NCBI GenBank assembly: GCA_900318145.1
Contig: ONJM01000006.1
Location: forward strand, 62,001 to 126,000
Direction of reading: 5' to 3'
Source: an uncultured Eubacteriales bacterium
GTDB taxonomy: Bacteria; Bacillota; Clostridia; Christensenellales; Aristaeellaceae
DNA: 64,000 nucleotides
Numbering within the stretch: position 1 is the first letter of the stretch; every line of letters starts with the position of its first letter. Shown here in pieces: positions 1 through 64,000 of the stretch. The notes under the pieces were generated by a model, which was not told the origin of the DNA, searched no databases, and worked only from the letters and a program-made list of their open reading frames with translations. A program made the translations under genes and the position numbers.

Positions 1-710
1 TACGGAATGGAACCATTACGGAAACAGATATCGCTTATCTCGCAAAATTCTATGCTTCTCCAAATCATGCTTCAACGCCCAAACGATTATCAGAGCTGGA
101 AGGAACGCATCCATCATCATACATTTCTCCTTGCACATCATTAGGTCGAAAAATATCACAGTTTTTCCTGATACCGTCAATTCCGAGGGAAGGAAAACCC
201 GATAGCGAAAAGCTTTATCCGATCATTTTCCTTGGCAGACGCATTTCAAATGGGTTGTTTGAATGGAAACTCAGACCAGAGTTGGTGGCGGCATTGGAAG
301 AGACAAGCCCACAAACTCTTGCAGCAGAAACAGTAAGAATGGAAGAAAACGAAGAAGAAGAAGCTGCGCAACTCTCAGTAGATGAGTTGTTGGATAGAGC
401 AAGAAAATGTCATTCCGGTCCAGCAGATACATATACATCAACAACAAAACAGCGTAGGAGAAATCCATTGATGCAGCTCGCTGCAAAAGCAAGAGCAAAT
501 GGTGTTTGTCAGCTTTGCGGGATAACGCTGGATTATAAAGACAAACAAGGAAGACCTTATTTAGAAGCTCATCATATTATACCGTTGGCGGAGAATGGCC
601 CTGATGAACTGAGCAATATGACAGCTCTATGTCCAAATTGCCATCGGAAGATGCACGTAGTTGCAGATCGGGATGATATTGCTAGACTTTTGGCCTTGGC
701 AGAGTTTTAA
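1..710 (+). CDS. HNH endonuclease, 5' end cut by window edge
   Basis: The frame is open from position 3 to the TAA at 708-710, so the gene begins outside the window; the TTG at 255 is only an internal codon. The last ~60 residues form a textbook HNH nuclease: a CxxC pair (CQLC), then EAHHIIPL with the catalytic His, then an Asn and LCPNCHRKMH. The two CxxC pairs should hold a structural zinc. The upstream part contains a segment ending in GLFEWKLRPELVAALEE, which resembles the recognition-side domain that precedes HNH in McrA-like restriction endonucleases (from memory, not searched). The DNA is AT-rich like the next gene, 80 bases downstream on the same strand, suggesting a shared defence module. 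A role in cutting modified or foreign DNA is inference. Confidence 0.85.
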   Translation, partial: RNGTITETDIAYLAKFYASPNHASTPKRLSELEGTHPSSYISPCTSLGRKISQFFLIPSIPREGKPDSEKLYPIIFLGRRISNGLFEWKLRPELVAALEETSPQTLAAETVRMEENEEEEAAQLSVDELLDRARKCHSGPADTYTSTTKQRRRNPLMQLAAKARANGVCQLCGITLDYKDKQGRPYLEAHHIIPLAENGPDELSNMTALCPNCHRKMHVVADRDDIARLLALAEF

Positions 711-790
711 GGTGGAAGATCACAGTATCGGTTGCTGAAATCGCGCATTTGTTGGGAGATCGAGTGGGGCGAATTCGTAAGAGGTGCAAA

Positions 791-3700
791 ATGGTAGATC
801 AATATAGAAATTATCCAGATCTCTCTTGGGCTCTGTTTGAAATATGTAATAGAAACCCTACAAGCAGTTTCGAAGAAATGTCACGATCTTTGTTCTACTA
901 CGAGTTCTTAAAAGAAACAAATGTGCCTCATTCTGATCATAATCATCCAGGCGTTGAAGTTGAACCAGTACTTGAACCATTGCGTGACGATCAACCAATA
1001 AGGCGAAGAGTTAGTTTCCAATCAAAGTATTTTAAGGACCGAATAAACTATACGCAAATAAAGCATTCCATTCAAAAAACAATTCAAAAGTATGCGGGGA
1101 AACTTGATCATCTGTATTTATTCTGCAATGAAACGATAACCAAAACAAGCAAACAATATAAGGAAATTGAACAGCTTTTAAGAGAAAATGGAATTACGAT
1201 ACAACCCGTTTCAAATAATGATATATTTCTTCTTGTTCGTAAATATAAGGATGTTGCGCAATACTTTTTTGTGGCTCGCGGAGTTTCACTTGGACACTTG
1301 ACGGCTAATGTTTCAACAATGGTGTCCATTGATTCATCCATCACAACTGCTTTTGATTCCGACTCTGTTGATAAAGGAAAAGAAGAGTTAACGAGGACAT
1401 TGATACTTGAAAAGATCACGGAATGCAGGAAAGCAATTGTCGAGATGCGTTTAAAACAAGCAAAATCCATGATAACGTATATTCTTGAATACGATCTTCA
1501 TGAAATCAAAGAAGCACAAGCACTTTATTACTATAAATATCTCATAGATTTGTTTGATGGACAAAAAGCGACATTCGATAAGCTTCCTACCAGTTATAAA
1601 CTTGAGGGGGAATGGATACAGGCCTTTTTTGATAATCCCTATGAAGTTCAGAAGCAAGAATTATCAAGGCATTATCCTGAGACTCAGTTGTTCGTCATTG
1701 AAAAACTATTTACAGAAAAAAAGTGGGATTATGTGCTTGAACTCTATAACACTTCACAAACTGACGAGTTTACCAAAGAAGTTTATATTCAAATTCAATT
1801 CCATGCCGGATTATCGTATTATAATTTACATGATTTAGTTCATGCGTGTCCCATTTTAGATTCTCTTATAGGAGTATACCAGGATGACAAATATAAACTG
1901 TTTTCAGTTTGCGCTCATATTGCTTGGATTAATCAGAAACATCGCGAATGCCAAAGAGAACAATATGATGAGCTTATTGACTTGCTAAAGGATTTGGATG
2001 AACTCTGTCATTGTGATCAATATAAAAGTAATGAGCTTATGATCGCCACCATCTCACTGGAGGCATACTATAATCTTGGCTTGTTTGATGATAAATTTAT
2101 TGAAGCTGCAATAAGCAAACAAAAAGAGTTTTCAGAAGCAACACAGAATCATTATTATGTAAGGTATTATTTAGCGCTTTGTCTTGAAGCAAAATGTATG
2201 TTCGATGAAGCCATCGATATATACAAATCACTTGACTGGAAAAATGAGGATCTCGTCGCTTCGCGTTATATGTTTTGCCTGTCGCAAAAGGAAGAATTTC
2301 AAAGAGCAAAAGAGATTTATCTGGAAATACCTGATGAATCAAAATCGGAGAAAGTTGTTGGAGTTTATCTCCATGTACTGGAGAAAAGCCATGATAATGA
2401 TTACATCTCGTGCCTAGAGAAAACTATTCAGGAGAATTGTGACTCAATTGAAGCGCTTTTCGCAGCATCGTTCTATATCAACGACAAACAAGCCTTCAAA
2501 CGATATGTACTGCCAGTATTAGGTCGTAAGATGGTTAACCTGTCATGGGATAATATCCCTTTTTATATCAAAGCTGGTTTGCTGCTAAAATTCTCCCAGT
2601 TTGGCCTGTTTAAACAGATGGAACAAGTATTGGTCGAAATTCAGGATCTCCATATGCTCGATCAACATATTGTTAATGAAATCTATAAATCTTTTGCTTC
2701 ATTTTCGAATCGGCAATTTAACAAGCATGAAAAGACTTTTTCAGCTGATAAACCATTGGATCAAATTGATTTAATGTCTGCTCGCTTTATAACAGAAGGC
2801 TTGATGCCCAAACAATTCCTTACGGTAAGATACCTCTGTGCAGGAGCTGCACAAAAACCATATAGCATGCTTAAGTTTGCAAGAGATATATATGATCTGG
2901 AACCTCAGCTATGGGTTGCCAGAAGTATAGTGGCTATTCTGGCTGAGCAAGGAGAAAAACGCACCGAAGCATATTCTCCGTATATCAATGCACTGAAAGA
3001 TTCGCATGTCCCGGATCATTGCATAGTGGTATCCTATGCTCTTCGGCGACAAGGTCAAGACGAAATGGCTGACTATTATATCTATAAAGCCCTATACTAC
3101 CTTAATGATAAAGAAGACTATACCATACTCAGGAATTGTTTCTCCTTTGCAATTTCAGATATTACAAGAGGTGCTCCGGAAGAGAAAACAGACAGTATTC
3201 GAGAAAAAACAATTGTTGTATTACAGAATAACAGAACAAAAGAGAATTCCACTCTTTGCATAGATTCAGAAAGTGAACTGAATGATGCGAACAATCATAG
3301 TTTTGGGGCTATTCACGTTAATTCTGGACAGTGGGAACATACTAAGTTGTTAGGAAAAAAATTGCAGCATAAAGTGACCCTTCACCAAGATGAATATACT
3401 GTTCTATCAATAGAGAGCAGAAAAGAATTTGTCTGTCGCTATATTTTCAAAAAGCTGCAAGATAACCCTGATAAATTCAAAGGTGTTGCATGGGTAGTAA
3501 GTGCAAAAGATGGAGAAGAGTTTATTGCGCAGCTTAAAGCATTAACAAACAGAAAAGATCAGATTAAATCTTTAGTCGAATCCTATGACTTTAGAGATAA
3601 TTCTTTGGGTTTACCAATAGATGCTTTCATCTTTGGTGATTATTCTCGGTACATAGATGCGTTACGTATGTTGCTGTTTGTAAAGGATCTTATTTATCAT

Positions 3701-4474
3701 GCCGGGCAACCTATTGTTGCAGATCTTGAGGCAGAGAAATTTGTTCCTTCGATTTCAACCTTGGTTTTAGCATCTCAAATGGGGTGGCTTGATTATTTGA
3801 CACCACTACAAAAGGATTTCTTTATACCTGAAAGCTATAGCGTCTTTTTCAGAGAACGATACCTACATGCTTCTATATCTCCAAGTGTCTCTCCAGGAAC
3901 AATGTATTTTCAGGATGATCAGGTCTTCTTGGTTGAGCAGGATAAAAAGCTTCCTGAAATCTGGGAAAATATCATAGAGTTTTGTGAAAAGTGTTCATAC
4001 TGTTCCGTATCCACAGATGAAAGAATCAATCTTGTTTTCGGAAAAGACATTTCTGGTGAAAAACTTATGACAGGATTTAAACTGGATGTAGCACAATTGG
4101 ACGCGATCATTTTGGCTCAGAAAAAGAACTCGATTTATATTTGTGACGATTTGTTTTTCAGGAAACTTGCATCAACAATACAAGTTAAAAATATAAACTT
4201 TGTTTCAATTATGCTTCATTACCAAGATTCTTACTTGTATCCAACACTTAATGCTTTGGCAAAAACCAATTATTTCCTTGTCCCTTTCTTGACAAGCAGC
4301 GACGAAGAGGCAACTCAAAGATTTAAAGATAACATGAATGGACAAAGGAAAGCCAAGCACTATGGGCAGTACTTTATGAATCTATCAAATTTAGTACGCT
4401 CTTTATTCTCATATAATGATTCTGATGAAGAACATACGGACGAAATTGATGATAATTTGCATCTGGAAGAATAA
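791..4474 (+). CDS. Giant TPR protein with PD-(D/E)xK-like N-terminus and PIN-like C-terminus
   Basis: About 1227 residues from the ATG at 791, chosen because AAGAGGTG lies just upstream; a TTG at 749 is in frame but has no ribosome site. Residues ~27-160 look like an Mrr/Cap4-type nuclease fold: G54-V-E56-V-E58 followed by F76-Q-S-K79, then a YxQI helix and a YLFCNE strand. Residues ~195-785 are helical repeats of TPR character. Residues ~843-895 resemble a GreA/B C-terminal domain (VTLHQDEYTVLSIESRKEFV). Residues ~975-1155 look like a PIN ribonuclease, with candidate acidic residues D978, E1014, D1104 and D1119/D1120 (ICDDLFFRKLA). TPR-GreAB-C-PIN modules are, as I recall, known from comparative work on bacterial conflict systems; the N-terminal nuclease-like domain would be an addition. 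AT-rich composition and an HNH neighbour support a defence island. Function untested. Confidence 0.75.
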   Translation: MVDQYRNYPDLSWALFEICNRNPTSSFEEMSRSLFYYEFLKETNVPHSDHNHPGVEVEPVLEPLRDDQPIRRRVSFQSKYFKDRINYTQIKHSIQKTIQKYAGKLDHLYLFCNETITKTSKQYKEIEQLLRENGITIQPVSNNDIFLLVRKYKDVAQYFFVARGVSLGHLTANVSTMVSIDSSITTAFDSDSVDKGKEELTRTLILEKITECRKAIVEMRLKQAKSMITYILEYDLHEIKEAQALYYYKYLIDLFDGQKATFDKLPTSYKLEGEWIQAFFDNPYEVQKQELSRHYPETQLFVIEKLFTEKKWDYVLELYNTSQTDEFTKEVYIQIQFHAGLSYYNLHDLVHACPILDSLIGVYQDDKYKLFSVCAHIAWINQKHRECQREQYDELIDLLKDLDELCHCDQYKSNELMIATISLEAYYNLGLFDDKFIEAAISKQKEFSEATQNHYYVRYYLALCLEAKCMFDEAIDIYKSLDWKNEDLVASRYMFCLSQKEEFQRAKEIYLEIPDESKSEKVVGVYLHVLEKSHDNDYISCLEKTIQENCDSIEALFAASFYINDKQAFKRYVLPVLGRKMVNLSWDNIPFYIKAGLLLKFSQFGLFKQMEQVLVEIQDLHMLDQHIVNEIYKSFASFSNRQFNKHEKTFSADKPLDQIDLMSARFITEGLMPKQFLTVRYLCAGAAQKPYSMLKFARDIYDLEPQLWVARSIVAILAEQGEKRTEAYSPYINALKDSHVPDHCIVVSYALRRQGQDEMADYYIYKALYYLNDKEDYTILRNCFSFAISDITRGAPEEKTDSIREKTIVVLQNNRTKENSTLCIDSESELNDANNHSFGAIHVNSGQWEHTKLLGKKLQHKVTLHQDEYTVLSIESRKEFVCRYIFKKLQDNPDKFKGVAWVVSAKDGEEFIAQLKALTNRKDQIKSLVESYDFRDNSLGLPIDAFIFGDYSRYIDALRMLLFVKDLIYHAGQPIVADLEAEKFVPSISTLVLASQMGWLDYLTPLQKDFFIPESYSVFFRERYLHASISPSVSPGTMYFQDDQVFLVEQDKKLPEIWENIIEFCEKCSYCSVSTDERINLVFGKDISGEKLMTGFKLDVAQLDAIILAQKKNSIYICDDLFFRKLASTIQVKNINFVSIMLHYQDSYLYPTLNALAKTNYFLVPFLTSSDEEATQRFKDNMNGQRKAKHYGQYFMNLSNLVRSLFSYNDSDEEHTDEIDDNLHLEE

Positions 4475-4663
4475 TAACCTCCCAATTCTTAGCAAACGAT
4501 CGACGATCGCTTTTCTTGAACATCGGTATTGGCACGCTGGGATGTTGAAGGATTTTTAATCATTCCGCCTTGATTAGAACCGCTTAGAAATCTGTTCTAA
4601 TTTTCGGTTAGAATTTTCTGCAAAATATTAGAAATTGGCTAATCGTAGAAAAATGAAATTAGA
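4475..4663. other. AT-rich intergenic stretch rich in TTCTAA/TTAGAA motifs
   Basis: No credible coding frame. The stretch carries several copies of TTCTAAT or its complement ATTAGAA, including TTCTAATTTTCGGTTAGAA, which can pair with itself, at about 4598-4616. The same motif recurs at 4852, 4870, 4944 and in 5145-5191, so it links this spacer to the tRNA-like region to its right. It sits at the change from AT-rich accessory DNA to the GC-rich chromosome, next to the 3' side of tRNA-Arg. Confidence 0.5.
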
Positions 4664-4717
4664 ATGGGAAAAAGAAAAATCCGCCAGGTTTTCGACGTTT
4701 TGTTGCTCCTGGCGGAT
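4664..4717 (-). terminator. Intrinsic terminator of tRNA-Arg
   Basis: On the minus strand ATCCGCCAGG (complement of 4708-4717) pairs perfectly with CCTGGCGGAT (complement of 4679-4688) and is followed by a T-rich run, TTTTTCTTTTT (complement of 4668-4678), continuing to about 4664. It begins a few bases past the 3' end of the tRNA, so it should end any transcript coming through the tRNA-like array. Confidence 0.9.
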
Positions 4718-4723
4718 CTTCCG

Positions 4724-4797
4724 CACACCCGGCGGGATTCGAACCCACGGCCTGCCGCTTAGGAGGCGGCCGCTCTATCCTACTGAGCTACGGGTGC
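4724..4797 (-). tRNA. tRNA-Arg (anticodon CCT)
   Basis: On the minus strand: acceptor GCACCCG pairs with CGGGTGT (first pair G-U), D-arm GCTC/GAGC, anticodon stem GCCGC/GCGGC with loop CTCCTAA, and T-arm GTGGG-TTCGAAT-CCCGC; the discriminator base is G. It reads AGG codons. No CCA is encoded. Its immediate upstream region has a TATAAA-like -10 at 4807-4812 but no good -35, whereas a perfect promoter sits 560 bases further upstream before a broken copy. The 5' half is duplicated exactly at 5320-5360. Confidence 0.95.
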
Positions 4798-4965
4798 ATG
4801 CCTTGATTTATAACGCTTCCGGCATTTTGAAGCTTCACGAAATTGGCGGGTTTATTAGAAAAACCGGGTCAATTTCTAACGAAAATCGGGGGTTTTTGGT
4901 GCTTGCGCACCCGACTGGTTCCGAACTCTGCTCCGCGCGCTTCTGTTAGAATTTTCAGCGCCTTC

Positions 4966-5067
4966 GGCTGGGATCGAACTCCGCACCCTTTTCGGATTAT
5001 AGCTCATTTGCGAGCGTTCGTCTATTTCTTAGGAGGCGGACCCTCTATCCTGCTGAGGTACGGGACC
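4966..5067 (-). pseudogene. Degenerate tRNA-Arg-like copy (middle copy)
   Basis: The minus strand begins GGTCCCG-TA, then a D-arm-like CCTC-AGCAGGATA-GAGG, then CCGCCTCCTAAG as in the anticodon loop of the true tRNA. The 3' half is interrupted by about 50 foreign bases, and a T-arm-like GTTCGATCC is at 4970-4978. Compared with the true tRNA the D-stem has changed on both sides (GCTC/GAGC to CCTC/GAGG), keeping the pairing. The acceptor 3' strand is missing, so it cannot make a normal tRNA. Confidence 0.6.
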
Positions 5068-5155
5068 ATGCTCTCGAAAGTCCTTATTTTTCAAGGCTTC
5101 CGAGGTTTCGGTGACTGTTCACCGTAGAGGTTAGGGTGCCTTTTTCTAATCAGGA

Positions 5156-5225
5156 AAGGTCGATTTCTAATCAGCTTTTCTAACTTTGGCGGTAGGACAT
5201 TTTCCCACATGCTGATTTCGACCTT
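5156..5225 (-). other. Long interrupted stem-loop between tRNA-like copies
   Basis: AAGGTCGA at 5156-5163 pairs with TCGACCTT at 5218-5225, and AATCAGC at 5169-5175 pairs with GCTGATT at 5211-5217, leaving a 5-base bulge (5164-5168) and a 35-base loop. Fifteen Watson-Crick pairs without mismatch are unlikely by chance at this spacing, so this is good evidence for RNA (or single-strand DNA) structure. Confidence 0.6.
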
Positions 5226-5309
5226 GCTGAGTAAGGGTGTCGGAGTAACTGGGAAACCGGGTCACTTCCGAACGCTGTTCCCGTTTTCAGTTTCCGGAAA
5301 GACGGTAGT

Positions 5310-5360
5310 CGGCCTACTTCTTAGGAGGCGGCCGCTCTATCCTACTGAGCTACGGGTGCA
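5310..5360 (-). pseudogene. tRNA-Arg 5' half (outer copy), direct repeat of 4748-4798
   Basis: Positions 5320-5360 are identical over 41 bases to 4758-4798, i.e. the acceptor 5' strand, D-arm and anticodon loop of tRNA-Arg(CCT). Outward, CGGCCT (5310-5315) also matches, but the four bases that would form the 3' side of the anticodon stem are ACTT instead of GCCG (plus-strand letters). No T-arm or acceptor 3' strand follows at tRNA distance. It sits 5-6 bases after the predicted start site of a perfect promoter. It behaves like one end of an insertion that split the tRNA gene. Confidence 0.8.
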
Positions 5361-5370
5361 AAGCAGTGGA

Positions 5371-5399
5371 ATTATAAGCGATTTGGGCTTTTTTGTCAA
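5371..5399 (-). promoter_or_regulatory. Perfect consensus sigma-A promoter firing into the tRNA-like array
   Basis: On the minus strand TTGACA (complement of 5394-5399), a 17-base spacer, and TATAAT (complement of 5371-5376): all twelve consensus bases at the ideal spacing. Start of transcription is expected near 5364, about five bases before the tRNA 5' half at 5359. Such a promoter with so short a leader is typical of a stable-RNA gene. Confidence 0.85.
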
Positions 5400-5401
5400 A
5401 C

Positions 5402-5450
5402 CACGGAGAATATTATGGACCTTCACGGAGAATATTATGGACCTTCACGG
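5402..5450 (+). repeat. 22-bp tandem duplication
   Basis: A 22-base unit beginning CACGGAGAATATTATGGACC occupies 5402-5423 and is repeated exactly at 5424-5445, followed by a third partial CACGG. Each unit carries GGAG and an ATG that start tiny frames of 14-23 codons; the 22-base period puts the two out of frame. It looks like a recent slippage or repair duplication at the edge of the tRNA-like region. Confidence 0.8.
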
Positions 5451-5467
5451 CGGATGGTATCTGCTGA

Positions 5468-5626
5468 AAAGTATTTATTGACTTAGCCGCTCAGGACGTG
5501 GGAAAATATATTGAGGGCAGGCTGATCCGGCTTGCGGAGCGGTTTCAGCATCATATTTCTGCCGCGGAAGGCGACGGGAAGGAGTTCCCGGAGGAATGCG
5601 GCACCGGCTGCCCCGATTACGATTAA
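5468..5626 (+). pseudogene. Possible 3' gene remnant, about 50 codons
   Basis: An open frame without a convincing start runs to a TAA at 5624-5626, with an acidic C-terminus and a CGTGCP motif. Its codon use matches the GC-rich genes to the right, and it ends 17 bases before the aldo/keto reductase, as a preceding operon gene would. Upstream it is cut off where the duplicated AT-rich DNA starts. I do not recognise the family. It could be the tail of a gene lost when the tRNA-like region expanded, or simply non-coding. Confidence 0.3.
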
Positions 5627-5642
5627 CGGAGACTGATCAGGA

Positions 5643-6626
5643 ATGGAACAGATCGGAAAAGAAGTCAGGACAGGCACGATTCCCGGACTGGAGCGGCCCG
5701 TATCCCGCCTGTTTTTCGGTACGGCAATTCCTCCCGTACTGACTGGTGAACCCGGGGCGGAGGAACTGCTGGATGATGTCCGCGCGGCCGGTGTCAACGC
5801 TTTTGACTGCGCGCGCAGCTACGGCCGGGCGGAAGAGGTGCTGGGGCGATGGATGGAGAAGCGCGGATGCAGGAATGAGACGATTGTTCTCACCAAATGC
5901 GGCGACATCCGGAACGGTGTCGTCCACGTGGACCGGCAGGTCATTCAGGAGCAGCTGCGGACGAGCCTGGACGCGCTGCGGACCGGATACATCGATCTGT
6001 ACCTGCTGCATCGGGACGATCCGGATACTCCCGTGGAGGAGTTTATCGATACCCTGAACGAGGCGAGGGAAGCCGGACAGATCAGGGTGTTCGGCGTTTC
6101 CAACTGGACGCATCAGCGCATCGCGGAAGCAAACGCGTACGCGGCGGCTCACGGGCTGGCCGGATTCTCCGTATCCAGCCCCAATTACGGACTGGCGCGG
6201 CAGATGCGGGACCTGTGGGGCGGCGGCTGCGTCACGCTGTCCGGTCCGGAAAACGCGGAAGCCCGCAGATGGTACCGGGAGCAGCGGATGCCGGTCATCG
6301 CATATTCCAGCCTTGCCCGCGGATTCTTCAGCGGCCGTTTCCGGTCAGGTGATTATGAAGGCGCGAGGGCTGTGCTGGACGCGTTCGCGCAGAAAGGCTA
6401 TCTGTATCCGGAGAACATGGAACGCCTCCGCCGGGCGGAGGAACTTGCCGCCCGGTACGGCGTCACAGTTCCGGAAATCGCCATGCGCTATATTTTCGCG
6501 GGAGAGATGAACGTGTTTGCTGTAGTCAGCACTACTTCCCGCGAAAGGCTGCGGATGAACCTGCGGGCAGCGGAAAATCCGCTGAGCGGCGCTGACGTAC
6601 GGTACCTGGAGGAAGGGGACAGATGA
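5643..6626 (+). CDS. Aldo/keto reductase
   Basis: A 327-residue NAD(P)H-dependent carbonyl reductase fold (TIM barrel). The catalytic tetrad is visible: D55 and Y60 in FDCARSYG, K85 in VLTKCGD and H123 in LLHRDDP; FGVSN follows as expected. A long loop around residues 190-215 is less typical. It is the first intact gene of a block leading to an AraC regulator and the L-rhamnose operon, so lactaldehyde or another aldehyde of deoxy-sugar catabolism is a reasonable substrate, but this is inferred from position only. The ribosome site before the ATG is weak. No signal peptide, so cytoplasmic. Confidence 0.85.
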   Translation: MEQIGKEVRTGTIPGLERPVSRLFFGTAIPPVLTGEPGAEELLDDVRAAGVNAFDCARSYGRAEEVLGRWMEKRGCRNETIVLTKCGDIRNGVVHVDRQVIQEQLRTSLDALRTGYIDLYLLHRDDPDTPVEEFIDTLNEAREAGQIRVFGVSNWTHQRIAEANAYAAAHGLAGFSVSSPNYGLARQMRDLWGGGCVTLSGPENAEARRWYREQRMPVIAYSSLARGFFSGRFRSGDYEGARAVLDAFAQKGYLYPENMERLRRAEELAARYGVTVPEIAMRYIFAGEMNVFAVVSTTSRERLRMNLRAAENPLSGADVRYLEEGDR

Positions 6627-6721
6627 AAAGCGGCAGTTTTTGAATGAAGACGGCCGGATGCCCGGCAAGGCGCTGATCATCACACGCAAAGCCATTCGGA
6701 CAGACAGGGAAGTGACAGGGA

Positions 6722-7672
6722 ATGGATCCGGGAATTATCCGGTATTTCTCGGAAATAACGGAAGAGGAAAAACAGTTCCTGTCCGGAGACAGGAAGATTG
6801 ACAGAACGCTGTATATGGACGGAAGCCGGGACGTCATTTCCGGCAGCAAACTGCTGGAAAAGGGAAAACAGATCGCGATCCGCCCCCATACCCGGTTTGT
6901 CCATTTTCCGGAGCATACCCATGACTATGTGGAAATGGTGTATATGTGCCGGGGTGAGACGACACATATCGTCAACGGGACAAAAATTGTCCTGAAGCAG
7001 GGCGAGCTGCTGATGCTGGGCCAGCACGCGCGGCAGGAGATCGAACCGGCGGCGGAGGAAGACATTGCCGTCAACTTTATTGTCCGGCCGGCTTTCCTGC
7101 AGGGGATTCTTTCGTTCCTGGGAAACGAGGAAACGCCGCTGCGCGGATTTGTCCTGAACTGCCTTTCCGGCAATACGGAGACGGGATATCTGTACTTCAG
7201 GGTGGCGGATGTGCTGCCCGTTCAGAACCTGATTGAAAACCTGCTGTGGACCATGATCCGCGACCACGCCAACCGGCGGGGAATCTACCAGATGACGCTG
7301 GGGCTGCTGATGGCCGAGCTGCTGGAGCATACGGACAGCCTGCGGCTTTCATCTCCGGAGGAGGAAACCATTGTTCAGGTGCTGCGGTATATTGAGGAAC
7401 ACTACCGGGACGGCAGCCTCACCGAGCTTTCCCAGCTGATGCACTATGATTTTTCAGCGCTGTCCCGCCTGATCAAAAACAGGACAGGGAAAACATATAC
7501 GGACCTGATCCAGGAAAAGCGGCTGTCCCAGGCCGCCTGGTTCCTGACCAATACGGAGAAACGGGTGGACGAAATCGCCTGCCTTTCAGGCTATGAGAAT
7601 ATCAGTTATTTCCACCGCCTCTTTTTCTCCCGTTTCGGCATGTCGCCCCGGCAGTACCGGATCCGCAAATAA
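6722..7672 (+). CDS. AraC-family transcriptional regulator, probable rha regulator
   Basis: 316 residues. The N-terminal ~170 residues form a cupin sensor (HFPEHTHDYVEMVYMCRG, then a glycine-rich turn and LLMLGQHARQEI). The C-terminal ~95 residues are the double helix-turn-helix: LTELSQLMHYDFSALSRLIK and VDEIACLSGYENISYFHRLFFSRFGMSPRQYR. It lies 84 bases upstream of rhaB on the same strand, and family members in this position usually activate rhamnose or related sugar genes when ligand binds the cupin. Rhamnose as ligand is inferred from context. The ribosome site is weak. Confidence 0.85.
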   Translation: MDPGIIRYFSEITEEEKQFLSGDRKIDRTLYMDGSRDVISGSKLLEKGKQIAIRPHTRFVHFPEHTHDYVEMVYMCRGETTHIVNGTKIVLKQGELLMLGQHARQEIEPAAEEDIAVNFIVRPAFLQGILSFLGNEETPLRGFVLNCLSGNTETGYLYFRVADVLPVQNLIENLLWTMIRDHANRRGIYQMTLGLLMAELLEHTDSLRLSSPEEETIVQVLRYIEEHYRDGSLTELSQLMHYDFSALSRLIKNRTGKTYTDLIQEKRLSQAAWFLTNTEKRVDEIACLSGYENISYFHRLFFSRFGMSPRQYRIRK

Positions 7673-7701
7673 GGACACTTTTTTAAACAAGTACCGACAT
7701 T

Positions 7702-7730
7702 GCCATTCTTCCCCTTTTCTGTCAGAATCA
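7702..7730 (+). promoter_or_regulatory. Candidate promoter of the rha operon
   Basis: TTGCCA at 7702-7707 and CAGAAT at 7725-7730 are separated by 17 bases, upstream of rhaB. The weak -10 fits an activator-dependent promoter under the adjacent AraC protein. Confidence 0.35.
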
Positions 7731-7756
7731 GTACAGACAGGAAGGGGGCTTTGTTT

Positions 7757-9040
7757 TTGAAAGTTTTTCTGGCAATTGATATCGGAGCTTCCAGCGGGCG
7801 GCATATTGCCGGCTGGCAGGAAGGCGGAGAACTCCGGACGGAGGAAGTATACCGTTTTCCGAACGGCGTCACGGAGGCGGACGGGCACCTAACCTGGGAT
7901 ATCGAAGCGCTGCTGGGACATGTGAAAGCGGGGATCGATGAGGCGCTGAAGAAATATCCGAAGATTGAAAGCCTGTCCATTGACACCTGGGGCGTGGATT
8001 ATGTGCTGATGAAAGGCGATACAGAAGTGCTGCCCTGCTATGCCTACCGGGACGGCCGCACGGAAACGGTGATTCCGCGGGCGCATGAAAAGATGGCGTT
8101 CCGGGAGCTTTACCGGCGCACGGGGATTCAGTTCCAGCCCTTCAACACGGTCTATCAGCTGTACGCGGACAAGCTGGCCGGAAGGCTGGACGGCGCCACC
8201 GATTTCCTGATGATCCCGGAATACCTGATGTATAAGCTCTGCGGCGTGAAGAGCCATGAATATACCAACGCCACCACCGGCGGCATGGTGAATGCCGGGA
8301 CCGGAGCGTTTGATCCGGAAATCATCCGGGCCCTGGAACTGCCGGAGCATCTGTTCCGGCCGCTGCAGCAGCCCGGGACGGTGATCGGGGAATACAAAGG
8401 CATCCGGGTCATCCTCTGCGCCACGCACGACACCGGCAGCGCGGTGGAAGGCATTCCCATGGAGGGAAACGAGCTCTATATTTCTTCCGGCACCTGGTCC
8501 CTGCTGGGGGTCAAAACACCGAAGCCGCTGACTGACGGGGCAAGCGAAGCCTCCAATTATTCCAATGAAGGCGGCGTGGGGTACAACCGGTACCAGAAGA
8601 ACATTATGGGGATGTGGCTGGTGAACCGGCTGCGCGCCGAGCTCTGTCCGGACAAACCGTGGGACGAGATTACGGCGGAGGCGGAGGAGAAGCATTTCGA
8701 CCATCTTGTGGATGTGAACGATCCGGTCTTCCTGGCGCCGGAAAGCATGCGGGCCGCTTTTGACGCAAAGCTTCCGCACCCTCCGAAGTGCACGGCCGGA
8801 TACTTCCGGTGCGCGTACCGGTCCCTGGCACAGGGATACCGGCAGGCGATTGAAGATATTGAAGCCAATACCGGGAAGACCTATCAGAAGCTGTATATCG
8901 TAGGCGGCGGAGCGAAAAACCGCTTCCTGAACCGGCTGACGGAAGAGGCAACAGGCAAAAAAGTGATTGCGCTGCCGATTGAGGCAACGGCGCTTGGAAA
9001 TCTGAAAATCCAGATCATGAACGGAGGAGAGGAAGCATGA
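7757..9040 (+). CDS. rhaB: Rhamnulokinase, short at the C-terminus
   Basis: FGGY-family kinase converting L-rhamnulose to L-rhamnulose 1-phosphate with ATP. I place the start at TTG 7757 (MKVFLAIDIGASSGRH), eight bases after AGGGGG, rather than at the longer upstream frame. The DIGASSGR phosphate loop, the SLSIDTWGVDYVL strand, SSGTWSLLG and IVGGGAKNRFLNRLTEE are all present. At 427 residues it stops soon after ATALGNLKIQIM, where family members usually continue for roughly 30-60 residues, so the last helix is missing. The stop overlaps the rhaA start by four bases (ATGA), giving translational coupling. Confidence 0.92.
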   Translation: MKVFLAIDIGASSGRHIAGWQEGGELRTEEVYRFPNGVTEADGHLTWDIEALLGHVKAGIDEALKKYPKIESLSIDTWGVDYVLMKGDTEVLPCYAYRDGRTETVIPRAHEKMAFRELYRRTGIQFQPFNTVYQLYADKLAGRLDGATDFLMIPEYLMYKLCGVKSHEYTNATTGGMVNAGTGAFDPEIIRALELPEHLFRPLQQPGTVIGEYKGIRVILCATHDTGSAVEGIPMEGNELYISSGTWSLLGVKTPKPLTDGASEASNYSNEGGVGYNRYQKNIMGMWLVNRLRAELCPDKPWDEITAEAEEKHFDHLVDVNDPVFLAPESMRAAFDAKLPHPPKCTAGYFRCAYRSLAQGYRQAIEDIEANTGKTYQKLYIVGGGAKNRFLNRLTEEATGKKVIALPIEATALGNLKIQIMNGGEEA

Positions 9041-10293
9041 GTTACGAAGAAGCCAAAAAACGCTATGCCGCCCTGGGCGTCAGCACGGACGCCGCCATTG
9101 AGAAACTGAAGAAGGTCCCTGTTTCCCTGCACTGCTGGCAGGGGGATGACGTACGGGGCTTTGATACCGATCCCTCGAAGCCTCTGACCGGCGGGATCCA
9201 GACCACCGGCAATTATCCGGGCCGGGCCCGGACGCCGGAGGAACTGATGGCCGACCTGGATATGGTGATGAGCCTGATTCCCGGCACGCCCAAGATGAAC
9301 CTGCACGCCAGCTACGCGATCTTTGAGAACGGCGAATGGGCGGACCGGGACAAGCTGGAGCCGAAGCATTTCAGAAAGTGGGTGGAGTTCTGCAGGGAAC
9401 GCGGCCTGGGCTGCGACTTCAATCCGACCTTCTTCTCTCATCCGAAGTGCGATCCGCTGACCCTGGCCAGCCCCGACGAAGAAACGCGGAAGTTCTGGAT
9501 CGAGCACGGCAAAGCCTGCATCCGCATCAGCAGTTACCTGGCGGAAGAACTGGGCCAGCCCTGCGTCATGAATATCTGGACCGGCGACGGTTTCAAGGAT
9601 ATCCCGGCGGACCGGATCGGCCCGCGCGTGCGCTACCGCGAAGCCATTGACGAGATCCTGCGTGAGCCCTACGACTTCAAAAAAGTCAAGCCCTGCATCG
9701 AGAGCAAGGTGTTCGGCATCGGCGTGGAAGCCTATACGGTCGGCAGCGCGGAATTCGCGCTTTCCTACGCCGCCATGAACATGGACAAATGTATCCCCCT
9801 GATGGACAACGGCCATTACCATCCCACGGAAGTCGTCAGCGACAAGATTCCCGCTCTGCTGACTTTCTTCCCGGAGATCGCGCTGCATGTGACCCGGCCG
9901 ATCCGCTGGGACAGCGACCATGTGGTGCTGTTCGACGACGAGACCCGGGAGATCGCACGGGAGATCGTGCGCTGCGGCGGACTGGACGGGAAAGTGAATA
10001 TCGCGCTGGACTACTTCGACGCCAGCATCAACCGCGTTTCCGCCTGGGTGACGGGATACCGCAATCTGCAGAAAGCGCTGCTGTTTGCACTGCTGCAGCC
10101 CAATGAAGAACTGAAGGCGCTGCAGGACGCCGGCAATTTCAGCAAGCTGATGGTCGCACAGGAGGAAATGAAGACGCTGCCCTTCGGAGAGATCTGGGAC
10201 GAATACTGCCGCAGCTGCGGAAAGCCCGCCGACGGCGAATGGTTCCCGCAGATCGAAGAATATGAAAAGAAAGTGCTGGTGAATCGGAAATGA
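9037..10293 (+). CDS. rhaA: L-rhamnose isomerase
   Basis: 418 residues, full length for the family. It interconverts L-rhamnose and L-rhamnulose in a metal-dependent TIM barrel. Diagnostic segments: VSLHCWQGDDVRGF near the N-terminus, MDNGHYHPTEVVSDKI (metal-binding His) and RPIRWDSDHVVLFDDET (the Asp/His metal cluster). GGAGAGG precedes the ATG. The gene overlaps rhaB by four bases at its start and rhaD by four at its end, so the three are one transcript. Confidence 0.96.
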   Translation: MSYEEAKKRYAALGVSTDAAIEKLKKVPVSLHCWQGDDVRGFDTDPSKPLTGGIQTTGNYPGRARTPEELMADLDMVMSLIPGTPKMNLHASYAIFENGEWADRDKLEPKHFRKWVEFCRERGLGCDFNPTFFSHPKCDPLTLASPDEETRKFWIEHGKACIRISSYLAEELGQPCVMNIWTGDGFKDIPADRIGPRVRYREAIDEILREPYDFKKVKPCIESKVFGIGVEAYTVGSAEFALSYAAMNMDKCIPLMDNGHYHPTEVVSDKIPALLTFFPEIALHVTRPIRWDSDHVVLFDDETREIAREIVRCGGLDGKVNIALDYFDASINRVSAWVTGYRNLQKALLFALLQPNEELKALQDAGNFSKLMVAQEEMKTLPFGEIWDEYCRSCGKPADGEWFPQIEEYEKKVLVNRK

Positions 10294-11102
10294 AGGATAT
10301 TCTGACGGCTCCCTTTATGGTGGAAATGATCCGCACCACGACGAACATGTATGATCACGGCTGGGATGAGCGCAACGGCGGCAACATCAGCCTGCTGCTG
10401 GACGAAGACGAGATTTCCGGATACCTGGATACCGGAAAGGTTCTGCGCACGATTCCGACAGGATTTACCGCTCCGGAACTGGACGGAAAGTTCTTCCTGG
10501 TTACCGGCACCGGCAAGTACTTCAAGAACGTGCAGTACGCTCCGGATGTCAACCTGGGGATCGTCCGGCTGAAGGATCAGGGACAGCAGGCAGACCTGCT
10601 GTGGGGATATTCGGACGGAGGCCAGTTCACCAGCGAGTTCCCGGCGCACATGATGAGCCATGTGGCGCGGATGAAGGTGAACCCGGAAAACCGTGTGGTT
10701 ATGCACTGCCATCCGGCAAACCTGCTGGCCATGACCTATGTGCATACACTGGACGAGCGGGAGTTTACCCGCACGCTCTGGCAGATGTGCACGGAGTGCG
10801 TGGTGGTTTTCCCGGACGGCGTGAACGTGCTGCCCTGGATGCTGTGCGGCACCAATGAAATCGGCGAGGCAACGGCGGAAAAGATGAAGACGGCCCGGCT
10901 GGTGGTCTGGAGCCTGCACGGCATCTACGGCGCCGGAAAGGATCTGGACGAGACCTTCGGCCTGATCGAAACCGCGGAAAAAGCCGCCGAGATCTATATG
11001 AAAATCGCGCACCTGCCCCGGATCAACACGATTACGGACGAGCAGATGCACCTGCTGGAGAAGAGATTCAGCATCCAGGCCCGGGAAGGATATCTGGACT
11101 GA
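10290..11102 (+). CDS. rhaD: Rhamnulose-1-phosphate aldolase
   Basis: 270-residue class II (zinc) aldolase cleaving L-rhamnulose 1-phosphate to DHAP and L-lactaldehyde. DERNGGNISLLL near the N-terminus binds the phosphate; MHCHPANLLAMTY supplies zinc His ligands, and a further His is in VVWSLHGIYGAG. The start overlaps the rhaA stop by four bases. It ends the rha operon; only a GC hairpin without a T-run (about 11110-11127) follows before the convergent helicase gene. The reductase that would remove lactaldehyde is not within the operon. Confidence 0.95.
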   Translation: MKDILTAPFMVEMIRTTTNMYDHGWDERNGGNISLLLDEDEISGYLDTGKVLRTIPTGFTAPELDGKFFLVTGTGKYFKNVQYAPDVNLGIVRLKDQGQQADLLWGYSDGGQFTSEFPAHMMSHVARMKVNPENRVVMHCHPANLLAMTYVHTLDEREFTRTLWQMCTECVVVFPDGVNVLPWMLCGTNEIGEATAEKMKTARLVVWSLHGIYGAGKDLDETFGLIETAEKAAEIYMKIAHLPRINTITDEQMHLLEKRFSIQAREGYLD

Positions 11103-11128
11103 GTATCAGGCCGCGCGGGAAGGCGCGG

Positions 11129-13504
11129 TCAGCGCCTGCGTCCGGCGCTGTGGCACGCGTCGCACAGGCGGTAGGGCCAGTTCCACGGCAGGCGCCTCCG
11201 GCAGGAAGGGCAGGTGCGCTGCTGGAGTTTCTGGGTGGACAGGATATGGACGATACCCTGGGAAATCAGATCCTTCCGGCGCTGGATTTCCGTCATGAGA
11301 TTGTCAGGTTCCTCCAGGAACAGCCGGACATAGTTGTAATACAGGTCGCAGCGCCGGTAGTCCGCTTCCAGGCCGTCCAGCATACGGATCGTGCAGCTTT
11401 CCGGATCCTGCATTTCCGGCAGCTCCGGCAGAACGTCGATATGCTGCTGCCGGCATTCGGCGTGATACATGGCTTTCCACCGGGTCAGCAGATCGGGTTC
11501 CTTTTCGTCAAAGGGAATGCACAGAAAACGGTAAAGCAGATGGCGGTCCGTTTTCGGCGTTTCCATCATTGCGGCCAGTTCCGCCATGCGCGCGGTGGAA
11601 GCCTTGGAAAAGCATCCTTTATCCTGCATCCGGAGCCACTGCTCCAGGATGCGGGTCAGGGGCAGGGGAATGCCCAGAAGGGAATCCGGGAAACTGATCA
11701 CGCCCTCCGTCAGCGGCGGCAAAGGCCGGGCGAGGGCATGGGCCACTTCTTTTTTGAAGCCGAAGGCGTTGACATAACCGATTTCGTACTTTCCGTAACG
11801 GCCGGCGCGCCCGGCGATCTGCTTGATTTCCGCGTCGGTGAGCATCCGGGTGATATCGCCGTCATACTTTTCCGATTCCAGGAAAACGATCCGCCGGATC
11901 GGAAGATTCATACCCATTGCGATGGCGTCCGTGGAAACCACCACGTCCGTTACGCCGCGCATAAAGCGGTCGGCCTGGTTGCGCCGCACGTCCGGCGGCA
12001 GGGCTCCGTAGATCAGGGAAACCTTATATCCGCGGCTGCGCAGCTCCGCGGCCACCGCGTGGACCCGTGCTTTTGAAAAAACGATCAGAGCGTCTCCCGG
12101 ACGGACGGAATTCGGGAACTGGAAGCCGTCCTTTTCCACTTCCAGGGGTGTCATGCGTTCATGATGGACGACGGTGAGCTCGTCCCCGCAGTCTTCAATG
12201 ATCCGGGTCAGCAGGTTTTCCGCGTCCGGTGACGCGCAGACATGGATTTCTTCCGCGCACAGCCCCAGCAGAGCCGCGGACCAGGCGCCGCCCCTGTCCC
12301 GGTCGGCGATCATCTGGCACTCGTCAATGACGGCCACGTCATAACGGGTTTTCAGGTCGGCCATTTCCACGGTGGAGGACTGGACGCGGCTGAAGGGCAC
12401 CCGGATCTGCTCTTCCCCGGTTACAAGGGAACAGGGGATGTCGTCCAGGTTCAGAGCTTCAAACTGTTCGGCGGCCAGCAGGCGCAGCGGCCCCAGGTAC
12501 AGGCCGTTTTCAGCGCCGTGGAGGCGCTGCACGCCCTCATAGGTTTTTCCGGAATTGGTGGGGCCCAGATGCAGGAAAAAGCGGCGCTTCATCTGCCGGG
12601 CCAGGGGATACAGATCACGGTAATGCTCCGGAATCGCTTCCAGCAGGGCGTTCCGGATCCGCTTTTCGCGGCGGTTCGCGGCGTCCTCCTGTTTCTGCAG
12701 CCGGATCAGTTCCGGATTTTTCTCCAGCAGCCGGCGGATCCTGTCCCGGGTGAACTTTTTGTTCAGCGCGTTCAGCATCAGGCGGGATCCGCGTTCCGCT
12801 TCCCGGCGGACGGCGGTGGATACGTTTTCCCCGGACGGCAGACGGACGCTCCGGCAGGCGGAAAGCTCCGGATATGCCTTTTCCGCTTCCGAACGGAGAA
12901 AGGAGTCCGGCGTTCCGGGGCGGAAGGCCGGCGCGATGTTCTTTTCCGTCAGGCCGCCGGGGAAGCGCGCTTCCAGGATCCGCCGGACAACGGAACGCCC
13001 GGAGTCATCCTCTGGCAGGCGGTCGGACAGATCCCCGGCGCGCAGCCAGCGAACAACCCGGTTTTCGGCCCGGGCGGTCAGCTGTCCCATGTTTTCATCG
13101 TAATACCGGCGCAGCGCGCCTCCCCGGACGGTTTCCAGGGCGGAATATGCCTTTTCCAGCGGCGCGCGGCTTTTTTCAACGGTTCTCAGGAAGGCAAGGT
13201 CAACGCTGTGTCCGGCTTCCAGCTCCCGGGCGATCAGCCGGCTCAGCCGGTCCAGCTCTCCCCGGGCGCCGGGCTGGACCAGTTCCTCGCGCAGCAGCCC
13301 CTGATAAATCCGGTCCCGGCGCTGGAGCTGGCGCAGGGTGTTCCGGAAGGAATCGCTGCGGAGGTATTCTTCCTTTTCGGCGGGTTTCATGCTGCGGGTG
13401 ATGACGCGCACTTTGTTCAGCGCGCTCTGGTACAGCCAGTTTTCCCGTTCAGACAGGACGCAGCGGATATAGGCTTCCGATACCTTCCTGTCTTCCCGGT
13501 TCAT
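11129..13504 (-). CDS. SUV3-like DExH RNA helicase
   Basis: 791 residues. Helicase motifs: Walker A G314PTNSGKT, DECQ at 394-397 (DExH-type motif II), VVSTDAIAMGMNLP, and QIAGRAGRYG at 562-571 (arginine finger). The core matches the SUV3 group of mitochondrial and bacterial RNA helicases more closely than DEAD-box proteins. Residues 1-300 are charged and helical with no domain I recognise. The end carries CPSC...CDAC, a zinc ribbon. It is transcribed alone from its own promoter, with GGAGGG before the ATG. Role in RNA turnover is inferred from family. Confidence 0.88.
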   Translation of the reverse strand: MNREDRKVSEAYIRCVLSERENWLYQSALNKVRVITRSMKPAEKEEYLRSDSFRNTLRQLQRRDRIYQGLLREELVQPGARGELDRLSRLIARELEAGHSVDLAFLRTVEKSRAPLEKAYSALETVRGGALRRYYDENMGQLTARAENRVVRWLRAGDLSDRLPEDDSGRSVVRRILEARFPGGLTEKNIAPAFRPGTPDSFLRSEAEKAYPELSACRSVRLPSGENVSTAVRREAERGSRLMLNALNKKFTRDRIRRLLEKNPELIRLQKQEDAANRREKRIRNALLEAIPEHYRDLYPLARQMKRRFFLHLGPTNSGKTYEGVQRLHGAENGLYLGPLRLLAAEQFEALNLDDIPCSLVTGEEQIRVPFSRVQSSTVEMADLKTRYDVAVIDECQMIADRDRGGAWSAALLGLCAEEIHVCASPDAENLLTRIIEDCGDELTVVHHERMTPLEVEKDGFQFPNSVRPGDALIVFSKARVHAVAAELRSRGYKVSLIYGALPPDVRRNQADRFMRGVTDVVVSTDAIAMGMNLPIRRIVFLESEKYDGDITRMLTDAEIKQIAGRAGRYGKYEIGYVNAFGFKKEVAHALARPLPPLTEGVISFPDSLLGIPLPLTRILEQWLRMQDKGCFSKASTARMAELAAMMETPKTDRHLLYRFLCIPFDEKEPDLLTRWKAMYHAECRQQHIDVLPELPEMQDPESCTIRMLDGLEADYRRCDLYYNYVRLFLEEPDNLMTEIQRRKDLISQGIVHILSTQKLQQRTCPSCRRRLPWNWPYRLCDACHSAGRRR

Positions 13505-13554
13505 AGCGTGTTCCCTCCAGATTCCGCGGGATTTTCCGCGGGGGTTTTGTTCGG

Positions 13555-13584
13555 ATTATATCATGACGGCGCCGCGGGGAACAA
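13555..13584 (-). promoter_or_regulatory. Promoter of the SUV3-like helicase gene
   Basis: On the minus strand TTGTTC (complement of 13579-13584), 18 bases, then an extended -10, TGATATAAT, with the hexamer at the complement of 13555-13560. A CCGCGG/CCGCGG hairpin (13524-13541) lies in the predicted leader. Confidence 0.6.
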
Positions 13585-13619
13585 TGCCCCGGCAGGCGAA
13601 GAAACGAAAGGCGCCGGCG

Positions 13620-14552
13620 TCAGCACCCGGCGGCGTTCATGAACGCCAGTACCTGAGCCCTGTCCCTGAGCGCGGCGGAGGCGCCGACCGCGGTGGTGCA
13701 GATGGCGCCGCAGGCGTTCGCAAAGCGCAGCGCTTCCCCGGCGGAAGCCCCCCGGAGGATCTCCGAGGCAAACCCGGCCACGAAGTTGTCTCCGGCGCCG
13801 GTGGCATCCACCGGCCGGATCGGAAAGGCGGGGAGGCGCAGGGTTTCCTCCCGGTTTTTCAGCAGGCAGCCTTTGCCGCCAAGCTTGACGATGACCTGCC
13901 TGACGCCGGCGGCAAGAAAAACGTCCGCTATGGCTTCCGGATCCGTTTTTCCGGTAAAATGGCGCGCTTCATCCTCGTTGGGCGTGATGGTATCGATCAG
14001 CGGAAGGGAATCCCGGACATCCTCCAGCGTCAGGAAACGGAAGTTCGGCAGCTTGGTGTCCGCAAAAACCAGCTGGCCGGCTTCCTTCGCGCTGCAGAGC
14101 ACGGAATGAATGACGGCCGGGTCGTCGAAGGGGGCGCGGAACAGCGATCCGAGGATCAGCGCCCGGGCGTCCGTGAACCGGGACGGATCCTTTTCCGGAT
14201 GAAAATTATACCGGTGGGACTGGTTGGTGACGGATTTACGGGTTCCGTCCTCCCGGACGAACATGGTGGTGACCGGCGTGCCGGGGCCCCGGACCGCCGG
14301 GGCGGTATCCACCCCGCAATTCCGGAGAGCGTTCAGGATCATTTCACCGGCGGGATCTTCCCCCAGCGCGCAGAGAATGCCTGTTTTCATGCCGAGCTTT
14401 GCCGCGGCCATCGCTTCGTTGACCGCCTCGCCGCCGACATTCAGGGATCCGGATTCCGCCAGGTAACCGGAGGCGGAGACAGGCTCGGGACTGAAGCCCC
14501 GGATAATGGAATCCACCAATGCCATACCGATACAGATCAGGTCATACCGCAT
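13620..14552 (-). CDS. PfkB-family carbohydrate kinase
   Basis: 310 residues from the ATG at 14552 (MRYDLICIGMALVDSIIRG); the frame runs further upstream but that part has no homology and overlaps ogt. Ribokinase-type sugar kinase: GGEAVNEAMAAAKLG (substrate side), TPNEDEARHFTG and VDATGAGDNFVAGF, the GAGD anion hole with catalytic Asp. Substrate unknown; ribokinase, fructokinase and 2-dehydro-3-deoxygluconate kinase are alternatives. The 3' gene of a two-gene minus-strand unit, 29 bases after ogt. Confidence 0.88.
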   Translation of the reverse strand: MRYDLICIGMALVDSIIRGFSPEPVSASGYLAESGSLNVGGEAVNEAMAAAKLGMKTGILCALGEDPAGEMILNALRNCGVDTAPAVRGPGTPVTTMFVREDGTRKSVTNQSHRYNFHPEKDPSRFTDARALILGSLFRAPFDDPAVIHSVLCSAKEAGQLVFADTKLPNFRFLTLEDVRDSLPLIDTITPNEDEARHFTGKTDPEAIADVFLAAGVRQVIVKLGGKGCLLKNREETLRLPAFPIRPVDATGAGDNFVAGFASEILRGASAGEALRFANACGAICTTAVGASAALRDRAQVLAFMNAAGC

Positions 14553-14581
14553 CTTTTCGCTGATTTCCTTTCCGAAAATAA

Positions 14582-15082
14582 TTACAGAGCCCCTCGTTCC
14601 AGCCGAAGCAGGTATTCTTTTCTTTCCAGGCCTCCGGCGTATCCCGTCAGGCTTCCGTCCGCACCGGTCACGCGATGGCAGGGAATTATCAGAGAGACCG
14701 GATTGTGCCCTACGGCTCCGCCCACGGCCCGGGCGGAGATCCGGGGAACCCGCGTCCGCGCGGCAAGCCGGGAGGCGATTTCCCCGTAGGAGACAGTCTC
14801 TCCGTAGGGGATCTCCAGGAGCGCGTTCCAGACAGCCGTCCGGAACGCGGACGCGGACAGATACAGCGGCGGCGTGAAGCCGGGATCCTTTCCGCTGAAA
14901 TAGCAATCAAGCCAGCGGTCCGATTCCCGGAAAACAGGCAGGGAATCATTCACGGGGAGCCGGCATACGCTTTCCGGGAAATACTTCTGTCCCGCAAACC
15001 ACAGGCCGGCCAGGGCGGATTCCCCGCGGCTGGCCATGAAGATCGTTCCCAGCGGAGACGTGTAACGGTGCATCCAGTCCAT
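14582..15082 (-). CDS. ogt: Methylated-DNA-protein-cysteine methyltransferase
   Basis: 166 residues. It repairs O6-alkylguanine by transferring the alkyl group to its own cysteine. The active-site motif IIPCHRVTGADGSLTGYAGGLERK is complete, preceded by the DNA-binding helix (YGEIASRLAARTRVPRISARAVGGAVGHNP). Length and motif order fit Ogt-type single-domain enzymes without an Ada regulatory half. AAGGAA lies ~13 bases upstream of the ATG; an ATG three codons in is an alternative start. Confidence 0.93.
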   Translation of the reverse strand: MDWMHRYTSPLGTIFMASRGESALAGLWFAGQKYFPESVCRLPVNDSLPVFRESDRWLDCYFSGKDPGFTPPLYLSASAFRTAVWNALLEIPYGETVSYGEIASRLAARTRVPRISARAVGGAVGHNPVSLIIPCHRVTGADGSLTGYAGGLERKEYLLRLERGAL

Positions 15083-15244
15083 GAATCCGCGCTTCCTTCT
15101 GTTTTGGTTTCGTATTTCATTATACAGGAAACCGGCGGAGTTTTGAACCGGAGATTGAAAAACACGCGCCCAGCCCTGAAAGAATAACTGCCGGCGGCTG
15201 CCGCGGAGGCGATATATTCAGGGCCGGGAAGAGCGGAATACCGC

Positions 15245-15273
15245 TGGACTTTTTTACCCCGGTCTGATATACT
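15245..15273 (+). promoter_or_regulatory. Promoter of the aconitase-family hydratase gene
   Basis: TGGACT at 15245-15250, 17 bases, TATACT at 15268-15273 with an extended TGA just before it. ACGGAGGGA follows before the ATG at 15337. Confidence 0.6.
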
Positions 15274-15336
15274 TCACGCGGAAAATATTGGTTATCGCCG
15301 CCATCGGTACCGCGGAAAAAACGGAGGGAACTGCAC

Positions 15337-17613
15337 ATGGTAAAGCTGTATGATTCCGGTGTATACCTGATAAACGGCCGCCAAATTGCCGAAAGCGCGG
15401 AGGAAGCCAGCCGGATCGCGGGCCGCCCCGTGGACAGGGATCAGGCAGCGGAAGGTACGATTGCGTACGGCATCCTGAAAGCACACAACAAAAGCGGTGA
15501 TATGGATCACCTGCGGATGCGCTTCGACAGCCTGACCAGCCATGATATCACCTATGTCGGCATTATCCAGACAGCCCGGGCCAGCGGAATGAAGAATTTC
15601 CCCATGCCCTATGTGCTGACCAACTGCCATAACAGCCTGTGCGCTGTCGGCGGTACGATTAACGAAGACGACCATATGTTCGCGCTGAGTGCTGCCCATA
15701 AATACGGCGGTATCTATGTGCCGACGAATATGGCGGTCATCCATTCCTTCAACCGTGAAATGATGGCGGGCTGCGGCAGGATGATTTTAGGCTCGGACAG
15801 CCATACGCGCTACGGCGCGATCGGAACCCTGGGCGTCGGGGAAGGCGGCGGGGAACTGGCGAAGCAGCTGGTGGGCCGTACTTACGATGTTGCCCGTCCC
15901 GGCGTCGTTCTGATTTACCTGGACGGCGAACCGAACCCGGGAATCGGCCCGCAGGATGTGGCGCTGTCCATTATCGGCGCCGTATACAAGAACGGCTATG
16001 TGAAGAACAAGGTAATGGAATTCATCGGCCCCGGCGTGGCAAAGCTGCCCATGGAATACCGCAACGGCATTGATGTCATGACGACGGAGACGACCTGCTG
16101 GTCTTCCATCTGGGAAACCGACAGCGCGACAGAAGAATACCTGGCCATTCACGGGCGTCCGGAAGACTATAAGGCGCTGGCTCCCGCTGATACGGCATAC
16201 TATGACGGGTGCGTCTATGTGGATCTGTCCACGATTGAAAGCACGATCGCCCTGCCGATGCATCCGAGCTACACCCTCACGATCCGTGAACTGCTGGAGA
16301 ACCCGAAAGATATCCTGCGGGCATGCGAGGAAAAGGCCAACGGGCAGATTGTCGGCGCGAAGGTCGACCTGGTCAGCAAGGTTCATGACGGCGGCGTCTG
16401 GGTTGAACAGGGCCTGGTGGCCGGCTGCTCCGGCGGCACCTTTGACAACGTGTGCGCCGTGGCGGATATCCTCCGCGGCAACAGCACCGGCAACGGCGCG
16501 TTTACCATGAGCGTATATCCCGGCAGCATGCCGGCCTATCTGCAGCTGATGAAGAACGGCGCCCTGGCGGATATTGCCTCGGCCGGGGCAATTGTCCGTG
16601 AATGCTTCTGCGGCCCCTGCTTCGGCGCCGGAGACACGCCGGCAAACGGCGAATTCAGCATCCGCCATACGACCCGCAACTTCCCGAACCGCGAAGGCAG
16701 CAAGCCCGGTGAAGGCCAGATGAGCGCCGTCGCGCTCATGGACGCCCGTTCCATCGCCGCGACAGCCATCCATCACGGGAAACTGACCCCGGCGACGGAT
16801 CTGGATGTGAAGTACACGAAACCCGCGTATGCCTTCGACAAATCCGTCTACGACAAGCGCGTATACTTTGGCTTCGGAAAGGCGGAGCCCGGATATGAAC
16901 TGAAATTCGGCCCGAACATCAAGGACTGGCCGGAACAGCCCGCCCTCACCGAGGATCTTCTCGTAAAGGTTGTTTCCTATATTACGGATCCTGTTACCAC
17001 GACAGACGAGCTGATTCCCTCCGGCGAAGCGTCTTCCTACCGCTCCAATCCCGAACGCCTGAGCGAGTTCACACTCAGCCGCAAGGATCCGGAATACGCG
17101 GGACGCAGCAAGGCTGTCCGCGCGATCGAGCGCGGCCGCGCCGCGGGCAAAGACCTGCCAGAGGAAATAAAGAAGGTCTACAAAGCCCTTTCCGCATGGG
17201 TAAAGGCTGATCCGGAGCATACCGACATCGGTTCCACGATCTTTGCCGTAAAACCCGGCGACGGTTCCGCCCGGGAACAGGCCGCATCCTGCCAGCGGGT
17301 GCTCGGCGCTTCAGCGAACCTGGCAAAGGAATATGCCACCAAACGCTACCGCAGCAACTGCATCAACTGGGGCATAGTGCCCTTCCTGGTAAAGGATGAG
17401 AAGGTGTTCAGCCTCGGCGACTGGATCTTTATCCCGGGCGTCCGGAAGGCGGTGCTGGAAGGAACGCCGGAATTCACTGTCTACGCGGTGAAGGAGGACG
17501 GAACGGTGGCGCCGTTCCCTGTGAGCCTTGGCGATCTGACACCGGACGAACGCGAGATTATCACGGACGGATGCCTGATCAATTACTACCGGAACCATCC
17601 GGTTGCGGACTGA
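15337..17613 (+). CDS. Aconitase-superfamily hydratase (YbhJ-like)
   Basis: 758 residues. Iron-sulfur dehydratase of the aconitase/homoaconitase fold. Cluster cysteines are visible in AGCSGGTFDN and in CFCGPCFGAGD. GSDSHTRYGAIGTLGVGEGGGE is the conserved substrate-binding block. The C-terminal swivel domain includes YRSNCINWGIVPF. Overall order and length resemble E. coli YbhJ, whose substrate is not established, more than AcnA or AcnB. It is monocistronic, with its own promoter and terminator, and convergent with the hydrogenase gene. A citrate-cycle-like role is possible but unproven. Confidence 0.85.
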   Translation: MVKLYDSGVYLINGRQIAESAEEASRIAGRPVDRDQAAEGTIAYGILKAHNKSGDMDHLRMRFDSLTSHDITYVGIIQTARASGMKNFPMPYVLTNCHNSLCAVGGTINEDDHMFALSAAHKYGGIYVPTNMAVIHSFNREMMAGCGRMILGSDSHTRYGAIGTLGVGEGGGELAKQLVGRTYDVARPGVVLIYLDGEPNPGIGPQDVALSIIGAVYKNGYVKNKVMEFIGPGVAKLPMEYRNGIDVMTTETTCWSSIWETDSATEEYLAIHGRPEDYKALAPADTAYYDGCVYVDLSTIESTIALPMHPSYTLTIRELLENPKDILRACEEKANGQIVGAKVDLVSKVHDGGVWVEQGLVAGCSGGTFDNVCAVADILRGNSTGNGAFTMSVYPGSMPAYLQLMKNGALADIASAGAIVRECFCGPCFGAGDTPANGEFSIRHTTRNFPNREGSKPGEGQMSAVALMDARSIAATAIHHGKLTPATDLDVKYTKPAYAFDKSVYDKRVYFGFGKAEPGYELKFGPNIKDWPEQPALTEDLLVKVVSYITDPVTTTDELIPSGEASSYRSNPERLSEFTLSRKDPEYAGRSKAVRAIERGRAAGKDLPEEIKKVYKALSAWVKADPEHTDIGSTIFAVKPGDGSAREQAASCQRVLGASANLAKEYATKRYRSNCINWGIVPFLVKDEKVFSLGDWIFIPGVRKAVLEGTPEFTVYAVKEDGTVAPFPVSLGDLTPDEREIITDGCLINYYRNHPVAD

Positions 17614-17626
17614 TCCTGTTTTTTCA

Positions 17627-17653
17627 GCATGCGCGGCGCGCATGCTTTTTTTT
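17627..17653 (+). terminator. Terminator of the aconitase-family gene
   Basis: GCATGCGC-GGC-GCGCATGC, a perfect eight-base stem, followed by eight T. Confidence 0.95.
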
Positions 17654-17662
17654 GCGCAACGG

Positions 17663-17692
17663 AAAACTCCCGCGCCGAACGGAGCGCGGGAG
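17663..17692 (-). terminator. Terminator of the FeFe hydrogenase gene
   Basis: On the minus strand CTCCCGCGC pairs with GCGCGGGAG around an eight-base loop (17667-17692), followed by TTTT. It sits back to back with the plus-strand terminator. Confidence 0.85.
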
Positions 17693-17731
17693 CGGCAGAA
17701 TCCGATGCCGGAGACCGGCGGAAAGTAAAGT

Positions 17732-19228
17732 TTATTTGAACGGAGTTACGGACGGGTCCAGATGGCCGTCGCGGAACATTGAGAATTTATCCATCGGATA
17801 ATTCTTCAGGTTCTCCAGAATCTGCCGGTCATCCGCCCGGCCCAGCAGTTCCTTGCGCGCCTGCAGTACCTGGGCTTCCGCCTGATGCTTGGAGGGACCG
17901 CCGATACAGCCGCCCGGACACATCATTCCTTCCACAAAGTCCTCCTGAAGCTTTCCGGCTTTCAGAAGCGCCATGGCCTTTTTGCATTCCGCACCGCCGG
18001 AACACTGCAGAAGTTTGATGCCGGAAGGATCTTCCCCCATCTCTTTCATTGCCTGCAGGACAGCCGCGGCGACACCTCCGCTGCCCGCGAATTTCTTGCC
18101 GAACAGGGAAGCTTCCTGATAGGATTCGTCCACCGGATCGACAGTGATCCCCCGGGAGTCCAGCATGGCTACGATTTCGCCGTAGGTCAGGGCAAAGTCG
18201 GGCCTGTCCGCGATGAATTCGTTCAGCGTTTCGCCCTTCTTGGAAATACACGGCCCGATAAACACCGTCACGCAGTCCGGATCCAGATACTTCAGGTAAC
18301 GGGATACGGCCACCATGGGGCTGACCGTATTGGATTTATATTTTTCATATTCTTCCGGGAAATGGTGGCGCAGCATGGAAATAAACGCCGGGCAGCAGGA
18401 TGTGGTCATCTTGCGGCCTTCCTTCCTGGCTTCAATCCACTCCAGCGCTTCATAGGCGGCCGTCATATCGCCGCCGAGGCCGACTTCAACCATGTCCGCA
18501 AAGCCCAGCTTTTTCAGCGCCGCCCGAAGGGAAGCCATGGAAACATCCTTGCCGAACTGGCCTTCCGTCGCGGGGGCGCACATCGCGATCACCTTTTTCC
18601 CGCTCCGGATTTCCCGGATGATGTCCACAGCGTAAATCCTGGATCCGATGGCGCCGAAGGGGCAGCTGTGAATGCAGTGGCCGCAGTGCACACATTTGTC
18701 GTCATCGATTACGCAGATACCGTTTTCCGAATAAGTGATGGCATCCACCGGACAGGCTTTTCTGCACGGACGTTCCATATGGATAATGGCGCCGTAAGGG
18801 CAGGACTTCGCACACAGCCCGCAGGACCGGCATTTGTCCGGGTCAATGTGCATCCGGGTGTCACCGGGAGTAATCGCCCCGAAACGGCAAGCGTTCAGGC
18901 AGGCTTTTCCAAGGCAGAAACGGCAGATATCCGTCACCAGGTATTCCTGGATCGGACAGTCGTCACAGGCGGCGGGGATCACGGCAACCACGTTGCGGGA
19001 TTCACTGGCCGCATCCGGATGCAGCCCCATGGCGAGGCGGATCCGTCCGCGGATTATTTCACGTTCCTTATAGATGCAGCAGCGGTATTGCGGCTTGGGG
19101 CCGGGGATAAATTCCAGGACAAGCCGCTCACAGGCTTCCAGCGTCAGCCGGTCTTCCCATGCCAGGCGGCAAACTTCCCTGAGGATGGAGTGCTTCAGTT
19201 CCACAATACCCTTATCATTGGTAATCAT
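17732..19228 (-). CDS. Monomeric [FeFe] hydrogenase, group B-like
   Basis: 498 residues. H-cluster motifs are present in order: TSCCPAFI, FIGPCISKKGE and MMCPGGCIGGPSKH, each carrying the expected cysteines. The N-terminal third has cysteine clusters for several [4Fe-4S] centres (CRFCLGKACLNAC, CRSCGLCAKSCP, CRKACP, CVHCGHCIHSCP). The L1 motif ends in F rather than W, and the domain order matches what I recall for group B hydrogenases of Clostridia. Likely catalyses H2 formation or sensing with a ferredoxin-like partner. No maturation genes (hydEFG) lie nearby. Start ATG is preceded by AAAGGAAG. Confidence 0.9.
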   Translation of the reverse strand: MITNDKGIVELKHSILREVCRLAWEDRLTLEACERLVLEFIPGPKPQYRCCIYKEREIIRGRIRLAMGLHPDAASESRNVVAVIPAACDDCPIQEYLVTDICRFCLGKACLNACRFGAITPGDTRMHIDPDKCRSCGLCAKSCPYGAIIHMERPCRKACPVDAITYSENGICVIDDDKCVHCGHCIHSCPFGAIGSRIYAVDIIREIRSGKKVIAMCAPATEGQFGKDVSMASLRAALKKLGFADMVEVGLGGDMTAAYEALEWIEARKEGRKMTTSCCPAFISMLRHHFPEEYEKYKSNTVSPMVAVSRYLKYLDPDCVTVFIGPCISKKGETLNEFIADRPDFALTYGEIVAMLDSRGITVDPVDESYQEASLFGKKFAGSGGVAAAVLQAMKEMGEDPSGIKLLQCSGGAECKKAMALLKAGKLQEDFVEGMMCPGGCIGGPSKHQAEAQVLQARKELLGRADDRQILENLKNYPMDKFSMFRDGHLDPSVTPFK

Positions 19229-19391
19229 CCGGAAATCTTCCTTTCTGTTTCGCGAGTGCTGTTCTGATGGTGTGAGGGTTGATTCCCAGACGCGACGGGA
19301 GACATCACGTCTTTTGTAAATATATTCTATCGGGTTTTCCGGCAGAATTCAATGGTGAGCGGCAAGAAAAAAACGGCGGGAAGGGCGGGGC

Positions 19392-19420
19392 TTGACGGCG
19401 GCGAAGCAAACTGATAAGGT
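19392..19420 (+). promoter_or_regulatory. Promoter of the ylmH-like gene
   Basis: TTGACG at 19392-19397, 17 bases, TAAGGT at 19415-19420 with an extended TGA before it. The rest of the 19229-19468 gap shows no further feature. Confidence 0.55.
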
Positions 19421-19468
19421 GGTGCGCGGGAATGAGAAAGAGGCGGCGGAACCGCCGGAGGAGCCTGC

Positions 19469-20215
19469 ATGACGAATGATGTGACGCTGAGACATCTGCT
19501 GGATTTATGCCGGCGGAGCGAGAAAACAGGCATATGGCAGTATTCCGCATTCCTGTCCCCGGCGGAACAGGAGGATCTGCTCCGCTGTCCGGAGGCTGCC
19601 GGTTGTGATTACTTCCTGACCGGCGGATACGAAAACGCCGAGCGGAAGATTCTGGCCGCGGGCAGCGAAGTGGAATGCGGACCGCCGGATCCGCCGGTCC
19701 GGGTGATTGCCGTGGCGCCGAAAAACGAAAAATACGCGGAGGAGCTGACCCACCGTGATTTCCTCGGCGCGATTCTCGGACTGGGGATTGAACGCCCGCT
19801 GATCGGGGATATTCTGGTGCGTGAGAAGCGGGCCTGGTTCTTCTGCCTGGCGCCTGCCGCGGACATGCTGGTGTCCGGCCTGACGCAGGTGCGCAGGACG
19901 ACCGTGACGGCGGAACTGAGCGCGCCGGATGTGCCGGAGCTGCAGCCGCGGTACGCGCCGACGCGGCTGAACGTGGCTTCGGAGCGGCTGGACGCCGTTG
20001 CGGCAGCCTTCCTGAACATTTCGCGGGGACAGGCGGACAAGCTGTTTGCCGCGGAAAAGGTTTTCGTGAACGGGCGGACCGTAACGGACCGCAGCTTCCG
20101 GCTGAAGGAAGGGGACGTCCTGTCCGTCCGCGGTTTCGGCAAGGCCGTGTATGACGGGATTGAGCACGAAACGCGGAAAAACAGGCTCTGGGTAAATCTC
20201 CGGAAGTATATATAG
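19469..20215 (+). CDS. ylmH: YlmH-like S4-domain RNA-binding protein
   Basis: 248 residues. The C-terminal ~60 residues are an S4 RNA-binding domain (RLDAVAAAFLNISRGQADKLFAAEKVFVNGR, then FRLKEGDVLSVRGFGK). The N-terminal part has the YlmH-type block FLTGGYENAERKI, and GAILGLGIERPLIGDILV is characteristic. YlmH has been linked to rescue of stalled ribosomes and to cell-division loci in Gram-positives. Here it stands alone, outside the usual ylm cluster. CGGAGGAG precedes the start. Confidence 0.88.
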   Translation: MTNDVTLRHLLDLCRRSEKTGIWQYSAFLSPAEQEDLLRCPEAAGCDYFLTGGYENAERKILAAGSEVECGPPDPPVRVIAVAPKNEKYAEELTHRDFLGAILGLGIERPLIGDILVREKRAWFFCLAPAADMLVSGLTQVRRTTVTAELSAPDVPELQPRYAPTRLNVASERLDAVAAAFLNISRGQADKLFAAEKVFVNGRTVTDRSFRLKEGDVLSVRGFGKAVYDGIEHETRKNRLWVNLRKYI

Positions 20216-20216
20216 G

Positions 20217-20259
20217 AAAACAGCGCGGCCCCGAAGAAATACGGGGATCCGCGCTGTTT
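20217..20259. terminator. Bidirectional terminator between ylmH and the reductase
   Basis: AAACAGCGCGG (20217-20227 region) pairs with CCGCGCTGTTT (20249-20259), with a further CCCCG/CGGGG inside; A-runs and T-runs at both feet allow it to work for both convergent genes. Confidence 0.85.
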
Positions 20260-20263
20260 CACT

Positions 20264-21469
20264 TTACGGGCTGCCGCTCTTCTTCCGGCTTCGGCGCAGC
20301 ATAAAGGAGCGGGCCACATTGATGCCGATCCGGAAGGGCAGGGGACGCAGCGCCTTATCTGCTTCCTTCAGCTTTTCGCGGATCGGGATGCCCTGGGGAC
20401 AGTGGCTTTCGCATTTGCCGCAGCCGACGCACTGGGTGGCGAAGGCCGGCTGCCGGGTCAGGCCGACGGTCTGCGCGAACTGGAAGCGGGCGTCGTTTTT
20501 CCCCTCTGAATACATGGCGTTATAGCAGCGGAAAATGCCGGGGATATCCACGCCCCGGGGACATGGCATGCAGTAGCGGCAGCCGGTGCAGCCGACCTTT
20601 TCCCCGGCGCGGATCAGGGCTTTGACCCTGTCCAGCAGCGCGAAATCGGACGCGTTCAGCTCCCCGGGAGAAGCCGAATCCGCGGTTTCGACGTTTTCCG
20701 CCACCATTTCCAGGGAGTTCATTCCGGAAAGAACCACTGTCACTTCCGGCTGGTTGTACAGCCACCGGAAGGCCCAGGCCGCCGGAGACCAGCCCCGTTC
20801 GTTTTCCGCCATGGCCTTTTTTGCTTCCGCGGGGAGAAGGTTCACCAGCTTGCCGCCGCGGAGCGGTTCCATGATGATGACAGGGATACCTTTTGCGGCG
20901 GCGGCTTTCAGCCCGGCCACGCCGGCCTGGCTGGTTTCATCCAGGTAATTGTACTGGATCTGGCAGAAATCCCAGTCGTAATCCTGCAGGATTTTCAGGA
21001 AGTTTTCGGTGTTCCCGTGGTAGGAGAAGCCGATATTCCGGATGGCCCCGGATTCCTTCAGCTTGCGGATCCAGTCCGGGATGCCCATCTGCTTGAGCCG
21101 CTCCCACTGCGCTATGTCGGTCAGCATATGCATCAGGTAATAATCGACATGATCCGTCCGGAGGCGCGAAAGCTCCTCCCGGAAGGTCTTTTCCGCGCCG
21201 GCGAGGCTGCTGACCATATACTGGGGCAGCTTGGTGGCGATATACACCTGATCCCGGATGCCGTTCCGCTCCAGCACCGTACCGAGCAGCGCTTCGCTGC
21301 CGGGATAGATGTAGGCGGTATCGTAATAGTTCACACCGGCCCGGAAAGCCGCCATGATTTCCTTTTCCGCCTTATCCAGGTCCAGGCCGCTTCCTTTCCT
21401 GGTAAAGCGCATGCAGCCGAAACCCAGGACGGACAGATCCCGGCCGTATTTATCCTTCCGGTATTTCAT
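20264..21469 (-). CDS. Aldo/keto reductase with C-terminal iron-sulfur domain
   Basis: 401 residues. The N-terminal ~280 residues are an aldo/keto reductase barrel (YYDTAYIYPGSE with catalytic Asp/Tyr, IATKLP with Lys, YYLMHML with His). The C-terminal ~110 residues carry two ferredoxin-like clusters, CTGCRYCMPCP and CVGCGKCESHCP. This fusion is common in anaerobic Clostridia and probably takes electrons from ferredoxin-type donors; the physiological substrate is unknown. AGGGGGA precedes the ATG. Single-gene unit. Confidence 0.9.
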   Translation of the reverse strand: MKYRKDKYGRDLSVLGFGCMRFTRKGSGLDLDKAEKEIMAAFRAGVNYYDTAYIYPGSEALLGTVLERNGIRDQVYIATKLPQYMVSSLAGAEKTFREELSRLRTDHVDYYLMHMLTDIAQWERLKQMGIPDWIRKLKESGAIRNIGFSYHGNTENFLKILQDYDWDFCQIQYNYLDETSQAGVAGLKAAAAKGIPVIIMEPLRGGKLVNLLPAEAKKAMAENERGWSPAAWAFRWLYNQPEVTVVLSGMNSLEMVAENVETADSASPGELNASDFALLDRVKALIRAGEKVGCTGCRYCMPCPRGVDIPGIFRCYNAMYSEGKNDARFQFAQTVGLTRQPAFATQCVGCGKCESHCPQGIPIREKLKEADKALRPLPFRIGINVARSFMLRRSRKKSGSP

Positions 21470-21621
21470 ACGGTTTCCCCCTTATTCCGGCCCGCTGCCG
21501 GCGTTCGGACCGCCGCGCCGCGGGACCTGTATAAAATCTGCCGCTGAAAGAATGGTGAGAGTATACCCCGCGGCACGGCACCCGTCAAGCGGACGCCGGC
21601 GGACGGGGCCGCGCCGCCTGC

Positions 21622-23427
21622 TCAGGGCGTCTTCCGGGAGCCGCTCCCCAGAACGCGCCAGAGCGTGGAACGGCTGATTCCCAGACGGCGGGCTGTTTCG
21701 GACTGGTTGCCCTTGTTTGCGGCCAGCGCCTGTTCAATAATGTGCCGGGTGATTTCCTCCAGGGTCATGCCTTCCGCTGAAAAAGCCGCGCTGTCCGGAG
21801 CGCTCCGGAAGAAAGTCCGCTCCTGTCCCAGCATTTCCGCGGTATCCGTTCCGGAAATATAGTGGCCGTCTGTCATTACGGACAGCTCGTGCAGCACCCG
21901 CTTGAACTGGGCGTAATTTCCCGGCCAGTCATACCGGACCAGCATTTCCAGGGTTCCCGGCTCAAAACCGGAGATCTGCTTGCCAAGTTCCATATTCAGA
22001 TTGGAAAGATAGACGCTGGCCAGCGCGGGAATTTCGTCCCGCCGGGTCCGCAGCGCCGGAAGCTGCACCGACAGCGGGTTCAGCCGGGAGGAGATTTCCC
22101 GGGTAAGGGCATGAACCGCGCGTCCGTCCTGCACTTCGCAGGCGAAAAGGAGCCGCAGCCTTCTGGCAAGATTGCTTTCCTCAATCAGGGACAGCAGGGT
22201 GTGCTGCCGCTGGGGCGACAGTTCCTCAAGATGGTGGAAGAATACCGTCGTTCCGGTGGTCCCGAGCGGGGAATCGTCATGCTCTGTCAGATAATTCCAG
22301 CTCCTGTCACTGATCCTGGACCCGTCCACCACCACAAAAGGATGGTTTTTCATTTCGCTTTGCAGATACAGTGCCCGCGCCGCCTGCTCCCGGCCGGTTC
22401 CTTCCTCGCCGAGTATCATGACAGGATCCCTTTGCCTGGAAAGCGACGCCAGTTTCGCTTCCAGCTCGCCCTCAGGCTTGCTTAAAGTAAAGAAGCTGCC
22501 GGACAGAAGCTGCTCGCATTCCGCCGCGTCATAGAAGCGGATGCCGGACTGGGCGGAGCGCAGGGGGATGCGGGCCGGCTGGTCCCGGAACAGATACAGC
22601 TGCCGGTTCTGCAGCTGGAAGCGGGAGGCTGTGACCGTATGCAGCGTGGTCCCTTCCTGATGGAAAAACAGGAGGTCCCTGTTCGCCGGGATCGATGAAA
22701 TCCGCCTCCGCATGGCCGCGACGGTTTCATCCGACGGTCTGCCGGCTGAAGCGTATATCACATCCTTCTCCGAATCCAGCACCATGCACTGCTCCATGTT
22801 CTGCCGCAGCATGATCCGGAGCATCGTGTTCTCATTCCTCAACGCGCGGAACCTTCTGCCCTGCTGCAGCGCGCTGCTGATGGCTTCATGCAGGCTTCGT
22901 TCCCCGGAGGTGATCAGCAGGGCCTGAAACCCGGAATTCCGGGCTGTCCGGTGCGTGACCGCGTCGCAGATTACGGTATTGATCTGCATTTTGCGCAGGC
23001 GGTTCAGCACTTCCGGGACTTCCTCCGGGCTGCGTACCGTCTCGATCGGGATTTCCATCCGCAGCAGATTGCACAGCGTATGCGCGTTACCCGTGACACC
23101 GGAAAAACCGACGACCGCCATCCTGTCCGTATAGTTCTCCGCCAGCTTGATCGTCCGGAGCACATCGTTGATAAGCACAGGAATTTCCACCACCGGCAGG
23201 TCCGTTGCCTGCTGGATGAGCCTGGCCGTTCCGCCCCGTGAGAGAATCGCGTCAAAGGAGGAGAGATCCAGCCTCCTGACGATATCCGCTCCTTCCTGAA
23301 GGTCCCCGGTATAAGTATCCAGCAGTACGTCCGGAAAGCTCTCCGCACTTCTCTGCAGCGACGAAGCCATCGCCTCATACGGCGCGATGGCAAGAATATG
23401 TACCGGTTCCGCAAACCTGTCCTGCAT
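21622..23427 (-). CDS. PrpR-type regulator with degenerate AAA+ domain
   Basis: 601 residues: PrpR_N sensor domain (~1-190; SRGGTA, VVGFSG), a linker with PAS-like features, an NtrC-like AAA+ domain (~315-510) and a Fis-type helix-turn-helix (~555-595; NQSETARRLGISRSTLWRVL). The AAA+ domain is damaged at key sites: Walker A is GEEGTGRE (R346 where Lys is expected), Walker B is TVFFHHLEEL (H398-H399 instead of Asp-Glu), and the GAFTGA loop that contacts sigma-54 is absent. It therefore probably acts as a DNA-binding regulator without ATP-driven promoter opening. It reads away from the sugar-acid operon, which it presumably controls. AGGAGG precedes the ATG. Confidence 0.85.
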   Translation of the reverse strand: MQDRFAEPVHILAIAPYEAMASSLQRSAESFPDVLLDTYTGDLQEGADIVRRLDLSSFDAILSRGGTARLIQQATDLPVVEIPVLINDVLRTIKLAENYTDRMAVVGFSGVTGNAHTLCNLLRMEIPIETVRSPEEVPEVLNRLRKMQINTVICDAVTHRTARNSGFQALLITSGERSLHEAISSALQQGRRFRALRNENTMLRIMLRQNMEQCMVLDSEKDVIYASAGRPSDETVAAMRRRISSIPANRDLLFFHQEGTTLHTVTASRFQLQNRQLYLFRDQPARIPLRSAQSGIRFYDAAECEQLLSGSFFTLSKPEGELEAKLASLSRQRDPVMILGEEGTGREQAARALYLQSEMKNHPFVVVDGSRISDRSWNYLTEHDDSPLGTTGTTVFFHHLEELSPQRQHTLLSLIEESNLARRLRLLFACEVQDGRAVHALTREISSRLNPLSVQLPALRTRRDEIPALASVYLSNLNMELGKQISGFEPGTLEMLVRYDWPGNYAQFKRVLHELSVMTDGHYISGTDTAEMLGQERTFFRSAPDSAAFSAEGMTLEEITRHIIEQALAANKGNQSETARRLGISRSTLWRVLGSGSRKTP

Positions 23428-23442
23428 ACTCTGGTTCCTCCT

Positions 23443-23461
23443 GTCTGAACCCGATTCAGAC
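23443..23461. promoter_or_regulatory. Perfect inverted repeat next to the PrpR-type gene start
   Basis: GTCTGAA-CCCGA-TTCAGAC, directly upstream of the AGGAGG of the regulator gene. It could be an autoregulatory operator or a leader hairpin that masks the ribosome site. Confidence 0.45.
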
Positions 23462-23484
23462 TGTTTTTTACAAGTGTATCATAA

Positions 23485-23585
23485 TGAAACAGAAATGTCA
23501 TCAGCAGAATGCTATATGTTTCAAAAATAAACAGATATTATCCTTGAATTTCCATAATTTATTTATTATGTTTCAAAATAAGACA
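23485..23585. promoter_or_regulatory. Three phased TGTTTCA-type sites, candidate regulator binding sites
   Basis: TGAAACA at 23485-23491 (inverted), TGTTTCA at 23517-23523 and TGTTTCA at 23569-23575; the last two lie in the near-identical stretches TGTTTCAAAAATAAACA and TGTTTCAAAATAAGACA. Start-to-start spacings are 32 and 52 bases, close to 3 and 5 helical turns, so all would face the same side of the DNA. They lie between the regulator and the operon. Confidence 0.5.
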
Positions 23586-23603
23586 GAATTGACGGCATTT
23601 TTG

Positions 23604-23632
23604 TTGTATATTCCCGGGAATACCTTTATGAT
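23604..23632 (+). promoter_or_regulatory. Candidate operon promoter with perfect palindrome
   Basis: TTGTAT (23604-23609), 17 bases, TATGAT (23627-23632). The 14-base perfect palindrome TATTCCCGGGAATA fills 23609-23622 between the two hexamers, an ideal repressor position. A weaker sigma-54-like reading (CGGCAT-N5-TTGTA, 23593-23608) overlaps it. Confidence 0.4.
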
Positions 23633-23709
23633 GGATTTACAGAAATGAACACCCGGTTTCAATCAACGCAGCATCGATTCCCCGGCAGAACCCCGAAAGG
23701 AGGCCCACC

Positions 23710-24969
23710 GTGATCAGGCTTTTAATCATCGCGGACGACTTTACCGGCGGTCTGGATACAGGAGTGCAGTTTGCATCCCGGGGGATTCCGACATGCGTGC
23801 TGACGGATCCGGAAGCGGATTTCAACGCGGAAGCCGGCGGGTGCGAGGTCCTGGTTGCCGTCGCGGAAACAAGGCACCTTCCCGCACGGGAAGCGTACGA
23901 AACGGTCTTCCGTGCCGCCCGGAAGGGCATGAATCTTGGAATTGGACATATCTACAAGAAAACGGATTCCGCGCTCCGCGGCAATATCGGCGCCGAGCTT
24001 ACCGCGGTGCTTGACGCCGCCCGGTGCCCCCTGCTTCCTTTTGTTCCCGCTCTTCCCGCCATGAACCGGGTCACCCGGAACGGCATTCAGTATATTGACG
24101 GGATCCCGGTGGCTGATTCCGTTTTCGGCCGGGATCCTTTTGAACCCGTGAAGGAATCCGACGTCCCCCGGCTGATTGCCCTGCAGAGTGAAACCCCGGC
24201 ATTCCGGGCGGATCCGGAATCGCTCCGGAACGCTTCAGGAATCGCTGTCCTGGACGCCTCCTCTGAGGAGGACCTGATCCGCGCCGGGAAATGCCTGCGG
24301 GATCTTCCGGATCTGCGGGTCTCCGCCGGATGCGCCGGTTTCGCGGCGGTCCTTCCCGAAATGCTCGGCCTTTCCGGGAATAAGTCACCGGAGCTTCCTC
24401 CGCTGGAGCCGGGCCTGTTCGTTCTTTGCGGCAGCGTCAACCCCATTACCCAGCGCCAGCTGGACCATGGGGAGGCGAACGGATTTACCCGGATTCATAT
24501 CGCTCCGGAAATCAAGCTTCATCCGGAAGTTTTCCGGTCGGAAAAAGGCGAAGCGGTCCTCGCCGGCTGGAAGGAACAGATGGCCGGCTGCCCCTGGATG
24601 ATCCTGGACGCGAACGATACGGATCCCGGCAATGAAGAAACCGCGGAGCTGGCGAAAGCCGAGGGCTTTTCCACCGAAGATGTCCGGCAGCGGATTTCCG
24701 AATCCCTGGGAATTATCCTCAGCGCCCTGATGGATTCTCCCGCGGACAGGACGCTGCTGATCACCGGCGGCGATACGCTGCTGAAGAGCATGAACCGCAT
24801 GAAGATCCACAGGATGCTTCCCATCGCGGAAGCGGCTCCGGGCTGCGTTCTTTCCCGGGTCACCTACCGCGGGAAAAACCGGCCTGTTATCACCAAGTCC
24901 GGAGGATTCGGCAGGGAAACCCTGCTTACGGACCTGAAGGACCTGATCCTTACCCGGAAGAACGGCTGA
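23710..24969 (+). CDS. Four-carbon acid sugar kinase family protein (DUF1537, OtnK/DtnK type)
   Basis: 419 residues from a GTG 6 bases after AAAGGAGG. The N-terminal domain opens with LLIIADDFTGGLDTGVQFA, the signature of the family; the C-terminal ATP-binding half carries TLLITGGDTLLKSM, PGCVLSRV and ITKSGGFGRETLLTDL. Characterised members phosphorylate D-threonate, D-erythronate or related acids at the 4-position. A PdxA2-like dehydrogenase five kilobases downstream in the same operon completes the usual pair. First gene of the operon. Confidence 0.88.
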   Translation: MIRLLIIADDFTGGLDTGVQFASRGIPTCVLTDPEADFNAEAGGCEVLVAVAETRHLPAREAYETVFRAARKGMNLGIGHIYKKTDSALRGNIGAELTAVLDAARCPLLPFVPALPAMNRVTRNGIQYIDGIPVADSVFGRDPFEPVKESDVPRLIALQSETPAFRADPESLRNASGIAVLDASSEEDLIRAGKCLRDLPDLRVSAGCAGFAAVLPEMLGLSGNKSPELPPLEPGLFVLCGSVNPITQRQLDHGEANGFTRIHIAPEIKLHPEVFRSEKGEAVLAGWKEQMAGCPWMILDANDTDPGNEETAELAKAEGFSTEDVRQRISESLGIILSALMDSPADRTLLITGGDTLLKSMNRMKIHRMLPIAEAAPGCVLSRVTYRGKNRPVITKSGGFGRETLLTDLKDLILTRKNG

Positions 24970-25003
24970 ACCAGCCAGAACATCAGCAAAGGAGGACAAC
25001 AAG

Positions 25004-26164
25004 ATGGATTATCCCCTGATCCCCGGCCTTACTCCCGACGGACGCCTGTACCGCAACGCGGATATGGGCACCCTGGAAGCGTTCCTTCCCACCGGAGGAT
25101 ATCCGACCGCCCATGCTCCCGCCATGCTGGAGCTGCCGGACGGCGCGCTGCTGTGCTGCTGGTTTGCCGGCACCTATGAAGGCAGCGCGGATATCCGGAT
25201 CATCTGTTCCCGCCTTGAAAAGAACGGAGAAAGATGGTCTGATCCCGTGGATATTTCCGGGGATCCGGAGCGCAGCGAGCAGAATCCATCCCTTTTCGCC
25301 GGAAACGACGGCGCGGTCTGGGCCATCTACACCGCCCAGAAGGACCGGCAGGCCGGGAAGGACAACATGCAGTTCACCTCCCAGATCCGCGTCCAGAAGA
25401 GCACGGACGGCGGAAAGACCTGGGGGCCCTATGAAACCCTCTTTGCCCGGGAAGGCAGCTTCTGCCGGCAGCCCATCCAGGTCCTGTCCAACGGCCGCTG
25501 GATCTTTGCCAACTGGCTCTGCACCGACAGCCCGGACGGACTGAGCGGGGATCCCACCGCCCTGCAGATTTCCGACGACGAGGGCAAAACCTGGCGGCAG
25601 GTGGATATGCCCGGCAGCCGCGGACGGGTCCATGCCAACGTTGTGGAGCTGGAGAACGGGCGCCTGGCAGCCTTCATGCGTTCCCGTGAAGCCGATTTCA
25701 TCTACCGCAGCGAATCGGCCGACTGGGGCGACAGCTGGAGCGTGCCGGTTCCGACGCCGCTGCCCAACAACAACAGCTCCATCAGCGCGGTGAAGCTGCA
25801 GAGCGGACGGGTCGCCATTGCCTACAATCCCACCTGCACGCCGGATCCGCAGCCCGGCAAGGCCGCCTGGCCGGGACTCCGCTGCCCGGTGGCCGTCGCA
25901 TTGAGCGAAGACGGCGGGATTACCTTCCCGATGATCCGGTGGATGGAGCGGGGCGAAGGATTCATGGGTGACGAAAACCGCACCAACAACCGGCAGTACG
26001 AATACCCCTACCTGATGCAGAGCCGGGACGGCATGCTGCATCTGGCCTACGCGGCCTATACCCGGACCGGTGTCAAGTACGTAAGCTTCAGCGAAGAGGA
26101 CGTCATGGGCAAAAAGCGGGAGAGGGTAGGACTCTACAATCCCACCGCGGCCCAGACAAGATGA
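25004..26164 (+). CDS. Sialidase-superfamily (BNR) protein
   Basis: 386 residues, six-bladed propeller type. Asp-box motifs are visible: STDGGKTWG, SDDEGKTW and SEDGGITF. Other family blocks are LPNNNSSISAVKLQSGRVAIAYNP and YPYLMQSRDGMLHLAYAAYTRTGVKYV. No signal peptide, so it acts in the cytoplasm on an imported compound. Members of this branch are often annotated exo-alpha-sialidase, but the operon lacks N-acetylmannosamine genes, so sialic acid is not assured; removal of an acidic sugar from an aglycone is a broader guess. AAAGGAGG precedes the ATG. Confidence 0.75.
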   Translation: MDYPLIPGLTPDGRLYRNADMGTLEAFLPTGGYPTAHAPAMLELPDGALLCCWFAGTYEGSADIRIICSRLEKNGERWSDPVDISGDPERSEQNPSLFAGNDGAVWAIYTAQKDRQAGKDNMQFTSQIRVQKSTDGGKTWGPYETLFAREGSFCRQPIQVLSNGRWIFANWLCTDSPDGLSGDPTALQISDDEGKTWRQVDMPGSRGRVHANVVELENGRLAAFMRSREADFIYRSESADWGDSWSVPVPTPLPNNNSSISAVKLQSGRVAIAYNPTCTPDPQPGKAAWPGLRCPVAVALSEDGGITFPMIRWMERGEGFMGDENRTNNRQYEYPYLMQSRDGMLHLAYAAYTRTGVKYVSFSEEDVMGKKRERVGLYNPTAAQTR

Positions 26165-26180
26165 ACGGAGGAGATCAAGG

Positions 26181-27344
26181 ATGCTGACCCGTTACAACCT
26201 GAAAATGCCCCGCGCCGTGTACGGCGGGGAAAACGCCATGGAAAACATCACCGGAATCATCCGGTCCCTCGGCGCCCGGAAGGTCGCGATGTTCACGGAT
26301 CCCGGGATTGAGAAAACGGGGCTGTTCGCCCTGCCGGAGGAAGCGGTGAAGGCCAGCGGCGTCGAGTACTACGTGCTGGACGACCTGAAACCCGAACCGG
26401 ATTATATGACCGTTCAGAAGCTGATCGACGATTTCAAGGCCCAGGGCGCGGACCTGATCGTCGCCTGCGGCGGCGGCAGTGTCATGGACGCGGCGAAGCT
26501 GGCCAGCGTGCTGGTTACGGATGAATACGGCGTGAAGGAACTGCTGGACGAGCCCGGACGCGCGAAGAAGTGCGTGCCCATCGTGCTGATCCCCACCACC
26601 GCCGGCACCGGCGCGGAGGTGACGCCCAACGCGATCGTCGCCGTTCCCGAGAAAGAACTGAAGGTCGGCATCGTCAACGACAACATGATCGCGGACTATG
26701 TTATCCTGGATGCCCGGATGATCAGGAACCTTCCCCGCAAGATCGCGGCCGCGACCGGCGTGGACGCCCTGGCCCACTGCATTGAGTGCTACACCAGCAA
26801 CAAGGCGAATCCCCTCAGCGACACCTTCGCGCTGCACGGGCTGGACCTGATCCTGAACAATATCGAGGAAGCCTGCGACAATCCCGAAGCCATGGACGCG
26901 AAAAACGCCATGCAGATCGCCGCGTTCTACGGCGGACTGGCCATCACCGCAAGCGGCACCACCGGGGTGCATGCCCTGAGCTATCCCCTGGGCGGGAAAT
27001 ACCACATTGCCCACGGCGTTTCCAACGCGATCCTGCTGGTGCCGGTCATGAAGTTCAACGAACCGGTATGCCGGAAACGCTTCGCGGAATGCTATGACCG
27101 CTGCGCCCATGACGGCAGCCGCTGCGAGACGGAAGAGGAAAAGAGCGCCTGGATCATCAGCCGGCTGGATGAGATCGTGAAGCACCTGGAGATTCCCACC
27201 AGCCTCAGCAGGGATTTCGGCGTGCCGGAAGAGGATCTGGAGGGCCTGGTGCAGGCCGGCATGCAGGTCAAACGGCTGCTGGTCAACAACATGCGTGAGA
27301 TTACCCCTGACGACGCGAGACGGATTTACCAGTCTGTTCTGTAA
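26181..27344 (+). CDS. Iron-containing alcohol dehydrogenase
   Basis: 387 residues, group III alcohol dehydrogenase. NAD-binding ACGGGSVMDAAK; PTTAGTGAEVTPNAIV; metal ligands in GVDALAHCIECY (Asp/His) and in GTTGVHALSYPLGGKYHIAHGVSNA (two His). In this operon it probably reduces an aldehyde produced by the downstream aldolase, or oxidises a sugar acid alcohol; which is not decided by sequence. Ribosome site CGGAGGAG; 16-base gap to the gene before. Confidence 0.92.
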   Translation: MLTRYNLKMPRAVYGGENAMENITGIIRSLGARKVAMFTDPGIEKTGLFALPEEAVKASGVEYYVLDDLKPEPDYMTVQKLIDDFKAQGADLIVACGGGSVMDAAKLASVLVTDEYGVKELLDEPGRAKKCVPIVLIPTTAGTGAEVTPNAIVAVPEKELKVGIVNDNMIADYVILDARMIRNLPRKIAAATGVDALAHCIECYTSNKANPLSDTFALHGLDLILNNIEEACDNPEAMDAKNAMQIAAFYGGLAITASGTTGVHALSYPLGGKYHIAHGVSNAILLVPVMKFNEPVCRKRFAECYDRCAHDGSRCETEEEKSAWIISRLDEIVKHLEIPTSLSRDFGVPEEDLEGLVQAGMQVKRLLVNNMREITPDDARRIYQSVL

Positions 27345-27356
27345 GGAGGAACGAAC

Positions 27357-28271
27357 ATGAAGACGAGCGATATCAAAGGCATTATCCCGCCGATCCTCAC
27401 ACCGATGTTTGACGATGCCGAGCAGAGCGTCAACCACAGCGAGCTGCGCAACCAGGTGGAGCGCCTGCTCAAGGGCGGCGTACACGGTCTTTTCCCGGTA
27501 GGGACCAACGGCGAGGCGTACATCCTTTCCATGCAGGAGAAGGAAGCGATCCTGGAAACGGTGATCGACCAGGTGAAAGGGCGCGTTCCGGTTTACGCCG
27601 GCACCGGCTGCATTTCCACGGCGGAAACGATCCGCATGAGCAAACTGGCGCAGAAGCTGGGCGCGGACGCGCTGTCCGTCGTCACCCCCTTCTTCGCCGC
27701 CGCTTCCCAGAAGGAGCTGTATGACCATTATACGTCGGTGGCCAAGGCGGTCGATCTGCCGATTATCCTCTACAATATTCCCCCGCGGACCGGCAACAAG
27801 CTGCTGCCGGAAACGGTACAGAAGCTTTGCCGGGACGTGGACAACATCGTCGGCGCAAAGGATTCCAGCGGGGATATCGAAAACCTGAAGGCCTATATCC
27901 GCCTGACGCGGGAGCTGGACAAGGAGGTCGCGATCCTCGCCGGGAACGACGGCGCGATCCTGACCTGCCTGAAGGAGGGCGGCGCCGGCGGTATCGCGGG
28001 ACGCGCCAACATCTGGCCGAACGCCCTGGCAAGCATCTACGACCGCTTCACGGCCGGGGACCTGGAAGGCGCACAGCAGGCGCAGGACGCCATCGCCGCC
28101 CTGCAGACGGTATTCAAGTTCGGCAATCCCAACACGATCATCAAGAAGGCCGTCGCACTGCTGGGCTATCCGGTGGGCGACTGCCGCAGACCTTTCAACT
28201 ATGTTCCCGAAGAGGGAATCGAAGCGCTGAAGCAGGTGCTGGCTGAAGTTTCGGCCAAGGGCCTGCACTGA
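27357..28271 (+). CDS. Dihydrodipicolinate synthase-family aldolase
   Basis: 304 residues, Schiff-base aldolase TIM barrel. The pyruvate-binding loop reads GTNGEAY, the proton-relay Tyr is in YNIPPRTG and the catalytic Lys in VGAKDSSGD. These features are shared by DapA, N-acetylneuraminate lyase, KDG aldolase and others. As part of a sugar-acid operon rather than a lysine cluster it more likely cleaves a 2-keto-3-deoxy acid to pyruvate plus an aldehyde. Twelve bases after the dehydrogenase, TAAGGAGG before ATG. Confidence 0.9.
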   Translation: MKTSDIKGIIPPILTPMFDDAEQSVNHSELRNQVERLLKGGVHGLFPVGTNGEAYILSMQEKEAILETVIDQVKGRVPVYAGTGCISTAETIRMSKLAQKLGADALSVVTPFFAAASQKELYDHYTSVAKAVDLPIILYNIPPRTGNKLLPETVQKLCRDVDNIVGAKDSSGDIENLKAYIRLTRELDKEVAILAGNDGAILTCLKEGGAGGIAGRANIWPNALASIYDRFTAGDLEGAQQAQDAIAALQTVFKFGNPNTIIKKAVALLGYPVGDCRRPFNYVPEEGIEALKQVLAEVSAKGLH

Positions 28272-28284
28272 CGGAGGTGGCAGC

Positions 28285-29331
28285 ATGAATAAGCCCATTA
28301 TCGGAATTACCATGGGAGATCCCGCGTCCATCGGCCCGGAAATCACCGTGAAAGCCCTGGCGAAGCCGGAAGTATACGAAAACTGCCGCCCGCTGGTTAT
28401 CGGAGATTCCTGCATGATGGAAAAGGCAAAGAAGCTGGTGGGGCATGAGGAGATCAGGATCCATCCCGTAACCGACGTGAAGGAGGCCCTGTTTACGCCC
28501 GGCACCATCGACGTATACGAGATGAACCTTGTGGACGCCGATACCCTGCCAATCGGCCAGGTGAGCGCGGAAGCGGGGGAAGCCGCCTTCCAGTATGTGA
28601 AAAAGGTGATCGAGCTGGCCAACGCCGACGAAATCGACGGCACGGTGACCAACGCCCTGAACAAGGAAGCCATCAACGTAGCCGGTCACCATTTCTCGGG
28701 GCATACCGAGATTTACGCGCATTATACCGGAACGAAAAAGTACTGTATGATGCTGGCGCACCAGAATATGCGCGTTACCCATGTTTCCACACACGTCTCC
28801 TTGCGCGAGGCCTGTAATCGCGTAAAGAAAGACCGTGTTTTGGATGTTATCCGCATGTCGCACATGGCATGCAAGGACTTAGGGATCGAAAACCCGAGGG
28901 TCGCTGTGGCCGGCCTGAATCCGCACTGCGGAGAAAACGGTCTGTTTGGGGATGAGGAAATTAAGGAAATCACCCCGGCCATAGAAGCAGCGCGCGCGGA
29001 AGGAATCGACGCAAGCGGTCCCTTCCCTCCGGATTCGGTCTTCTCCAAGCTGCGCGGCGGCTGGTACGACATCGTCGTGTGCATGTATCACGATCAGGGC
29101 CATATTCCGCTGAAGGTGGTGGGTTTCGTCTACAACCAGGAAGCGGGGAAATGGGATGCCGTGGAAGGCATCAACCTGACGCTGGGCCTGCCCATTGTGC
29201 GTGTATCCGTGGACCACGGCACCGCCTTTGACCAGGCCGGCACGGGAATGGCCAATGAACTGAGCCTGATGAATGCCATCGACTATGCCATACGCCTGTC
29301 CAGAAGCCGCAAGGCCAGGAAAGCGGAATAA
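28285..29331 (+). CDS. PdxA2-like 4-phospho-acid dehydrogenase
   Basis: 348 residues. PdxA fold: GITMGDPASIGPEI at the N-terminus, metal/His residues in AGHHFSGHTEIYAHYTG and in CMYHDQGHIPLKVVGF. In operons with a DUF1537 kinase this family (PdxA2) oxidises 4-phospho-D-threonate or -erythronate, with loss of CO2, giving DHAP. Pyridoxal synthesis is less likely because no pdxJ is near. ACGGAGGTG precedes the start; 13-base gap to the aldolase. Confidence 0.88.
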   Translation: MNKPIIGITMGDPASIGPEITVKALAKPEVYENCRPLVIGDSCMMEKAKKLVGHEEIRIHPVTDVKEALFTPGTIDVYEMNLVDADTLPIGQVSAEAGEAAFQYVKKVIELANADEIDGTVTNALNKEAINVAGHHFSGHTEIYAHYTGTKKYCMMLAHQNMRVTHVSTHVSLREACNRVKKDRVLDVIRMSHMACKDLGIENPRVAVAGLNPHCGENGLFGDEEIKEITPAIEAARAEGIDASGPFPPDSVFSKLRGGWYDIVVCMYHDQGHIPLKVVGFVYNQEAGKWDAVEGINLTLGLPIVRVSVDHGTAFDQAGTGMANELSLMNAIDYAIRLSRSRKARKAE

Positions 29332-29374
29332 CCCGCTCTCCAATGTTTACAAAAATACTTAGGAGGAAAAAACC

Positions 29375-30361
29375 ATGAAAAAGCTTATCGCTCTCGCTCT
29401 TGTTCTCTGCATGATGCTGACCGGCGCTGCCTTTGCTGAAGAGCTGCTGATCGGTACCCAGGAAACCGGCACCGCCGGCTATACCTACGCCACCGCTATT
29501 ATGCAGTGCATCCAGACCGTGGAAGGCTATTCCGTATCCCTGGTTTCCAACTCTTCCGGCAACGTTTCTTCCCCTGTGCTGATTCAGGAAGGTGAATGTG
29601 ACATTACCGTGTCCAACTCCGCTCCCGCGCTGTGGGCCGCCACCACCGGCATTGAATCCGCTGAAATTCCGGTATGCCCCGATGTCCGCTGCATCGCCGG
29701 CGGCCTGGGCAAGGACTTCATCAACGTGATGTTCACCCAGAAGTACGTGAATGATACCGGCATCAAGACCATCGAAGAGCTGGTTGAAAAGGAACAGCCC
29801 GTCCGCCTGATCATCAAGAAGAACGGCTCCTTCGGCGAACTGGCCGCGGAGCGCGTGTTCGGCGTATTCGGCATTGATATCAACAATCCGCCTGCCTGGA
29901 TTACCGTGGAAAAGACCTCCGGCGGCGCCATCAAGGACGGCCTGAGCGACGACAACTACGATCTGACCATTGACCACATCGGCGCCGGCCAGGCCAACAC
30001 CACCGAGCTGTGCCTGAACCATGCCATGTATGATGTGCAGCTGAGCGACGAAACGCTGGCCAAGCTGTGCGAGCAGGGCTACGACTACGTGACGGTTCCC
30101 GCCGGCACCTGGAACGGCCAGGATGTTGAGATCAAGACCGTCGGTTCCCAGCAGTGCATCATCGTATCCGCGGAAATGGATGAGGAAGTTGCCTACCAGA
30201 TCACCAAGGCTCTGTGCGAGAACCGCGACATCCTGGTGAACACCTCCGCCGTGCTGGCCAACTTCGACCCCGCGGTCGCCGGCTCCAAGGCCCTGACCGG
30301 CTGCGAACTGCATCCCGGCGCTGCCCGTTACTACAAGGAAATGGGCTACGCTGCCGAATGA
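29375..30361 (+). CDS. TAXI-family TRAP transporter solute-binding protein
   Basis: 328 residues with a Sec signal peptide (MKKLIALALVLCMMLTGAAFAEE; cleavage after AFA). The mature start LLIGTQETGTAGYTYATAIMQ is typical of TAXI binding proteins, which catch carboxylates or amino acids for TRAP permeases. Cys12 lies mid-helix after Leu, so there is no lipobox. The permease gene follows after a structured gap. The ligand is presumably the sugar acid handled by the operon. Confidence 0.9.
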   Translation: MKKLIALALVLCMMLTGAAFAEELLIGTQETGTAGYTYATAIMQCIQTVEGYSVSLVSNSSGNVSSPVLIQEGECDITVSNSAPALWAATTGIESAEIPVCPDVRCIAGGLGKDFINVMFTQKYVNDTGIKTIEELVEKEQPVRLIIKKNGSFGELAAERVFGVFGIDINNPPAWITVEKTSGGAIKDGLSDDNYDLTIDHIGAGQANTTELCLNHAMYDVQLSDETLAKLCEQGYDYVTVPAGTWNGQDVEIKTVGSQQCIIVSAEMDEEVAYQITKALCENRDILVNTSAVLANFDPAVAGSKALTGCELHPGAARYYKEMGYAAE

Positions 30362-30370
30362 TTGCGGAAT

Positions 30371-30434
30371 CAAAGCGGAACTGAACAGATTTAAGAGCTG
30401 GGGCACAGTACAGGCCTGTGCCTCAGCCGCTTTG
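30371..30434 (+). other. Nested intercistronic stem-loop
   Basis: CAAAGCGG (30371-30378) pairs with CCGCTTTG (30427-30434) and encloses a second stem, GCTGGGGCACAG (30397-30408) with CTGTGCCTCAGC (30416-30427), containing one G-U pair. There is no T-run, so it more likely protects the upstream mRNA or partly attenuates transcription than ends it, giving more binding protein than permease. Confidence 0.6.
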
Positions 30435-30520
30435 AGAGCGATGTAAAAACGGGAACAATGTTCCGCTCCGGGCGGAACCTGTATATAACCATCATTATCA
30501 AAGAGAGGAGTGGCCGAAGA

Positions 30521-32542
30521 ATGACGAAGTCCATCCGCAGGACATGCGCGATAGGCATCACGGTGGTTTTCATCCTGTTCCAGATGTATCTGGCGCTGGT
30601 CAAGCAGTTTACCCTGATGCTTCAGACGCCGATTCACATGTGCTTTGCCCTGGCGCTCGTATTCCTGTACAACCCGACCGACAAGAACTACCAGAAAAAA
30701 CTCCGCAAAAAGTGTGAGGCGGAAAAACGCACAGCCACCGAAGAAGAGAAGAACAAATACGCCTGGACCCACTGGTTCGACATCGTGGTATTTGCTGCGA
30801 TCCTCTTCATCGTCGCCTACACGATTTCGAACGTGGACCGGCTGGCCAGCTACGATATGGCTGTCCATAAGCCCATTACAATGGACTATATCGCGCTGTT
30901 CTGCGTAGTCCTTCTGCTGCTGGAGGCAGTCCGGCGCACACTGGGTTACATCCTGTTCTTCTTCATTATCGCCTTCATCGCGTATTCATGGGCATCTCCG
31001 TTCCTGCCGGCCGGCGTGTTCCGCACCGTCGCAACCGCCAAGAACAAGACCTTTGAAAAAATGCTGGAGAAATTTACCGAAGGCATGATCATGGCGGAAC
31101 AGGGCGTGTACGGCACGCCGCTGCAGACTTCCTGCACCAGCCTGTTCTACTTCATTCTGTTCGGCGCGTTCTTCTCTGAATGCGGCGGCGGCCAGCTGCT
31201 GATCGACGTCGGCATGAAGTTCTCCAACAAGTCTTCCGGCGGCCCCGCGAAAGCGGCGGTTATCTCCTCCGGCCTGATGGGCATGGTTTCCGGCTCCGCT
31301 GTGGCGAACGTCGCCACCACCGGCGTCATGACCATCCCGATGATGAAAAAGATCGGCTACGCTCCGGAAGAAGCGGGCGCCATTGAGGCGGTCGCCTCCA
31401 CCGGCGGCCAGATTATGCCCCCGATCATGGGCATCGGCGCGTTTATCATGGCTGAACAGCTGGGCATCAACTACCTGACGGTCGCGGCGGACGCCATCAT
31501 TCCCGCGGTCGCGTATTACTTCGGCGTCTTTGTACTGGTGGACCGCCTGGCCAAGAAACGCGCCAGCCGTTCCGCCGCCTCCGAGGACGTTAAGATTCAG
31601 GTGGACCGGAAAATCCTGCCCCGCCTGTACCTGCTGCTGCCCATCGTTGTACTGATTGTCGCTATTCTGAAGGGCTTTTCCCTGATGCGCGCCGGCATGT
31701 TCGGTATCTTTGCCTGCCTGCTGTGCAACCTGGTCAGCCTGGTGATCGGCCTGAAAAAGGGCGGAAAATTCAAGCACGACATTATTGAAGGCAACAAGGC
31801 CTCCGACTTTGCCGGCCTGAAACAGCTCTGGAAATCCTGCCTGGACGGCGCGAAATCCGCTGCTGAAATCGCCGTTCCCACGGCTGCCTGCGGTATCATC
31901 ATCAACGTCATGACCGCACAGACGTCCCTGGCTACCAACCTGTCCGGCGTAATTGCCAGCCTCGGTATGACCAGTTTGTTCCTGGCGATGATGATCGCCA
32001 TGGTCGGCTGCATGCTGCTGGGCATGGCCCTGCCGACGGTTGCGGCGTACCTGGTAGGCGTGACCCTGTTCGTGCCCACGATGCAGAAGCTGGGCATCAG
32101 CCCCCTGGTTGCCAACATGTTCGTGTTCTACTACGGCATCATGGCCCAGATTACCCCGCCTGTGTGCGTGGCTTCCTATACCGCGGCCGGCATTGCCGAC
32201 GGCGACGCCATGAAGACCGGCATACGCGGCATGCTGTTCGCACTGGTCGGTTTCCTGGTTCCCTTCGTGTTTGTTTACAATCCCGCGATCCTGCTGCAGG
32301 GCGACGTGCTGTCCATTGCCTGGGGCGGAGCGCAGGTGCTGGCTGCCACATTCTTCCTGGCGATCACCGTGTCCGGCTTCTTCAAGCGGAACATGACCTG
32401 GTGGGAGCGCGCGGCGACTTTTGCCGCCGCCATCCTGCTGATGACGCCCGAAGTGATCACCTCGATCATCGGTATTGTGATCGGTGTGGGTGTGCTGCTG
32501 CTGGACGTAATCATCGGAAAGACGAAGAAAGCTGCTGCCTGA
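30521..32542 (+). CDS. TRAP transporter permease, fused small and large subunits
   Basis: 673 residues from ATG 30521, chosen because GAGAGGAG lies ten bases before it. Many hydrophobic helices: the first four correspond to the DctQ part, the rest to the DctM part. Conserved membrane blocks are GGPAKAAVISSGLMGMVSGSAVANVATTG and STGGQIMPPIMGIGAF, and later MALPTVAAYLVGVTLFVP. TAXI systems typically use this fused form. Couples uptake of the acid to Na+ or H+. Confidence 0.93.
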   Translation: MTKSIRRTCAIGITVVFILFQMYLALVKQFTLMLQTPIHMCFALALVFLYNPTDKNYQKKLRKKCEAEKRTATEEEKNKYAWTHWFDIVVFAAILFIVAYTISNVDRLASYDMAVHKPITMDYIALFCVVLLLLEAVRRTLGYILFFFIIAFIAYSWASPFLPAGVFRTVATAKNKTFEKMLEKFTEGMIMAEQGVYGTPLQTSCTSLFYFILFGAFFSECGGGQLLIDVGMKFSNKSSGGPAKAAVISSGLMGMVSGSAVANVATTGVMTIPMMKKIGYAPEEAGAIEAVASTGGQIMPPIMGIGAFIMAEQLGINYLTVAADAIIPAVAYYFGVFVLVDRLAKKRASRSAASEDVKIQVDRKILPRLYLLLPIVVLIVAILKGFSLMRAGMFGIFACLLCNLVSLVIGLKKGGKFKHDIIEGNKASDFAGLKQLWKSCLDGAKSAAEIAVPTAACGIIINVMTAQTSLATNLSGVIASLGMTSLFLAMMIAMVGCMLLGMALPTVAAYLVGVTLFVPTMQKLGISPLVANMFVFYYGIMAQITPPVCVASYTAAGIADGDAMKTGIRGMLFALVGFLVPFVFVYNPAILLQGDVLSIAWGGAQVLAATFFLAITVSGFFKRNMTWWERAATFAAAILLMTPEVITSIIGIVIGVGVLLLDVIIGKTKKAAA

Positions 32543-32560
32543 CGGCGGGAGGTAAAGCGT

Positions 32561-32914
32561 ATGCCTGAAATCAAGTATGAACTGGCCCATGTGGGCATCA
32601 ACGGACAGAATCCCGAAGAAGCCAAATCCATCGCATCCCTGTTTTCGGAGATTTTCAACCTGCAGCCCCGGGAAGGGAACAGCTCCACTTTCGCGGGAAA
32701 CGCCGTGGAAGTCATGCGGACGCCCTATCTGGGCCGCAACGGCCATATCGGGATGTACACCGCCGACTGTGAAGCAGCTGTGAAGGACCTGGAATCCCGG
32801 GGGTTCGAGGTGGACATGAGCACCGCGAAATACAGGCCTGACGGAACCCTCAACGCGGTATACCTGAAACAGGAAGTGGGCGGATTCGCCCTCCATATCG
32901 TACGGAAACCCTGA
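32561..32914 (+). CDS. Stand-alone VOC domain related to the tail of KDPG/KHG aldolases
   Basis: 117 residues. The whole protein (FAHVGIN-like start ELAHVGINGQ, NSSTFAGNAVEVMRTPYLGRNGHIGMY, and GFALHIVRK at the end) matches, from memory, the VOC-like extension attached to the C-terminus of many Clostridia 2-keto-3-deoxy-6-phosphogluconate aldolases. Here it is encoded alone, with its own GGGAGGT ribosome site, at the end of the sugar-acid operon and without a KDPG aldolase nearby. VOC proteins are metal-dependent isomerases/lyases; a partner or mutarotase-like role is possible but unproven. Confidence 0.75.
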   Translation: MPEIKYELAHVGINGQNPEEAKSIASLFSEIFNLQPREGNSSTFAGNAVEVMRTPYLGRNGHIGMYTADCEAAVKDLESRGFEVDMSTAKYRPDGTLNAVYLKQEVGGFALHIVRKP

Positions 32915-32955
32915 ACCGGAAGAATGCTTCCGGGAATAAGACACAATCCAGTCGA

Positions 32956-32994
32956 CCAGCCGGAGCCGCGGGCTCCGGCTGGTTTCATCTTTTT
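32956..32994 (+). terminator. Terminator of the sugar-acid operon
   Basis: CCAGCCGGAGCC-GCG-GGCTCCGGCTGG, a perfect 12-base stem (32956-32982), followed by TTTCATCTTTTT. Confidence 0.92.
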
Positions 32995-33001
32995 CCGCCG
33001 G

Positions 33002-33030
33002 TTGCTTTCTGACAGGGTACGGCATATAAT
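33002..33030 (+). promoter_or_regulatory. Promoter of the MMPL gene
   Basis: TTGCTT (33002-33007), 17 bases, TATAAT (33025-33030), just after the operon terminator and 66 bases before the ATG. Confidence 0.7.
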
Positions 33031-33095
33031 AATAACAGACAAGCGGAACGCGGAAGAGAGAAAAGAACATCTGCCGGACAGGAGAGGAACCTGCA

Positions 33096-35294
33096 ATGAA
33101 GAAGATCGCGGCGTTTCTGGTTGAAAAGCGGCGGATCCTTCTGTGCCTTTTTCTGGCACTGGCGGGGGTGTGCGCGCTGCTGGCTCCCCGGGTGCGGATC
33201 AACTATGACCTGACGCAGTACCTGCCGGCGGATTCCCGGATGAAACAGGGAATGCAGCTGATGGAGCAGGAATTCGGAAAGGAATACTCCTCCGAGCTGC
33301 GGATCATGTTTACGGGCCTTTCGGAAGCGGAGGAGCAGGAGGTATGCAACTGGCTTTCCGGCCTGGACCAGGCGGCTTCAGCAGCCTGGGGACCGGGGGA
33401 GGAATACCACAGGGACGGTCATACCCTGTTTGAACTCACAACGGAATATGACAGCCACTCAAAGGAAGCGGCGGATCTCTACAACGCCGTGCACGCGAAA
33501 TATGACGGGCTCGGGGTGCAAACAGCCGGGACGATCCATGACGCGAACGTTCCCCTGCTGCCGTTCCACATGGTGGTGATCGCCGTGGCGCTGGTGCTGC
33601 TGATTCTGCTGACCCTGTGCGGTTCCTGGTTTGAGACGGTTGTCTTTATGGTGAACATCGGGATCGCGATCCTGATCAATCTGGGAACGAACGTGTTCTT
33701 CGCCAGCATTTCCGAATATACAAACTCCATCGTGGGCATTATGCAGCTGGTGCTTTCCATGGACTATTCCATTATCCTGCTGAACCGCTACAAGCAGGAA
33801 AAGGAAAGAAATCCCGATCATCCGTCCGCCATGAAGGCGGCGGCGGCCGCGGCGTTTCCGGCCGTCACGGGCAGCTCGCTGACCACCTTCGCGGGCCTGC
33901 TCTGCCTGGCATTCATGAATTTCCGGCTTGGCGCGGACATGGGCTTCGCCCTGGCCAAGGGCGTGCTGATCAGCCTGATCTGCATTTTCGGAGTACTTCC
34001 GTCTCTGATACTCATGAGCGATGGACTGATCGAGAAAACCCGGAAAAAGGCGCTGCATATCCCGATGGGCCGGTATTCCCGCCTGGCTGTCCGGTACAGG
34101 ACTGTTTTTGCCGTGCTTTTCCTGGTGCTGTTTACCGGGTCGTTCTTTCTGAAGAACAGCGTGGATATCCAGTATATGCTGCCGATGAACAACCCGGTCG
34201 ACGCGGTGTTCGAGGCGAAGCATTCCATGGTTCTGCTCTATGAGAAGAAGGACAGCGAACGGATTGCGGAAGCGCTTGCCCCGTTTGAGGAAGATGAGAA
34301 AGTTATCGGGATCCAGGGATATTACAACACGCTCGGAAAGGCTTACCGGGCGGAGGAGATCGCGGAGCTCTTCGGAGGCGCGGAGATGGCGGATCCCAAG
34401 CTGATTCAGATGATCTACACTGCCTACGGCGCAACGCACGGCATGTCCGGGGAGGTCACGATGACTCCCGCGGAGTTGGTTGCGTTCCTGCAGGACAGCG
34501 TGATGGTCAATCCGCTTTTCGCGGGACTTATCACCGATGAGATGCGGGAACAGATCGCGGGCGCTGGGGAGATGATCCGGGAGGGAGCCGCCCGGCTGGA
34601 GGGCGAAAACTACGGCCGGGTCCTGCTGACGACGGTCTATCCGGAGGATTCGGCTGAAACCCGGGCTTTCATCCATTCGCTTTCGGAAAGGTGCGAAAGC
34701 ATGCTGTCAGGCAGCAGCCGGCTGATCGGCGCCTCGGTCATGAATGACGAGATGGCGCAGACCTTTGACGCGGAACTGAACCGGATCACGCTGATTTCGG
34801 CACTGGCGATCTTTATCGTGGTGGTGCTGACGTTCCGCTCCCTGGCGGTTCCGCTGGTGCTTGTGCTGACGGTGCAGTGCGGCATTTATATGACCATGGT
34901 GTTTATCAGTCTGAGCGGCGGAGCCATTTTCTACCTGGCGCTGCTGATGGTGCAGTGTATCCTGATCGGCGCGACCATTGACTACGGGATCCTCTATACA
35001 TCCTATTACCGGGAGCTCCGGAGAAACGCGGACCGCGCGGAAGCGATCCGCGGCGCGTACGACGGCTCCCTGCATACCATCCTGACCTCCGCGCTGATCA
35101 TGATCGTGGCGGCCGGCGCGCTGGGCTTCGTATTCGCGAATCCGGCCATCGGAGAAATCTGCATGACGATTTCCCGCGGCGCGATTTTCGCGACGCTGCT
35201 GATCGTTTTCATCCTGCCGGGGGTGCTGGCCGCCATGGACAGGTTTGTCGGCGCGCGGAAAGGAACTGCCGCGAAGAACAGGGGAGCGGACTGA
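33096..35294 (+). CDS. MMPL/RND-family membrane transporter
   Basis: 732 residues. Two-fold repeat: one transmembrane helix, an extracellular domain (~40-155), five helices, then the same again. Typical blocks are SISEYTNSIVGIMQLVLSMDYSIILLNRYKQE and the matching MVQCILIGATIDYGILYTSYYRE, the charged residues in the middle helices serving proton relay. Probably exports lipids or small amphiphiles using the proton gradient. No outer-membrane or adaptor gene is next to it, and no regulator. AGGAGAGGA precedes the ATG. Confidence 0.88.
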   Translation: MKKIAAFLVEKRRILLCLFLALAGVCALLAPRVRINYDLTQYLPADSRMKQGMQLMEQEFGKEYSSELRIMFTGLSEAEEQEVCNWLSGLDQAASAAWGPGEEYHRDGHTLFELTTEYDSHSKEAADLYNAVHAKYDGLGVQTAGTIHDANVPLLPFHMVVIAVALVLLILLTLCGSWFETVVFMVNIGIAILINLGTNVFFASISEYTNSIVGIMQLVLSMDYSIILLNRYKQEKERNPDHPSAMKAAAAAAFPAVTGSSLTTFAGLLCLAFMNFRLGADMGFALAKGVLISLICIFGVLPSLILMSDGLIEKTRKKALHIPMGRYSRLAVRYRTVFAVLFLVLFTGSFFLKNSVDIQYMLPMNNPVDAVFEAKHSMVLLYEKKDSERIAEALAPFEEDEKVIGIQGYYNTLGKAYRAEEIAELFGGAEMADPKLIQMIYTAYGATHGMSGEVTMTPAELVAFLQDSVMVNPLFAGLITDEMREQIAGAGEMIREGAARLEGENYGRVLLTTVYPEDSAETRAFIHSLSERCESMLSGSSRLIGASVMNDEMAQTFDAELNRITLISALAIFIVVVLTFRSLAVPLVLVLTVQCGIYMTMVFISLSGGAIFYLALLMVQCILIGATIDYGILYTSYYRELRRNADRAEAIRGAYDGSLHTILTSALIMIVAAGALGFVFANPAIGEICMTISRGAIFATLLIVFILPGVLAAMDRFVGARKGTAAKNRGAD

Positions 35295-35301
35295 CGGACG
35301 G

Positions 35302-38300
35302 TCAGGCTTTTTCGATTTCCGAAAGCCCTTTGCGGCCCAGGGCCGCCAGGCGGCGGCAGTAATCGTCGCTGCGCTTCTGGATGTCGTCCTGGTAGACTTC
35401 CAGCTCAGGCATGGACACAGCGAAGAAATCATACCCCACCCGGTCAAAGATATGGCGTTCGCCGAAAATGATGAGCTGGTGGAAGGATTTCCGGGCCATT
35501 TCATCGTTTCCCAGGGCGTGGAAAGCCAGACCCTGCCAGTAAATGTAGTCGGAAGGCTGGTCGTTGTAATAGCGCACAGGCTCCGGCACCTGGGAACCGG
35601 CGGAGGCCAGCGAGAAATATTCCGCTGCCTTTGCGCCGTCTCCGAGCATCCGGCGGGCGCAGCCCATCAGATAATAAGCCCGGTTGTCCGGTACATTTTC
35701 CAGTTTGCCCTCGCCCAGGTTCACGGGGTAGGAGAGGGTGCGCTCCGCGTACGCTTCCGCGTCCTCAGGCCTGTTTTCGGCAAGGGCTTTTTCGGCAAGG
35801 GCAAACAGGGCGGTTTTGTATTCATCGGCCACCTTGCCCTCGCCGCCTTCCCACACATGGAAGGTGTACCCCGCCAGCAGATCCAGGGCTTTTTCATACT
35901 GCCCGTCGGCGTTCAGCAGGGAAATATAGGCCAGCATCAGCGCGTAACGGTCCGGGAGAATCTCCCGGTGCGCTTCCAGAATGGCCAGACGTTCCTTTAC
36001 CGGGCGCTCCAGACGTTTCAGAAGCTGATCCTGCTCCAGCAGGAAACGGCTGTTCTCCGGTTCGAGCCGCACGGCTTCGGCGATTTCCGGCGCCGCCGCG
36101 GCCCTGTCGCCGTGGTTGAAACAGGCGATGGAAAGATTGCGGTGGGCCAGGGCCAGATCCGGTTTTGCCGCCGCGGCAGCCCGCCAGTGGGCGGCGGCTT
36201 CGCCGTACCGCTTTTTGTCATACAGCAGTTCTCCCAGATAATAATGCGCCATGGGGGCCGGGCGGCCGCCGCCTTCCAGCACGGATACGGCGTTTTCCAG
36301 AATCAGGCATTCGGTCACCCGGCTGGGGAAGCAGTAATCCGGATCCGCGTTCTCGCCCGCTTCACAGGAACACAGCGCGGAGGGGCGGTTCAGCATGCTT
36401 TCGGCATAGCCCAGGGCGTACCAGCGCAGCGGGCTGCCGGCGGGGCAGTCCTCCAGCACATCCGCCGCGTCTTCATAGCAGCCGAAGCCGATGAATTCAA
36501 AGGCCAGGTTCAGGTAGTTTTCAATACGCCCGCCCATGGCTCCGCGGTACGCTTCCCGGTCCCGCAGGCGGTAAACAAGGCCGGAATACAGCGGGTCGAC
36601 TGCCAGGCTTTCCCGCAGGAAGGCTTCCCGGGTTTCAGCGCCGGTATGCAGCCGGTCCAGAATCGCGGCCTTCAGGCTTCGGGTTTTCATATCATGCCAG
36701 CCGCGGATCAGGCTTTCATCTGCGAACCGCAGCGCTTCCGCGTCCTTTCCCTGCTTTACGCACAGGCATGCCAGGTGGTGATACGCGGCGCCTGCCGTTT
36801 CGGCGCTCCAGGTTGCCTTGAAAAAGGCGTCGAAGGCTTTGCTGTTCTGTCCCAGCAGCTCCAGCGCCAGCCCCAGGTTGAAATACGCTTCCCCGGAATA
36901 GGGGTTTGGATTGCGCCAGGTCTGCTTCCGGACGGCCGCCTCAAAATACGGAACGCTTTCCCCGATCCGGGCATTGCGCAGCAGATACAGGCCGTACGCG
37001 TTGTTCAGACGGATGTCGGTGGGATCGCGGCGCAGCCCTTCCAGGTAATAATCCTCGGGCCGGAAGGTGGCGTGGCGGTACTGCTCCAGATGCTGCCCCG
37101 CCAGGTACAGCTCTTCCAGGGACCGGAGTTCCTCCGGCTGCTTCAGCGCTTTGGCGGGTTCGGGAACGGGCTGGTTTTCCTTCACATATTCCTGATATTC
37201 GCAGAGGCACGCGCCGTTTTCGTCCGCTACCGTTATCCGGTAACCGCGCAGAGGGGCCAGCGTGTCGGTAAAAGCGGCTTCGGGGGACAGATCCGCCTTT
37301 TTCCGGTACACTTCCTTTCCGCCTTCGCGGATGACGATTTCCGCGTTTCTGTACCGGCCGGTGGCGTAGACCTTTACGCGGGACTTCGCCGCTTTTGCCC
37401 GCCCGGACGCGCCGGACTCCCCGCCGCGGGCGAAGGGATCGGGTTCGATGACGCGGCCGTCTGCATCCAGATCATCCACGCCCAGGATCACGTCCCGGGT
37501 GGCGTTGCTGACGCGGCCGACAGTCTTGTACGGCATGAAATACTGGACGAAGTTTTTTTCCTCCAGCGGTTTGAGCCAGGAGAAGTCCGGCTGGTTGTCG
37601 CAGTACACGCCGGTCATCAGCTCGATATAGGGCCCGTCCTCATCCGTCAGGTTTTTGTCCCACATTCTGCCGAAGTCCCCGCAGCCCCAGGTCCACTGCT
37701 TCTTCCCGGGGCTGATGTGATGATCGGCCACATGGAGCAGCCCCGCGTCCCGTCCTTCGTCGAAATTACCGACGAAATCAAAGTCGGAACGGGCGGCCAT
37801 GTAGGAGGTGGGCACCCTGATGTTTTTGTAGCGGGAGATGTCCACGCCCGCGGAATAATCGGCCTTGTAGTATTCGCCCGTGGCGATGGGGAAGGTGGAC
37901 ACGGCGCGCTTTCCGTGGTCCATGACGGCGTTGACGTCCGGCGGGAACACGGAGAAGGTTTTATCGTTCACGGACACGGCGGGATTGGCCCACCAGAGGA
38001 AGGTCTGGGGATAATCGGTGGGGTTGAACAGCCTGCCTCTGATCTCAATATAGGCCTTATCCGGGTACAGCGTCACGGAAGCGCTGCCCCGGGTGCCGTT
38101 GATGCGGTCGGTTTCGCTGAGCACCACCGTGGCGGAGCCGTCCGGGTTTTCGGTGAAGGTATAATCCACCGGCATGAAGGTGGAGGGACGGTGGTGCTGG
38201 GGCCAGTTGAACTCGATGCCGCCGGAGATCCACGGCCCGGTCAGACCGACCAGCGCGGGCTTGATGACCCGGTTGTAATAAATGAAATCATATCCGTTGG

Positions 38301-38559
38301 TTTTGTCCAGGGCCCGCTGGATGCGTCCGCCCAGCTCCGGCAGGATCATGACATACAGATAATCGTTCTCCAGAATGACCGCCTTATAATCCGTGTCTTC
38401 CTTGGTTTCGCTGATCTTTTCCGTCACCGGCAGGGGATAGACCTTGCCGGTGCTGCCCTGATAGGCCCGCTTTTCGATGAACAGCGGGCTTTTTTCCGGG
38501 GCGGCTGCCCGGTAGGTGGGAATCGTAACGATCTGCTCGCGGACCTGTACTTTGCCCAT
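35302..38559 (-). CDS. DUF5107 protein with TPR repeats
   Basis: 1085 residues. Residues 1-~330 are the DUF5107 beta-sandwich (VMILPELGGRIQRALDKTNGYDFIYYN, GGIEFNWPQHHRPSTF), a fold related to sugar mutarotases and glycoside-binding domains. Residues ~450-1060 are TPR-type helical repeats (for example AYFNLGLALELLGQNSKAFDAFFKA). DUF5107 proteins often sit in polysaccharide loci, but I know of no firm activity for this architecture. No signal peptide. It follows an AraC regulator on the same strand by 70 bases, so the two may be co-transcribed. AGGAGG precedes the ATG. Confidence 0.82.
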   Translation of the reverse strand: MGKVQVREQIVTIPTYRAAAPEKSPLFIEKRAYQGSTGKVYPLPVTEKISETKEDTDYKAVILENDYLYVMILPELGGRIQRALDKTNGYDFIYYNRVIKPALVGLTGPWISGGIEFNWPQHHRPSTFMPVDYTFTENPDGSATVVLSETDRINGTRGSASVTLYPDKAYIEIRGRLFNPTDYPQTFLWWANPAVSVNDKTFSVFPPDVNAVMDHGKRAVSTFPIATGEYYKADYSAGVDISRYKNIRVPTSYMAARSDFDFVGNFDEGRDAGLLHVADHHISPGKKQWTWGCGDFGRMWDKNLTDEDGPYIELMTGVYCDNQPDFSWLKPLEEKNFVQYFMPYKTVGRVSNATRDVILGVDDLDADGRVIEPDPFARGGESGASGRAKAAKSRVKVYATGRYRNAEIVIREGGKEVYRKKADLSPEAAFTDTLAPLRGYRITVADENGACLCEYQEYVKENQPVPEPAKALKQPEELRSLEELYLAGQHLEQYRHATFRPEDYYLEGLRRDPTDIRLNNAYGLYLLRNARIGESVPYFEAAVRKQTWRNPNPYSGEAYFNLGLALELLGQNSKAFDAFFKATWSAETAGAAYHHLACLCVKQGKDAEALRFADESLIRGWHDMKTRSLKAAILDRLHTGAETREAFLRESLAVDPLYSGLVYRLRDREAYRGAMGGRIENYLNLAFEFIGFGCYEDAADVLEDCPAGSPLRWYALGYAESMLNRPSALCSCEAGENADPDYCFPSRVTECLILENAVSVLEGGGRPAPMAHYYLGELLYDKKRYGEAAAHWRAAAAAKPDLALAHRNLSIACFNHGDRAAAAPEIAEAVRLEPENSRFLLEQDQLLKRLERPVKERLAILEAHREILPDRYALMLAYISLLNADGQYEKALDLLAGYTFHVWEGGEGKVADEYKTALFALAEKALAENRPEDAEAYAERTLSYPVNLGEGKLENVPDNRAYYLMGCARRMLGDGAKAAEYFSLASAGSQVPEPVRYYNDQPSDYIYWQGLAFHALGNDEMARKSFHQLIIFGERHIFDRVGYDFFAVSMPELEVYQDDIQKRSDDYCRRLAALGRKGLSEIEKA

Positions 38560-38629
38560 GCTGCGTTCCTCCTGAAATCAGATATTATTACTGCCCGAAA
38601 CGGGTATAAAGCGGGATCCGGATGCGGAT

Positions 38630-39577
38630 TCATGTATTCTTCCGAAGGATCTCGTCCGAGGTTTCAGGCTGGATCCATCCGGTAAAGGTCAGCACAGAAC
38701 GGCGCGCGTTTTCGTCATCCGTGCGGCGCCATCGGGAAGGAGAGGCCCCCATGAACCGGAGAAAGTGCCGGTTGAAGCAGCTGAGGGAGGAATAGCCGAC
38801 GGCCACGGCGATCTCCGCGACGCTGTCTGCGGAGGTCAGCAGCATGGAACAGCTTGTGGCGATCCGGACCTGGTGCAGGAAATCCAGCGGTGTGGTGCCC
38901 AGCTGCTTCAGGAAAAGGCGGCGGAAATGGGTCGGGCTCAGATGGCACATATCCGCCAGCGACTCAATATAGAAATCTTCCGCATAGTTTCTGCGGATAT
39001 AGTCCAGCGCCGGCGTCAGGACACCTGTGCCGGCCCGGGCGCCCGCGCTTTCCTTCGGCGCTGTCCGCAGCAGGAAAACCGCCAGGGAAAGGAGCAGGCC
39101 GCGGACGCAGGTTTTGTAGCCGGGCGGACAGTCAACGACCTCCCGGATAATGCCGGATACGAGCGGCGCGGCCCAGGAGCAGGCGTCCCGGTGAAGCATC
39201 AGGCCGCCGTTGATGATCATTTCCGAAAACTTCTGGTAGTCCGGAAGCTCCAGGGCCATGCTGTCCAGCAGACGGCCGTAGTCCACAAAAAGATAACTCC
39301 ACAGGCTGTGGGAATCCGGGGAGGACCAGGTGGTGTGGTGCACGTGAGGCGCCACGAAGGTCACAGTCCCCTCGGAAAAGGAAAGGTGTTCCTCCCCGAT
39401 GATCATTTCCCCGCTGCCCCGGCGGCACAGCCCGATCTCTACACAGTTATGGAAATGCAGGCGGGGGCTCTGGACCGGACTGATCAGCCAGTTGTCCCCG
39501 TGCAGCGCGAGAATCGGGAAATCCGCCGGAAGCTCGTAATTCCGGTATTCAGATATGGTAATCCGCGGTCTGGCCAT
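38630..39577 (-). CDS. AraC-family transcriptional regulator
   Basis: 315 residues. N-terminal cupin (LHFHNCVEIGLCRRGSGEMIIGEE, then FVAPHVHH) and C-terminal double helix-turn-helix (IESLADMCHLSPTHFRRLFLKQLG; VAEIAVAVGYSSLSCFNRHFLRFMGASPSRWRR). It is divergent from the ABC transporter operon, with a ~265-base promoter region between, and precedes the DUF5107 gene. It probably senses a sugar in the cupin and controls one or both units. GGAGGAGG precedes the start. Confidence 0.87.
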   Translation of the reverse strand: MARPRITISEYRNYELPADFPILALHGDNWLISPVQSPRLHFHNCVEIGLCRRGSGEMIIGEEHLSFSEGTVTFVAPHVHHTTWSSPDSHSLWSYLFVDYGRLLDSMALELPDYQKFSEMIINGGLMLHRDACSWAAPLVSGIIREVVDCPPGYKTCVRGLLLSLAVFLLRTAPKESAGARAGTGVLTPALDYIRRNYAEDFYIESLADMCHLSPTHFRRLFLKQLGTTPLDFLHQVRIATSCSMLLTSADSVAEIAVAVGYSSLSCFNRHFLRFMGASPSRWRRTDDENARRSVLTFTGWIQPETSDEILRKNT

Positions 39578-39679
39578 GGCGCGGCCTCCTCCGGCAGGCT
39601 GTATGCTGACGCATCGGGATCATTATACGACGTATGGTGGAAAATGACAAATTTTCTTTTTTTCGGCATAAATCATGTA

Positions 39680-39697
39680 GATATTGGTATGAATATC
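39680..39697. promoter_or_regulatory. Inverted repeat in the divergent AraC/ABC promoter region
   Basis: GATATT-GGTATG-AATATC. It lies about 70 bases upstream of the predicted -35 of the ABC operon and about 100 upstream of the AraC start, a plausible regulator site; unproven. Confidence 0.3.
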
Positions 39698-39763
39698 GCC
39701 TGATCACAAAGTCACGCGGAAGCATTAATGGTTGAAACGAGTCAGTCATGAAGCAAAAAAGGG

Positions 39764-39793
39764 TTGAAGACGGAAACATTCAGGCGGTATGAT
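39764..39793 (+). promoter_or_regulatory. Promoter of the first ABC transporter operon
   Basis: TTGAAG (39764-39769), 18 bases, TATGAT (39788-39793), about 50 bases before the permease ATG. Confidence 0.5.
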
Positions 39794-39844
39794 AACAACA
39801 GAACAAATTGTACCTGACGCGTAAAACGAAAGAGGGGAAGGCGG

Positions 39845-40786
39845 ATGCAGAAGACCGCTGCTGAGCGGAAGCGGATGAGGAATCGTCTGTATTTCAAGGA
39901 CAACTGGCAAATGTACGTCATGATTCTGATTCCGATTGTTTTCGTGGTGCTTTTCAAATACGCCGCGTATCCGGGACTGCGGATCGCCTTCATGAACTAC
40001 AAACCGGCAAAGGGCTACAGCGGGAGCGAATGGGTCGGTTTTCAGATTTTTGAGAAAATATTCAAGGACCGGGATTTTATCCGCGCGCTGAAAAACAGCC
40101 TGGTTTTCAACTTCCTGGATCTGCTGGTCGGGTTCCCTGTTCCGATTATTCTGGCGCTGCTGCTGAATGAACTCCGTTTTCCCAGGTATAAGAAAATCAG
40201 TCAGACCATCCTGTATCTTCCGCATTTCCTGTCCTGGGTCATTATCGCCAGCGTGGCGCTGAGCCTGTTCAAGCCGCAAACAGGCCTGGTCAATATCCTG
40301 CTGCGGGATCTTCTGGGCTGGACAGAAAAAGGAGTGCCGTTCCTGACGGAGAAGTGGCACTGGGCGGTCACCTATCTGCTCATCGGCGTATGGCAGAACA
40401 TGGGATGGGGATCCATCATCTATCTGGCGGCCATTACCGGTATCAGCCCGGACCTGTATGAAGCGGCGACCATCGACGGCGCCGGCCGCTGGCGCAAGAT
40501 CTGGAACGTGACGCTGCCGTGCATCCGGGGCACGATGGTCACCCTGCTGATCATGAACCTCGGCCGGGTGATGGGAAGCAACTTTGAACGGCTGGATTCC
40601 CTCGGGAATGTTCAGGTGAAGGAATTCCAGTACCAGCTGGCGATCTATACCTATGAAAAAGGACTCGCGGGCGGAAACTTCAGCCGGGCTACGGCCGTCG
40701 GCCTGTTCCAGTCCCTGGTAGGCCTGATTCTGGTGCTCGCTTCCGACCGGGCGGCCAAGGCGCTCGGCGAAGACGGGCTGCTGTAA
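39845..40786 (+). CDS. CUT1 sugar ABC transporter permease (LplB type)
   Basis: 313 residues, six predicted membrane helices. The ATPase-docking EAA loop reads YEAATIDGAGRWRKIWNVTLP. The N-terminal YPGLRIAFMNYKPAKGYSGSEWVGFQIFEKIF block is typical of LplB/YteP permeases for oligosaccharides, including rhamnogalacturonan fragments. Pairs with the next gene. No ATPase gene lies in either ABC cluster, so a shared MsmX-like ATPase elsewhere is expected. GGGGAAGG before the ATG. Confidence 0.92.
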   Translation: MQKTAAERKRMRNRLYFKDNWQMYVMILIPIVFVVLFKYAAYPGLRIAFMNYKPAKGYSGSEWVGFQIFEKIFKDRDFIRALKNSLVFNFLDLLVGFPVPIILALLLNELRFPRYKKISQTILYLPHFLSWVIIASVALSLFKPQTGLVNILLRDLLGWTEKGVPFLTEKWHWAVTYLLIGVWQNMGWGSIIYLAAITGISPDLYEAATIDGAGRWRKIWNVTLPCIRGTMVTLLIMNLGRVMGSNFERLDSLGNVQVKEFQYQLAIYTYEKGLAGGNFSRATAVGLFQSLVGLILVLASDRAAKALGEDGLL

Positions 40787-40803
40787 GGGAGGGGGAAGCG
40801 AAG

Positions 40804-41712
40804 ATGACAAGGATTTCCCCGGACCGGAAGGCCGGAATGTTCAAAGGCATCAGGCGGGTTCACGTGAGCGATTTCGTGATCGCGTTCATCATCCTGCTGC
40901 TGTCGCTGACGTGCATCATTCCGTTTCTGCACGTGGCCGCGAAGAGCATCTCCTCCAACACGGCGGTGATGAGCAAACAGGTCTATCTGTGGCCCAAAAG
41001 CCTGAACTTCAACGCTTACGAAGCAGTTTTCAAGGACGGGCAGCTGACGCATTCCATGATCTACACGATCTGGATGACGCTGCTGTTTACCGTGATCGGC
41101 ATGATCATTACGATTCTGGCCGCGTATCCGCTGGCCAGGAGGGAGCTCAAGGGCCGGAGCATATTCGCGTTCATCCTGATGTTCACGATGTATTTCAGCG
41201 CGGGCCTGATTCCCGAATACCTGCTGTACCGGGACCTTCACCTGATCAATTCCATGTGGGTGCTGGTGCTTCCGCTTTCCTTCTCCCCGTACAACATGCT
41301 GATCATGCGTTCCTTCATCCGTTCCACGATTCCGGACAGCCTGTATGAAGCCGCCAACCTGGACGGCGCGTCCCATTTCCAGATCCTGTTCAAGGTTGTG
41401 CTGCCGCTGTCCAAACCGATTCTGGCGACGCTGGCCCTGTTTTATGCGGTGGGCCGCTGGAACGCCTACGCGGACGCCAAATACTACATTACGACGAAAT
41501 CGCTGCAGCCGCTGCAGTATCTGCTGAGCAACATGGTGCTCAACAGCGGGCAGGAAGCGATGAGCCTGTCCGAGGCCAGCGCGGCGGAATCCACGCCGGA
41601 AGTGCTGCAGTCCGCGGTGGTCATGTTTGCCACGATTCCGATTATCCTCGTTTATCCTTTTGTGCAGAAATACTTTGTGCAGGGCACGATGATCGGGGCT
41701 GTCAAAGGATAA
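40804..41712 (+). CDS. CUT1 sugar ABC transporter permease (LplC/YtcP type)
   Basis: 302 residues. Membrane protein with EAA loop YEAANLDGASHFQILFKVVLPLSKP, and the family ending QKYFVQGTMIGAVKG. KSISSNTAVMSKQVYLWPKSLNFNAY is the expected extracytoplasmic loop. Second half of the permease pair; 17 bases after the first, with GGGAGGGGG as ribosome site. Confidence 0.93.
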   Translation: MTRISPDRKAGMFKGIRRVHVSDFVIAFIILLLSLTCIIPFLHVAAKSISSNTAVMSKQVYLWPKSLNFNAYEAVFKDGQLTHSMIYTIWMTLLFTVIGMIITILAAYPLARRELKGRSIFAFILMFTMYFSAGLIPEYLLYRDLHLINSMWVLVLPLSFSPYNMLIMRSFIRSTIPDSLYEAANLDGASHFQILFKVVLPLSKPILATLALFYAVGRWNAYADAKYYITTKSLQPLQYLLSNMVLNSGQEAMSLSEASAAESTPEVLQSAVVMFATIPIILVYPFVQKYFVQGTMIGAVKG

Positions 41713-41769
41713 TACGCATCCGGAAATCTGGGCGGAAAGCCCTGAGTGATAAAAAGGAGGTACTCCCCT

Positions 41770-43413
41770 ATGAAGAAACTGGTATCCGTATTGCTGGCGC
41801 TGTGCCTGCTCCTGAGCCTGGCATCTGTCGTAACAGCGGAAGAAGCCACCGGAATGGCGGCCTGGGAACCCTTTGCGGAACGCGTGAAGATCACCGTGCC
41901 CGTATACGACCGTTCCAAAGCCGGCTATCCCGCTGTGGACGACAACTACTGGACCAAATGGATTCAGGAAAACTTCGGCGAAAAGTACAACATCGATGTT
42001 CAGTACGTCGCCATTCCCCGCGGTGACGTGATGATGAAGTACTCCACCCTGATCGCCGCCAAGGAAACCCCGACCATCATGATGGAATACGACTATCCGA
42101 AGGTTGCCCAGTGGGCGAACGACGGAGCGATGACGACCATTGATCTGGAAGCCTTTGCCAAGGTCGCTCCCACCTTCTATCAGGCGATGGTGGACAACAA
42201 TCAGCTGGGCTACACCGACATCAACGGCCAGACCTATTTTGTGCTGACCGAGCGCCCCTACTACAACACCACCTTCACCTACGCCACCTTCGTCCGGATG
42301 GACTGGCTGCGCAAGGTGGGCTATGACCATGTGCCGCAGAACTACGCGGAGCAGGTGGACGCCATCAACAAGATGATCGAAGCCGGCCTGACCAAGCACC
42401 CCATCGGCGCCGGCATTCCTACCAGCGCCTACATCACCAACTTCGGCTTCCGTGATTTCCCGGTGAGCGAGGACGGCGAAAAGGAATGGGCAATGCATTC
42501 CTCCCTGGGCACGCCCGGTTTCCCGTGGTATCCCACGCAGCGCCTGCTGAAGCGCGCGAACGCCGAGTATCACATGGGCTGGTATTCCGAAGAATTCGAT
42601 CTGGACAAGAACTCCTCCGGTATGGCGACCGACCAGACACAGACCGACTTCATCAACGGCCAGACCTACTCCTACGGCGGATACATCAGCAGCAACATGG
42701 CCTGGCTGACCGCTTTCTATGAGAACAATCCTGACGCTGAACTGGCGATCGCCAGCCCCTACGGCGGCGTTGAGGAAGGCATCAACACAGGCTGCCTGCG
42801 CGCCGACAACCCCTTCGGCATGATCGTCGGCTTCTCCTCCCTGGCGACGGAAGACCAGCTGAAGGCCGCCTGGATGCTGATGGAGTGGATGATCCAGGAA
42901 GAAAACCTCTTCGTGCTGGAAAACGGCGTCGAGGGCAAGACCTATGAGATGGGCGAAGACGGTCTGCCGAAGATGCTGGAGTATACCGGCGAGGAAATGA
43001 TGAACCACAACAACAACATCGATATGACCTGCCTGGTGCATGCCTCCAAGAAGGTTGGTACCGTTGAACAGACCATTGCCCAGATGAGCCCTGTGGGCCT
43101 GCCCCAGGACTTCACCCAGGCGCTGATCGACAACTACTATGAGCTGAAGAAGATCGCGGACGCCGGCATGGCATATTCCGATCCGGTATTCGCGGTAGCG
43201 ATCGAGAGCGAGAGCGAATATTCCGCTTCCCTGCTCGCCCTGTACCAGGAATACTACGCGAAGCTCGTGAAGTGCGATCCCGCTGAATTCGACGCGCTGT
43301 TCGCGCAGTTCAGCCAGGAATTCCTGGACGCCGGATATCAGGAAATCATGGACGAACGCCTGGCGGCGTTTGAGGCCGGCAACACGACCCGCCTGCCCGA
43401 ATCAGCCAAGTAA
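41770..43413 (+). CDS. ABC transporter extracellular solute-binding protein
   Basis: 547 residues from ATG 41770, 7 bases after AAGGAGGT. A signal peptide (MKKLVSVLLALCLLLSLASVVTA-EE) is followed by a large periplasmic-binding-protein fold of the LplA/family 1 type. Cys12 is preceded by Leu, so the usual lipobox of Gram-positive binding proteins is missing. Follows its permease pair, as normal for Lpl-type clusters. Ligand probably a pectic or galactosyl-rhamnose oligosaccharide, by context only. Confidence 0.9.
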   Translation: MKKLVSVLLALCLLLSLASVVTAEEATGMAAWEPFAERVKITVPVYDRSKAGYPAVDDNYWTKWIQENFGEKYNIDVQYVAIPRGDVMMKYSTLIAAKETPTIMMEYDYPKVAQWANDGAMTTIDLEAFAKVAPTFYQAMVDNNQLGYTDINGQTYFVLTERPYYNTTFTYATFVRMDWLRKVGYDHVPQNYAEQVDAINKMIEAGLTKHPIGAGIPTSAYITNFGFRDFPVSEDGEKEWAMHSSLGTPGFPWYPTQRLLKRANAEYHMGWYSEEFDLDKNSSGMATDQTQTDFINGQTYSYGGYISSNMAWLTAFYENNPDAELAIASPYGGVEEGINTGCLRADNPFGMIVGFSSLATEDQLKAAWMLMEWMIQEENLFVLENGVEGKTYEMGEDGLPKMLEYTGEEMMNHNNNIDMTCLVHASKKVGTVEQTIAQMSPVGLPQDFTQALIDNYYELKKIADAGMAYSDPVFAVAIESESEYSASLLALYQEYYAKLVKCDPAEFDALFAQFSQEFLDAGYQEIMDERLAAFEAGNTTRLPESAK

Positions 43414-43442
43414 GTCAAACAGGTAACAGGAAGATTTTCAAA

Positions 43443-43474
43443 GGGGGCCGGGCACAGCGCTCCGGCCCCTTTTT
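43443..43474 (+). terminator. Terminator/attenuator after the binding-protein gene
   Basis: GGGGCCGG (43444-43451) pairs with CCGGCCCC (43462-43469) around a ten-base loop, then TTTTT. Downstream enzymes may be read by leakage or from another promoter. Confidence 0.85.
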
Positions 43475-43500
43475 CCGTAAATGAGAGAGGAGCAACGCGT

Positions 43501-45660
43501 ATGGCAGCGGAACGGCGGGGGGATTTCACACTGCCCGGGGAAGCCGGATATGAAAAGCTGACGCTGGAAATGGCTGAAAAGTGGGGCGCGGACGTAATCC
43601 GGGACAGCGACGGGACGAAGCTTTCACCGGAAATCACGCAGGCCGGATACAAAATATACTCTACCATCTGCATCATCCGGGAGCACAATGCCTTCGCGGA
43701 GAAGCATCCGGAAACCCAGCAGCAGTGTTTCCTTTGCTCCGATCCGGTTACGGCTTCGCGGGAATCGATTGAGATCCGGCCGCTGGACGGATACTTTGAT
43801 GAGCAGTTCCGGCTGAATGACGGAGAGGACGCCCTGCCTTTCTGGCAGGTATGGGACCGGACCGAAAACCGGCTGCTGCCGGCGGATTCCTGGCGCTACG
43901 CGGACGGAACCATTACGGTGACCGGCTGCGTTCCTTACCACCGGTATTCCGCCTCTTTCCTGTGCTGGCGGATCTGGGAAGAGATCAATATGTACAACCA
44001 CACCACCAACAACTGGACCAGCGAGCATCTCCGCCAGCTGGATCCCCGGCATCCGGCGGCCTGGGACTACCTGCGGAGCTGGCTGGAAAAATGGTGTGAG
44101 GAGAATCCGCAGACGGACGTGATCCGTCTGACCTCGCTTTTCTACAATTTTGTCTGGATTTTCGGCAGCGACCTCCGGCGGCGGACCCGGTTTACGGACT
44201 GGGCCAGCTATGATTTCACGGTCAGCCCTGCCGCGCTGAAAGTCTTTGAGCGGGAGTACGGCTACGCCCTGACCGCGGAGGATTTCATCAACAAAGGAAA
44301 GCTGCAGGCAACCCACCGGCCGCCGACGGCCCATAAGCGGGATTACATGGATTTCATCCAGCGCTTTGTGGCGGAAAAGGCGAAGGAACTGGTCGGGATT
44401 ATCCACAAATGGGGCAAGCAGGCGTATGTTTTCTATGACGACAGCTGGGTCGGCATGGAACCCTACGGGAAGTATTTTGCGTCCGTCGGGTTTGACGGCC
44501 TGATCAAATGCGTGTTCTCCGGCTTTGAATGCCGCCTGTGCGCCGGCGCGAAGGTTCCGGTGCACGAACTGCGGTTCCACCCTTATCTGTTCCCCGTGGG
44601 GCTGGGCGGTCTGCCGACCTTTTCGGAGGGCGGGCATCCGGAGAAAGACGCCATGGATTACTGGCTCCATGTCCGCCGCGCGCTGGCGCGGCAGAGCGTG
44701 GACAGAATCGGCCTGGGGGGATACCTGCACCTGACGGTCGGACAGGACGCGTTCAACAATACCATTCAGGAGATGGCGGACGCGTTCCGGAAACTGAAGG
44801 ATCTGCACGCTCACGGAGCGCCTGCGGAGCTGCCGGTCACGGTGGCTGTGCTGCACACCTGGGGCGCTCTCCGTTCCTGGACGCTTTCCGGGCATTTCCA
44901 TGAGACGGACCGGAACCCGCTGATCCATGTGAACGAGGCGTTATCCGGCCTGCCGGTGAAGGTGAAGTTCATCAGCTTTGACGATGTCCGGAACGGCGCC
45001 CTGCGGGATGCGGACGTGCTGATCAGCGCCGGCCGGGCCGGGGATGCCTGGAGCGGCGGAGACGCCTGGAAGTCCCCGGAGGTTGTCAGCGAAGTGACCC
45101 GGTTCGTCTGGGAGGGCGGCAGCCTGATCGGCGTCGGCGAGCCTTCCGCCGCGGAGGGCGGGGATACGCGTTTCGCACTGGCCCATATTCTGGGTGTGGA
45201 TCAGGACGACGGTTCCTATGCCTGCCACGCGCCGTGGGAATTCATGACTGAAATGGCAGATCCGTTCTTCGTGGCCGGGGAATCGGTCGGAAAGACGGAG
45301 GGGATCCGGCTCACGGATCCGGACACGCGCGTGCTGAACGCCCGCGGGGATACGCCGGTTCTCACGCTCCATTCTTTCGGGAAGGGCAAAGCCGTTTATA
45401 TGGGGAACTTCTTCTACAGCCCGGCCGGAGCCCGGATGCTGCTGGAGATGCTGCTTTACCTGACCGGAACGGACGGAAGCGCCGCGGGGCTGACGGATTA
45501 TTCCCTGGCGGAATGCGCGTGGTATCCGGAAACGGGTACGCTGGTGGTGATGAACAACAGCGACCAGGCAGCGGAAGTGAACGTGACCCTGCCCTTCGGA
45601 ACGGTGCAGGCGCATACGGAAGCGGAAGAAATGCGCTTTATTCCGGTCCGGCGGGGATGA
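43501..45660 (+). CDS. GH112 galactosyl phosphorylase
   Basis: 719 residues, full length. Clear GH112 blocks: FTLPGEAGYEKLTLEMAEKWGADVIRDSDGT at the start, MYNHTTNNW, and YDDSWVGMEPYGKYF with the catalytic Asp, followed by RIGLGGYLHL. The family phosphorolyses beta-galactosides of N-acetylhexosamine or of L-rhamnose to alpha-galactose 1-phosphate and free sugar. In this window, rich in rhamnose and rhamnogalacturonan genes, D-galactosyl-beta-1,4-L-rhamnose is the more likely substrate, but the sequence alone does not settle it. Cytoplasmic. GAGAGGAG before the ATG. Confidence 0.9.
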   Translation: MAAERRGDFTLPGEAGYEKLTLEMAEKWGADVIRDSDGTKLSPEITQAGYKIYSTICIIREHNAFAEKHPETQQQCFLCSDPVTASRESIEIRPLDGYFDEQFRLNDGEDALPFWQVWDRTENRLLPADSWRYADGTITVTGCVPYHRYSASFLCWRIWEEINMYNHTTNNWTSEHLRQLDPRHPAAWDYLRSWLEKWCEENPQTDVIRLTSLFYNFVWIFGSDLRRRTRFTDWASYDFTVSPAALKVFEREYGYALTAEDFINKGKLQATHRPPTAHKRDYMDFIQRFVAEKAKELVGIIHKWGKQAYVFYDDSWVGMEPYGKYFASVGFDGLIKCVFSGFECRLCAGAKVPVHELRFHPYLFPVGLGGLPTFSEGGHPEKDAMDYWLHVRRALARQSVDRIGLGGYLHLTVGQDAFNNTIQEMADAFRKLKDLHAHGAPAELPVTVAVLHTWGALRSWTLSGHFHETDRNPLIHVNEALSGLPVKVKFISFDDVRNGALRDADVLISAGRAGDAWSGGDAWKSPEVVSEVTRFVWEGGSLIGVGEPSAAEGGDTRFALAHILGVDQDDGSYACHAPWEFMTEMADPFFVAGESVGKTEGIRLTDPDTRVLNARGDTPVLTLHSFGKGKAVYMGNFFYSPAGARMLLEMLLYLTGTDGSAAGLTDYSLAECAWYPETGTLVVMNNSDQAAEVNVTLPFGTVQAHTEAEEMRFIPVRRG

Positions 45661-45749
45661 AGCGTCCATAATGAACAGCCGGCGGAACGGATCCGCCGGA
45701 CAGCGGACGCGGCTCACCTATTTCAAAGAAAGACGCAGGAGGCAGCCTT

Positions 45750-46736
45750 ATGCACGAAGCAAATGAAAACCGTTACAGTGAAATGATCTATAACCGCTGC
45801 GGAAGGAGCGGGCTTCTTCTGAGCGCCATGTCCCTGGGCATGTGGCACAACTTCGGATCTTCCGCCGCCTATTCCAACATGGCGGAGATGGTCACAACGG
45901 CTTTTGACCTGGGCATCACCCATTTCGACCTGGCCAACAATTACGGCCCTGTTCCCGGCGCGGCGGAGGAAAACTTCGGCCGGATCCTGCGGAAGGAGCT
46001 TCCCGCCTACCGGGATGAAATGATCATCTCGACCAAAGCCGGGTATGAAATGTGGCCGGGGCCCTACGGAGACCATGGATCCAGGAAATATCTGATTGCG
46101 TCCCTGGACCAGAGCCTGCGCCGGATGGGGCTGGATTACGTGGATATTTTCTATCACCACAGGCCGGATCCGGAAACGCCCATGGAAGAGACCGCCGCCG
46201 CGCTGGATTACGCGGTCCGCAGCGGAAAGGCCCTGTATGCCGGCGTTTCCAACTACACGCCGGAGCAGACCGAAAAAATGGCCGCGCTGCTTCGCGGCCT
46301 GGGCACCCCGCTGACGGTACACCAGCCGCGGTACAATATGCTGGACCGGGAATTCTTTGAAGGGCTGGAACCGACCCTGGCGAAGGAAGGCATCGGATCC
46401 GTCTGCTTCTGTCCGCTGGCCCAGGGCCTCCTGACGGGGAGATACCTGAACGGCATCCCGGCGGATTCCAGGGCGGCATCCTCCTCTCCGTTCCTGAGCG
46501 AGAGCCGGATTACGGAGCCTCTGCTGAACAAGGTGCGCGCACTGGCGGAAATCGCGCGAAACAGGGGACAGAGCCTGGCCCAGATGGCGACGGTGTGGGA
46601 TCTGCGGAACTCCCTGACGTCGGTCATTCTCGGCGCTTCCAGAGCGTCCCAGATCCGGGAGAACGTGGAGGCACTGAAGAACAAGGACTTTACGCAGGAT
46701 GAACTGGATCAGATCGACCGGATTCTGAAAGCATAA
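45750..46736 (+). CDS. Aldo/keto reductase (L-glyceraldehyde 3-phosphate reductase type)
   Basis: 328 residues. Catalytic residues in HFDLANNYG (Asp, Tyr), ISTKAGYEMWPGPYG (Lys) and FYHHRPDPETP (His). The long loop after the Lys, and GLLTGRYLNGIP, resemble the YghZ/potassium-channel-beta-like subgroup. Located between GH112 and a GH2 enzyme, so a sugar or sugar-derived aldehyde is likely. Ribosome site GCAGGAGG. Confidence 0.88.
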   Translation: MHEANENRYSEMIYNRCGRSGLLLSAMSLGMWHNFGSSAAYSNMAEMVTTAFDLGITHFDLANNYGPVPGAAEENFGRILRKELPAYRDEMIISTKAGYEMWPGPYGDHGSRKYLIASLDQSLRRMGLDYVDIFYHHRPDPETPMEETAAALDYAVRSGKALYAGVSNYTPEQTEKMAALLRGLGTPLTVHQPRYNMLDREFFEGLEPTLAKEGIGSVCFCPLAQGLLTGRYLNGIPADSRAASSSPFLSESRITEPLLNKVRALAEIARNRGQSLAQMATVWDLRNSLTSVILGASRASQIRENVEALKNKDFTQDELDQIDRILKA

Positions 46737-46796
46737 TCCGGCGAAGGGATGGTACGGAAACCGGGGAAAGCATATTTCAAAGGGAGCGGACTGCCC

Positions 46797-48455
46797 ATGG
46801 ACAGGATGTTTCAGACCCACAGGATCCGGAAAAGCCGGGAATGCGCGCCGCTGTGGCGCTTCAGCGCGCCGGACGGGGGAGGGCTGGAGCGGCCGGAAAT
46901 GATGATGGTTCCGGGAGTGTGGGAAAGCCATCCGCGGCTGCGGGCATACCGGGGACGCGGAATCTATGAACAGACGGTTTCCTGCGGCGGAAACGTACGT
47001 TTTTTCTTCGGCAGTGTCAGCTTCCGGGGCCGGGTGGAGCTGGACGGGAGGGAAATTGCCTCCCATTACGGCGCCTATACCGGCTTTGAAGCGGTGGCCC
47101 GGAATCTGGCACCCGGAGAGCATTTGCTGCGGGTGGAAGCGGACAACCGGTTCGCGGAGGATTCCGCCCTGCATATTCCGAACGACTATTACGCATACGG
47201 CGGCATCTGCCGCCCGGTTACGGCGGAGGAACTGTCCGACGCGTATATCACCTTCTGTCACGGAAGAACGGTGAAAACGGAAAGCGGCTGGGAGGTCCGG
47301 ACAGAAACGGAAATCCGGAACCTGACGGACCGGCCGCTGGCATACCGGCTGGAGATCTCCGCAGCCGGGGAAAAAGCGGAGCTGCCGGTTCGGCTGCAGC
47401 CGGAGGAAACCCGGACGGTGCGCTGTACGGTCGCGTGCGCGGATGTAACAGCCTGGACGCCGGAGCATCCGGCGCTGTATGAGCTGCAGGCGCTCCTGCG
47501 GAGGGAGGAAGCCCCTGTGGACGATCTGATCGACCGGATTGGCTTCCGGGAGATCCGGACGGAAGGAACGCGGATTCTGCTGAACGGGGAACCGCTGCGG
47601 CTGAAGGGATTCAACCGGCATGAGGAATACGGCGGCTTCGGCATGGCTGTGCCGCCGTCAGCCATGATGCAGGACCTTCAGCTGATGAGGGACCTGGGCG
47701 CAAACTGCGTGCGCACCTGCCATTATCCGAACGATCCCAGGTTCCTGGATCTGTGCGATGAAACGGGTATGCTGGTGTGGGAGGAATCCCACGCCCGGGG
47801 CCTTTCCGAGGAGCGGATGCGGCACCCGCGGTTCCGGGAACAGCTGGAGATGTGCAACCGGGAAATGGTTGCGCAGCATTTTAACCATCCGTCCATTTTC
47901 GTGTGGGGCTGCCTCAACGAATGCGCGGATGATACGGAGTACGGCGCGGCATGCTACCGGGAAAGCTTCCGGACGCTCCGGGCTTCCGATCCCGGCCGGC
48001 CGGTGACGGCCGCCCTGCTGGAGCGGCCCGGGGGCCGGGTGTACGGAGAAATGGACGTGATCGGCATCAATCTCTATCCGGAATGGTATTACGCCGGCTC
48101 TGTGCGGGAAGCGCTGGACAGGAAGAAGCAGGAGATCCGCTTCGGCGGAGGAAACGGTAAACCGATCATCGTCAGCGAGATCGGCGCGGGAGCCATCTAC
48201 GGCTACCATGATCCGCTGGGGCAGGCAAAATGGTCTGAGGAAAGGCAGTGCGCGATCCTTGAAAAGCAGATCCGCGGCGTGCTGGCGGATCCGGATGTGT
48301 GCGGCATTTTCCTGTGGCAGTTCGCGGATGTGCGGGTGTCGGAGGAATGGTTTGCCGGCCGCCCCGGAACCATGAACAACAAAGGAATCACGGATGCCTT
48401 CCGGCGCCCGAAAGCGGCGTACCGGACGGTCCGTGAGCTGTTTTCGGAGACATGA
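46797..48455 (+). CDS. GH2 beta-glycosidase (galactosidase/glucuronidase type)
   Basis: 552 residues from ATG 46797; AAGGGAG lies about ten bases before, and the frame upstream shows no homology. Order: short sugar-binding jelly roll, immunoglobulin-like domain, TIM barrel. Barrel motifs: LKGFNRHEEYGGFG, acid/base Glu in WGCLNECA, nucleophile Glu in PIIVSEIGAG, and GIFLWQFADVR. The protein is short for GH2, lacking C-terminal extra domains. No signal peptide. It probably removes a terminal beta-galactosyl or beta-glucuronyl residue from imported fragments. Confidence 0.88.
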   Translation: MDRMFQTHRIRKSRECAPLWRFSAPDGGGLERPEMMMVPGVWESHPRLRAYRGRGIYEQTVSCGGNVRFFFGSVSFRGRVELDGREIASHYGAYTGFEAVARNLAPGEHLLRVEADNRFAEDSALHIPNDYYAYGGICRPVTAEELSDAYITFCHGRTVKTESGWEVRTETEIRNLTDRPLAYRLEISAAGEKAELPVRLQPEETRTVRCTVACADVTAWTPEHPALYELQALLRREEAPVDDLIDRIGFREIRTEGTRILLNGEPLRLKGFNRHEEYGGFGMAVPPSAMMQDLQLMRDLGANCVRTCHYPNDPRFLDLCDETGMLVWEESHARGLSEERMRHPRFREQLEMCNREMVAQHFNHPSIFVWGCLNECADDTEYGAACYRESFRTLRASDPGRPVTAALLERPGGRVYGEMDVIGINLYPEWYYAGSVREALDRKKQEIRFGGGNGKPIIVSEIGAGAIYGYHDPLGQAKWSEERQCAILEKQIRGVLADPDVCGIFLWQFADVRVSEEWFAGRPGTMNNKGITDAFRRPKAAYRTVRELFSET

Positions 48456-48483
48456 AAAAACGCCTTTCCAGCCCGGAAAGGCG
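48455..48483 (-). terminator. Terminator of rhaM
   Basis: CGCCTTTCC (48461-48469) pairs with GGAAAGGCG (48475-48483); on the minus strand six T follow (complement of 48455-48460). Read rightward it may also help end the GH2 transcript. Confidence 0.85.
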
Positions 48484-48493
48484 TAACCTTGTT

Positions 48494-48811
48494 TTATTCC
48501 ATTTTAAACATCAGCCGCAGCTTCGGCTGGGCGCCGGTTTCCGGATCCATCACTAGATCCAGGACATCCTCCATGTAATCATTCCATTTGTCCACCACCG
48601 GACTTCCGGCCTGAGTTTTCTCGGCGAATGCTATGCCCTTTTCACATTCGTAGTAGCCGAACACATCCCGCCCGTCGCTCCAGATCGTATAGTTCCGGAT
48701 GCCGGCTTCCTTCAGCAGGGATAGCATCTCCGGCCAGATCTCGTCGTGGCGGCGCTTGTATTCTTCCTGCATTCCTTCCTTAATGCGGCCTTTCCATGCG
48801 AAACGTTCCAT
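48494..48811 (-). CDS. rhaM: L-rhamnose mutarotase
   Basis: 105 residues, standard size. It interconverts alpha and beta anomers of L-rhamnose so that the isomerase can act. Key features: WKGRIKEGMQEEYKRRHDEIWPEM (catalytic His), YTIWSDGRDVFGYYECE (catalytic Tyr pair) and the terminal KLRLMFKME. It lies 28 bases after the LacI-family gene on the same strand and is probably co-transcribed, so rhamnose released from pectin is linked to the same repressor. Confidence 0.95.
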   Translation of the reverse strand: MERFAWKGRIKEGMQEEYKRRHDEIWPEMLSLLKEAGIRNYTIWSDGRDVFGYYECEKGIAFAEKTQAGSPVVDKWNDYMEDVLDLVMDPETGAQPKLRLMFKME

Positions 48812-48839
48812 TATGTCAGCCTCCAGTCTGTTTCAGTTT

Positions 48840-49865
48840 TTATTTTTTTGCCGCGGCGCAGGAAGCGCGCTCCACAAGCTCCCAGTCCGCGGTTTCCTTT
48901 TTGTTTTCTCCGCTGATCAGCAGCTGAACCGCCCGGGCGCCGGTGCGCTGCTGGTGCGTGTTGATGCTGGTCAGGGGCGGGAAAAGGTACGGGGCGCAGA
49001 ACAGGTTGTCGCACCCGATCACCGACAGCTGCTCCGGAACGGCAATTCCGCGGCTCCGGGCGGCGGACATGCATCCCATGGCGACCAGGTCGTTCAGGGC
49101 GATGACCGCAGTGGGCCAGTATTCCGGCTTCAGGGAATCCAGCATTTCATTGAAGGCGGCGGTCCCTTCTTCCGCGGTACCACGGCAGTACACCCGGTAG
49201 GACGCGGTGTACGGCAGGCGGGCTTCCCGGAGCCCTGCCTCATAGCCGACGTCCCGGCGCAGAGGATCCTGATCCTCCTCCACCCCGCCGATGAAGGCGA
49301 TTTTTTCATGCCCGAGGGACGTCAGATAACGGACGACCTCCTGTATCATCGCGGCGTTATTGTTGACTACCGCGGGGAAATCGTAGGAAGGCGGGACACA
49401 GCCGATCAGCACCACCGGCATATACTGCCGCAGATTCCGCAGGGCGGAAAGTACCTGCTCCTCATGGTCCGGAGGAAGATACTCGACACAGACGATCAGC
49501 CCGTCCAGCCGGCGTTCGGCCAGCATGGCGGCCGGATCGTACTCCCGGGTGTCCAGGCTGGACCAAGGGAACAGGCTCATCGTATACCCCGTCTTCCGCG
49601 CTTCCTCCTGGGCGCCGGTAAAGAGCATCGCGTAATGCGGGTTCAGAAGCTTCGGCAGGATGATTCCCAGGGAGAAAGTGGTTTTGCTGGTCATGCCGCG
49701 GGCGATGGAGCTGGGCCGGTAGTTCCGGCGCTCAATCACCTCCAGCACCTTTTTCCGGGTGGCTTCGGAAACGTTGCTTTCATCACGCAGTACGCGGGAC
49801 ACCGTGGCGATGGAAACCCCGGCATCCGACGCAATGTCATAGATCGTGACATTTTCGCTGCTCAC
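48840..49865 (-). CDS. LacI-family repressor
   Basis: 341 residues from a GTG at 49865, seven bases after GGAGGGA; the longer frame upstream runs through the promoter and operator. N-terminal helix-turn-helix VTIYDIASDAGVSIATVSRVLRDESNVSEATRKKVLEVI is canonical, with the hinge IARGM; the rest is a periplasmic-binding-like sensor. Two identical 14-base operators lie in the divergent region to GH105, each touching a -10 box, so it should repress itself, rhaM and the GH105-ABC operon until a pectic sugar binds. Confidence 0.92.
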   Translation of the reverse strand: MSSENVTIYDIASDAGVSIATVSRVLRDESNVSEATRKKVLEVIERRNYRPSSIARGMTSKTTFSLGIILPKLLNPHYAMLFTGAQEEARKTGYTMSLFPWSSLDTREYDPAAMLAERRLDGLIVCVEYLPPDHEEQVLSALRNLRQYMPVVLIGCVPPSYDFPAVVNNNAAMIQEVVRYLTSLGHEKIAFIGGVEEDQDPLRRDVGYEAGLREARLPYTASYRVYCRGTAEEGTAAFNEMLDSLKPEYWPTAVIALNDLVAMGCMSAARSRGIAVPEQLSVIGCDNLFCAPYLFPPLTSINTHQQRTGARAVQLLISGENKKETADWELVERASCAAAKK

Positions 49866-49925
49866 AGCATTCCCTCCGTTTCCCGTAAAATGCAGGTTTA
49901 TATCAGTTGTACGCAACATCCAATA

Positions 49926-49967
49926 TGAAAGCGCTATCATTATAAACGGTTTTTTTCAGTTCCGCAA
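49926..49967 (-). promoter_or_regulatory. Autoregulated promoter of the LacI-family gene
   Basis: On the minus strand TTGCGG (complement of 49962-49967), 17 bases, TATAAT (complement of 49939-49944). The operator TGAAAGCGCTATCA occupies 49926-49939 and shares one base with the -10, so bound repressor would block initiation. Confidence 0.75.
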
Positions 49968-50005
49968 GACAAAAATATATTTTCTGGCTATTTTTCAATA
50001 ATATA

Positions 50006-50047
50006 TTGACATATACAGGAAATGCACTTATACTGAAAGCGCTATCA
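50006..50047 (+). promoter_or_regulatory. Promoter and LacI operator of the GH105-ABC operon
   Basis: TTGACA (50006-50011), 17 bases, TATACT (50029-50034). The operator TGAAAGCGCTATCA at 50034-50047 is identical to the one in front of lacI, in the same orientation on the plus strand, and shares one base with the -10. Confidence 0.88.
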
Positions 50048-50083
50048 TACCATGTGATAAATACAACCAGGCGGGTGATCAAA

Positions 50084-51145
50084 ATGGCGGAAACCTACCG
50101 GCAGACAGCGGATCGGGTGTTGGCGATGCTGCAGCGCGCGGACGGAAACGATCCTTCCCGCGGCCATCTGACCATGAACAACTGGGAATGGCCCACCGGC
50201 GTTGCCCTGTACGGGATTTACAAGACCTATCAGCAGAGCGGGGACAAATCCATCCTGGATTACCTGACGGGCTGGTACGACGATATGCTTTCCCGCCCGG
50301 AAAAGCCGCACCGGAACGTCAATACCGTAGCGCCGGTGCTGACGCTGACCTGCCTGTACGACGAAACAAAGAATGAAAAGTATCTTCCGGAGATCGAAAG
50401 CTGGCTGGGCTGGGTGCTGAACGAGATGCCCCGCACGGAATACGGCGGGCTGCAGCACTGCACGGTATGGAACAAGCATTACCAGCAGCTCTGGTGCGAC
50501 ACGCTGTTCATGGTCTGCCTGTTCCTGGCCAAGGCCGGCACGGTGTTGAACCGGCCGGAGCTGACGGAAGAGGCGGAGTACCAGTTCCTGATCCATATCC
50601 GGTACCTGCAGAACAAGGTGAACGGCCTGTTCTACCACGGATGGACCTTTGACCGCCGGCACAATTTCGCCGAAGCGTTCTGGGCCCGTGGCAACGCCTG
50701 GTTCACCGCCGCGGCCATCGAACTGTATGACATCACGAAGCGGGACAACGCTGCCATGCGGATGATCCGCACCGCCTGGACGGACCAGGTGCTGGCCCTG
50801 TGGAAATACCAACGGGTGAACGGGCTGTACACCACGCTGATCGACGTGGAGGAAACCTACTGCGAAACCAGCGCCACGGCGGCGATCGCCTACGGTGTGC
50901 TGAAGGGGATCCGGCTCGGCTGGCTGCCGCAGGAGCCCTACCAGCAGATGGGCGCCCTTTCCGCGAGGGCGGTGCTGGATCAGATCGACGAAACCGGCGC
51001 GGTGCAGGGCGTATCCGGCGGAACGGGCATGGGCCACAACCTGCAGCACTACAAGGACATCATCGTGACGCCCACCGCCTACGGACAGGGGCTGACCTTC
51101 CTGATGCTGACGGAACTGATGATCCGGGACACACGGCCGGACTGA
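50084..51145 (+). CDS. GH105 unsaturated rhamnogalacturonyl hydrolase
   Basis: 353 residues from ATG 50084 with AGGCGGGTGAT just upstream; the longer frame starting in the -35 box is not used. Six-hairpin (alpha/alpha)6 barrel of the YteR/YesR group: WPTGVALYGIYK, the catalytic Asp in LWCDTLFM, WARGNAWF and the ending TAYGQGLTFLMLTELM. It removes the unsaturated galacturonyl residue left by rhamnogalacturonan or pectate lyases, in the cytoplasm. First gene after the LacI-controlled promoter. Confidence 0.93.
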   Translation: MAETYRQTADRVLAMLQRADGNDPSRGHLTMNNWEWPTGVALYGIYKTYQQSGDKSILDYLTGWYDDMLSRPEKPHRNVNTVAPVLTLTCLYDETKNEKYLPEIESWLGWVLNEMPRTEYGGLQHCTVWNKHYQQLWCDTLFMVCLFLAKAGTVLNRPELTEEAEYQFLIHIRYLQNKVNGLFYHGWTFDRRHNFAEAFWARGNAWFTAAAIELYDITKRDNAAMRMIRTAWTDQVLALWKYQRVNGLYTTLIDVEETYCETSATAAIAYGVLKGIRLGWLPQEPYQQMGALSARAVLDQIDETGAVQGVSGGTGMGHNLQHYKDIIVTPTAYGQGLTFLMLTELMIRDTRPD

Positions 51146-51177
51146 ACAAGACCTGAAAACGGAGAGAGGGGACGCAA

Positions 51178-52134
51178 ATGACGACAAAGGCTGCGGAACG
51201 TCGTGCGGTGCACGGGACAGGGAAACAATACTGGCGCCGGCTGGGGAACGAAATCCGGCGGGACAAATGGCTGTACCTGCTGCTGCTTCCCGGGTTCATC
51301 TACTTTATTATCTTTAAGTACCTGCCGATGTTCGGCATCGTGATCGCGTTCGAGAACTACGTGCCGTATTCCGGCGTGCTGGGAAGCCAGTGGGTGGGAA
51401 CGAAGTGGTTTGAATACTTCTTCGGATTCCCGGCCTGGACGAACTACCTGGCCAACACGCTGATTCTTTCCGTGATGAATATCCTGCTGTATTTCCCGGC
51501 TCCGATCATCCTGGCACTGATGCTGAATGAAATGCTGAACCTGCGGTACAAGAAAACACTGCAGACCATGCTGTACGTGCCGCACTTCATCTCCATCGTG
51601 ATCGTGGTTTCCATCACCTTCGTGATGTTCGGACCCAGCGGAATCGTCTACAAGCTGACGCAGCAGCTCCTCGGGCATCCCATCAATTACATGGGAAGTC
51701 CGGATACCTTCCGCTGGATGATCATCGGGCAGACGATCTGGAAGGAAACCGGATGGGGCACCATCATCTTCCTGGCTGCCCTGACCAACGTGGACACCCA
51801 GCTGTACGAAGCGGCCATGGTGGACGGCGCGGGACGGCTCCGCCGCCTGTGGCACATCACCCTGCCGGCAATCCGCTCCACGATCGTGCTGATGCTGATC
51901 CTGCGGATGGGCAGCGTGCTGGACACCGGCTATGACCACCTGATCCTGATGGCCAACCCGCTGAACCGGAAGGTCTCCCAGACCCTGGACGTGTTCGTGT
52001 ACCAGCAGGGTATCCAGGCCGGCCAGTTCAGCTATGCTTCCGCCATCGGCCTGATGAAATCGGTCGTCAGCGTGACGCTAGTGCTGGCCTCCAACAAGGT
52101 CGCCCACCTGCTTGGCGAGCAGGGGTTGTATTAA
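51178..52134 (+). CDS. CUT1 sugar ABC transporter permease (LplB type), second system
   Basis: 318 residues. EAA loop YEAAMVDGAGRLRRLWHITLP, plus FKYLPMFGIVIAFENYVPYSG near the N-terminus. Resembles YteP-type permeases for rhamnogalacturonan disaccharides. Follows GH105 by 32 bases with a GGAGAGAGGGG ribosome site. Confidence 0.93.
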   Translation: MTTKAAERRAVHGTGKQYWRRLGNEIRRDKWLYLLLLPGFIYFIIFKYLPMFGIVIAFENYVPYSGVLGSQWVGTKWFEYFFGFPAWTNYLANTLILSVMNILLYFPAPIILALMLNEMLNLRYKKTLQTMLYVPHFISIVIVVSITFVMFGPSGIVYKLTQQLLGHPINYMGSPDTFRWMIIGQTIWKETGWGTIIFLAALTNVDTQLYEAAMVDGAGRLRRLWHITLPAIRSTIVLMLILRMGSVLDTGYDHLILMANPLNRKVSQTLDVFVYQQGIQAGQFSYASAIGLMKSVVSVTLVLASNKVAHLLGEQGLY

Positions 52135-52150
52135 GGGAGGGGGAAGAAAC

Positions 52151-53101
52151 ATGAGCGAAAAGGCATTGGTCTCTCCCGTAAGCGGAAAGAAAATGAAGAT
52201 TTCCTCCGGCCCGGTGGGCCAGAACAAAACCCCCGGCAGTATTGCATTCAATATCTTCAACTATACGTTTGTGACGCTGGTGGCGATCATTACAATCATT
52301 CCGTTCATCTACATCATCGGCGCTTCCTTCGCTACGGAATATGAAATCGCGACCCGGCCGATGTTCCTGATTCCGCAGGACGTGACGGTGAACGCCTACC
52401 GGTACATCTTCTCGTCCAGCAAGATCCTGCGTGGCTTCGGAAACAGCCTGTTCATCACGGTATGCGGTACGGCCATCAACCTCTTCTTTACGGTGACCAT
52501 GGCCTACGCACTGAGCAAGACCCGCCTGCGGGGCAGAAACTTCTTCCTGAACATGGTGATTTTCAGCATGTTCTTCTCCGGCGGCATGATTCCCAGCTAC
52601 ATCGTGACCGCCAACATGCTGGGACTGAAGAACACCTACTGGTCCGTGCTGCTGCCCGGCGCCATCAGCGCCTATAACCTGATGATCGTCAAGAATTTCT
52701 TCCAGGGCATCCCCCAGGAACTGGAGGAATCCGCTTCCATCGACGGATGCACAGACCTGGGCGTCCTGTGGAAGATCGTGCTGCCGCTGAGCCTGCCGGT
52801 ACTGGCTACCTTTGGCCTGTTCTACGCGGTGGGCCACTGGAACGCATACTTCGGCGCCATGATCTACATGACCGGCGCGAAGGAAAAATGGCCGCTGCAG
52901 GTGCTGCTGCGGGAACTGATCATCATGAGCAACGGGACGGCGGGCGACCTGAACAACCTGGACCCCGAGTTCGTCCAGCCGCCGGAACAGTCCATCAAAA
53001 TGGCCGTCATCGTGGTTTCCACGGTTCCGATCATGTGCGTATATCCCTTCCTGCAGAAGTACTTCGTCAAGGGCGTTATGGTCGGTGCGCTGAAAGGCTG
53101 A
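52151..53101 (+). CDS. CUT1 sugar ABC transporter permease (LplC/YtcP type), second system
   Basis: 316 residues from ATG 52151, after GGGAGGGGG; the longer frame would overlap the first permease. EAA loop EESASIDGCTDLGVLWKIVLPLSLP and ending QKYFVKGVMVGALKG. The EAA Ala-Ala pair is Ser-Ala here, a mild deviation. Partner of the preceding permease. Confidence 0.93.
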   Translation: MSEKALVSPVSGKKMKISSGPVGQNKTPGSIAFNIFNYTFVTLVAIITIIPFIYIIGASFATEYEIATRPMFLIPQDVTVNAYRYIFSSSKILRGFGNSLFITVCGTAINLFFTVTMAYALSKTRLRGRNFFLNMVIFSMFFSGGMIPSYIVTANMLGLKNTYWSVLLPGAISAYNLMIVKNFFQGIPQELEESASIDGCTDLGVLWKIVLPLSLPVLATFGLFYAVGHWNAYFGAMIYMTGAKEKWPLQVLLRELIIMSNGTAGDLNNLDPEFVQPPEQSIKMAVIVVSTVPIMCVYPFLQKYFVKGVMVGALKG

Positions 53102-53174
53102 GAATCCAAACAAGGTTATCCGCGGCATGAAAACGCCGCAGGAAAATAACACAAACAAAAGGAGGAAAACCCAA

Positions 53175-54686
53175 ATGAAGAAACTGGCTGCCCTGATCCT
53201 TTCCGTGGCCCTGCTGCTCTCGATGATGAGCTTCGCCGCGGCGGAGGAACCTTTCGAGATCAGCATTATGCTGCCCGAGTTCCCCGCGGACATCGACTTT
53301 GTGTTTGAGAACAACCCCGTCCTGGAGAAGATCCAGGAGCTGAGCGGCGTGAAGCTGAACATCATCTTCAGCCCCAACTCCACCTACGGTGATTCCCTGA
53401 GCACCACGCTGGCGGATCAGAATCCCCCCATGCTGGTGGTCGCAACGGATGCCCGGGCTCCCATCATTATCGATTCCGCCCGCGCCGGCGCTTTCCATGA
53501 CCTGACCGAAGCGGTGAAGGATACGGAAAACTATCCCTACCTGGCTGCCGGCAGCGCCGCCATCTACAACAACATTTCCGTGGACGGCCATGTGTACGGC
53601 ATCTACCGGACCCGCGCGTTCCCCCGCGGCGGCGTTTACTACCGTCTGGACATCGCGAAGGAAGTCGGCTTTGACAAGGAAGTCAAGACCATCGACGACC
53701 TGACCGAACTGGCTGAGAAGCTGGCCGGCTACAGCGAAGACACCTATGCTCTGAATATGTGCTCCTACAGCGACGGCACCATCAAGTACATCACCATTGC
53801 CTACGGCGCGCCGAACGCCTGGGGTGTGGACGAAAACGGCGACGTTTATCCTGCCCACAAGTCTCCTGCCTACCTGGAAGGCCTGAAGTGGCTGCGCCAC
53901 CTGTACGAAATCGGCGGCATCGATCCCAACTTCGCACAGATCTCCACCTCCGACTGGGACAACATCGAGCGCACCAACAAGGCGTTCATGCGGTTTGACT
54001 GCCTGGACAACGCACACCGCCAGCAGGAATGGTTCGAGAAGGAAGCCGGCGTGGAAGAGCAGATCTTCCAGACCGTGGGACCGGTAGCCAAGGCTGACGG
54101 AACCATTACCCACTGGGCACAGAGCAACGGCTTCAACGGCGAGATCCTCGTCATGAAGAGGAGCGTTTCCGATGAAAACCTGCCCAAGGTCCTGAAGTTC
54201 CTTGACTGGTGCAACAGCTCCGAAGGACAGACCATCATCAACGCCGGCCTGCAGGGCCTGACCTACGAAGTGAACGACGCAGGTTTCCGCTACACCCCCG
54301 AAGACAAGGTTGATGAGTTCACCAAGAATTCCCAGATGTACCACAACAACATCAACCAGATGGGCATGGGCGTTCCCGGCAACCTGGAGAACCCCAAGTC
54401 CGATCCGTCCTACGGCAGGAAGACCCAGCTGCGTCAGCGCTATGAAGACCTGAACGCTGAACTGACCCAGTACGCGGTGACCAATCCCTGCTATCCCTTC
54501 GTGAGCGAGACCTACACCGCATACGGCACCCAGCTGGACACGATCCTTTCCGACGCGGCTGTGCAGTTCATTGCCGGCATCATCGATGAAGACGGCCTGA
54601 AGGCTGCCTGGCAGGATTGGGAAGCCAACGGCGGCGCCAAGATCACTGAAGAATACAATGAAGCGTATCATGCTGCCCAGAACTGA
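53175..54686 (+). CDS. ABC transporter extracellular solute-binding protein, second system
   Basis: 503 residues from ATG 53175 after AAAGGAGG. Signal peptide MKKLAALILSVALLLSMMSFAAA-EE, with no cysteine at all, so it cannot be a lipoprotein. The mature part is an LplA/YtcQ-like large binding protein. Expressed behind the LacI-controlled promoter with its permeases; ligand likely an unsaturated rhamnogalacturonan fragment because GH105 is the first gene of the same unit. Confidence 0.9.
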   Translation: MKKLAALILSVALLLSMMSFAAAEEPFEISIMLPEFPADIDFVFENNPVLEKIQELSGVKLNIIFSPNSTYGDSLSTTLADQNPPMLVVATDARAPIIIDSARAGAFHDLTEAVKDTENYPYLAAGSAAIYNNISVDGHVYGIYRTRAFPRGGVYYRLDIAKEVGFDKEVKTIDDLTELAEKLAGYSEDTYALNMCSYSDGTIKYITIAYGAPNAWGVDENGDVYPAHKSPAYLEGLKWLRHLYEIGGIDPNFAQISTSDWDNIERTNKAFMRFDCLDNAHRQQEWFEKEAGVEEQIFQTVGPVAKADGTITHWAQSNGFNGEILVMKRSVSDENLPKVLKFLDWCNSSEGQTIINAGLQGLTYEVNDAGFRYTPEDKVDEFTKNSQMYHNNINQMGMGVPGNLENPKSDPSYGRKTQLRQRYEDLNAELTQYAVTNPCYPFVSETYTAYGTQLDTILSDAAVQFIAGIIDEDGLKAAWQDWEANGGAKITEEYNEAYHAAQN

Positions 54687-54715
54687 CCGGTTTCCGGGCA
54701 AACGCTGAATACTCC

Positions 54716-54741
54716 GGGGCTGCCGCAGGCGCGGCAGCCCC
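54716..54741 (+). terminator. Strong GC hairpin after the binding-protein gene
   Basis: GGGGCTGCCGC-AGGC-GCGGCAGCCCC, an 11-base perfect stem. Only TCCTTCT follows, so partial termination or mRNA protection is more likely than a full stop. Confidence 0.6.
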
Positions 54742-54773
54742 TCCTTCTGAAACAGCAGGGAAGGAGAATACAG

Positions 54774-55574
54774 ATGAACCGCATTTATCAATGTTTTCCC
54801 GGGGGAAAGCACAAAGCCCTGACCATGAGCTATGACGACGGCCGCACGCAGGACCGCCGCCTGATAAGCATTTTCAACGAGAACGGCATCAAAGGCACCT
54901 TCCATCTGAACAGCGGCCTTTTTGAGCGGGGGGACCGGGTGCTTCCGGAGGAGATTCCTTCGCTTTACGCGGGCCACGAGGTAGCCTGCCACACCGTAAC
55001 CCATCCGACGATCGCCCGCTGCCCCCTGCCGGAAGTGGCGCAGGAGGTGCTGGAAGACCGGAAATTCCTGGAGAAGCAGACCGGTTACCCGGTGCGGGGC
55101 CTCAGCTATCCGAACGGGTCCGTGACGAAGGACATCGAAAACCTTCTGCCGGCGCTGGGCATCCGCTATTCCCGGGTGGTGGGATCCTCCGACAGCTTTG
55201 CCCTGCCGGAAAACCCATACCGCTGGCAGGCGACCTGCCACCACAACCATCGCCTGCTGGAGCTGGGCGAACAGTTCCTGGGCCTTTTCAAGAAGCAGTA
55301 TCTGTACCTGATGTACGTATGGGGGCACAGTTACGAATTTGACGACAAAAACAACTGGGACCTGATGGAATCCTTCTGCCGGATGATGGGCGGGAAGGAA
55401 GATATCTGGTACTGTACCAATATTGAGTTCATGGACGCCATGGACGATTACGCCCGCCTGCAGTTCGCGGCGGACAACAGCTTCGTTTACAATCCCAACT
55501 GCAGGGACTGCTATATATCTGTCAATGACGGCACGGCGATCCGGATTCCCGCCGGAGAAACGGTGCAGCTCTGA
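54774..55574 (+). CDS. Polysaccharide deacetylase (NodB/CE4) family
   Basis: 266 residues. Metal and catalytic residues as in CE4: TMSYDDGRTQDRR (Asp pair) and the HTVTHP metal His pair; GLSYPNGS corresponds to motif 3. No signal peptide, so it acts inside the cell, unlike peptidoglycan deacetylases. In this locus it may remove acetyl groups from imported galacturonan or rhamnogalacturonan pieces, alongside two CE12-type esterases. GGGAAGGAG before the ATG. Confidence 0.85.
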   Translation: MNRIYQCFPGGKHKALTMSYDDGRTQDRRLISIFNENGIKGTFHLNSGLFERGDRVLPEEIPSLYAGHEVACHTVTHPTIARCPLPEVAQEVLEDRKFLEKQTGYPVRGLSYPNGSVTKDIENLLPALGIRYSRVVGSSDSFALPENPYRWQATCHHNHRLLELGEQFLGLFKKQYLYLMYVWGHSYEFDDKNNWDLMESFCRMMGGKEDIWYCTNIEFMDAMDDYARLQFAADNSFVYNPNCRDCYISVNDGTAIRIPAGETVQL

Positions 55575-55600
55575 GAACAGGCTGATTCGGAGGAAAGCAT

Positions 55601-56671
55601 ATGGAAATATACCGCGACGCGGTGACCGGCTACGAAGTCCGCCGGTATACCGACGGGCCTGAAAGAAACGCCAAACTGTACTTCACCTGCGAAAACTTTT
55701 CCACGGACGACAAATACTTCTTCTTCATGAAGCAGCAGATGCAGGAGGGGATGAAGGAACTGTCCGGCGGCTGCTACCGGGCGGACGTGGAAACCGGCGA
55801 GATCTCGCAGGTGACGGATAATTCCTTCCGCGGCTTCGCGACGGACCGGGAGAAGAATATCGGCTATACCTGCAAAAATGAGACGGAAGTATACGCCGTG
55901 AACCTGGATGACAACTCCATGGTCAAAATCGGCGACCTGCCGAAGGGCGGCCAGATCACAGGACACCTGACGGCGGCGGACACCGGCCGGATCGCCTGCA
56001 GCTATCACCTGGCCAACAAGTATTACGGCCTGGTTATCATGGACCCCGGGAAGGAAGCGGAGGTCGTTTACCAGAGCGATTACCGGCTGGGACACGCGCA
56101 GATCTGCCCTTCGGATGAGAACCTGATTTTCTACATCCATGAGACGGAAGGGGACGCCTTCCAGCGGACATGGATGTTCGACGTGAAGGAACGGTATGTG
56201 CGGCCCTACTACGTGGAGCATCCCAGCGAATGGATCACCCACGAGGTATGGTCCTCCGACGGCACGGAAATGGCGCTGATGAAGCTGGACCCGGCAGGGC
56301 CGGTGGACGGCGCGAAGGGCGAATTCCATACCGGGAACATCATCATCGGCGACAAGGACGGAAGGCATTTTGACGTGGCGGCCACCAGCACCCAGCTGCT
56401 GCATCCATGCATCAGCCGGGACCACAAATGGCTGTGCGCGGACCGGATCAGCTATCTGGGCACGAAGGTCCAGGAGGGCGTGGTGCTGATCGAGCGGGCC
56501 ACAAAGAAGGCAAAGCTCATCGCCACCACCGGAAACTGCAGGACCGGCGCGGATCATCAGCATCCCTCCTTCAACCGGAAGGGAGACCGGATCCTCTTCT
56601 CCAATCCGGATGAAAACGGAAATGCCCAGGTGTGTGTGATCGACCTGAATCAGGTATGGAAGGACTGGTAA
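55601..56671 (+). CDS. Oligogalacturonate lyase-like protein (PL22 family)
   Basis: 356 residues, predicted seven-bladed beta-propeller. PL22-type residues: LGHAQICPSDENLIFYIHE, WITHEVWSSDGTEMALM with a His, and the metal site ADHQHPSFNRKGDRILFSNPDENG (Gln/His/His ligands). PL22 enzymes split unsaturated digalacturonate into 5-keto-4-deoxyuronate units in the cytoplasm. Slightly shorter than enterobacterial Ogl. A related specificity, e.g. rhamnogalacturonan disaccharide, is possible. CGGAGGAAA before the ATG. Confidence 0.85.
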   Translation: MEIYRDAVTGYEVRRYTDGPERNAKLYFTCENFSTDDKYFFFMKQQMQEGMKELSGGCYRADVETGEISQVTDNSFRGFATDREKNIGYTCKNETEVYAVNLDDNSMVKIGDLPKGGQITGHLTAADTGRIACSYHLANKYYGLVIMDPGKEAEVVYQSDYRLGHAQICPSDENLIFYIHETEGDAFQRTWMFDVKERYVRPYYVEHPSEWITHEVWSSDGTEMALMKLDPAGPVDGAKGEFHTGNIIIGDKDGRHFDVAATSTQLLHPCISRDHKWLCADRISYLGTKVQEGVVLIERATKKAKLIATTGNCRTGADHQHPSFNRKGDRILFSNPDENGNAQVCVIDLNQVWKDW

Positions 56672-56677
56672 GCGTTT

Positions 56678-57346
56678 ATGCCCGCAATTTATATTATCGG
56701 TGACTCAACGGTTGAGGATAACAAGCCCCCGTTCCGGGGCTGGGGATGGGCGCTGCCGCGCTATGTGAAGGAAGGGGTGGAGGTGCGGAATCACGCCCTT
56801 TCCGGCCGCAGCACCCGCAGCTTCCGGGAGGAAGGCCTCTGGGATCCGGTTGAAAAAGGACTTTCCGCCGGGGACCTGCTGCTGATCCAGTTCGGCCACA
56901 ACGACGAAAAGGACGACGAGCGTCATACGGATCCGGAGACCACCTATCCGGAAAATCTTCTTCGCTACTGCAGGACCGCGCAGGAAAAAGGCGCGCAGCC
57001 CGTGCTGCTGACACCGGTTTCCCGCCGCTTCTTCGTGGGCGGCGGTTCCATGCTCTACACCCACGGGGAATATCCCCGGGCGGTGCGGAAGCTGGCTGCG
57101 GAAGAGGGGATTCCCCTGATCGACCTGAAGCAGGCGAGCCGGGATCTCTACCTTTCCCTCGGGGAGGAAAAAACGGCGGAGCTGTTCGTGCGGCTCGCGC
57201 CCGGCGAAAACCCCGATTTCCCGGAGGGACACGACGACAAGACCCATTTCAACGCGTACGGAGCGGACATGATCTGCAGGCTGGTCACGGCCGGAATGCG
57301 GCAGATTCCATGCTGCGCGGCATTCCTGAAGGATGAGGATGCGTAA
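56678..57346 (+). CDS. CE12-type rhamnogalacturonan acetylesterase (SGNH hydrolase)
   Basis: 222 residues. SGNH blocks: IIGDSTVED (catalytic Ser), NHALSGRSTRSF, LLIQFGHNDEKDD (oxyanion Asn and His) and the Asp/His pair in DDKTHFNAYGADM. These match rhamnogalacturonan acetylesterases. No signal peptide, so it deacetylates imported oligosaccharides. Six bases after the PL22-like gene; its stop overlaps the start of the following GH2 gene, so the three are translationally coupled. Confidence 0.9.
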   Translation: MPAIYIIGDSTVEDNKPPFRGWGWALPRYVKEGVEVRNHALSGRSTRSFREEGLWDPVEKGLSAGDLLLIQFGHNDEKDDERHTDPETTYPENLLRYCRTAQEKGAQPVLLTPVSRRFFVGGGSMLYTHGEYPRAVRKLAAEEGIPLIDLKQASRDLYLSLGEEKTAELFVRLAPGENPDFPEGHDDKTHFNAYGADMICRLVTAGMRQIPCCAAFLKDEDA

Positions 57347-60300
57347 CACATTTTATTATCACCAGGGATGGCGTTTCCGCTCGGCGGACGTTTTCCCGAT
57401 GGCGAAAGCGCTTGAAAAGTGCAGGGACAGCAGCGGACACCTGCCCACGGATCCGGACTATGACGACCGGGACTGGGAGCAGGTGACGCTGCCCCATACT
57501 TTCAACGGAGGAGACCTGTTTTCCGTGCCCATCGAAGACGGCGGAAGCGGACAGAAACGCACCTGCGCGTTCTACCGGAACACGCTGGAGATTCCTGCCG
57601 CCCAAAGCGGAAAGCGGGTCCTTCTCACGTTTGAGGGAGTGCGGCAGACCTGCTGTGTGTACGTGAACGGCCGGTTGGCCGGGATCCATGAAAACGGCGT
57701 CGGTCCCTTCGGGTTCGACATCACGCCGTACCTGAAGCCATCCGGGAAAAACTGCATCGCGGTCGCGACGGACAATACCTCCACACGGAACATCCCTTTC
57801 TGCATAGCGGAGACACCCAACGCGCCGGGTGCCGAACCGGGCACTTTTCTGCAGAGCCAGGAGGAACAGGTGCCTCCGGAACAGGAGGGCGTCGGGTTTC
57901 AGTGGAACTGCAACGACTTCAATCCTTCGATCGGCGGACTTTCCCAGCCGGTGCGCATTCACTTCAAGGACGGGCTTCACCTGACGCTGCCGCTGTACGC
58001 AAACCTGCAGAGCCGGGGCGCGTATATCTATGCCGACAGCTTTGAACCGGAAAAGCATACCGCGCGGATCCACGTGGAAGCGGAGATCCGGAACCTGACG
58101 CAGGAACCCGCTGCCTGCCGCGTGCAGGCGCGCATCCTCTCGCCGGAAGGACGGGAAACGGCATGCTTTGCGTCCGGGGAGGAGACGGTTCCGCCGGCCG
58201 GGGCGTACTGTCCGCCGGTTTCCATGGTTCCGGAGGACGCCTACCGGTACGAGGCGGAGACGGGACGATGGATTCCGCAGGCGGAGGACGAAGTCCTGCC
58301 GACCCGTACGGATTCCTTCGGGACAAAGGTGATTCACTTTTCCGCGGCGGTCGGAGGGCTCGAATTCTGGGATCCCGCCCGTCCTGCACTGTACCGGGTG
58401 GAGCTGACCCTGACCGGGAACGGCGAAGAACGGGACCGGGAGGAAATCATTACCGGTTTCCGGGAGACCGGATACGATCCGGACCGGGGCATCCTGATCA
58501 ACAGAAAACCGGTATGGCTGCGGGGATACGCCCAGCGGGCATCGAACGAGTGGGCGGGCAGCGGCATCGTTCCGGAATGGATGCATGACCGGGACGCCCG
58601 GTGGATCCGGGAAAGCAACGCCAACCATATCCGGTGGATGCACGTGGCCGCGTGCAAGACGGATATCCGGGCCTGTGACCGGGCGGGCATCGTATGCACC
58701 CAGCCGGCGGGAGACAAGGAGAAGGAAGCGTCCGGCCGGCAGTGGGACCAGCGGGCGGAACTGATGCGGGATATAATCATCGCCTACCGCAACCATCCGT
58801 CCATCCTGTTCTGGGAAGCGGGAAACAACTCAATTTCCGCGGAGCACATGCGGGAAATGCGGCTGCTGAAGGAGAAACTGGATCCCCGCGGGGGCCGCTT
58901 TATGGGGTGCCGGACGATCAACACGGAGGACGTGCTGGCGGAAAGCGAGTACGCCGGGACCATGCTGAACCGCCACGCCGCCAGGTTTCTGGCGGAGCAC
59001 GGGCCGGTTACGGAGACGGAGTACAGCCGGGAGGAAGCGCCGCGCAGGGTATGGGATGACTATACCCCGCCGGATTACGATTACCGGAACCGGTACCTGG
59101 GCAAGGGCGGAAGAAAGCAGAAGGGGCTGGATTTCTACGACCTGACGAGTGAAGACCTGGCCCTGGCCAACGCCCGGGGATACAGCGAATTCTTTTTTGA
59201 CCGCATTGGCGGCGCTTCCGGGAAAAATCTTTACAGCGCCTGCGCGGCCCTGTGCTGGACCGATTCCGCGCAGCACGGGCGCCAGAGCTGGAGCGAAAAC
59301 GGGCGCATGAGCGGGCGCGTGGACGCTGTCCGGGTGAAGAAACAGAGTTTCGATGTATTCCGGGTCATGCAGAGCACCCGTCCGGCTGTGAAAATCCTGG
59401 GCCACTGGAACTATCCGCAGGAAGGACCGGACAGCTACCGGGCCTTTGAAAAGCGGTTCAACGGGAGCTGGTGGGAGGAAACGGAAGAAACAGTCCGCCG
59501 GGATCCGAAACGGAAGACGGTTTACTGTATCGCCAGCTACCCGGTGGCAAAGGTGGTCCTGCGCGTCAACGGACAACAGGCCGGCTGCTGCGAAAAACCG
59601 GAGGACGGATTTGTATTTGTTTTTCCCGATGTGGATGTGACCCAAAGCGGCGCGGTGGAAGCGGAAGGCTATGATATTACAGGCATGCCGGTATGCGCGG
59701 ACCGCATCGAAACCGCCGGGGAACCCGCGGCGATCAAGCTGGAAATGCATACCGCACCGGAGGGCTGGAAGGCGGACGGAGCGGACCTGTGCTACGCGGA
59801 CGTCACCGTTACGGACGGACAGGGACGGACCTGCCCGCTGGCGGACATGCGGATCGATTTCCGGGTGTACGGCCCTGCCGAATTCCTGGGCGGATACAAC
59901 AGCGGACGGTTCGACGGAAACGGACGGCAGGACAGCGTGGCCGGGAAGGCCTGGGTTTTCGCGGAATGCGGGACGAACCGGGTGCTGCTGCGCTCCGCGC
60001 GGACGCCCGGCAGGATCCGCCTGACCGCCACCGCGGCAGGGCTGCCGCCCGCGGAAGCGGCGGCGGAGACGATCCCCTGTGATCTGAACCCGCTGGTGCC
60101 GGAGATTCCGGCGCTGCGGGAGGCGGATATTTATCCCGCGGAGGAAAACCGGACCGCGCCGATTCCGGAGCTGGACCGGATAAAGTATGTTCCGGAGGCA
60201 GAAAACTACTGCAAGATCCTGGTGAATGGCCAGGAACCGGACTTCCGGGGCGTGCGGGCCGTGAACCGCGGCGGAAGCGTCTGGGGAAACATTCTGTGCA

Positions 60301-60581
60301 TCCTGGAAAGGATCCGGCAGATGTCGCCGGGACGCATGGAATATACCTGGGATCCCGTGTCGGGCACGCTGGTGATGCTTTCGGGCGGGCACCGGATTGT
60401 TGCCCGCACGGGGGAAACCCACCTGCTGGAGGACGGGAAGGAAAACCTGATGGACGGGCAGCCGTACGTTACGGCGGAGGGAATTCCCGTGATGGAGGTC
60501 AGCGCCGTGGCGGCGCATATCGAAGGGGCTTCCGTACAGTACGACGACAGGATCGGCGCCCTTCGGATCACCCTGAAATGA
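57339..60581 (+). CDS. Large GH2-family glycosidase with altered acid/base site and C-terminal stalk-like domain
   Basis: 1080 residues from ATG 57339, 5 bases after AAGGA (a second ATG six bases earlier is possible). Domains: jelly roll (1-~210), immunoglobulin-like (~220-365), TIM barrel (~370-680), further beta domains, and a last ~120 residues resembling the copper amine oxidase N-terminal/stalk domain. The strand that normally ends in GNE, giving the acid/base Glu, reads NHPSILFWEAGNN (N497); E493 is the nearest acid. The likely nucleophile is E561 in VTETEYSREEAPRR. It has no signal peptide although stalk domains are usually in secreted proteins. Overlaps the esterase gene by eight bases. 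Confidence 0.82.
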   Translation: MRNTFYYHQGWRFRSADVFPMAKALEKCRDSSGHLPTDPDYDDRDWEQVTLPHTFNGGDLFSVPIEDGGSGQKRTCAFYRNTLEIPAAQSGKRVLLTFEGVRQTCCVYVNGRLAGIHENGVGPFGFDITPYLKPSGKNCIAVATDNTSTRNIPFCIAETPNAPGAEPGTFLQSQEEQVPPEQEGVGFQWNCNDFNPSIGGLSQPVRIHFKDGLHLTLPLYANLQSRGAYIYADSFEPEKHTARIHVEAEIRNLTQEPAACRVQARILSPEGRETACFASGEETVPPAGAYCPPVSMVPEDAYRYEAETGRWIPQAEDEVLPTRTDSFGTKVIHFSAAVGGLEFWDPARPALYRVELTLTGNGEERDREEIITGFRETGYDPDRGILINRKPVWLRGYAQRASNEWAGSGIVPEWMHDRDARWIRESNANHIRWMHVAACKTDIRACDRAGIVCTQPAGDKEKEASGRQWDQRAELMRDIIIAYRNHPSILFWEAGNNSISAEHMREMRLLKEKLDPRGGRFMGCRTINTEDVLAESEYAGTMLNRHAARFLAEHGPVTETEYSREEAPRRVWDDYTPPDYDYRNRYLGKGGRKQKGLDFYDLTSEDLALANARGYSEFFFDRIGGASGKNLYSACAALCWTDSAQHGRQSWSENGRMSGRVDAVRVKKQSFDVFRVMQSTRPAVKILGHWNYPQEGPDSYRAFEKRFNGSWWEETEETVRRDPKRKTVYCIASYPVAKVVLRVNGQQAGCCEKPEDGFVFVFPDVDVTQSGAVEAEGYDITGMPVCADRIETAGEPAAIKLEMHTAPEGWKADGADLCYADVTVTDGQGRTCPLADMRIDFRVYGPAEFLGGYNSGRFDGNGRQDSVAGKAWVFAECGTNRVLLRSARTPGRIRLTATAAGLPPAEAAAETIPCDLNPLVPEIPALREADIYPAEENRTAPIPELDRIKYVPEAENYCKILVNGQEPDFRGVRAVNRGGSVWGNILCILERIRQMSPGRMEYTWDPVSGTLVMLSGGHRIVARTGETHLLEDGKENLMDGQPYVTAEGIPVMEVSAVAAHIEGASVQYDDRIGALRITLK

Positions 60582-60600
60582 GAAAAAGGAGGAGCGACAC

Positions 60601-61440
60601 ATGAATATCGGCATTCGCCTTCACGACACAGCGCACGGAACTCTGGAGGAGCGCCTGGCGTTTGCCCGGGCACAGGGATTTTCCTGCGCGCACACGGCGC
60701 TCAGCAAGGTGCTGGACGATTTCTCCATGCAGGAAGCGCCGGAGAAACTGACGGAGGCATACGCGGCCCGCGTACGGCAGGCCTTTGACGAATCCGGGCT
60801 GGAATGCGCGGTGCTGGGCTGCTACCTGAACCTGGCGGACCCGAACCCGGAGCGGAGGGCGCGGACGCAGGAAATCTACAAAGCCCACCTGCGCTTCGCG
60901 GTGATGACCGGCGCCCGGGTGGTGGGAACGGAGACCTTCGCGAATCCGGAATCCCGGTTCGCGGAGCCGGCGCCGCAGAGCGAGGAGGCTTTCCGGCTGT
61001 TCATGGACAGCCTGCGGCCGGTGGTTCGCTGCGCGGAGGAATGCGGTGCGGTGCTGGCGGTGGAGCCGGTATGGTACCACATCATTTCCACGCCGGAGCG
61101 CGCCGTCCGCATGCTGGAGGAGCTGCCTTCCGACCATCTGCAGATCATCCTGGACGCGGTGAACCTGATTTCCCCGGAGACGGCGGACCGGGCGGAGGAC
61201 ATCATCCGGAACGCGGTTTCCCTGCTGGGGGACCGGGTGCGGATCCTGCACATGAAGGATTTTGTGATCGGGCCGGACGGAAAGATGGACGCCTGCGCCT
61301 GCGGGCTGGGCACCATGCGCTACGGGCAGCTGCTTGCCTTCGCGAAGGAAAGGAACCTGCCCATGACGCTGGAGAACACGGTGCCGGACAACGCGGAAGC
61401 AGCGCGGCTGTACCTGGAACGGGCCGCGGCGGAACTGTGA
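60601..61440 (+). CDS. Sugar phosphate isomerase/epimerase family (xylose isomerase-like TIM barrel)
   Basis: 279 residues. AP-endonuclease-2/xylose-isomerase-like barrel: GTETFANPESRF, LAVEPVWYHI (metal Glu and His), QIILDAVNLIS (metal Asp) and RILHMKDFVI (HxKD motif). The family covers many isomerases, epimerases and keto-sugar processing enzymes; the exact reaction cannot be told from sequence. It sits between GH2 and the CE12-GH4 gene in the pectin unit, with AAGGAGGAG before the ATG. Confidence 0.85.
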   Translation: MNIGIRLHDTAHGTLEERLAFARAQGFSCAHTALSKVLDDFSMQEAPEKLTEAYAARVRQAFDESGLECAVLGCYLNLADPNPERRARTQEIYKAHLRFAVMTGARVVGTETFANPESRFAEPAPQSEEAFRLFMDSLRPVVRCAEECGAVLAVEPVWYHIISTPERAVRMLEELPSDHLQIILDAVNLISPETADRAEDIIRNAVSLLGDRVRILHMKDFVIGPDGKMDACACGLGTMRYGQLLAFAKERNLPMTLENTVPDNAEAARLYLERAAAEL

Positions 61441-61473
61441 GTACAGAGAAACGCGCGGGGAGATGTGAGACTG

Positions 61474-63573
61474 ATGCAGCAGATATTCATTTGCGGCGAT
61501 TCCACCGCCGCGTCCTATGACCCGGAGAAAACCCGGATGGTCGGCTGGGGGCAGCTGCTGGGGGATTTCCTGCCGGGAGTGAAGGTGGTCAACCTCGCCA
61601 TGGCCGGCCGCAGCACCCGGACCTTCCTGGAGGAGAAACGGCTGGAACCCGCGGAGCGGGATGCCTGTCCGGGAGACCTGGTACTGATCCAGTTCGGACA
61701 CAACGACGAAAACGAAAAAAAGCCGGAGCGCTACGCGGCTGCCTGGGGAGCATACCGGGAGAATCTGGCTTATTTTGTGCGGACTGCCCGGGAAAAGGGC
61801 GCCGTGCCGGTGCTGCTGACTCCGATCTGCATGCGGATCTGGCAGGACGGTGTCCTGCAGCCGACCCACGGCGAATATCCGGCGGCCGTACGCTCCGTTG
61901 CAAAGGAGATGCGGGTGCCGCTGATCGACGCATACGAAGAAAGCTTCCGGATCGTGGCGGAGATGGGGGAGGAAGGCAGCAAGGCGCTGTTTATGCATAC
62001 GGCGCCCGGCGAGGAACCCGGGCGTCCCGAAGGACAGGAGGATAACGCCCATACGCGGCGGGCCGGCGCGGAACGGTTCGCGGCCTTTACGGCCCGGCGG
62101 CTGGAAGCGGCAGGCCTGCTGACGGCCGGCGGACCGGGAAAAGAAAAAGGCGGAAGGGAAGAAGGAGGATACGGAAAGATGGAAAAGGAAGCGAAGCGGA
62201 ACAGGCATCTTACGGTGGCCTATATCGGCGGAGGATCCCGCGGATGGGCCTGGGGGTTTATGAAGGATCTGGCGGCGGACCCGGACCTGTGCGGTACGAT
62301 CCGGCTGTATGATATCGACCGGGAGGCCGCGGAGCGGAACCAGGTGATCGGGCGGAAGATCAGCGCGCATCCGGACGCGGTTTCCCGCTGGGAATACGAG
62401 GTCAGCGGGAGCCTGAAGGAGGCGCTGCAGGGCGCGGACTTCGCGGTGATTTCCATCCTGCCCGCCACCTTTGACGAAATGGAAAGCGACGTGCACCTGC
62501 CGGAACGCGTCGGGATCTGGCAGCCGGTGGGCGATACGGTCGGCGCGGGCGGCTTCATGCGGGCAATGCGTACGATTCCCATGTTCGTGACCATCGCGGA
62601 AGCCATCCGGGATTACGCGCCGGAGGCCTGGGTGATCAACTACACGAACCCCATGAGCCTTTGCGTCCGGACGCTGTATGAAGTATTCCCGCAGGTGCGG
62701 GCTTTCGGCTGCTGCCACGAGGTTTTCGGCACCCAGAAGCTGCTGTGCTCCATGCTGAAAAGCGAATGCGGCATCGGGGGTGTGAAACGGCAGGACCTGC
62801 ACACCACGGTCACCGGCATCAACCATTTCACGTGGATTACGAAAGCGTCCTGGGAGGGCATGGATCTGATGCCCCTGTACGCCGCCTTCGCGGACAAGTA
62901 CGCGGAGGAGGGCTATGAGGAAAGCAAGGACGACAACTGGATGAACAGCTTTTTCAACTGCGCCCACCGGGTGAAGTTCGACCTGTTCCGCCGCTACGGC
63001 GCGATCGCCGCCGCGGGGGACCGCCATCTGGCGGAGTTCACAGCGCCGTGGTACACCCGGGATCCGGAAACGGTGAAAGCGTGGAAGTTCGGCCTGACGC
63101 CCGTTTCCTGGCGCAAGGAGGATCTGCGGCGCCGGCTGCAGCGCTCCGACGACCTGATCAGCGGGAAGGAACCCGTGGAGCTGACCGGCTCCGGCGAGGA
63201 AGGGCATCTGCTGATGAAGGCGCTGCTGGGCCTGGGAGACCTGGTTTCCAATGTGAACGTGCCGAACCGGGGACAGATTCCGAACCTGCCGGCGGGCGCG
63301 GTGGTGGAGACCAACGCGGTCTTCGGCCTGGACCGGATCGATCCCGTCTGCGCGGGCCCCGTTCCGTCCAATATTCTGCCGCTGGTGGCAAGGCATGTGT
63401 ATAACCAGGAAAATACCCTGCGGACAGCATTGCGCTGCGACCGGAAGCTGGGGTTCACCACTTTTATGAACGATCCGCAGCTGGCGTATGTGACGCCCGC
63501 GGACGGACAGAAGCTGTTTGACGACATGCTGGAAAACCAGCGGGCATACCTGCCGGAGAAGTGGTTCAGGTGA
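61474..63573 (+). CDS. Fusion of CE12-type acetylesterase and GH4 glycosidase (LplD-like)
   Basis: 699 residues from ATG 61474 (GGGGAG 11 bases before; a GTG at 61465 is closer but lacks room). Residues 1-~215 are a complete SGNH esterase: FICGDSTAA (S10), MAGRSTRTF, QFGHNDEN (N77) and D190-N-A-H193. A Gly/Glu/Lys-rich linker (~218-235) leads to M236, which starts a complete GH4 enzyme: YIGGGSRGWAWG (NAD+ site), INYTNPMS, CCHEVFG (metal Cys/His) and GINHF. It resembles alpha-galacturonidase LplD. An internal AAGGAGG and ATG (62179) remain at the junction, so the GH4 part may also be made alone. Sequencing error is excluded unless a stop was lost, since the frame is continuous. Confidence 0.88.
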   Translation: MQQIFICGDSTAASYDPEKTRMVGWGQLLGDFLPGVKVVNLAMAGRSTRTFLEEKRLEPAERDACPGDLVLIQFGHNDENEKKPERYAAAWGAYRENLAYFVRTAREKGAVPVLLTPICMRIWQDGVLQPTHGEYPAAVRSVAKEMRVPLIDAYEESFRIVAEMGEEGSKALFMHTAPGEEPGRPEGQEDNAHTRRAGAERFAAFTARRLEAAGLLTAGGPGKEKGGREEGGYGKMEKEAKRNRHLTVAYIGGGSRGWAWGFMKDLAADPDLCGTIRLYDIDREAAERNQVIGRKISAHPDAVSRWEYEVSGSLKEALQGADFAVISILPATFDEMESDVHLPERVGIWQPVGDTVGAGGFMRAMRTIPMFVTIAEAIRDYAPEAWVINYTNPMSLCVRTLYEVFPQVRAFGCCHEVFGTQKLLCSMLKSECGIGGVKRQDLHTTVTGINHFTWITKASWEGMDLMPLYAAFADKYAEEGYEESKDDNWMNSFFNCAHRVKFDLFRRYGAIAAAGDRHLAEFTAPWYTRDPETVKAWKFGLTPVSWRKEDLRRRLQRSDDLISGKEPVELTGSGEEGHLLMKALLGLGDLVSNVNVPNRGQIPNLPAGAVVETNAVFGLDRIDPVCAGPVPSNILPLVARHVYNQENTLRTALRCDRKLGFTTFMNDPQLAYVTPADGQKLFDDMLENQRAYLPEKWFR

Positions 63574-63603
63574 AGCGGCAGAACAGCCGGCCGGACCGGG
63601 ATC

Positions 63604-64000
63604 TTAACGGGCCGGCAGGAATTCCGCCGCGGTTTCGAAGGCCAGTTCCTCCTCCGGCCGGAACAGATCCGAAGCCATATAGTCATATATGGCTTTTTTC
63701 AGTGCCCGGACATTCGGCGCCTGCCCGGCGTGATGGAGGCCCATGGAGGAGACCATCAGGCGTCCACCGCCGCAGCGGCACTCGAACAGCTGCGCCATGG
63801 GGCGGAGCAGCGCGCAGGAATCCATCTCCGCGATGATGGTTTTCATCGGGTGGGGCAGCAGGATAGCCCGGCTGCCCGCCATGGGCTGCCACTGCCAGGA
63901 ACTGAAGGATTCCGTGGGGAAATCCCGGAATACGGGGTGCTCCGCGTCGATCAGCTGCCCCATGCAGCCGGACTGGGACGGGAAGGTGCACACCGACCAG
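63604..64000 (-). CDS. C-terminal part of a GH2-type glycosidase, cut by window edge
   Basis: The frame is open from the window end down to the stop at 63604-63606 (~132 codons). HPVFRDFPTESFSSWQWQPM, RAILLPHPMKTIIAEMD and LFECRCGGGRLMVSSMG are characteristic of the C-terminal domain of a large plant-polysaccharide GH2 group. The catalytic part lies beyond the window. It converges with the CE12-GH4 gene; only 30 bases separate their stops. It presumably belongs to another transcription unit of the same pectin locus. Confidence 0.75.
   Translation of the reverse strand, partial: WSVCTFPSQSGCMGQLIDAEHPVFRDFPTESFSSWQWQPMAGSRAILLPHPMKTIIAEMDSCALLRPMAQLFECRCGGGRLMVSSMGLHHAGQAPNVRALKKAIYDYMASDLFRPEEELAFETAAEFLPAR

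Follow-up and report, generated by a model that had tools for sequence, protein, structure and literature searches.

The 562 bp that separate an orphaned 5′ half of a tRNA-Arg(CCT) gene from the intact gene in the window (the whole 64,000-nucleotide stretch of DNA that we analysed) are very probably two stacked left attachment junctions, left by successive tRNA-carrying islands that integrated at the anticodon-loop sequence CTCCTAA. The sequence evidence for this reading comprises the anatomy of the locus, a pair of empty and occupied sites, the identity of the modules between the tRNA pieces, matching displaced halves in relatives, and the genes of the elements. To this our model adds, by inference, a tyrosine integrase that would move the window's own elements, read-through transcription, and the way in which the first island was lost. 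The original prediction, which placed a tiny element of ~562 bp within the tRNA gene, was right about integration in a tRNA gene and wrong about the size and position of the element: the resident one lies beyond the intact tRNA and measures at least 66.7 kb.

Anatomy of the tRNA-Arg(CCT) locus

Much of the predicted layout is present (Table 1): a perfect promoter, an exact copy of the 5′ half of tRNA-Arg(CCT) that lacks a 3′ half, and an intact tRNA-Arg(CCT) 562 bp further on, with the promoter and the old 5′ half making up the outer side. The gap between promoter and copy, given earlier as 5-6 bases, is 10 bases, the first base of the oldest orphan half lying 11 bases past the promoter. Positions 5320-5360 are an exact 41-base copy of 4758-4798, after which other sequence follows. 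A third 5′ half, overlooked in the earlier work, occupies positions 5028-5068 (75% over a 51-nt reference) and reads GGTCCCGTACCTCAGCAGGATAGAGGGTCCGCCTCCTAAG. Judged by its sequence, this middle half is a piece of another tRNA-Arg(CCT), not a decayed copy, and it is best read as having come in with the first element. Successive 5′ halves are spaced 270 and 292 bp apart, and both orphans lose their likeness to tRNA directly past the anticodon loop. On the far side of the intact gene, the element-end segment recurs in two relatives: in G021 (91% over 223 bp) it stands behind a displaced 3′ half, and in G032 158 bp of it are found at 97%. The window also contains a 22-nt exact tandem duplication (CACGGAGAATATTATGGACCTT) at 5402-5445, directly upstream of the promoter.

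Table 1. Positions of the tRNA-Arg(CCT) locus and of the adjoining part of the island, numbered within the window.
Feature	Position	Strand	Remarks
Promoter TTGACA-17-TATAAT	5371..5399	-	12/12 consensus match
Orphan 5′ half no. 1 (taken as the oldest), tRNA-Arg(CCT), acceptor GCACCCG	5320..5359	-	Exact copy; no 3′ half behind it
CTCCTAA in the anticodon loop, putative core of the first crossover	5321..5327	-	Common to orphan 5′ and orphan 3′ halves
Spacer sp1, read as left end of the first element	5069..5319	-	251 bp; TTAGAA/TTCTAA words
Orphan 5′ half no. 2, different tRNA-Arg(CCT), GGTCCCGTACC...TCCGC	5028..5067	-	Whole tRNA directly behind sp1 in G021 and G003
Spacer sp2, read as left end of the second (resident) element	4799..5027	-	229 bp; 97.8% copy in G036
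Intact tRNA-Arg(CCT)	4723..4797	-	ARAGORN; Rfam RF00005, 67.5 bits
Probable intrinsic terminator of the intact tRNA	4676..4720	-	13-bp inverted repeat 4676-4688/4708-4720, plus scan
Element-end segment, TTAGAA/TTCTAA words	4492..4722	-	Homology to other elements stops near 4492-4500
Portion of low-G+C conjugative-type island, intact tRNA leftward to contig end	1..4722	.	66.7 kb in all
1241-aa protein with PIN-TPR-GreABC domain, element cargo	749..4474	+	PF20698, E 3.8e-07
HNH endonuclease, type IV restriction enzyme-like, element cargo	255..710	+	PF01844; PADLOC mREase_IV

In line with the original description, the ORFs of the insert are all short (at most 94 aa inside it, up to 104 aa when overlapping), and it is rich in hairpins: folding of the 521-nt insert strand gives z = -3.25, with 0 of 100 shuffles as good. 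This hairpin content, together with the occurrence of arrays of two or three halves in several genomes, would suit an array that is kept for a function of its own, either as decoy or landing-site 5′ halves or as regulatory spacer RNA. We consider such a role unlikely: the spacers vary between elements, the Rfam search returned no gathering-score match other than tRNA, and the TTAGAA words of the spacers are common to the far element ends as well, for which recombinase binding sites are at least an equally good explanation.

Separable spacers as probable element ends and an empty site in relatives

If the insert consists of two element ends, each spacer should be tied to the tRNA behind it and not to the 5′ half in front of it. 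We compared the modules in 23 loci plus the window. Full-length copies of sp1 at 94-96% occur in four same-genus genomes, each leading into the start of the same tRNA. Of 11 sp1 matches in this set, nine have downstream sequence, and all nine start a tRNA-Arg 5′ half (broken after 15 nt in G033). For the copies of at least 94% that have downstream sequence (window, G044, G033, G003 and G021), the tRNA begun is the same in 5/5, and upstream of these five copies stand four different 5′ halves. This combination of a constant downstream side and a varied upstream side is as an integrating element predicts. Two further partial copies at 97% (G016 and G018) stop at contig ends, and more diverged copies (80-89%) precede other versions of tRNA-Arg(CCT). 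The spacer sp2 precedes the GCACCCG tRNA both in the window and in G036, downstream of different 5′ halves, and a partial copy in G009 sits behind yet another 5′ half.

The original prediction had proposed, as a check, a search for a relative with the identical promoter straight before an intact tRNA, and G041 is such a relative. It differs from G033 at 2 of 118 positions over a stretch that starts ahead of the promoter and closes with the 5′ half, with divergence beyond: the tRNA runs on intact in G041, and G033 has sp1 past the anticodon loop, which makes the two an empty/occupied pair (the gene end upstream of their promoter looks, by eye, like trpS). A second pair rests on flanking genes: in G031 and G007 an intact tRNA lies between neighbour genes that match the flanks of G028, where an orphan 5′ half is found on one contig and an orphan 3′ half, several genes away, on another. 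This pair is weaker because G028 has a half of another type than G031/G007 and because that half is preceded by a further 20-nt tRNA piece. No allelic empty site was found for the window's own flank; G020 shares with that flank solely DNA past the first flanking gene, and in G012, which has the right-side helicase in common with the window (84%), the contig stops at the tRNA 5′ half. The arrangement is not unique to the window: orphan 5′ halves occur in at least 21 of 45 same-genus genomes (G012 being counted on one base at the contig end) and in many other Clostridia; 30 of the 45 have some match to the 5′-half pattern. Many of these genomes are incomplete, and breaks between contigs are frequent at the tRNA locus.

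Displaced 3′ halves

The other halves of the disrupted genes are found in relatives. Orphan 3′ halves there start at the core CTCCTAA, and island ends precede them. In 7 of the 9 genomes that show both kinds of orphan, the outermost 5′ half pairs 12/12 with an orphan 3′ half (G021, G032, G013, G043, G045, G048 and G028), as scored on fetched pieces of the nine genomes by 7/7 acceptor-stem plus 5/5 anticodon-stem positions with wobble allowed. The 5′ half of the resident tRNA pairs less well in four of these seven (G021, G032, G013 and G048), and there the match is therefore specific; G043 and G045 have a resident half that pairs as well as the outermost one, and in G028 one 5′ half is available. 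Two of the seven, G045 and G048, are isolates of other genera. Paired halves on the same contig (G021, G032, G013, G045 and G048) lie at least about 20 kb apart, and those of G013 are ~93 kb apart on one contig.

The orphan pieces share the orientation of the intact tRNA, two 5′ halves lying upstream of it in the window and 3′ orphans downstream of it in G021, G032 and G013. At the left junction in the window no tRNA is rebuilt, as the 5′ halves run into spacers, and none is rebuilt at the right junction, seen in relatives alone, where island ends precede the 3′ halves. The same module of 3′ half plus terminator as in the window stands kilobases from the tRNA in G021, and by comparison the 3′ half and terminator of the window's intact tRNA look element-borne, not native as the original prediction had them.

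Some observations count against this reading. The orphan 3′ halves of G019 and G029 fit none of the 5′ halves in those genomes, and G021 has one additional 3′ half without a 5′ partner; island gains and losses, and recombination between repeats, must therefore also have occurred. With two patterns we found none of the two orphan 3′ halves expected in the window's own genome, a lack that may, but need not, be due to the island running to the contig end.

A tiny non-coding mobile element of ~562 bp, carrying a tRNA 5′ half and integrated in the gene, would explain the exact 41-nt repeat at both ends of the 562 bp and the presence of short ORFs alone. We regard it as very improbable: the 562 bp are two modules with a different 5′ half in between, sp1 and sp2 occur apart in other genomes, the 3′ half and terminator travel with the element, and the orphan halves that can be paired on one contig are separated by tens of kilobases, about 20 or more. 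Equally improbable is an origin without integration, in which ordinary recombination copied the tRNA 5′ region by tandem duplication or slippage. Such events would give similarly spaced direct repeats and may also have trimmed arrays, but they are at odds with three 5′ halves that are not copies of one gene (no. 2 comes from another isodecoder, with its complete gene in relatives), with spacers that differ, with homology that ends sharply past the anticodon loop, and with matching 3′ halves that lie kilobases away in relatives.

The probable crossover core and repeated words at element ends

Comparison of orphan 5′ and 3′ halves shows that the bases flanking CTCCTAA vary by element: it is followed by T in several orphans but by G in the intact tRNAs of the genus, and preceded by T, G or A at island ends but by C in the tRNA. 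Because the bases on both sides vary, the overlap is at most the 7-nt loop. Counted on both strands, sp1, sp2, the downstream segment and the right ends of 12 islands together contain the word TTAGAA 52 times, as against 0 times in 58 kb of the window, a contrast that is inflated because several of the ends are closely related and the background is richer in G+C. On the window's own 126-kb contig, the left half of which is not G+C-rich, 12 of 24 TTAGAA hits fall within 1 kb at the locus. By eye, two island ends have other repeated words (GTTGGA in G030 and GTTAGC in G013; L065 and L070). We infer that all three words may be integrase arm sites.

Distribution beyond the genus

A scan of GTDB contigs with the orphan-5′-half pattern gave at least 119 stretches with at least 129 matches, made up of 19 intact tRNAs (dropped) and 110 orphans. 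The counts below rest on all 119 stretches, except for the promoter comparison, for which 80 of them were used. Among the matches listed, a complete tRNA-Arg(CCT) stands behind 48 of the 51 orphans that have at least 800 nt downstream (the 59 of 110 with less were left out of this count), the exceptions being L194, L208 (G029) and L216 (G033). The figure is 45 of 46 for orphans outside recognised members of the window's genus, for which eight recognised loci were left out and more genus members may remain. Over 71 cases with a complete tRNA, again among the matches listed, spacer length is 42-614 nt with a median of 77. Named hosts include Hungatella hathewayi, Angelakisella massiliensis, Caproicibacter fermentans and Pseudoflavonifractor phocaeensis, the last of which (G048) has three orphan 5′ halves ahead of the intact tRNA. 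Some pattern matches come from other phyla, and many of these are intact tRNAs.

Plasmid and phage records match positions 4600-5500 at the tRNA stretches alone (best 20 of 117 and best 20 of 228). The exact left junction of sp1 gave 0 hits in viral contigs, and a looser sp1-junction pattern matched three of them. We also considered an assembly artefact, which is unlikely: like arrays are present in G021, an assembly of two contigs, and on a 3.0-Mb contig of Angelakisella massiliensis. In the latter species (L201, 3900-4600), the remains of four older tRNA-Arg(CCT)-like copies, some of which retain a short 3′ piece, can be made out by eye before one more orphan 5′ half and the intact tRNA.

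The resident island and the search for an integrase

The island that adjoins the intact tRNA is at least 66.7 kb long and is cut by the contig end. In 2-kb bins, G+C is 37-52% to the left of the locus, 56-64% to the right, and 47% in the bin of the locus itself. Our gene list, which covers part of the island's ORFs, includes conjugation-type genes left of the tRNA (coupling protein PF02534/TraG, TrbL_2 of the TrbL/VirB6 kind, and a CD1107-like protein), and the island thus has the type IV secretion genes and coupling protein expected of an integrative and conjugative element; a 796-aa ORF is VirB4-like by eye alone. It also encodes NlpC/P60, topoisomerase, ParA, ParB, DnaB-like, sortase and SpaA-type proteins. 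Just left of the window lies a BREX operon, BrxF-BrxC-PglX-BrxH-PglZ-BrxA (L064 7296-19246, equal to 49.3-61.2 kb of the window's own contig, C19), a gene order that resembles that of BREX type 3. The HNH and PIN-TPR genes follow and adjoin the tRNA; the 1241-aa PIN-TPR-GreABC protein had no PADLOC match. The intact tRNA-Arg(CCT) was probably brought in by the resident element.

The case for a tyrosine integrase comes from other genomes, and its absence from the surveyed part of the window's island counts against our reading. None was found in the 66.7 kb of the contig-end-cut island with a home-made profile and with PF00589 on the contig, and PF00589 in 13 of the 45 same-genus genomes gave none within 4 kb of the listed tRNA-Arg(CCT) pieces. 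In G021, a 113-aa N-terminal integrase fragment lies at the expected place beside the tRNA; with this fragment as a query in the 45 genomes, and the home-made profile on the fetched loci, no further tRNA-adjacent integrase was found in the genus. A 472-aa homologue of the integrases of other Clostridia is present in G013, ~22 kb away.

Beyond the genus, and among the matches listed, a convergent tyrosine integrase or part of one lies within 1.5 kb of the resident tRNA at 17 of the 47 loci that have at least 700 nt beyond the complete tRNA (17 of 45 without eight genus loci), and in all 17 cases it points towards the tRNA. Of the 25 integrase-like ORFs in the GTDB loci (at least 119), 20 lie within 1.5 kb of the resident tRNA. 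All 8 proteins compared with Pfam were confirmed as PF00589. Five of them are encoded next to a resident tRNA, a sixth lies before the far end in G048 (a 478-aa integrase that precedes the orphan 3′ half, 34.7 kb away), and the other two come from the window's genus (G013 and G027), where no tRNA-Arg(CCT) was seen beside them. As a separate observation, contig C47 of G043 has six tyrosine recombinase genes in a row (L062, 3721-10188), ~4 kb from an intact tRNA-Arg(CCT) and with a DUF4317 gene in between.

Transcription of the intact tRNA

Among the matches listed, a promoter with at most one mismatch precedes 18 of 48 orphan 5′ halves, 1 of 47 resident tRNAs and 0 of 48 shuffles. The set-up favours this contrast, since 80 nt were scanned on the outer side but each inner stretch stops at the orphan and in many cases falls short of that length. 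With at most three mismatches the corresponding numbers, among the same matches, are 26, 4 and 9. The 48 orphans compared are those, among 74 in 80 listed loci, with a complete tRNA behind them. In the window, the best sites have 0 mismatches at the outer position, 5 before the middle half and 4 before the intact tRNA. This pattern fits a promoterless element tRNA that uses a host promoter, and transcription of the new tRNA probably starts at the old promoter. A second promoter-like site (10/12, at 5024-4996 in sp2) could serve the intact tRNA, and we give it little weight because shuffles of the locus region yield 0.7 +/- 0.9 sites of at least 9/12.

The original prediction also named a sole strong terminator, behind the intact tRNA. 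A scan of 4600-5460 did find a single site there, at the 13-bp inverted repeat, but the scan is weak evidence alone (the shuffle mean, 1.9, is higher). Since this sole site stands behind the tRNA, nothing recognised by the scan, which is crude and does no better than on shuffles, blocks transcription from promoter to tRNA.

The window's own genome has a tRNA-Arg(TCT). A tRNA of this kind could read AGG codons by wobble. In G033, where sp1 is followed by the broken tRNA, two patterns found no intact tRNA-Arg(CCT), which counts against our main reading. Given the presence of tRNA-Arg(TCT) and the damaged gene of G033, cells may manage without tRNA-Arg(CCT), and the element tRNA may be dispensable to the host here.

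A model and its relation to known systems

We propose that an element with a tyrosine integrase entered a tRNA-Arg(CCT) gene by recombination at its 7-bp anticodon loop, CTCCTAA. The left junction would keep the promoter and 5′ half and the right junction the 3′ half, the tRNA being rebuilt at neither; instead, the element would supply a complete tRNA-Arg(CCT) with its terminator, ~230-250 bp inside its left end. Because the element carries a complete tRNA, the old 5′ half would be orphaned with its promoter and the old 3′ half moved to the far end. The element tRNA would then have been hit by a second element, the resident conjugative-type island of at least 66.7 kb with its BREX operon, producing a second scar of 5′ half plus spacer. 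The outer promoter most likely drives a transcript across both dead 5′ halves and spacers, from which normal tRNA processing would cut out the intact tRNA. More tentatively, and with somewhat less than even confidence, we suggest that integration of clostridial conjugative islands works as a switch through promoter capture, a promoterless island tRNA-Arg(CCT) becoming active only once it has landed at the resident anticodon loop. On this reading every newly arrived tRNA would offer the next invader its target, so that each arrival renews the landing pad and leaves one more 5′ half and spacer, and the ladder would be an ordered record of invasions.

The closest known system, judging from the available part of its description, is the tRNA-dependent lysogeny of actinobacteriophages (PMC10865867). 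Shared with tRNA-dependent integration are a short common core in a tRNA gene (here the 7 nt CTCCTAA), junctions of which neither restores the tRNA, and a complete tRNA of the same isotype on the element (in relatives, sp1 and sp2 each precede their own tRNA). Unlike the phages of that account, as far as it was available, the elements here are conjugative-type islands, mostly of Clostridia; their replacement tRNA adjoins attL in the same orientation, behind the old promoter, and it is re-used as a target, leaving stacked scars.

The Islander set (PMC4383910), in the part available, marks islands by a tRNA gene plus a displaced fragment, reports an anticodon-centred crossover in 2083 of 3919 islands, and includes 125 tandem arrays of two or more and 4 of three or more; its search demands an integrase inside the island. 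Under the standard scheme, the gene is restored by a tDNA fragment within attP and a single fragment is displaced, whereas in our case both halves become orphans and the element brings a complete gene. At tRNA-Lys in Methylophilaceae (PMC10872708, likewise from a partial view of the source), recurring tRNA fragments mark a variable region of additive genomic islands; those are 20-bp 3′ fragments, whereas ours are 5′ halves behind a promoter. No title found in the literature on tRNA-dependent lysogeny names a conjugative element, and among papers on tRNA-carrying islands or integrative and conjugative elements at tRNA-Arg or in Clostridia, judged by titles and the starts of abstracts and with few subscription papers, nothing matched.

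Thus the principle of a replacement tRNA is known, as in actinophages, and what appears to be new is its use by conjugative-type islands, the apparent promoter capture, and the stacking. Our results suggest that large conjugative and defence islands of gut and rumen Clostridia commonly integrate by replacing the host tRNA rather than repairing it, and that the strategy is then not confined to actinophages. From such a ladder one could read the order in which islands invaded a given site in the past. Island finders that rely on a single displaced fragment together with an integrase may place these islands wrongly or overlook them.

Other tRNA pieces in the same genome

Lone tRNA 3′ pieces of 26 or 23 nt, without a tRNA, are found elsewhere in the window's own genome (C45 at 17628 and 28356, and C20 at 5764; L007, L006 and L009), one of them near an integrase. 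On C30 (8273-9813), a tRNA-Arg(ACG) is adjoined by an integrase and is possibly another attachment hot spot.
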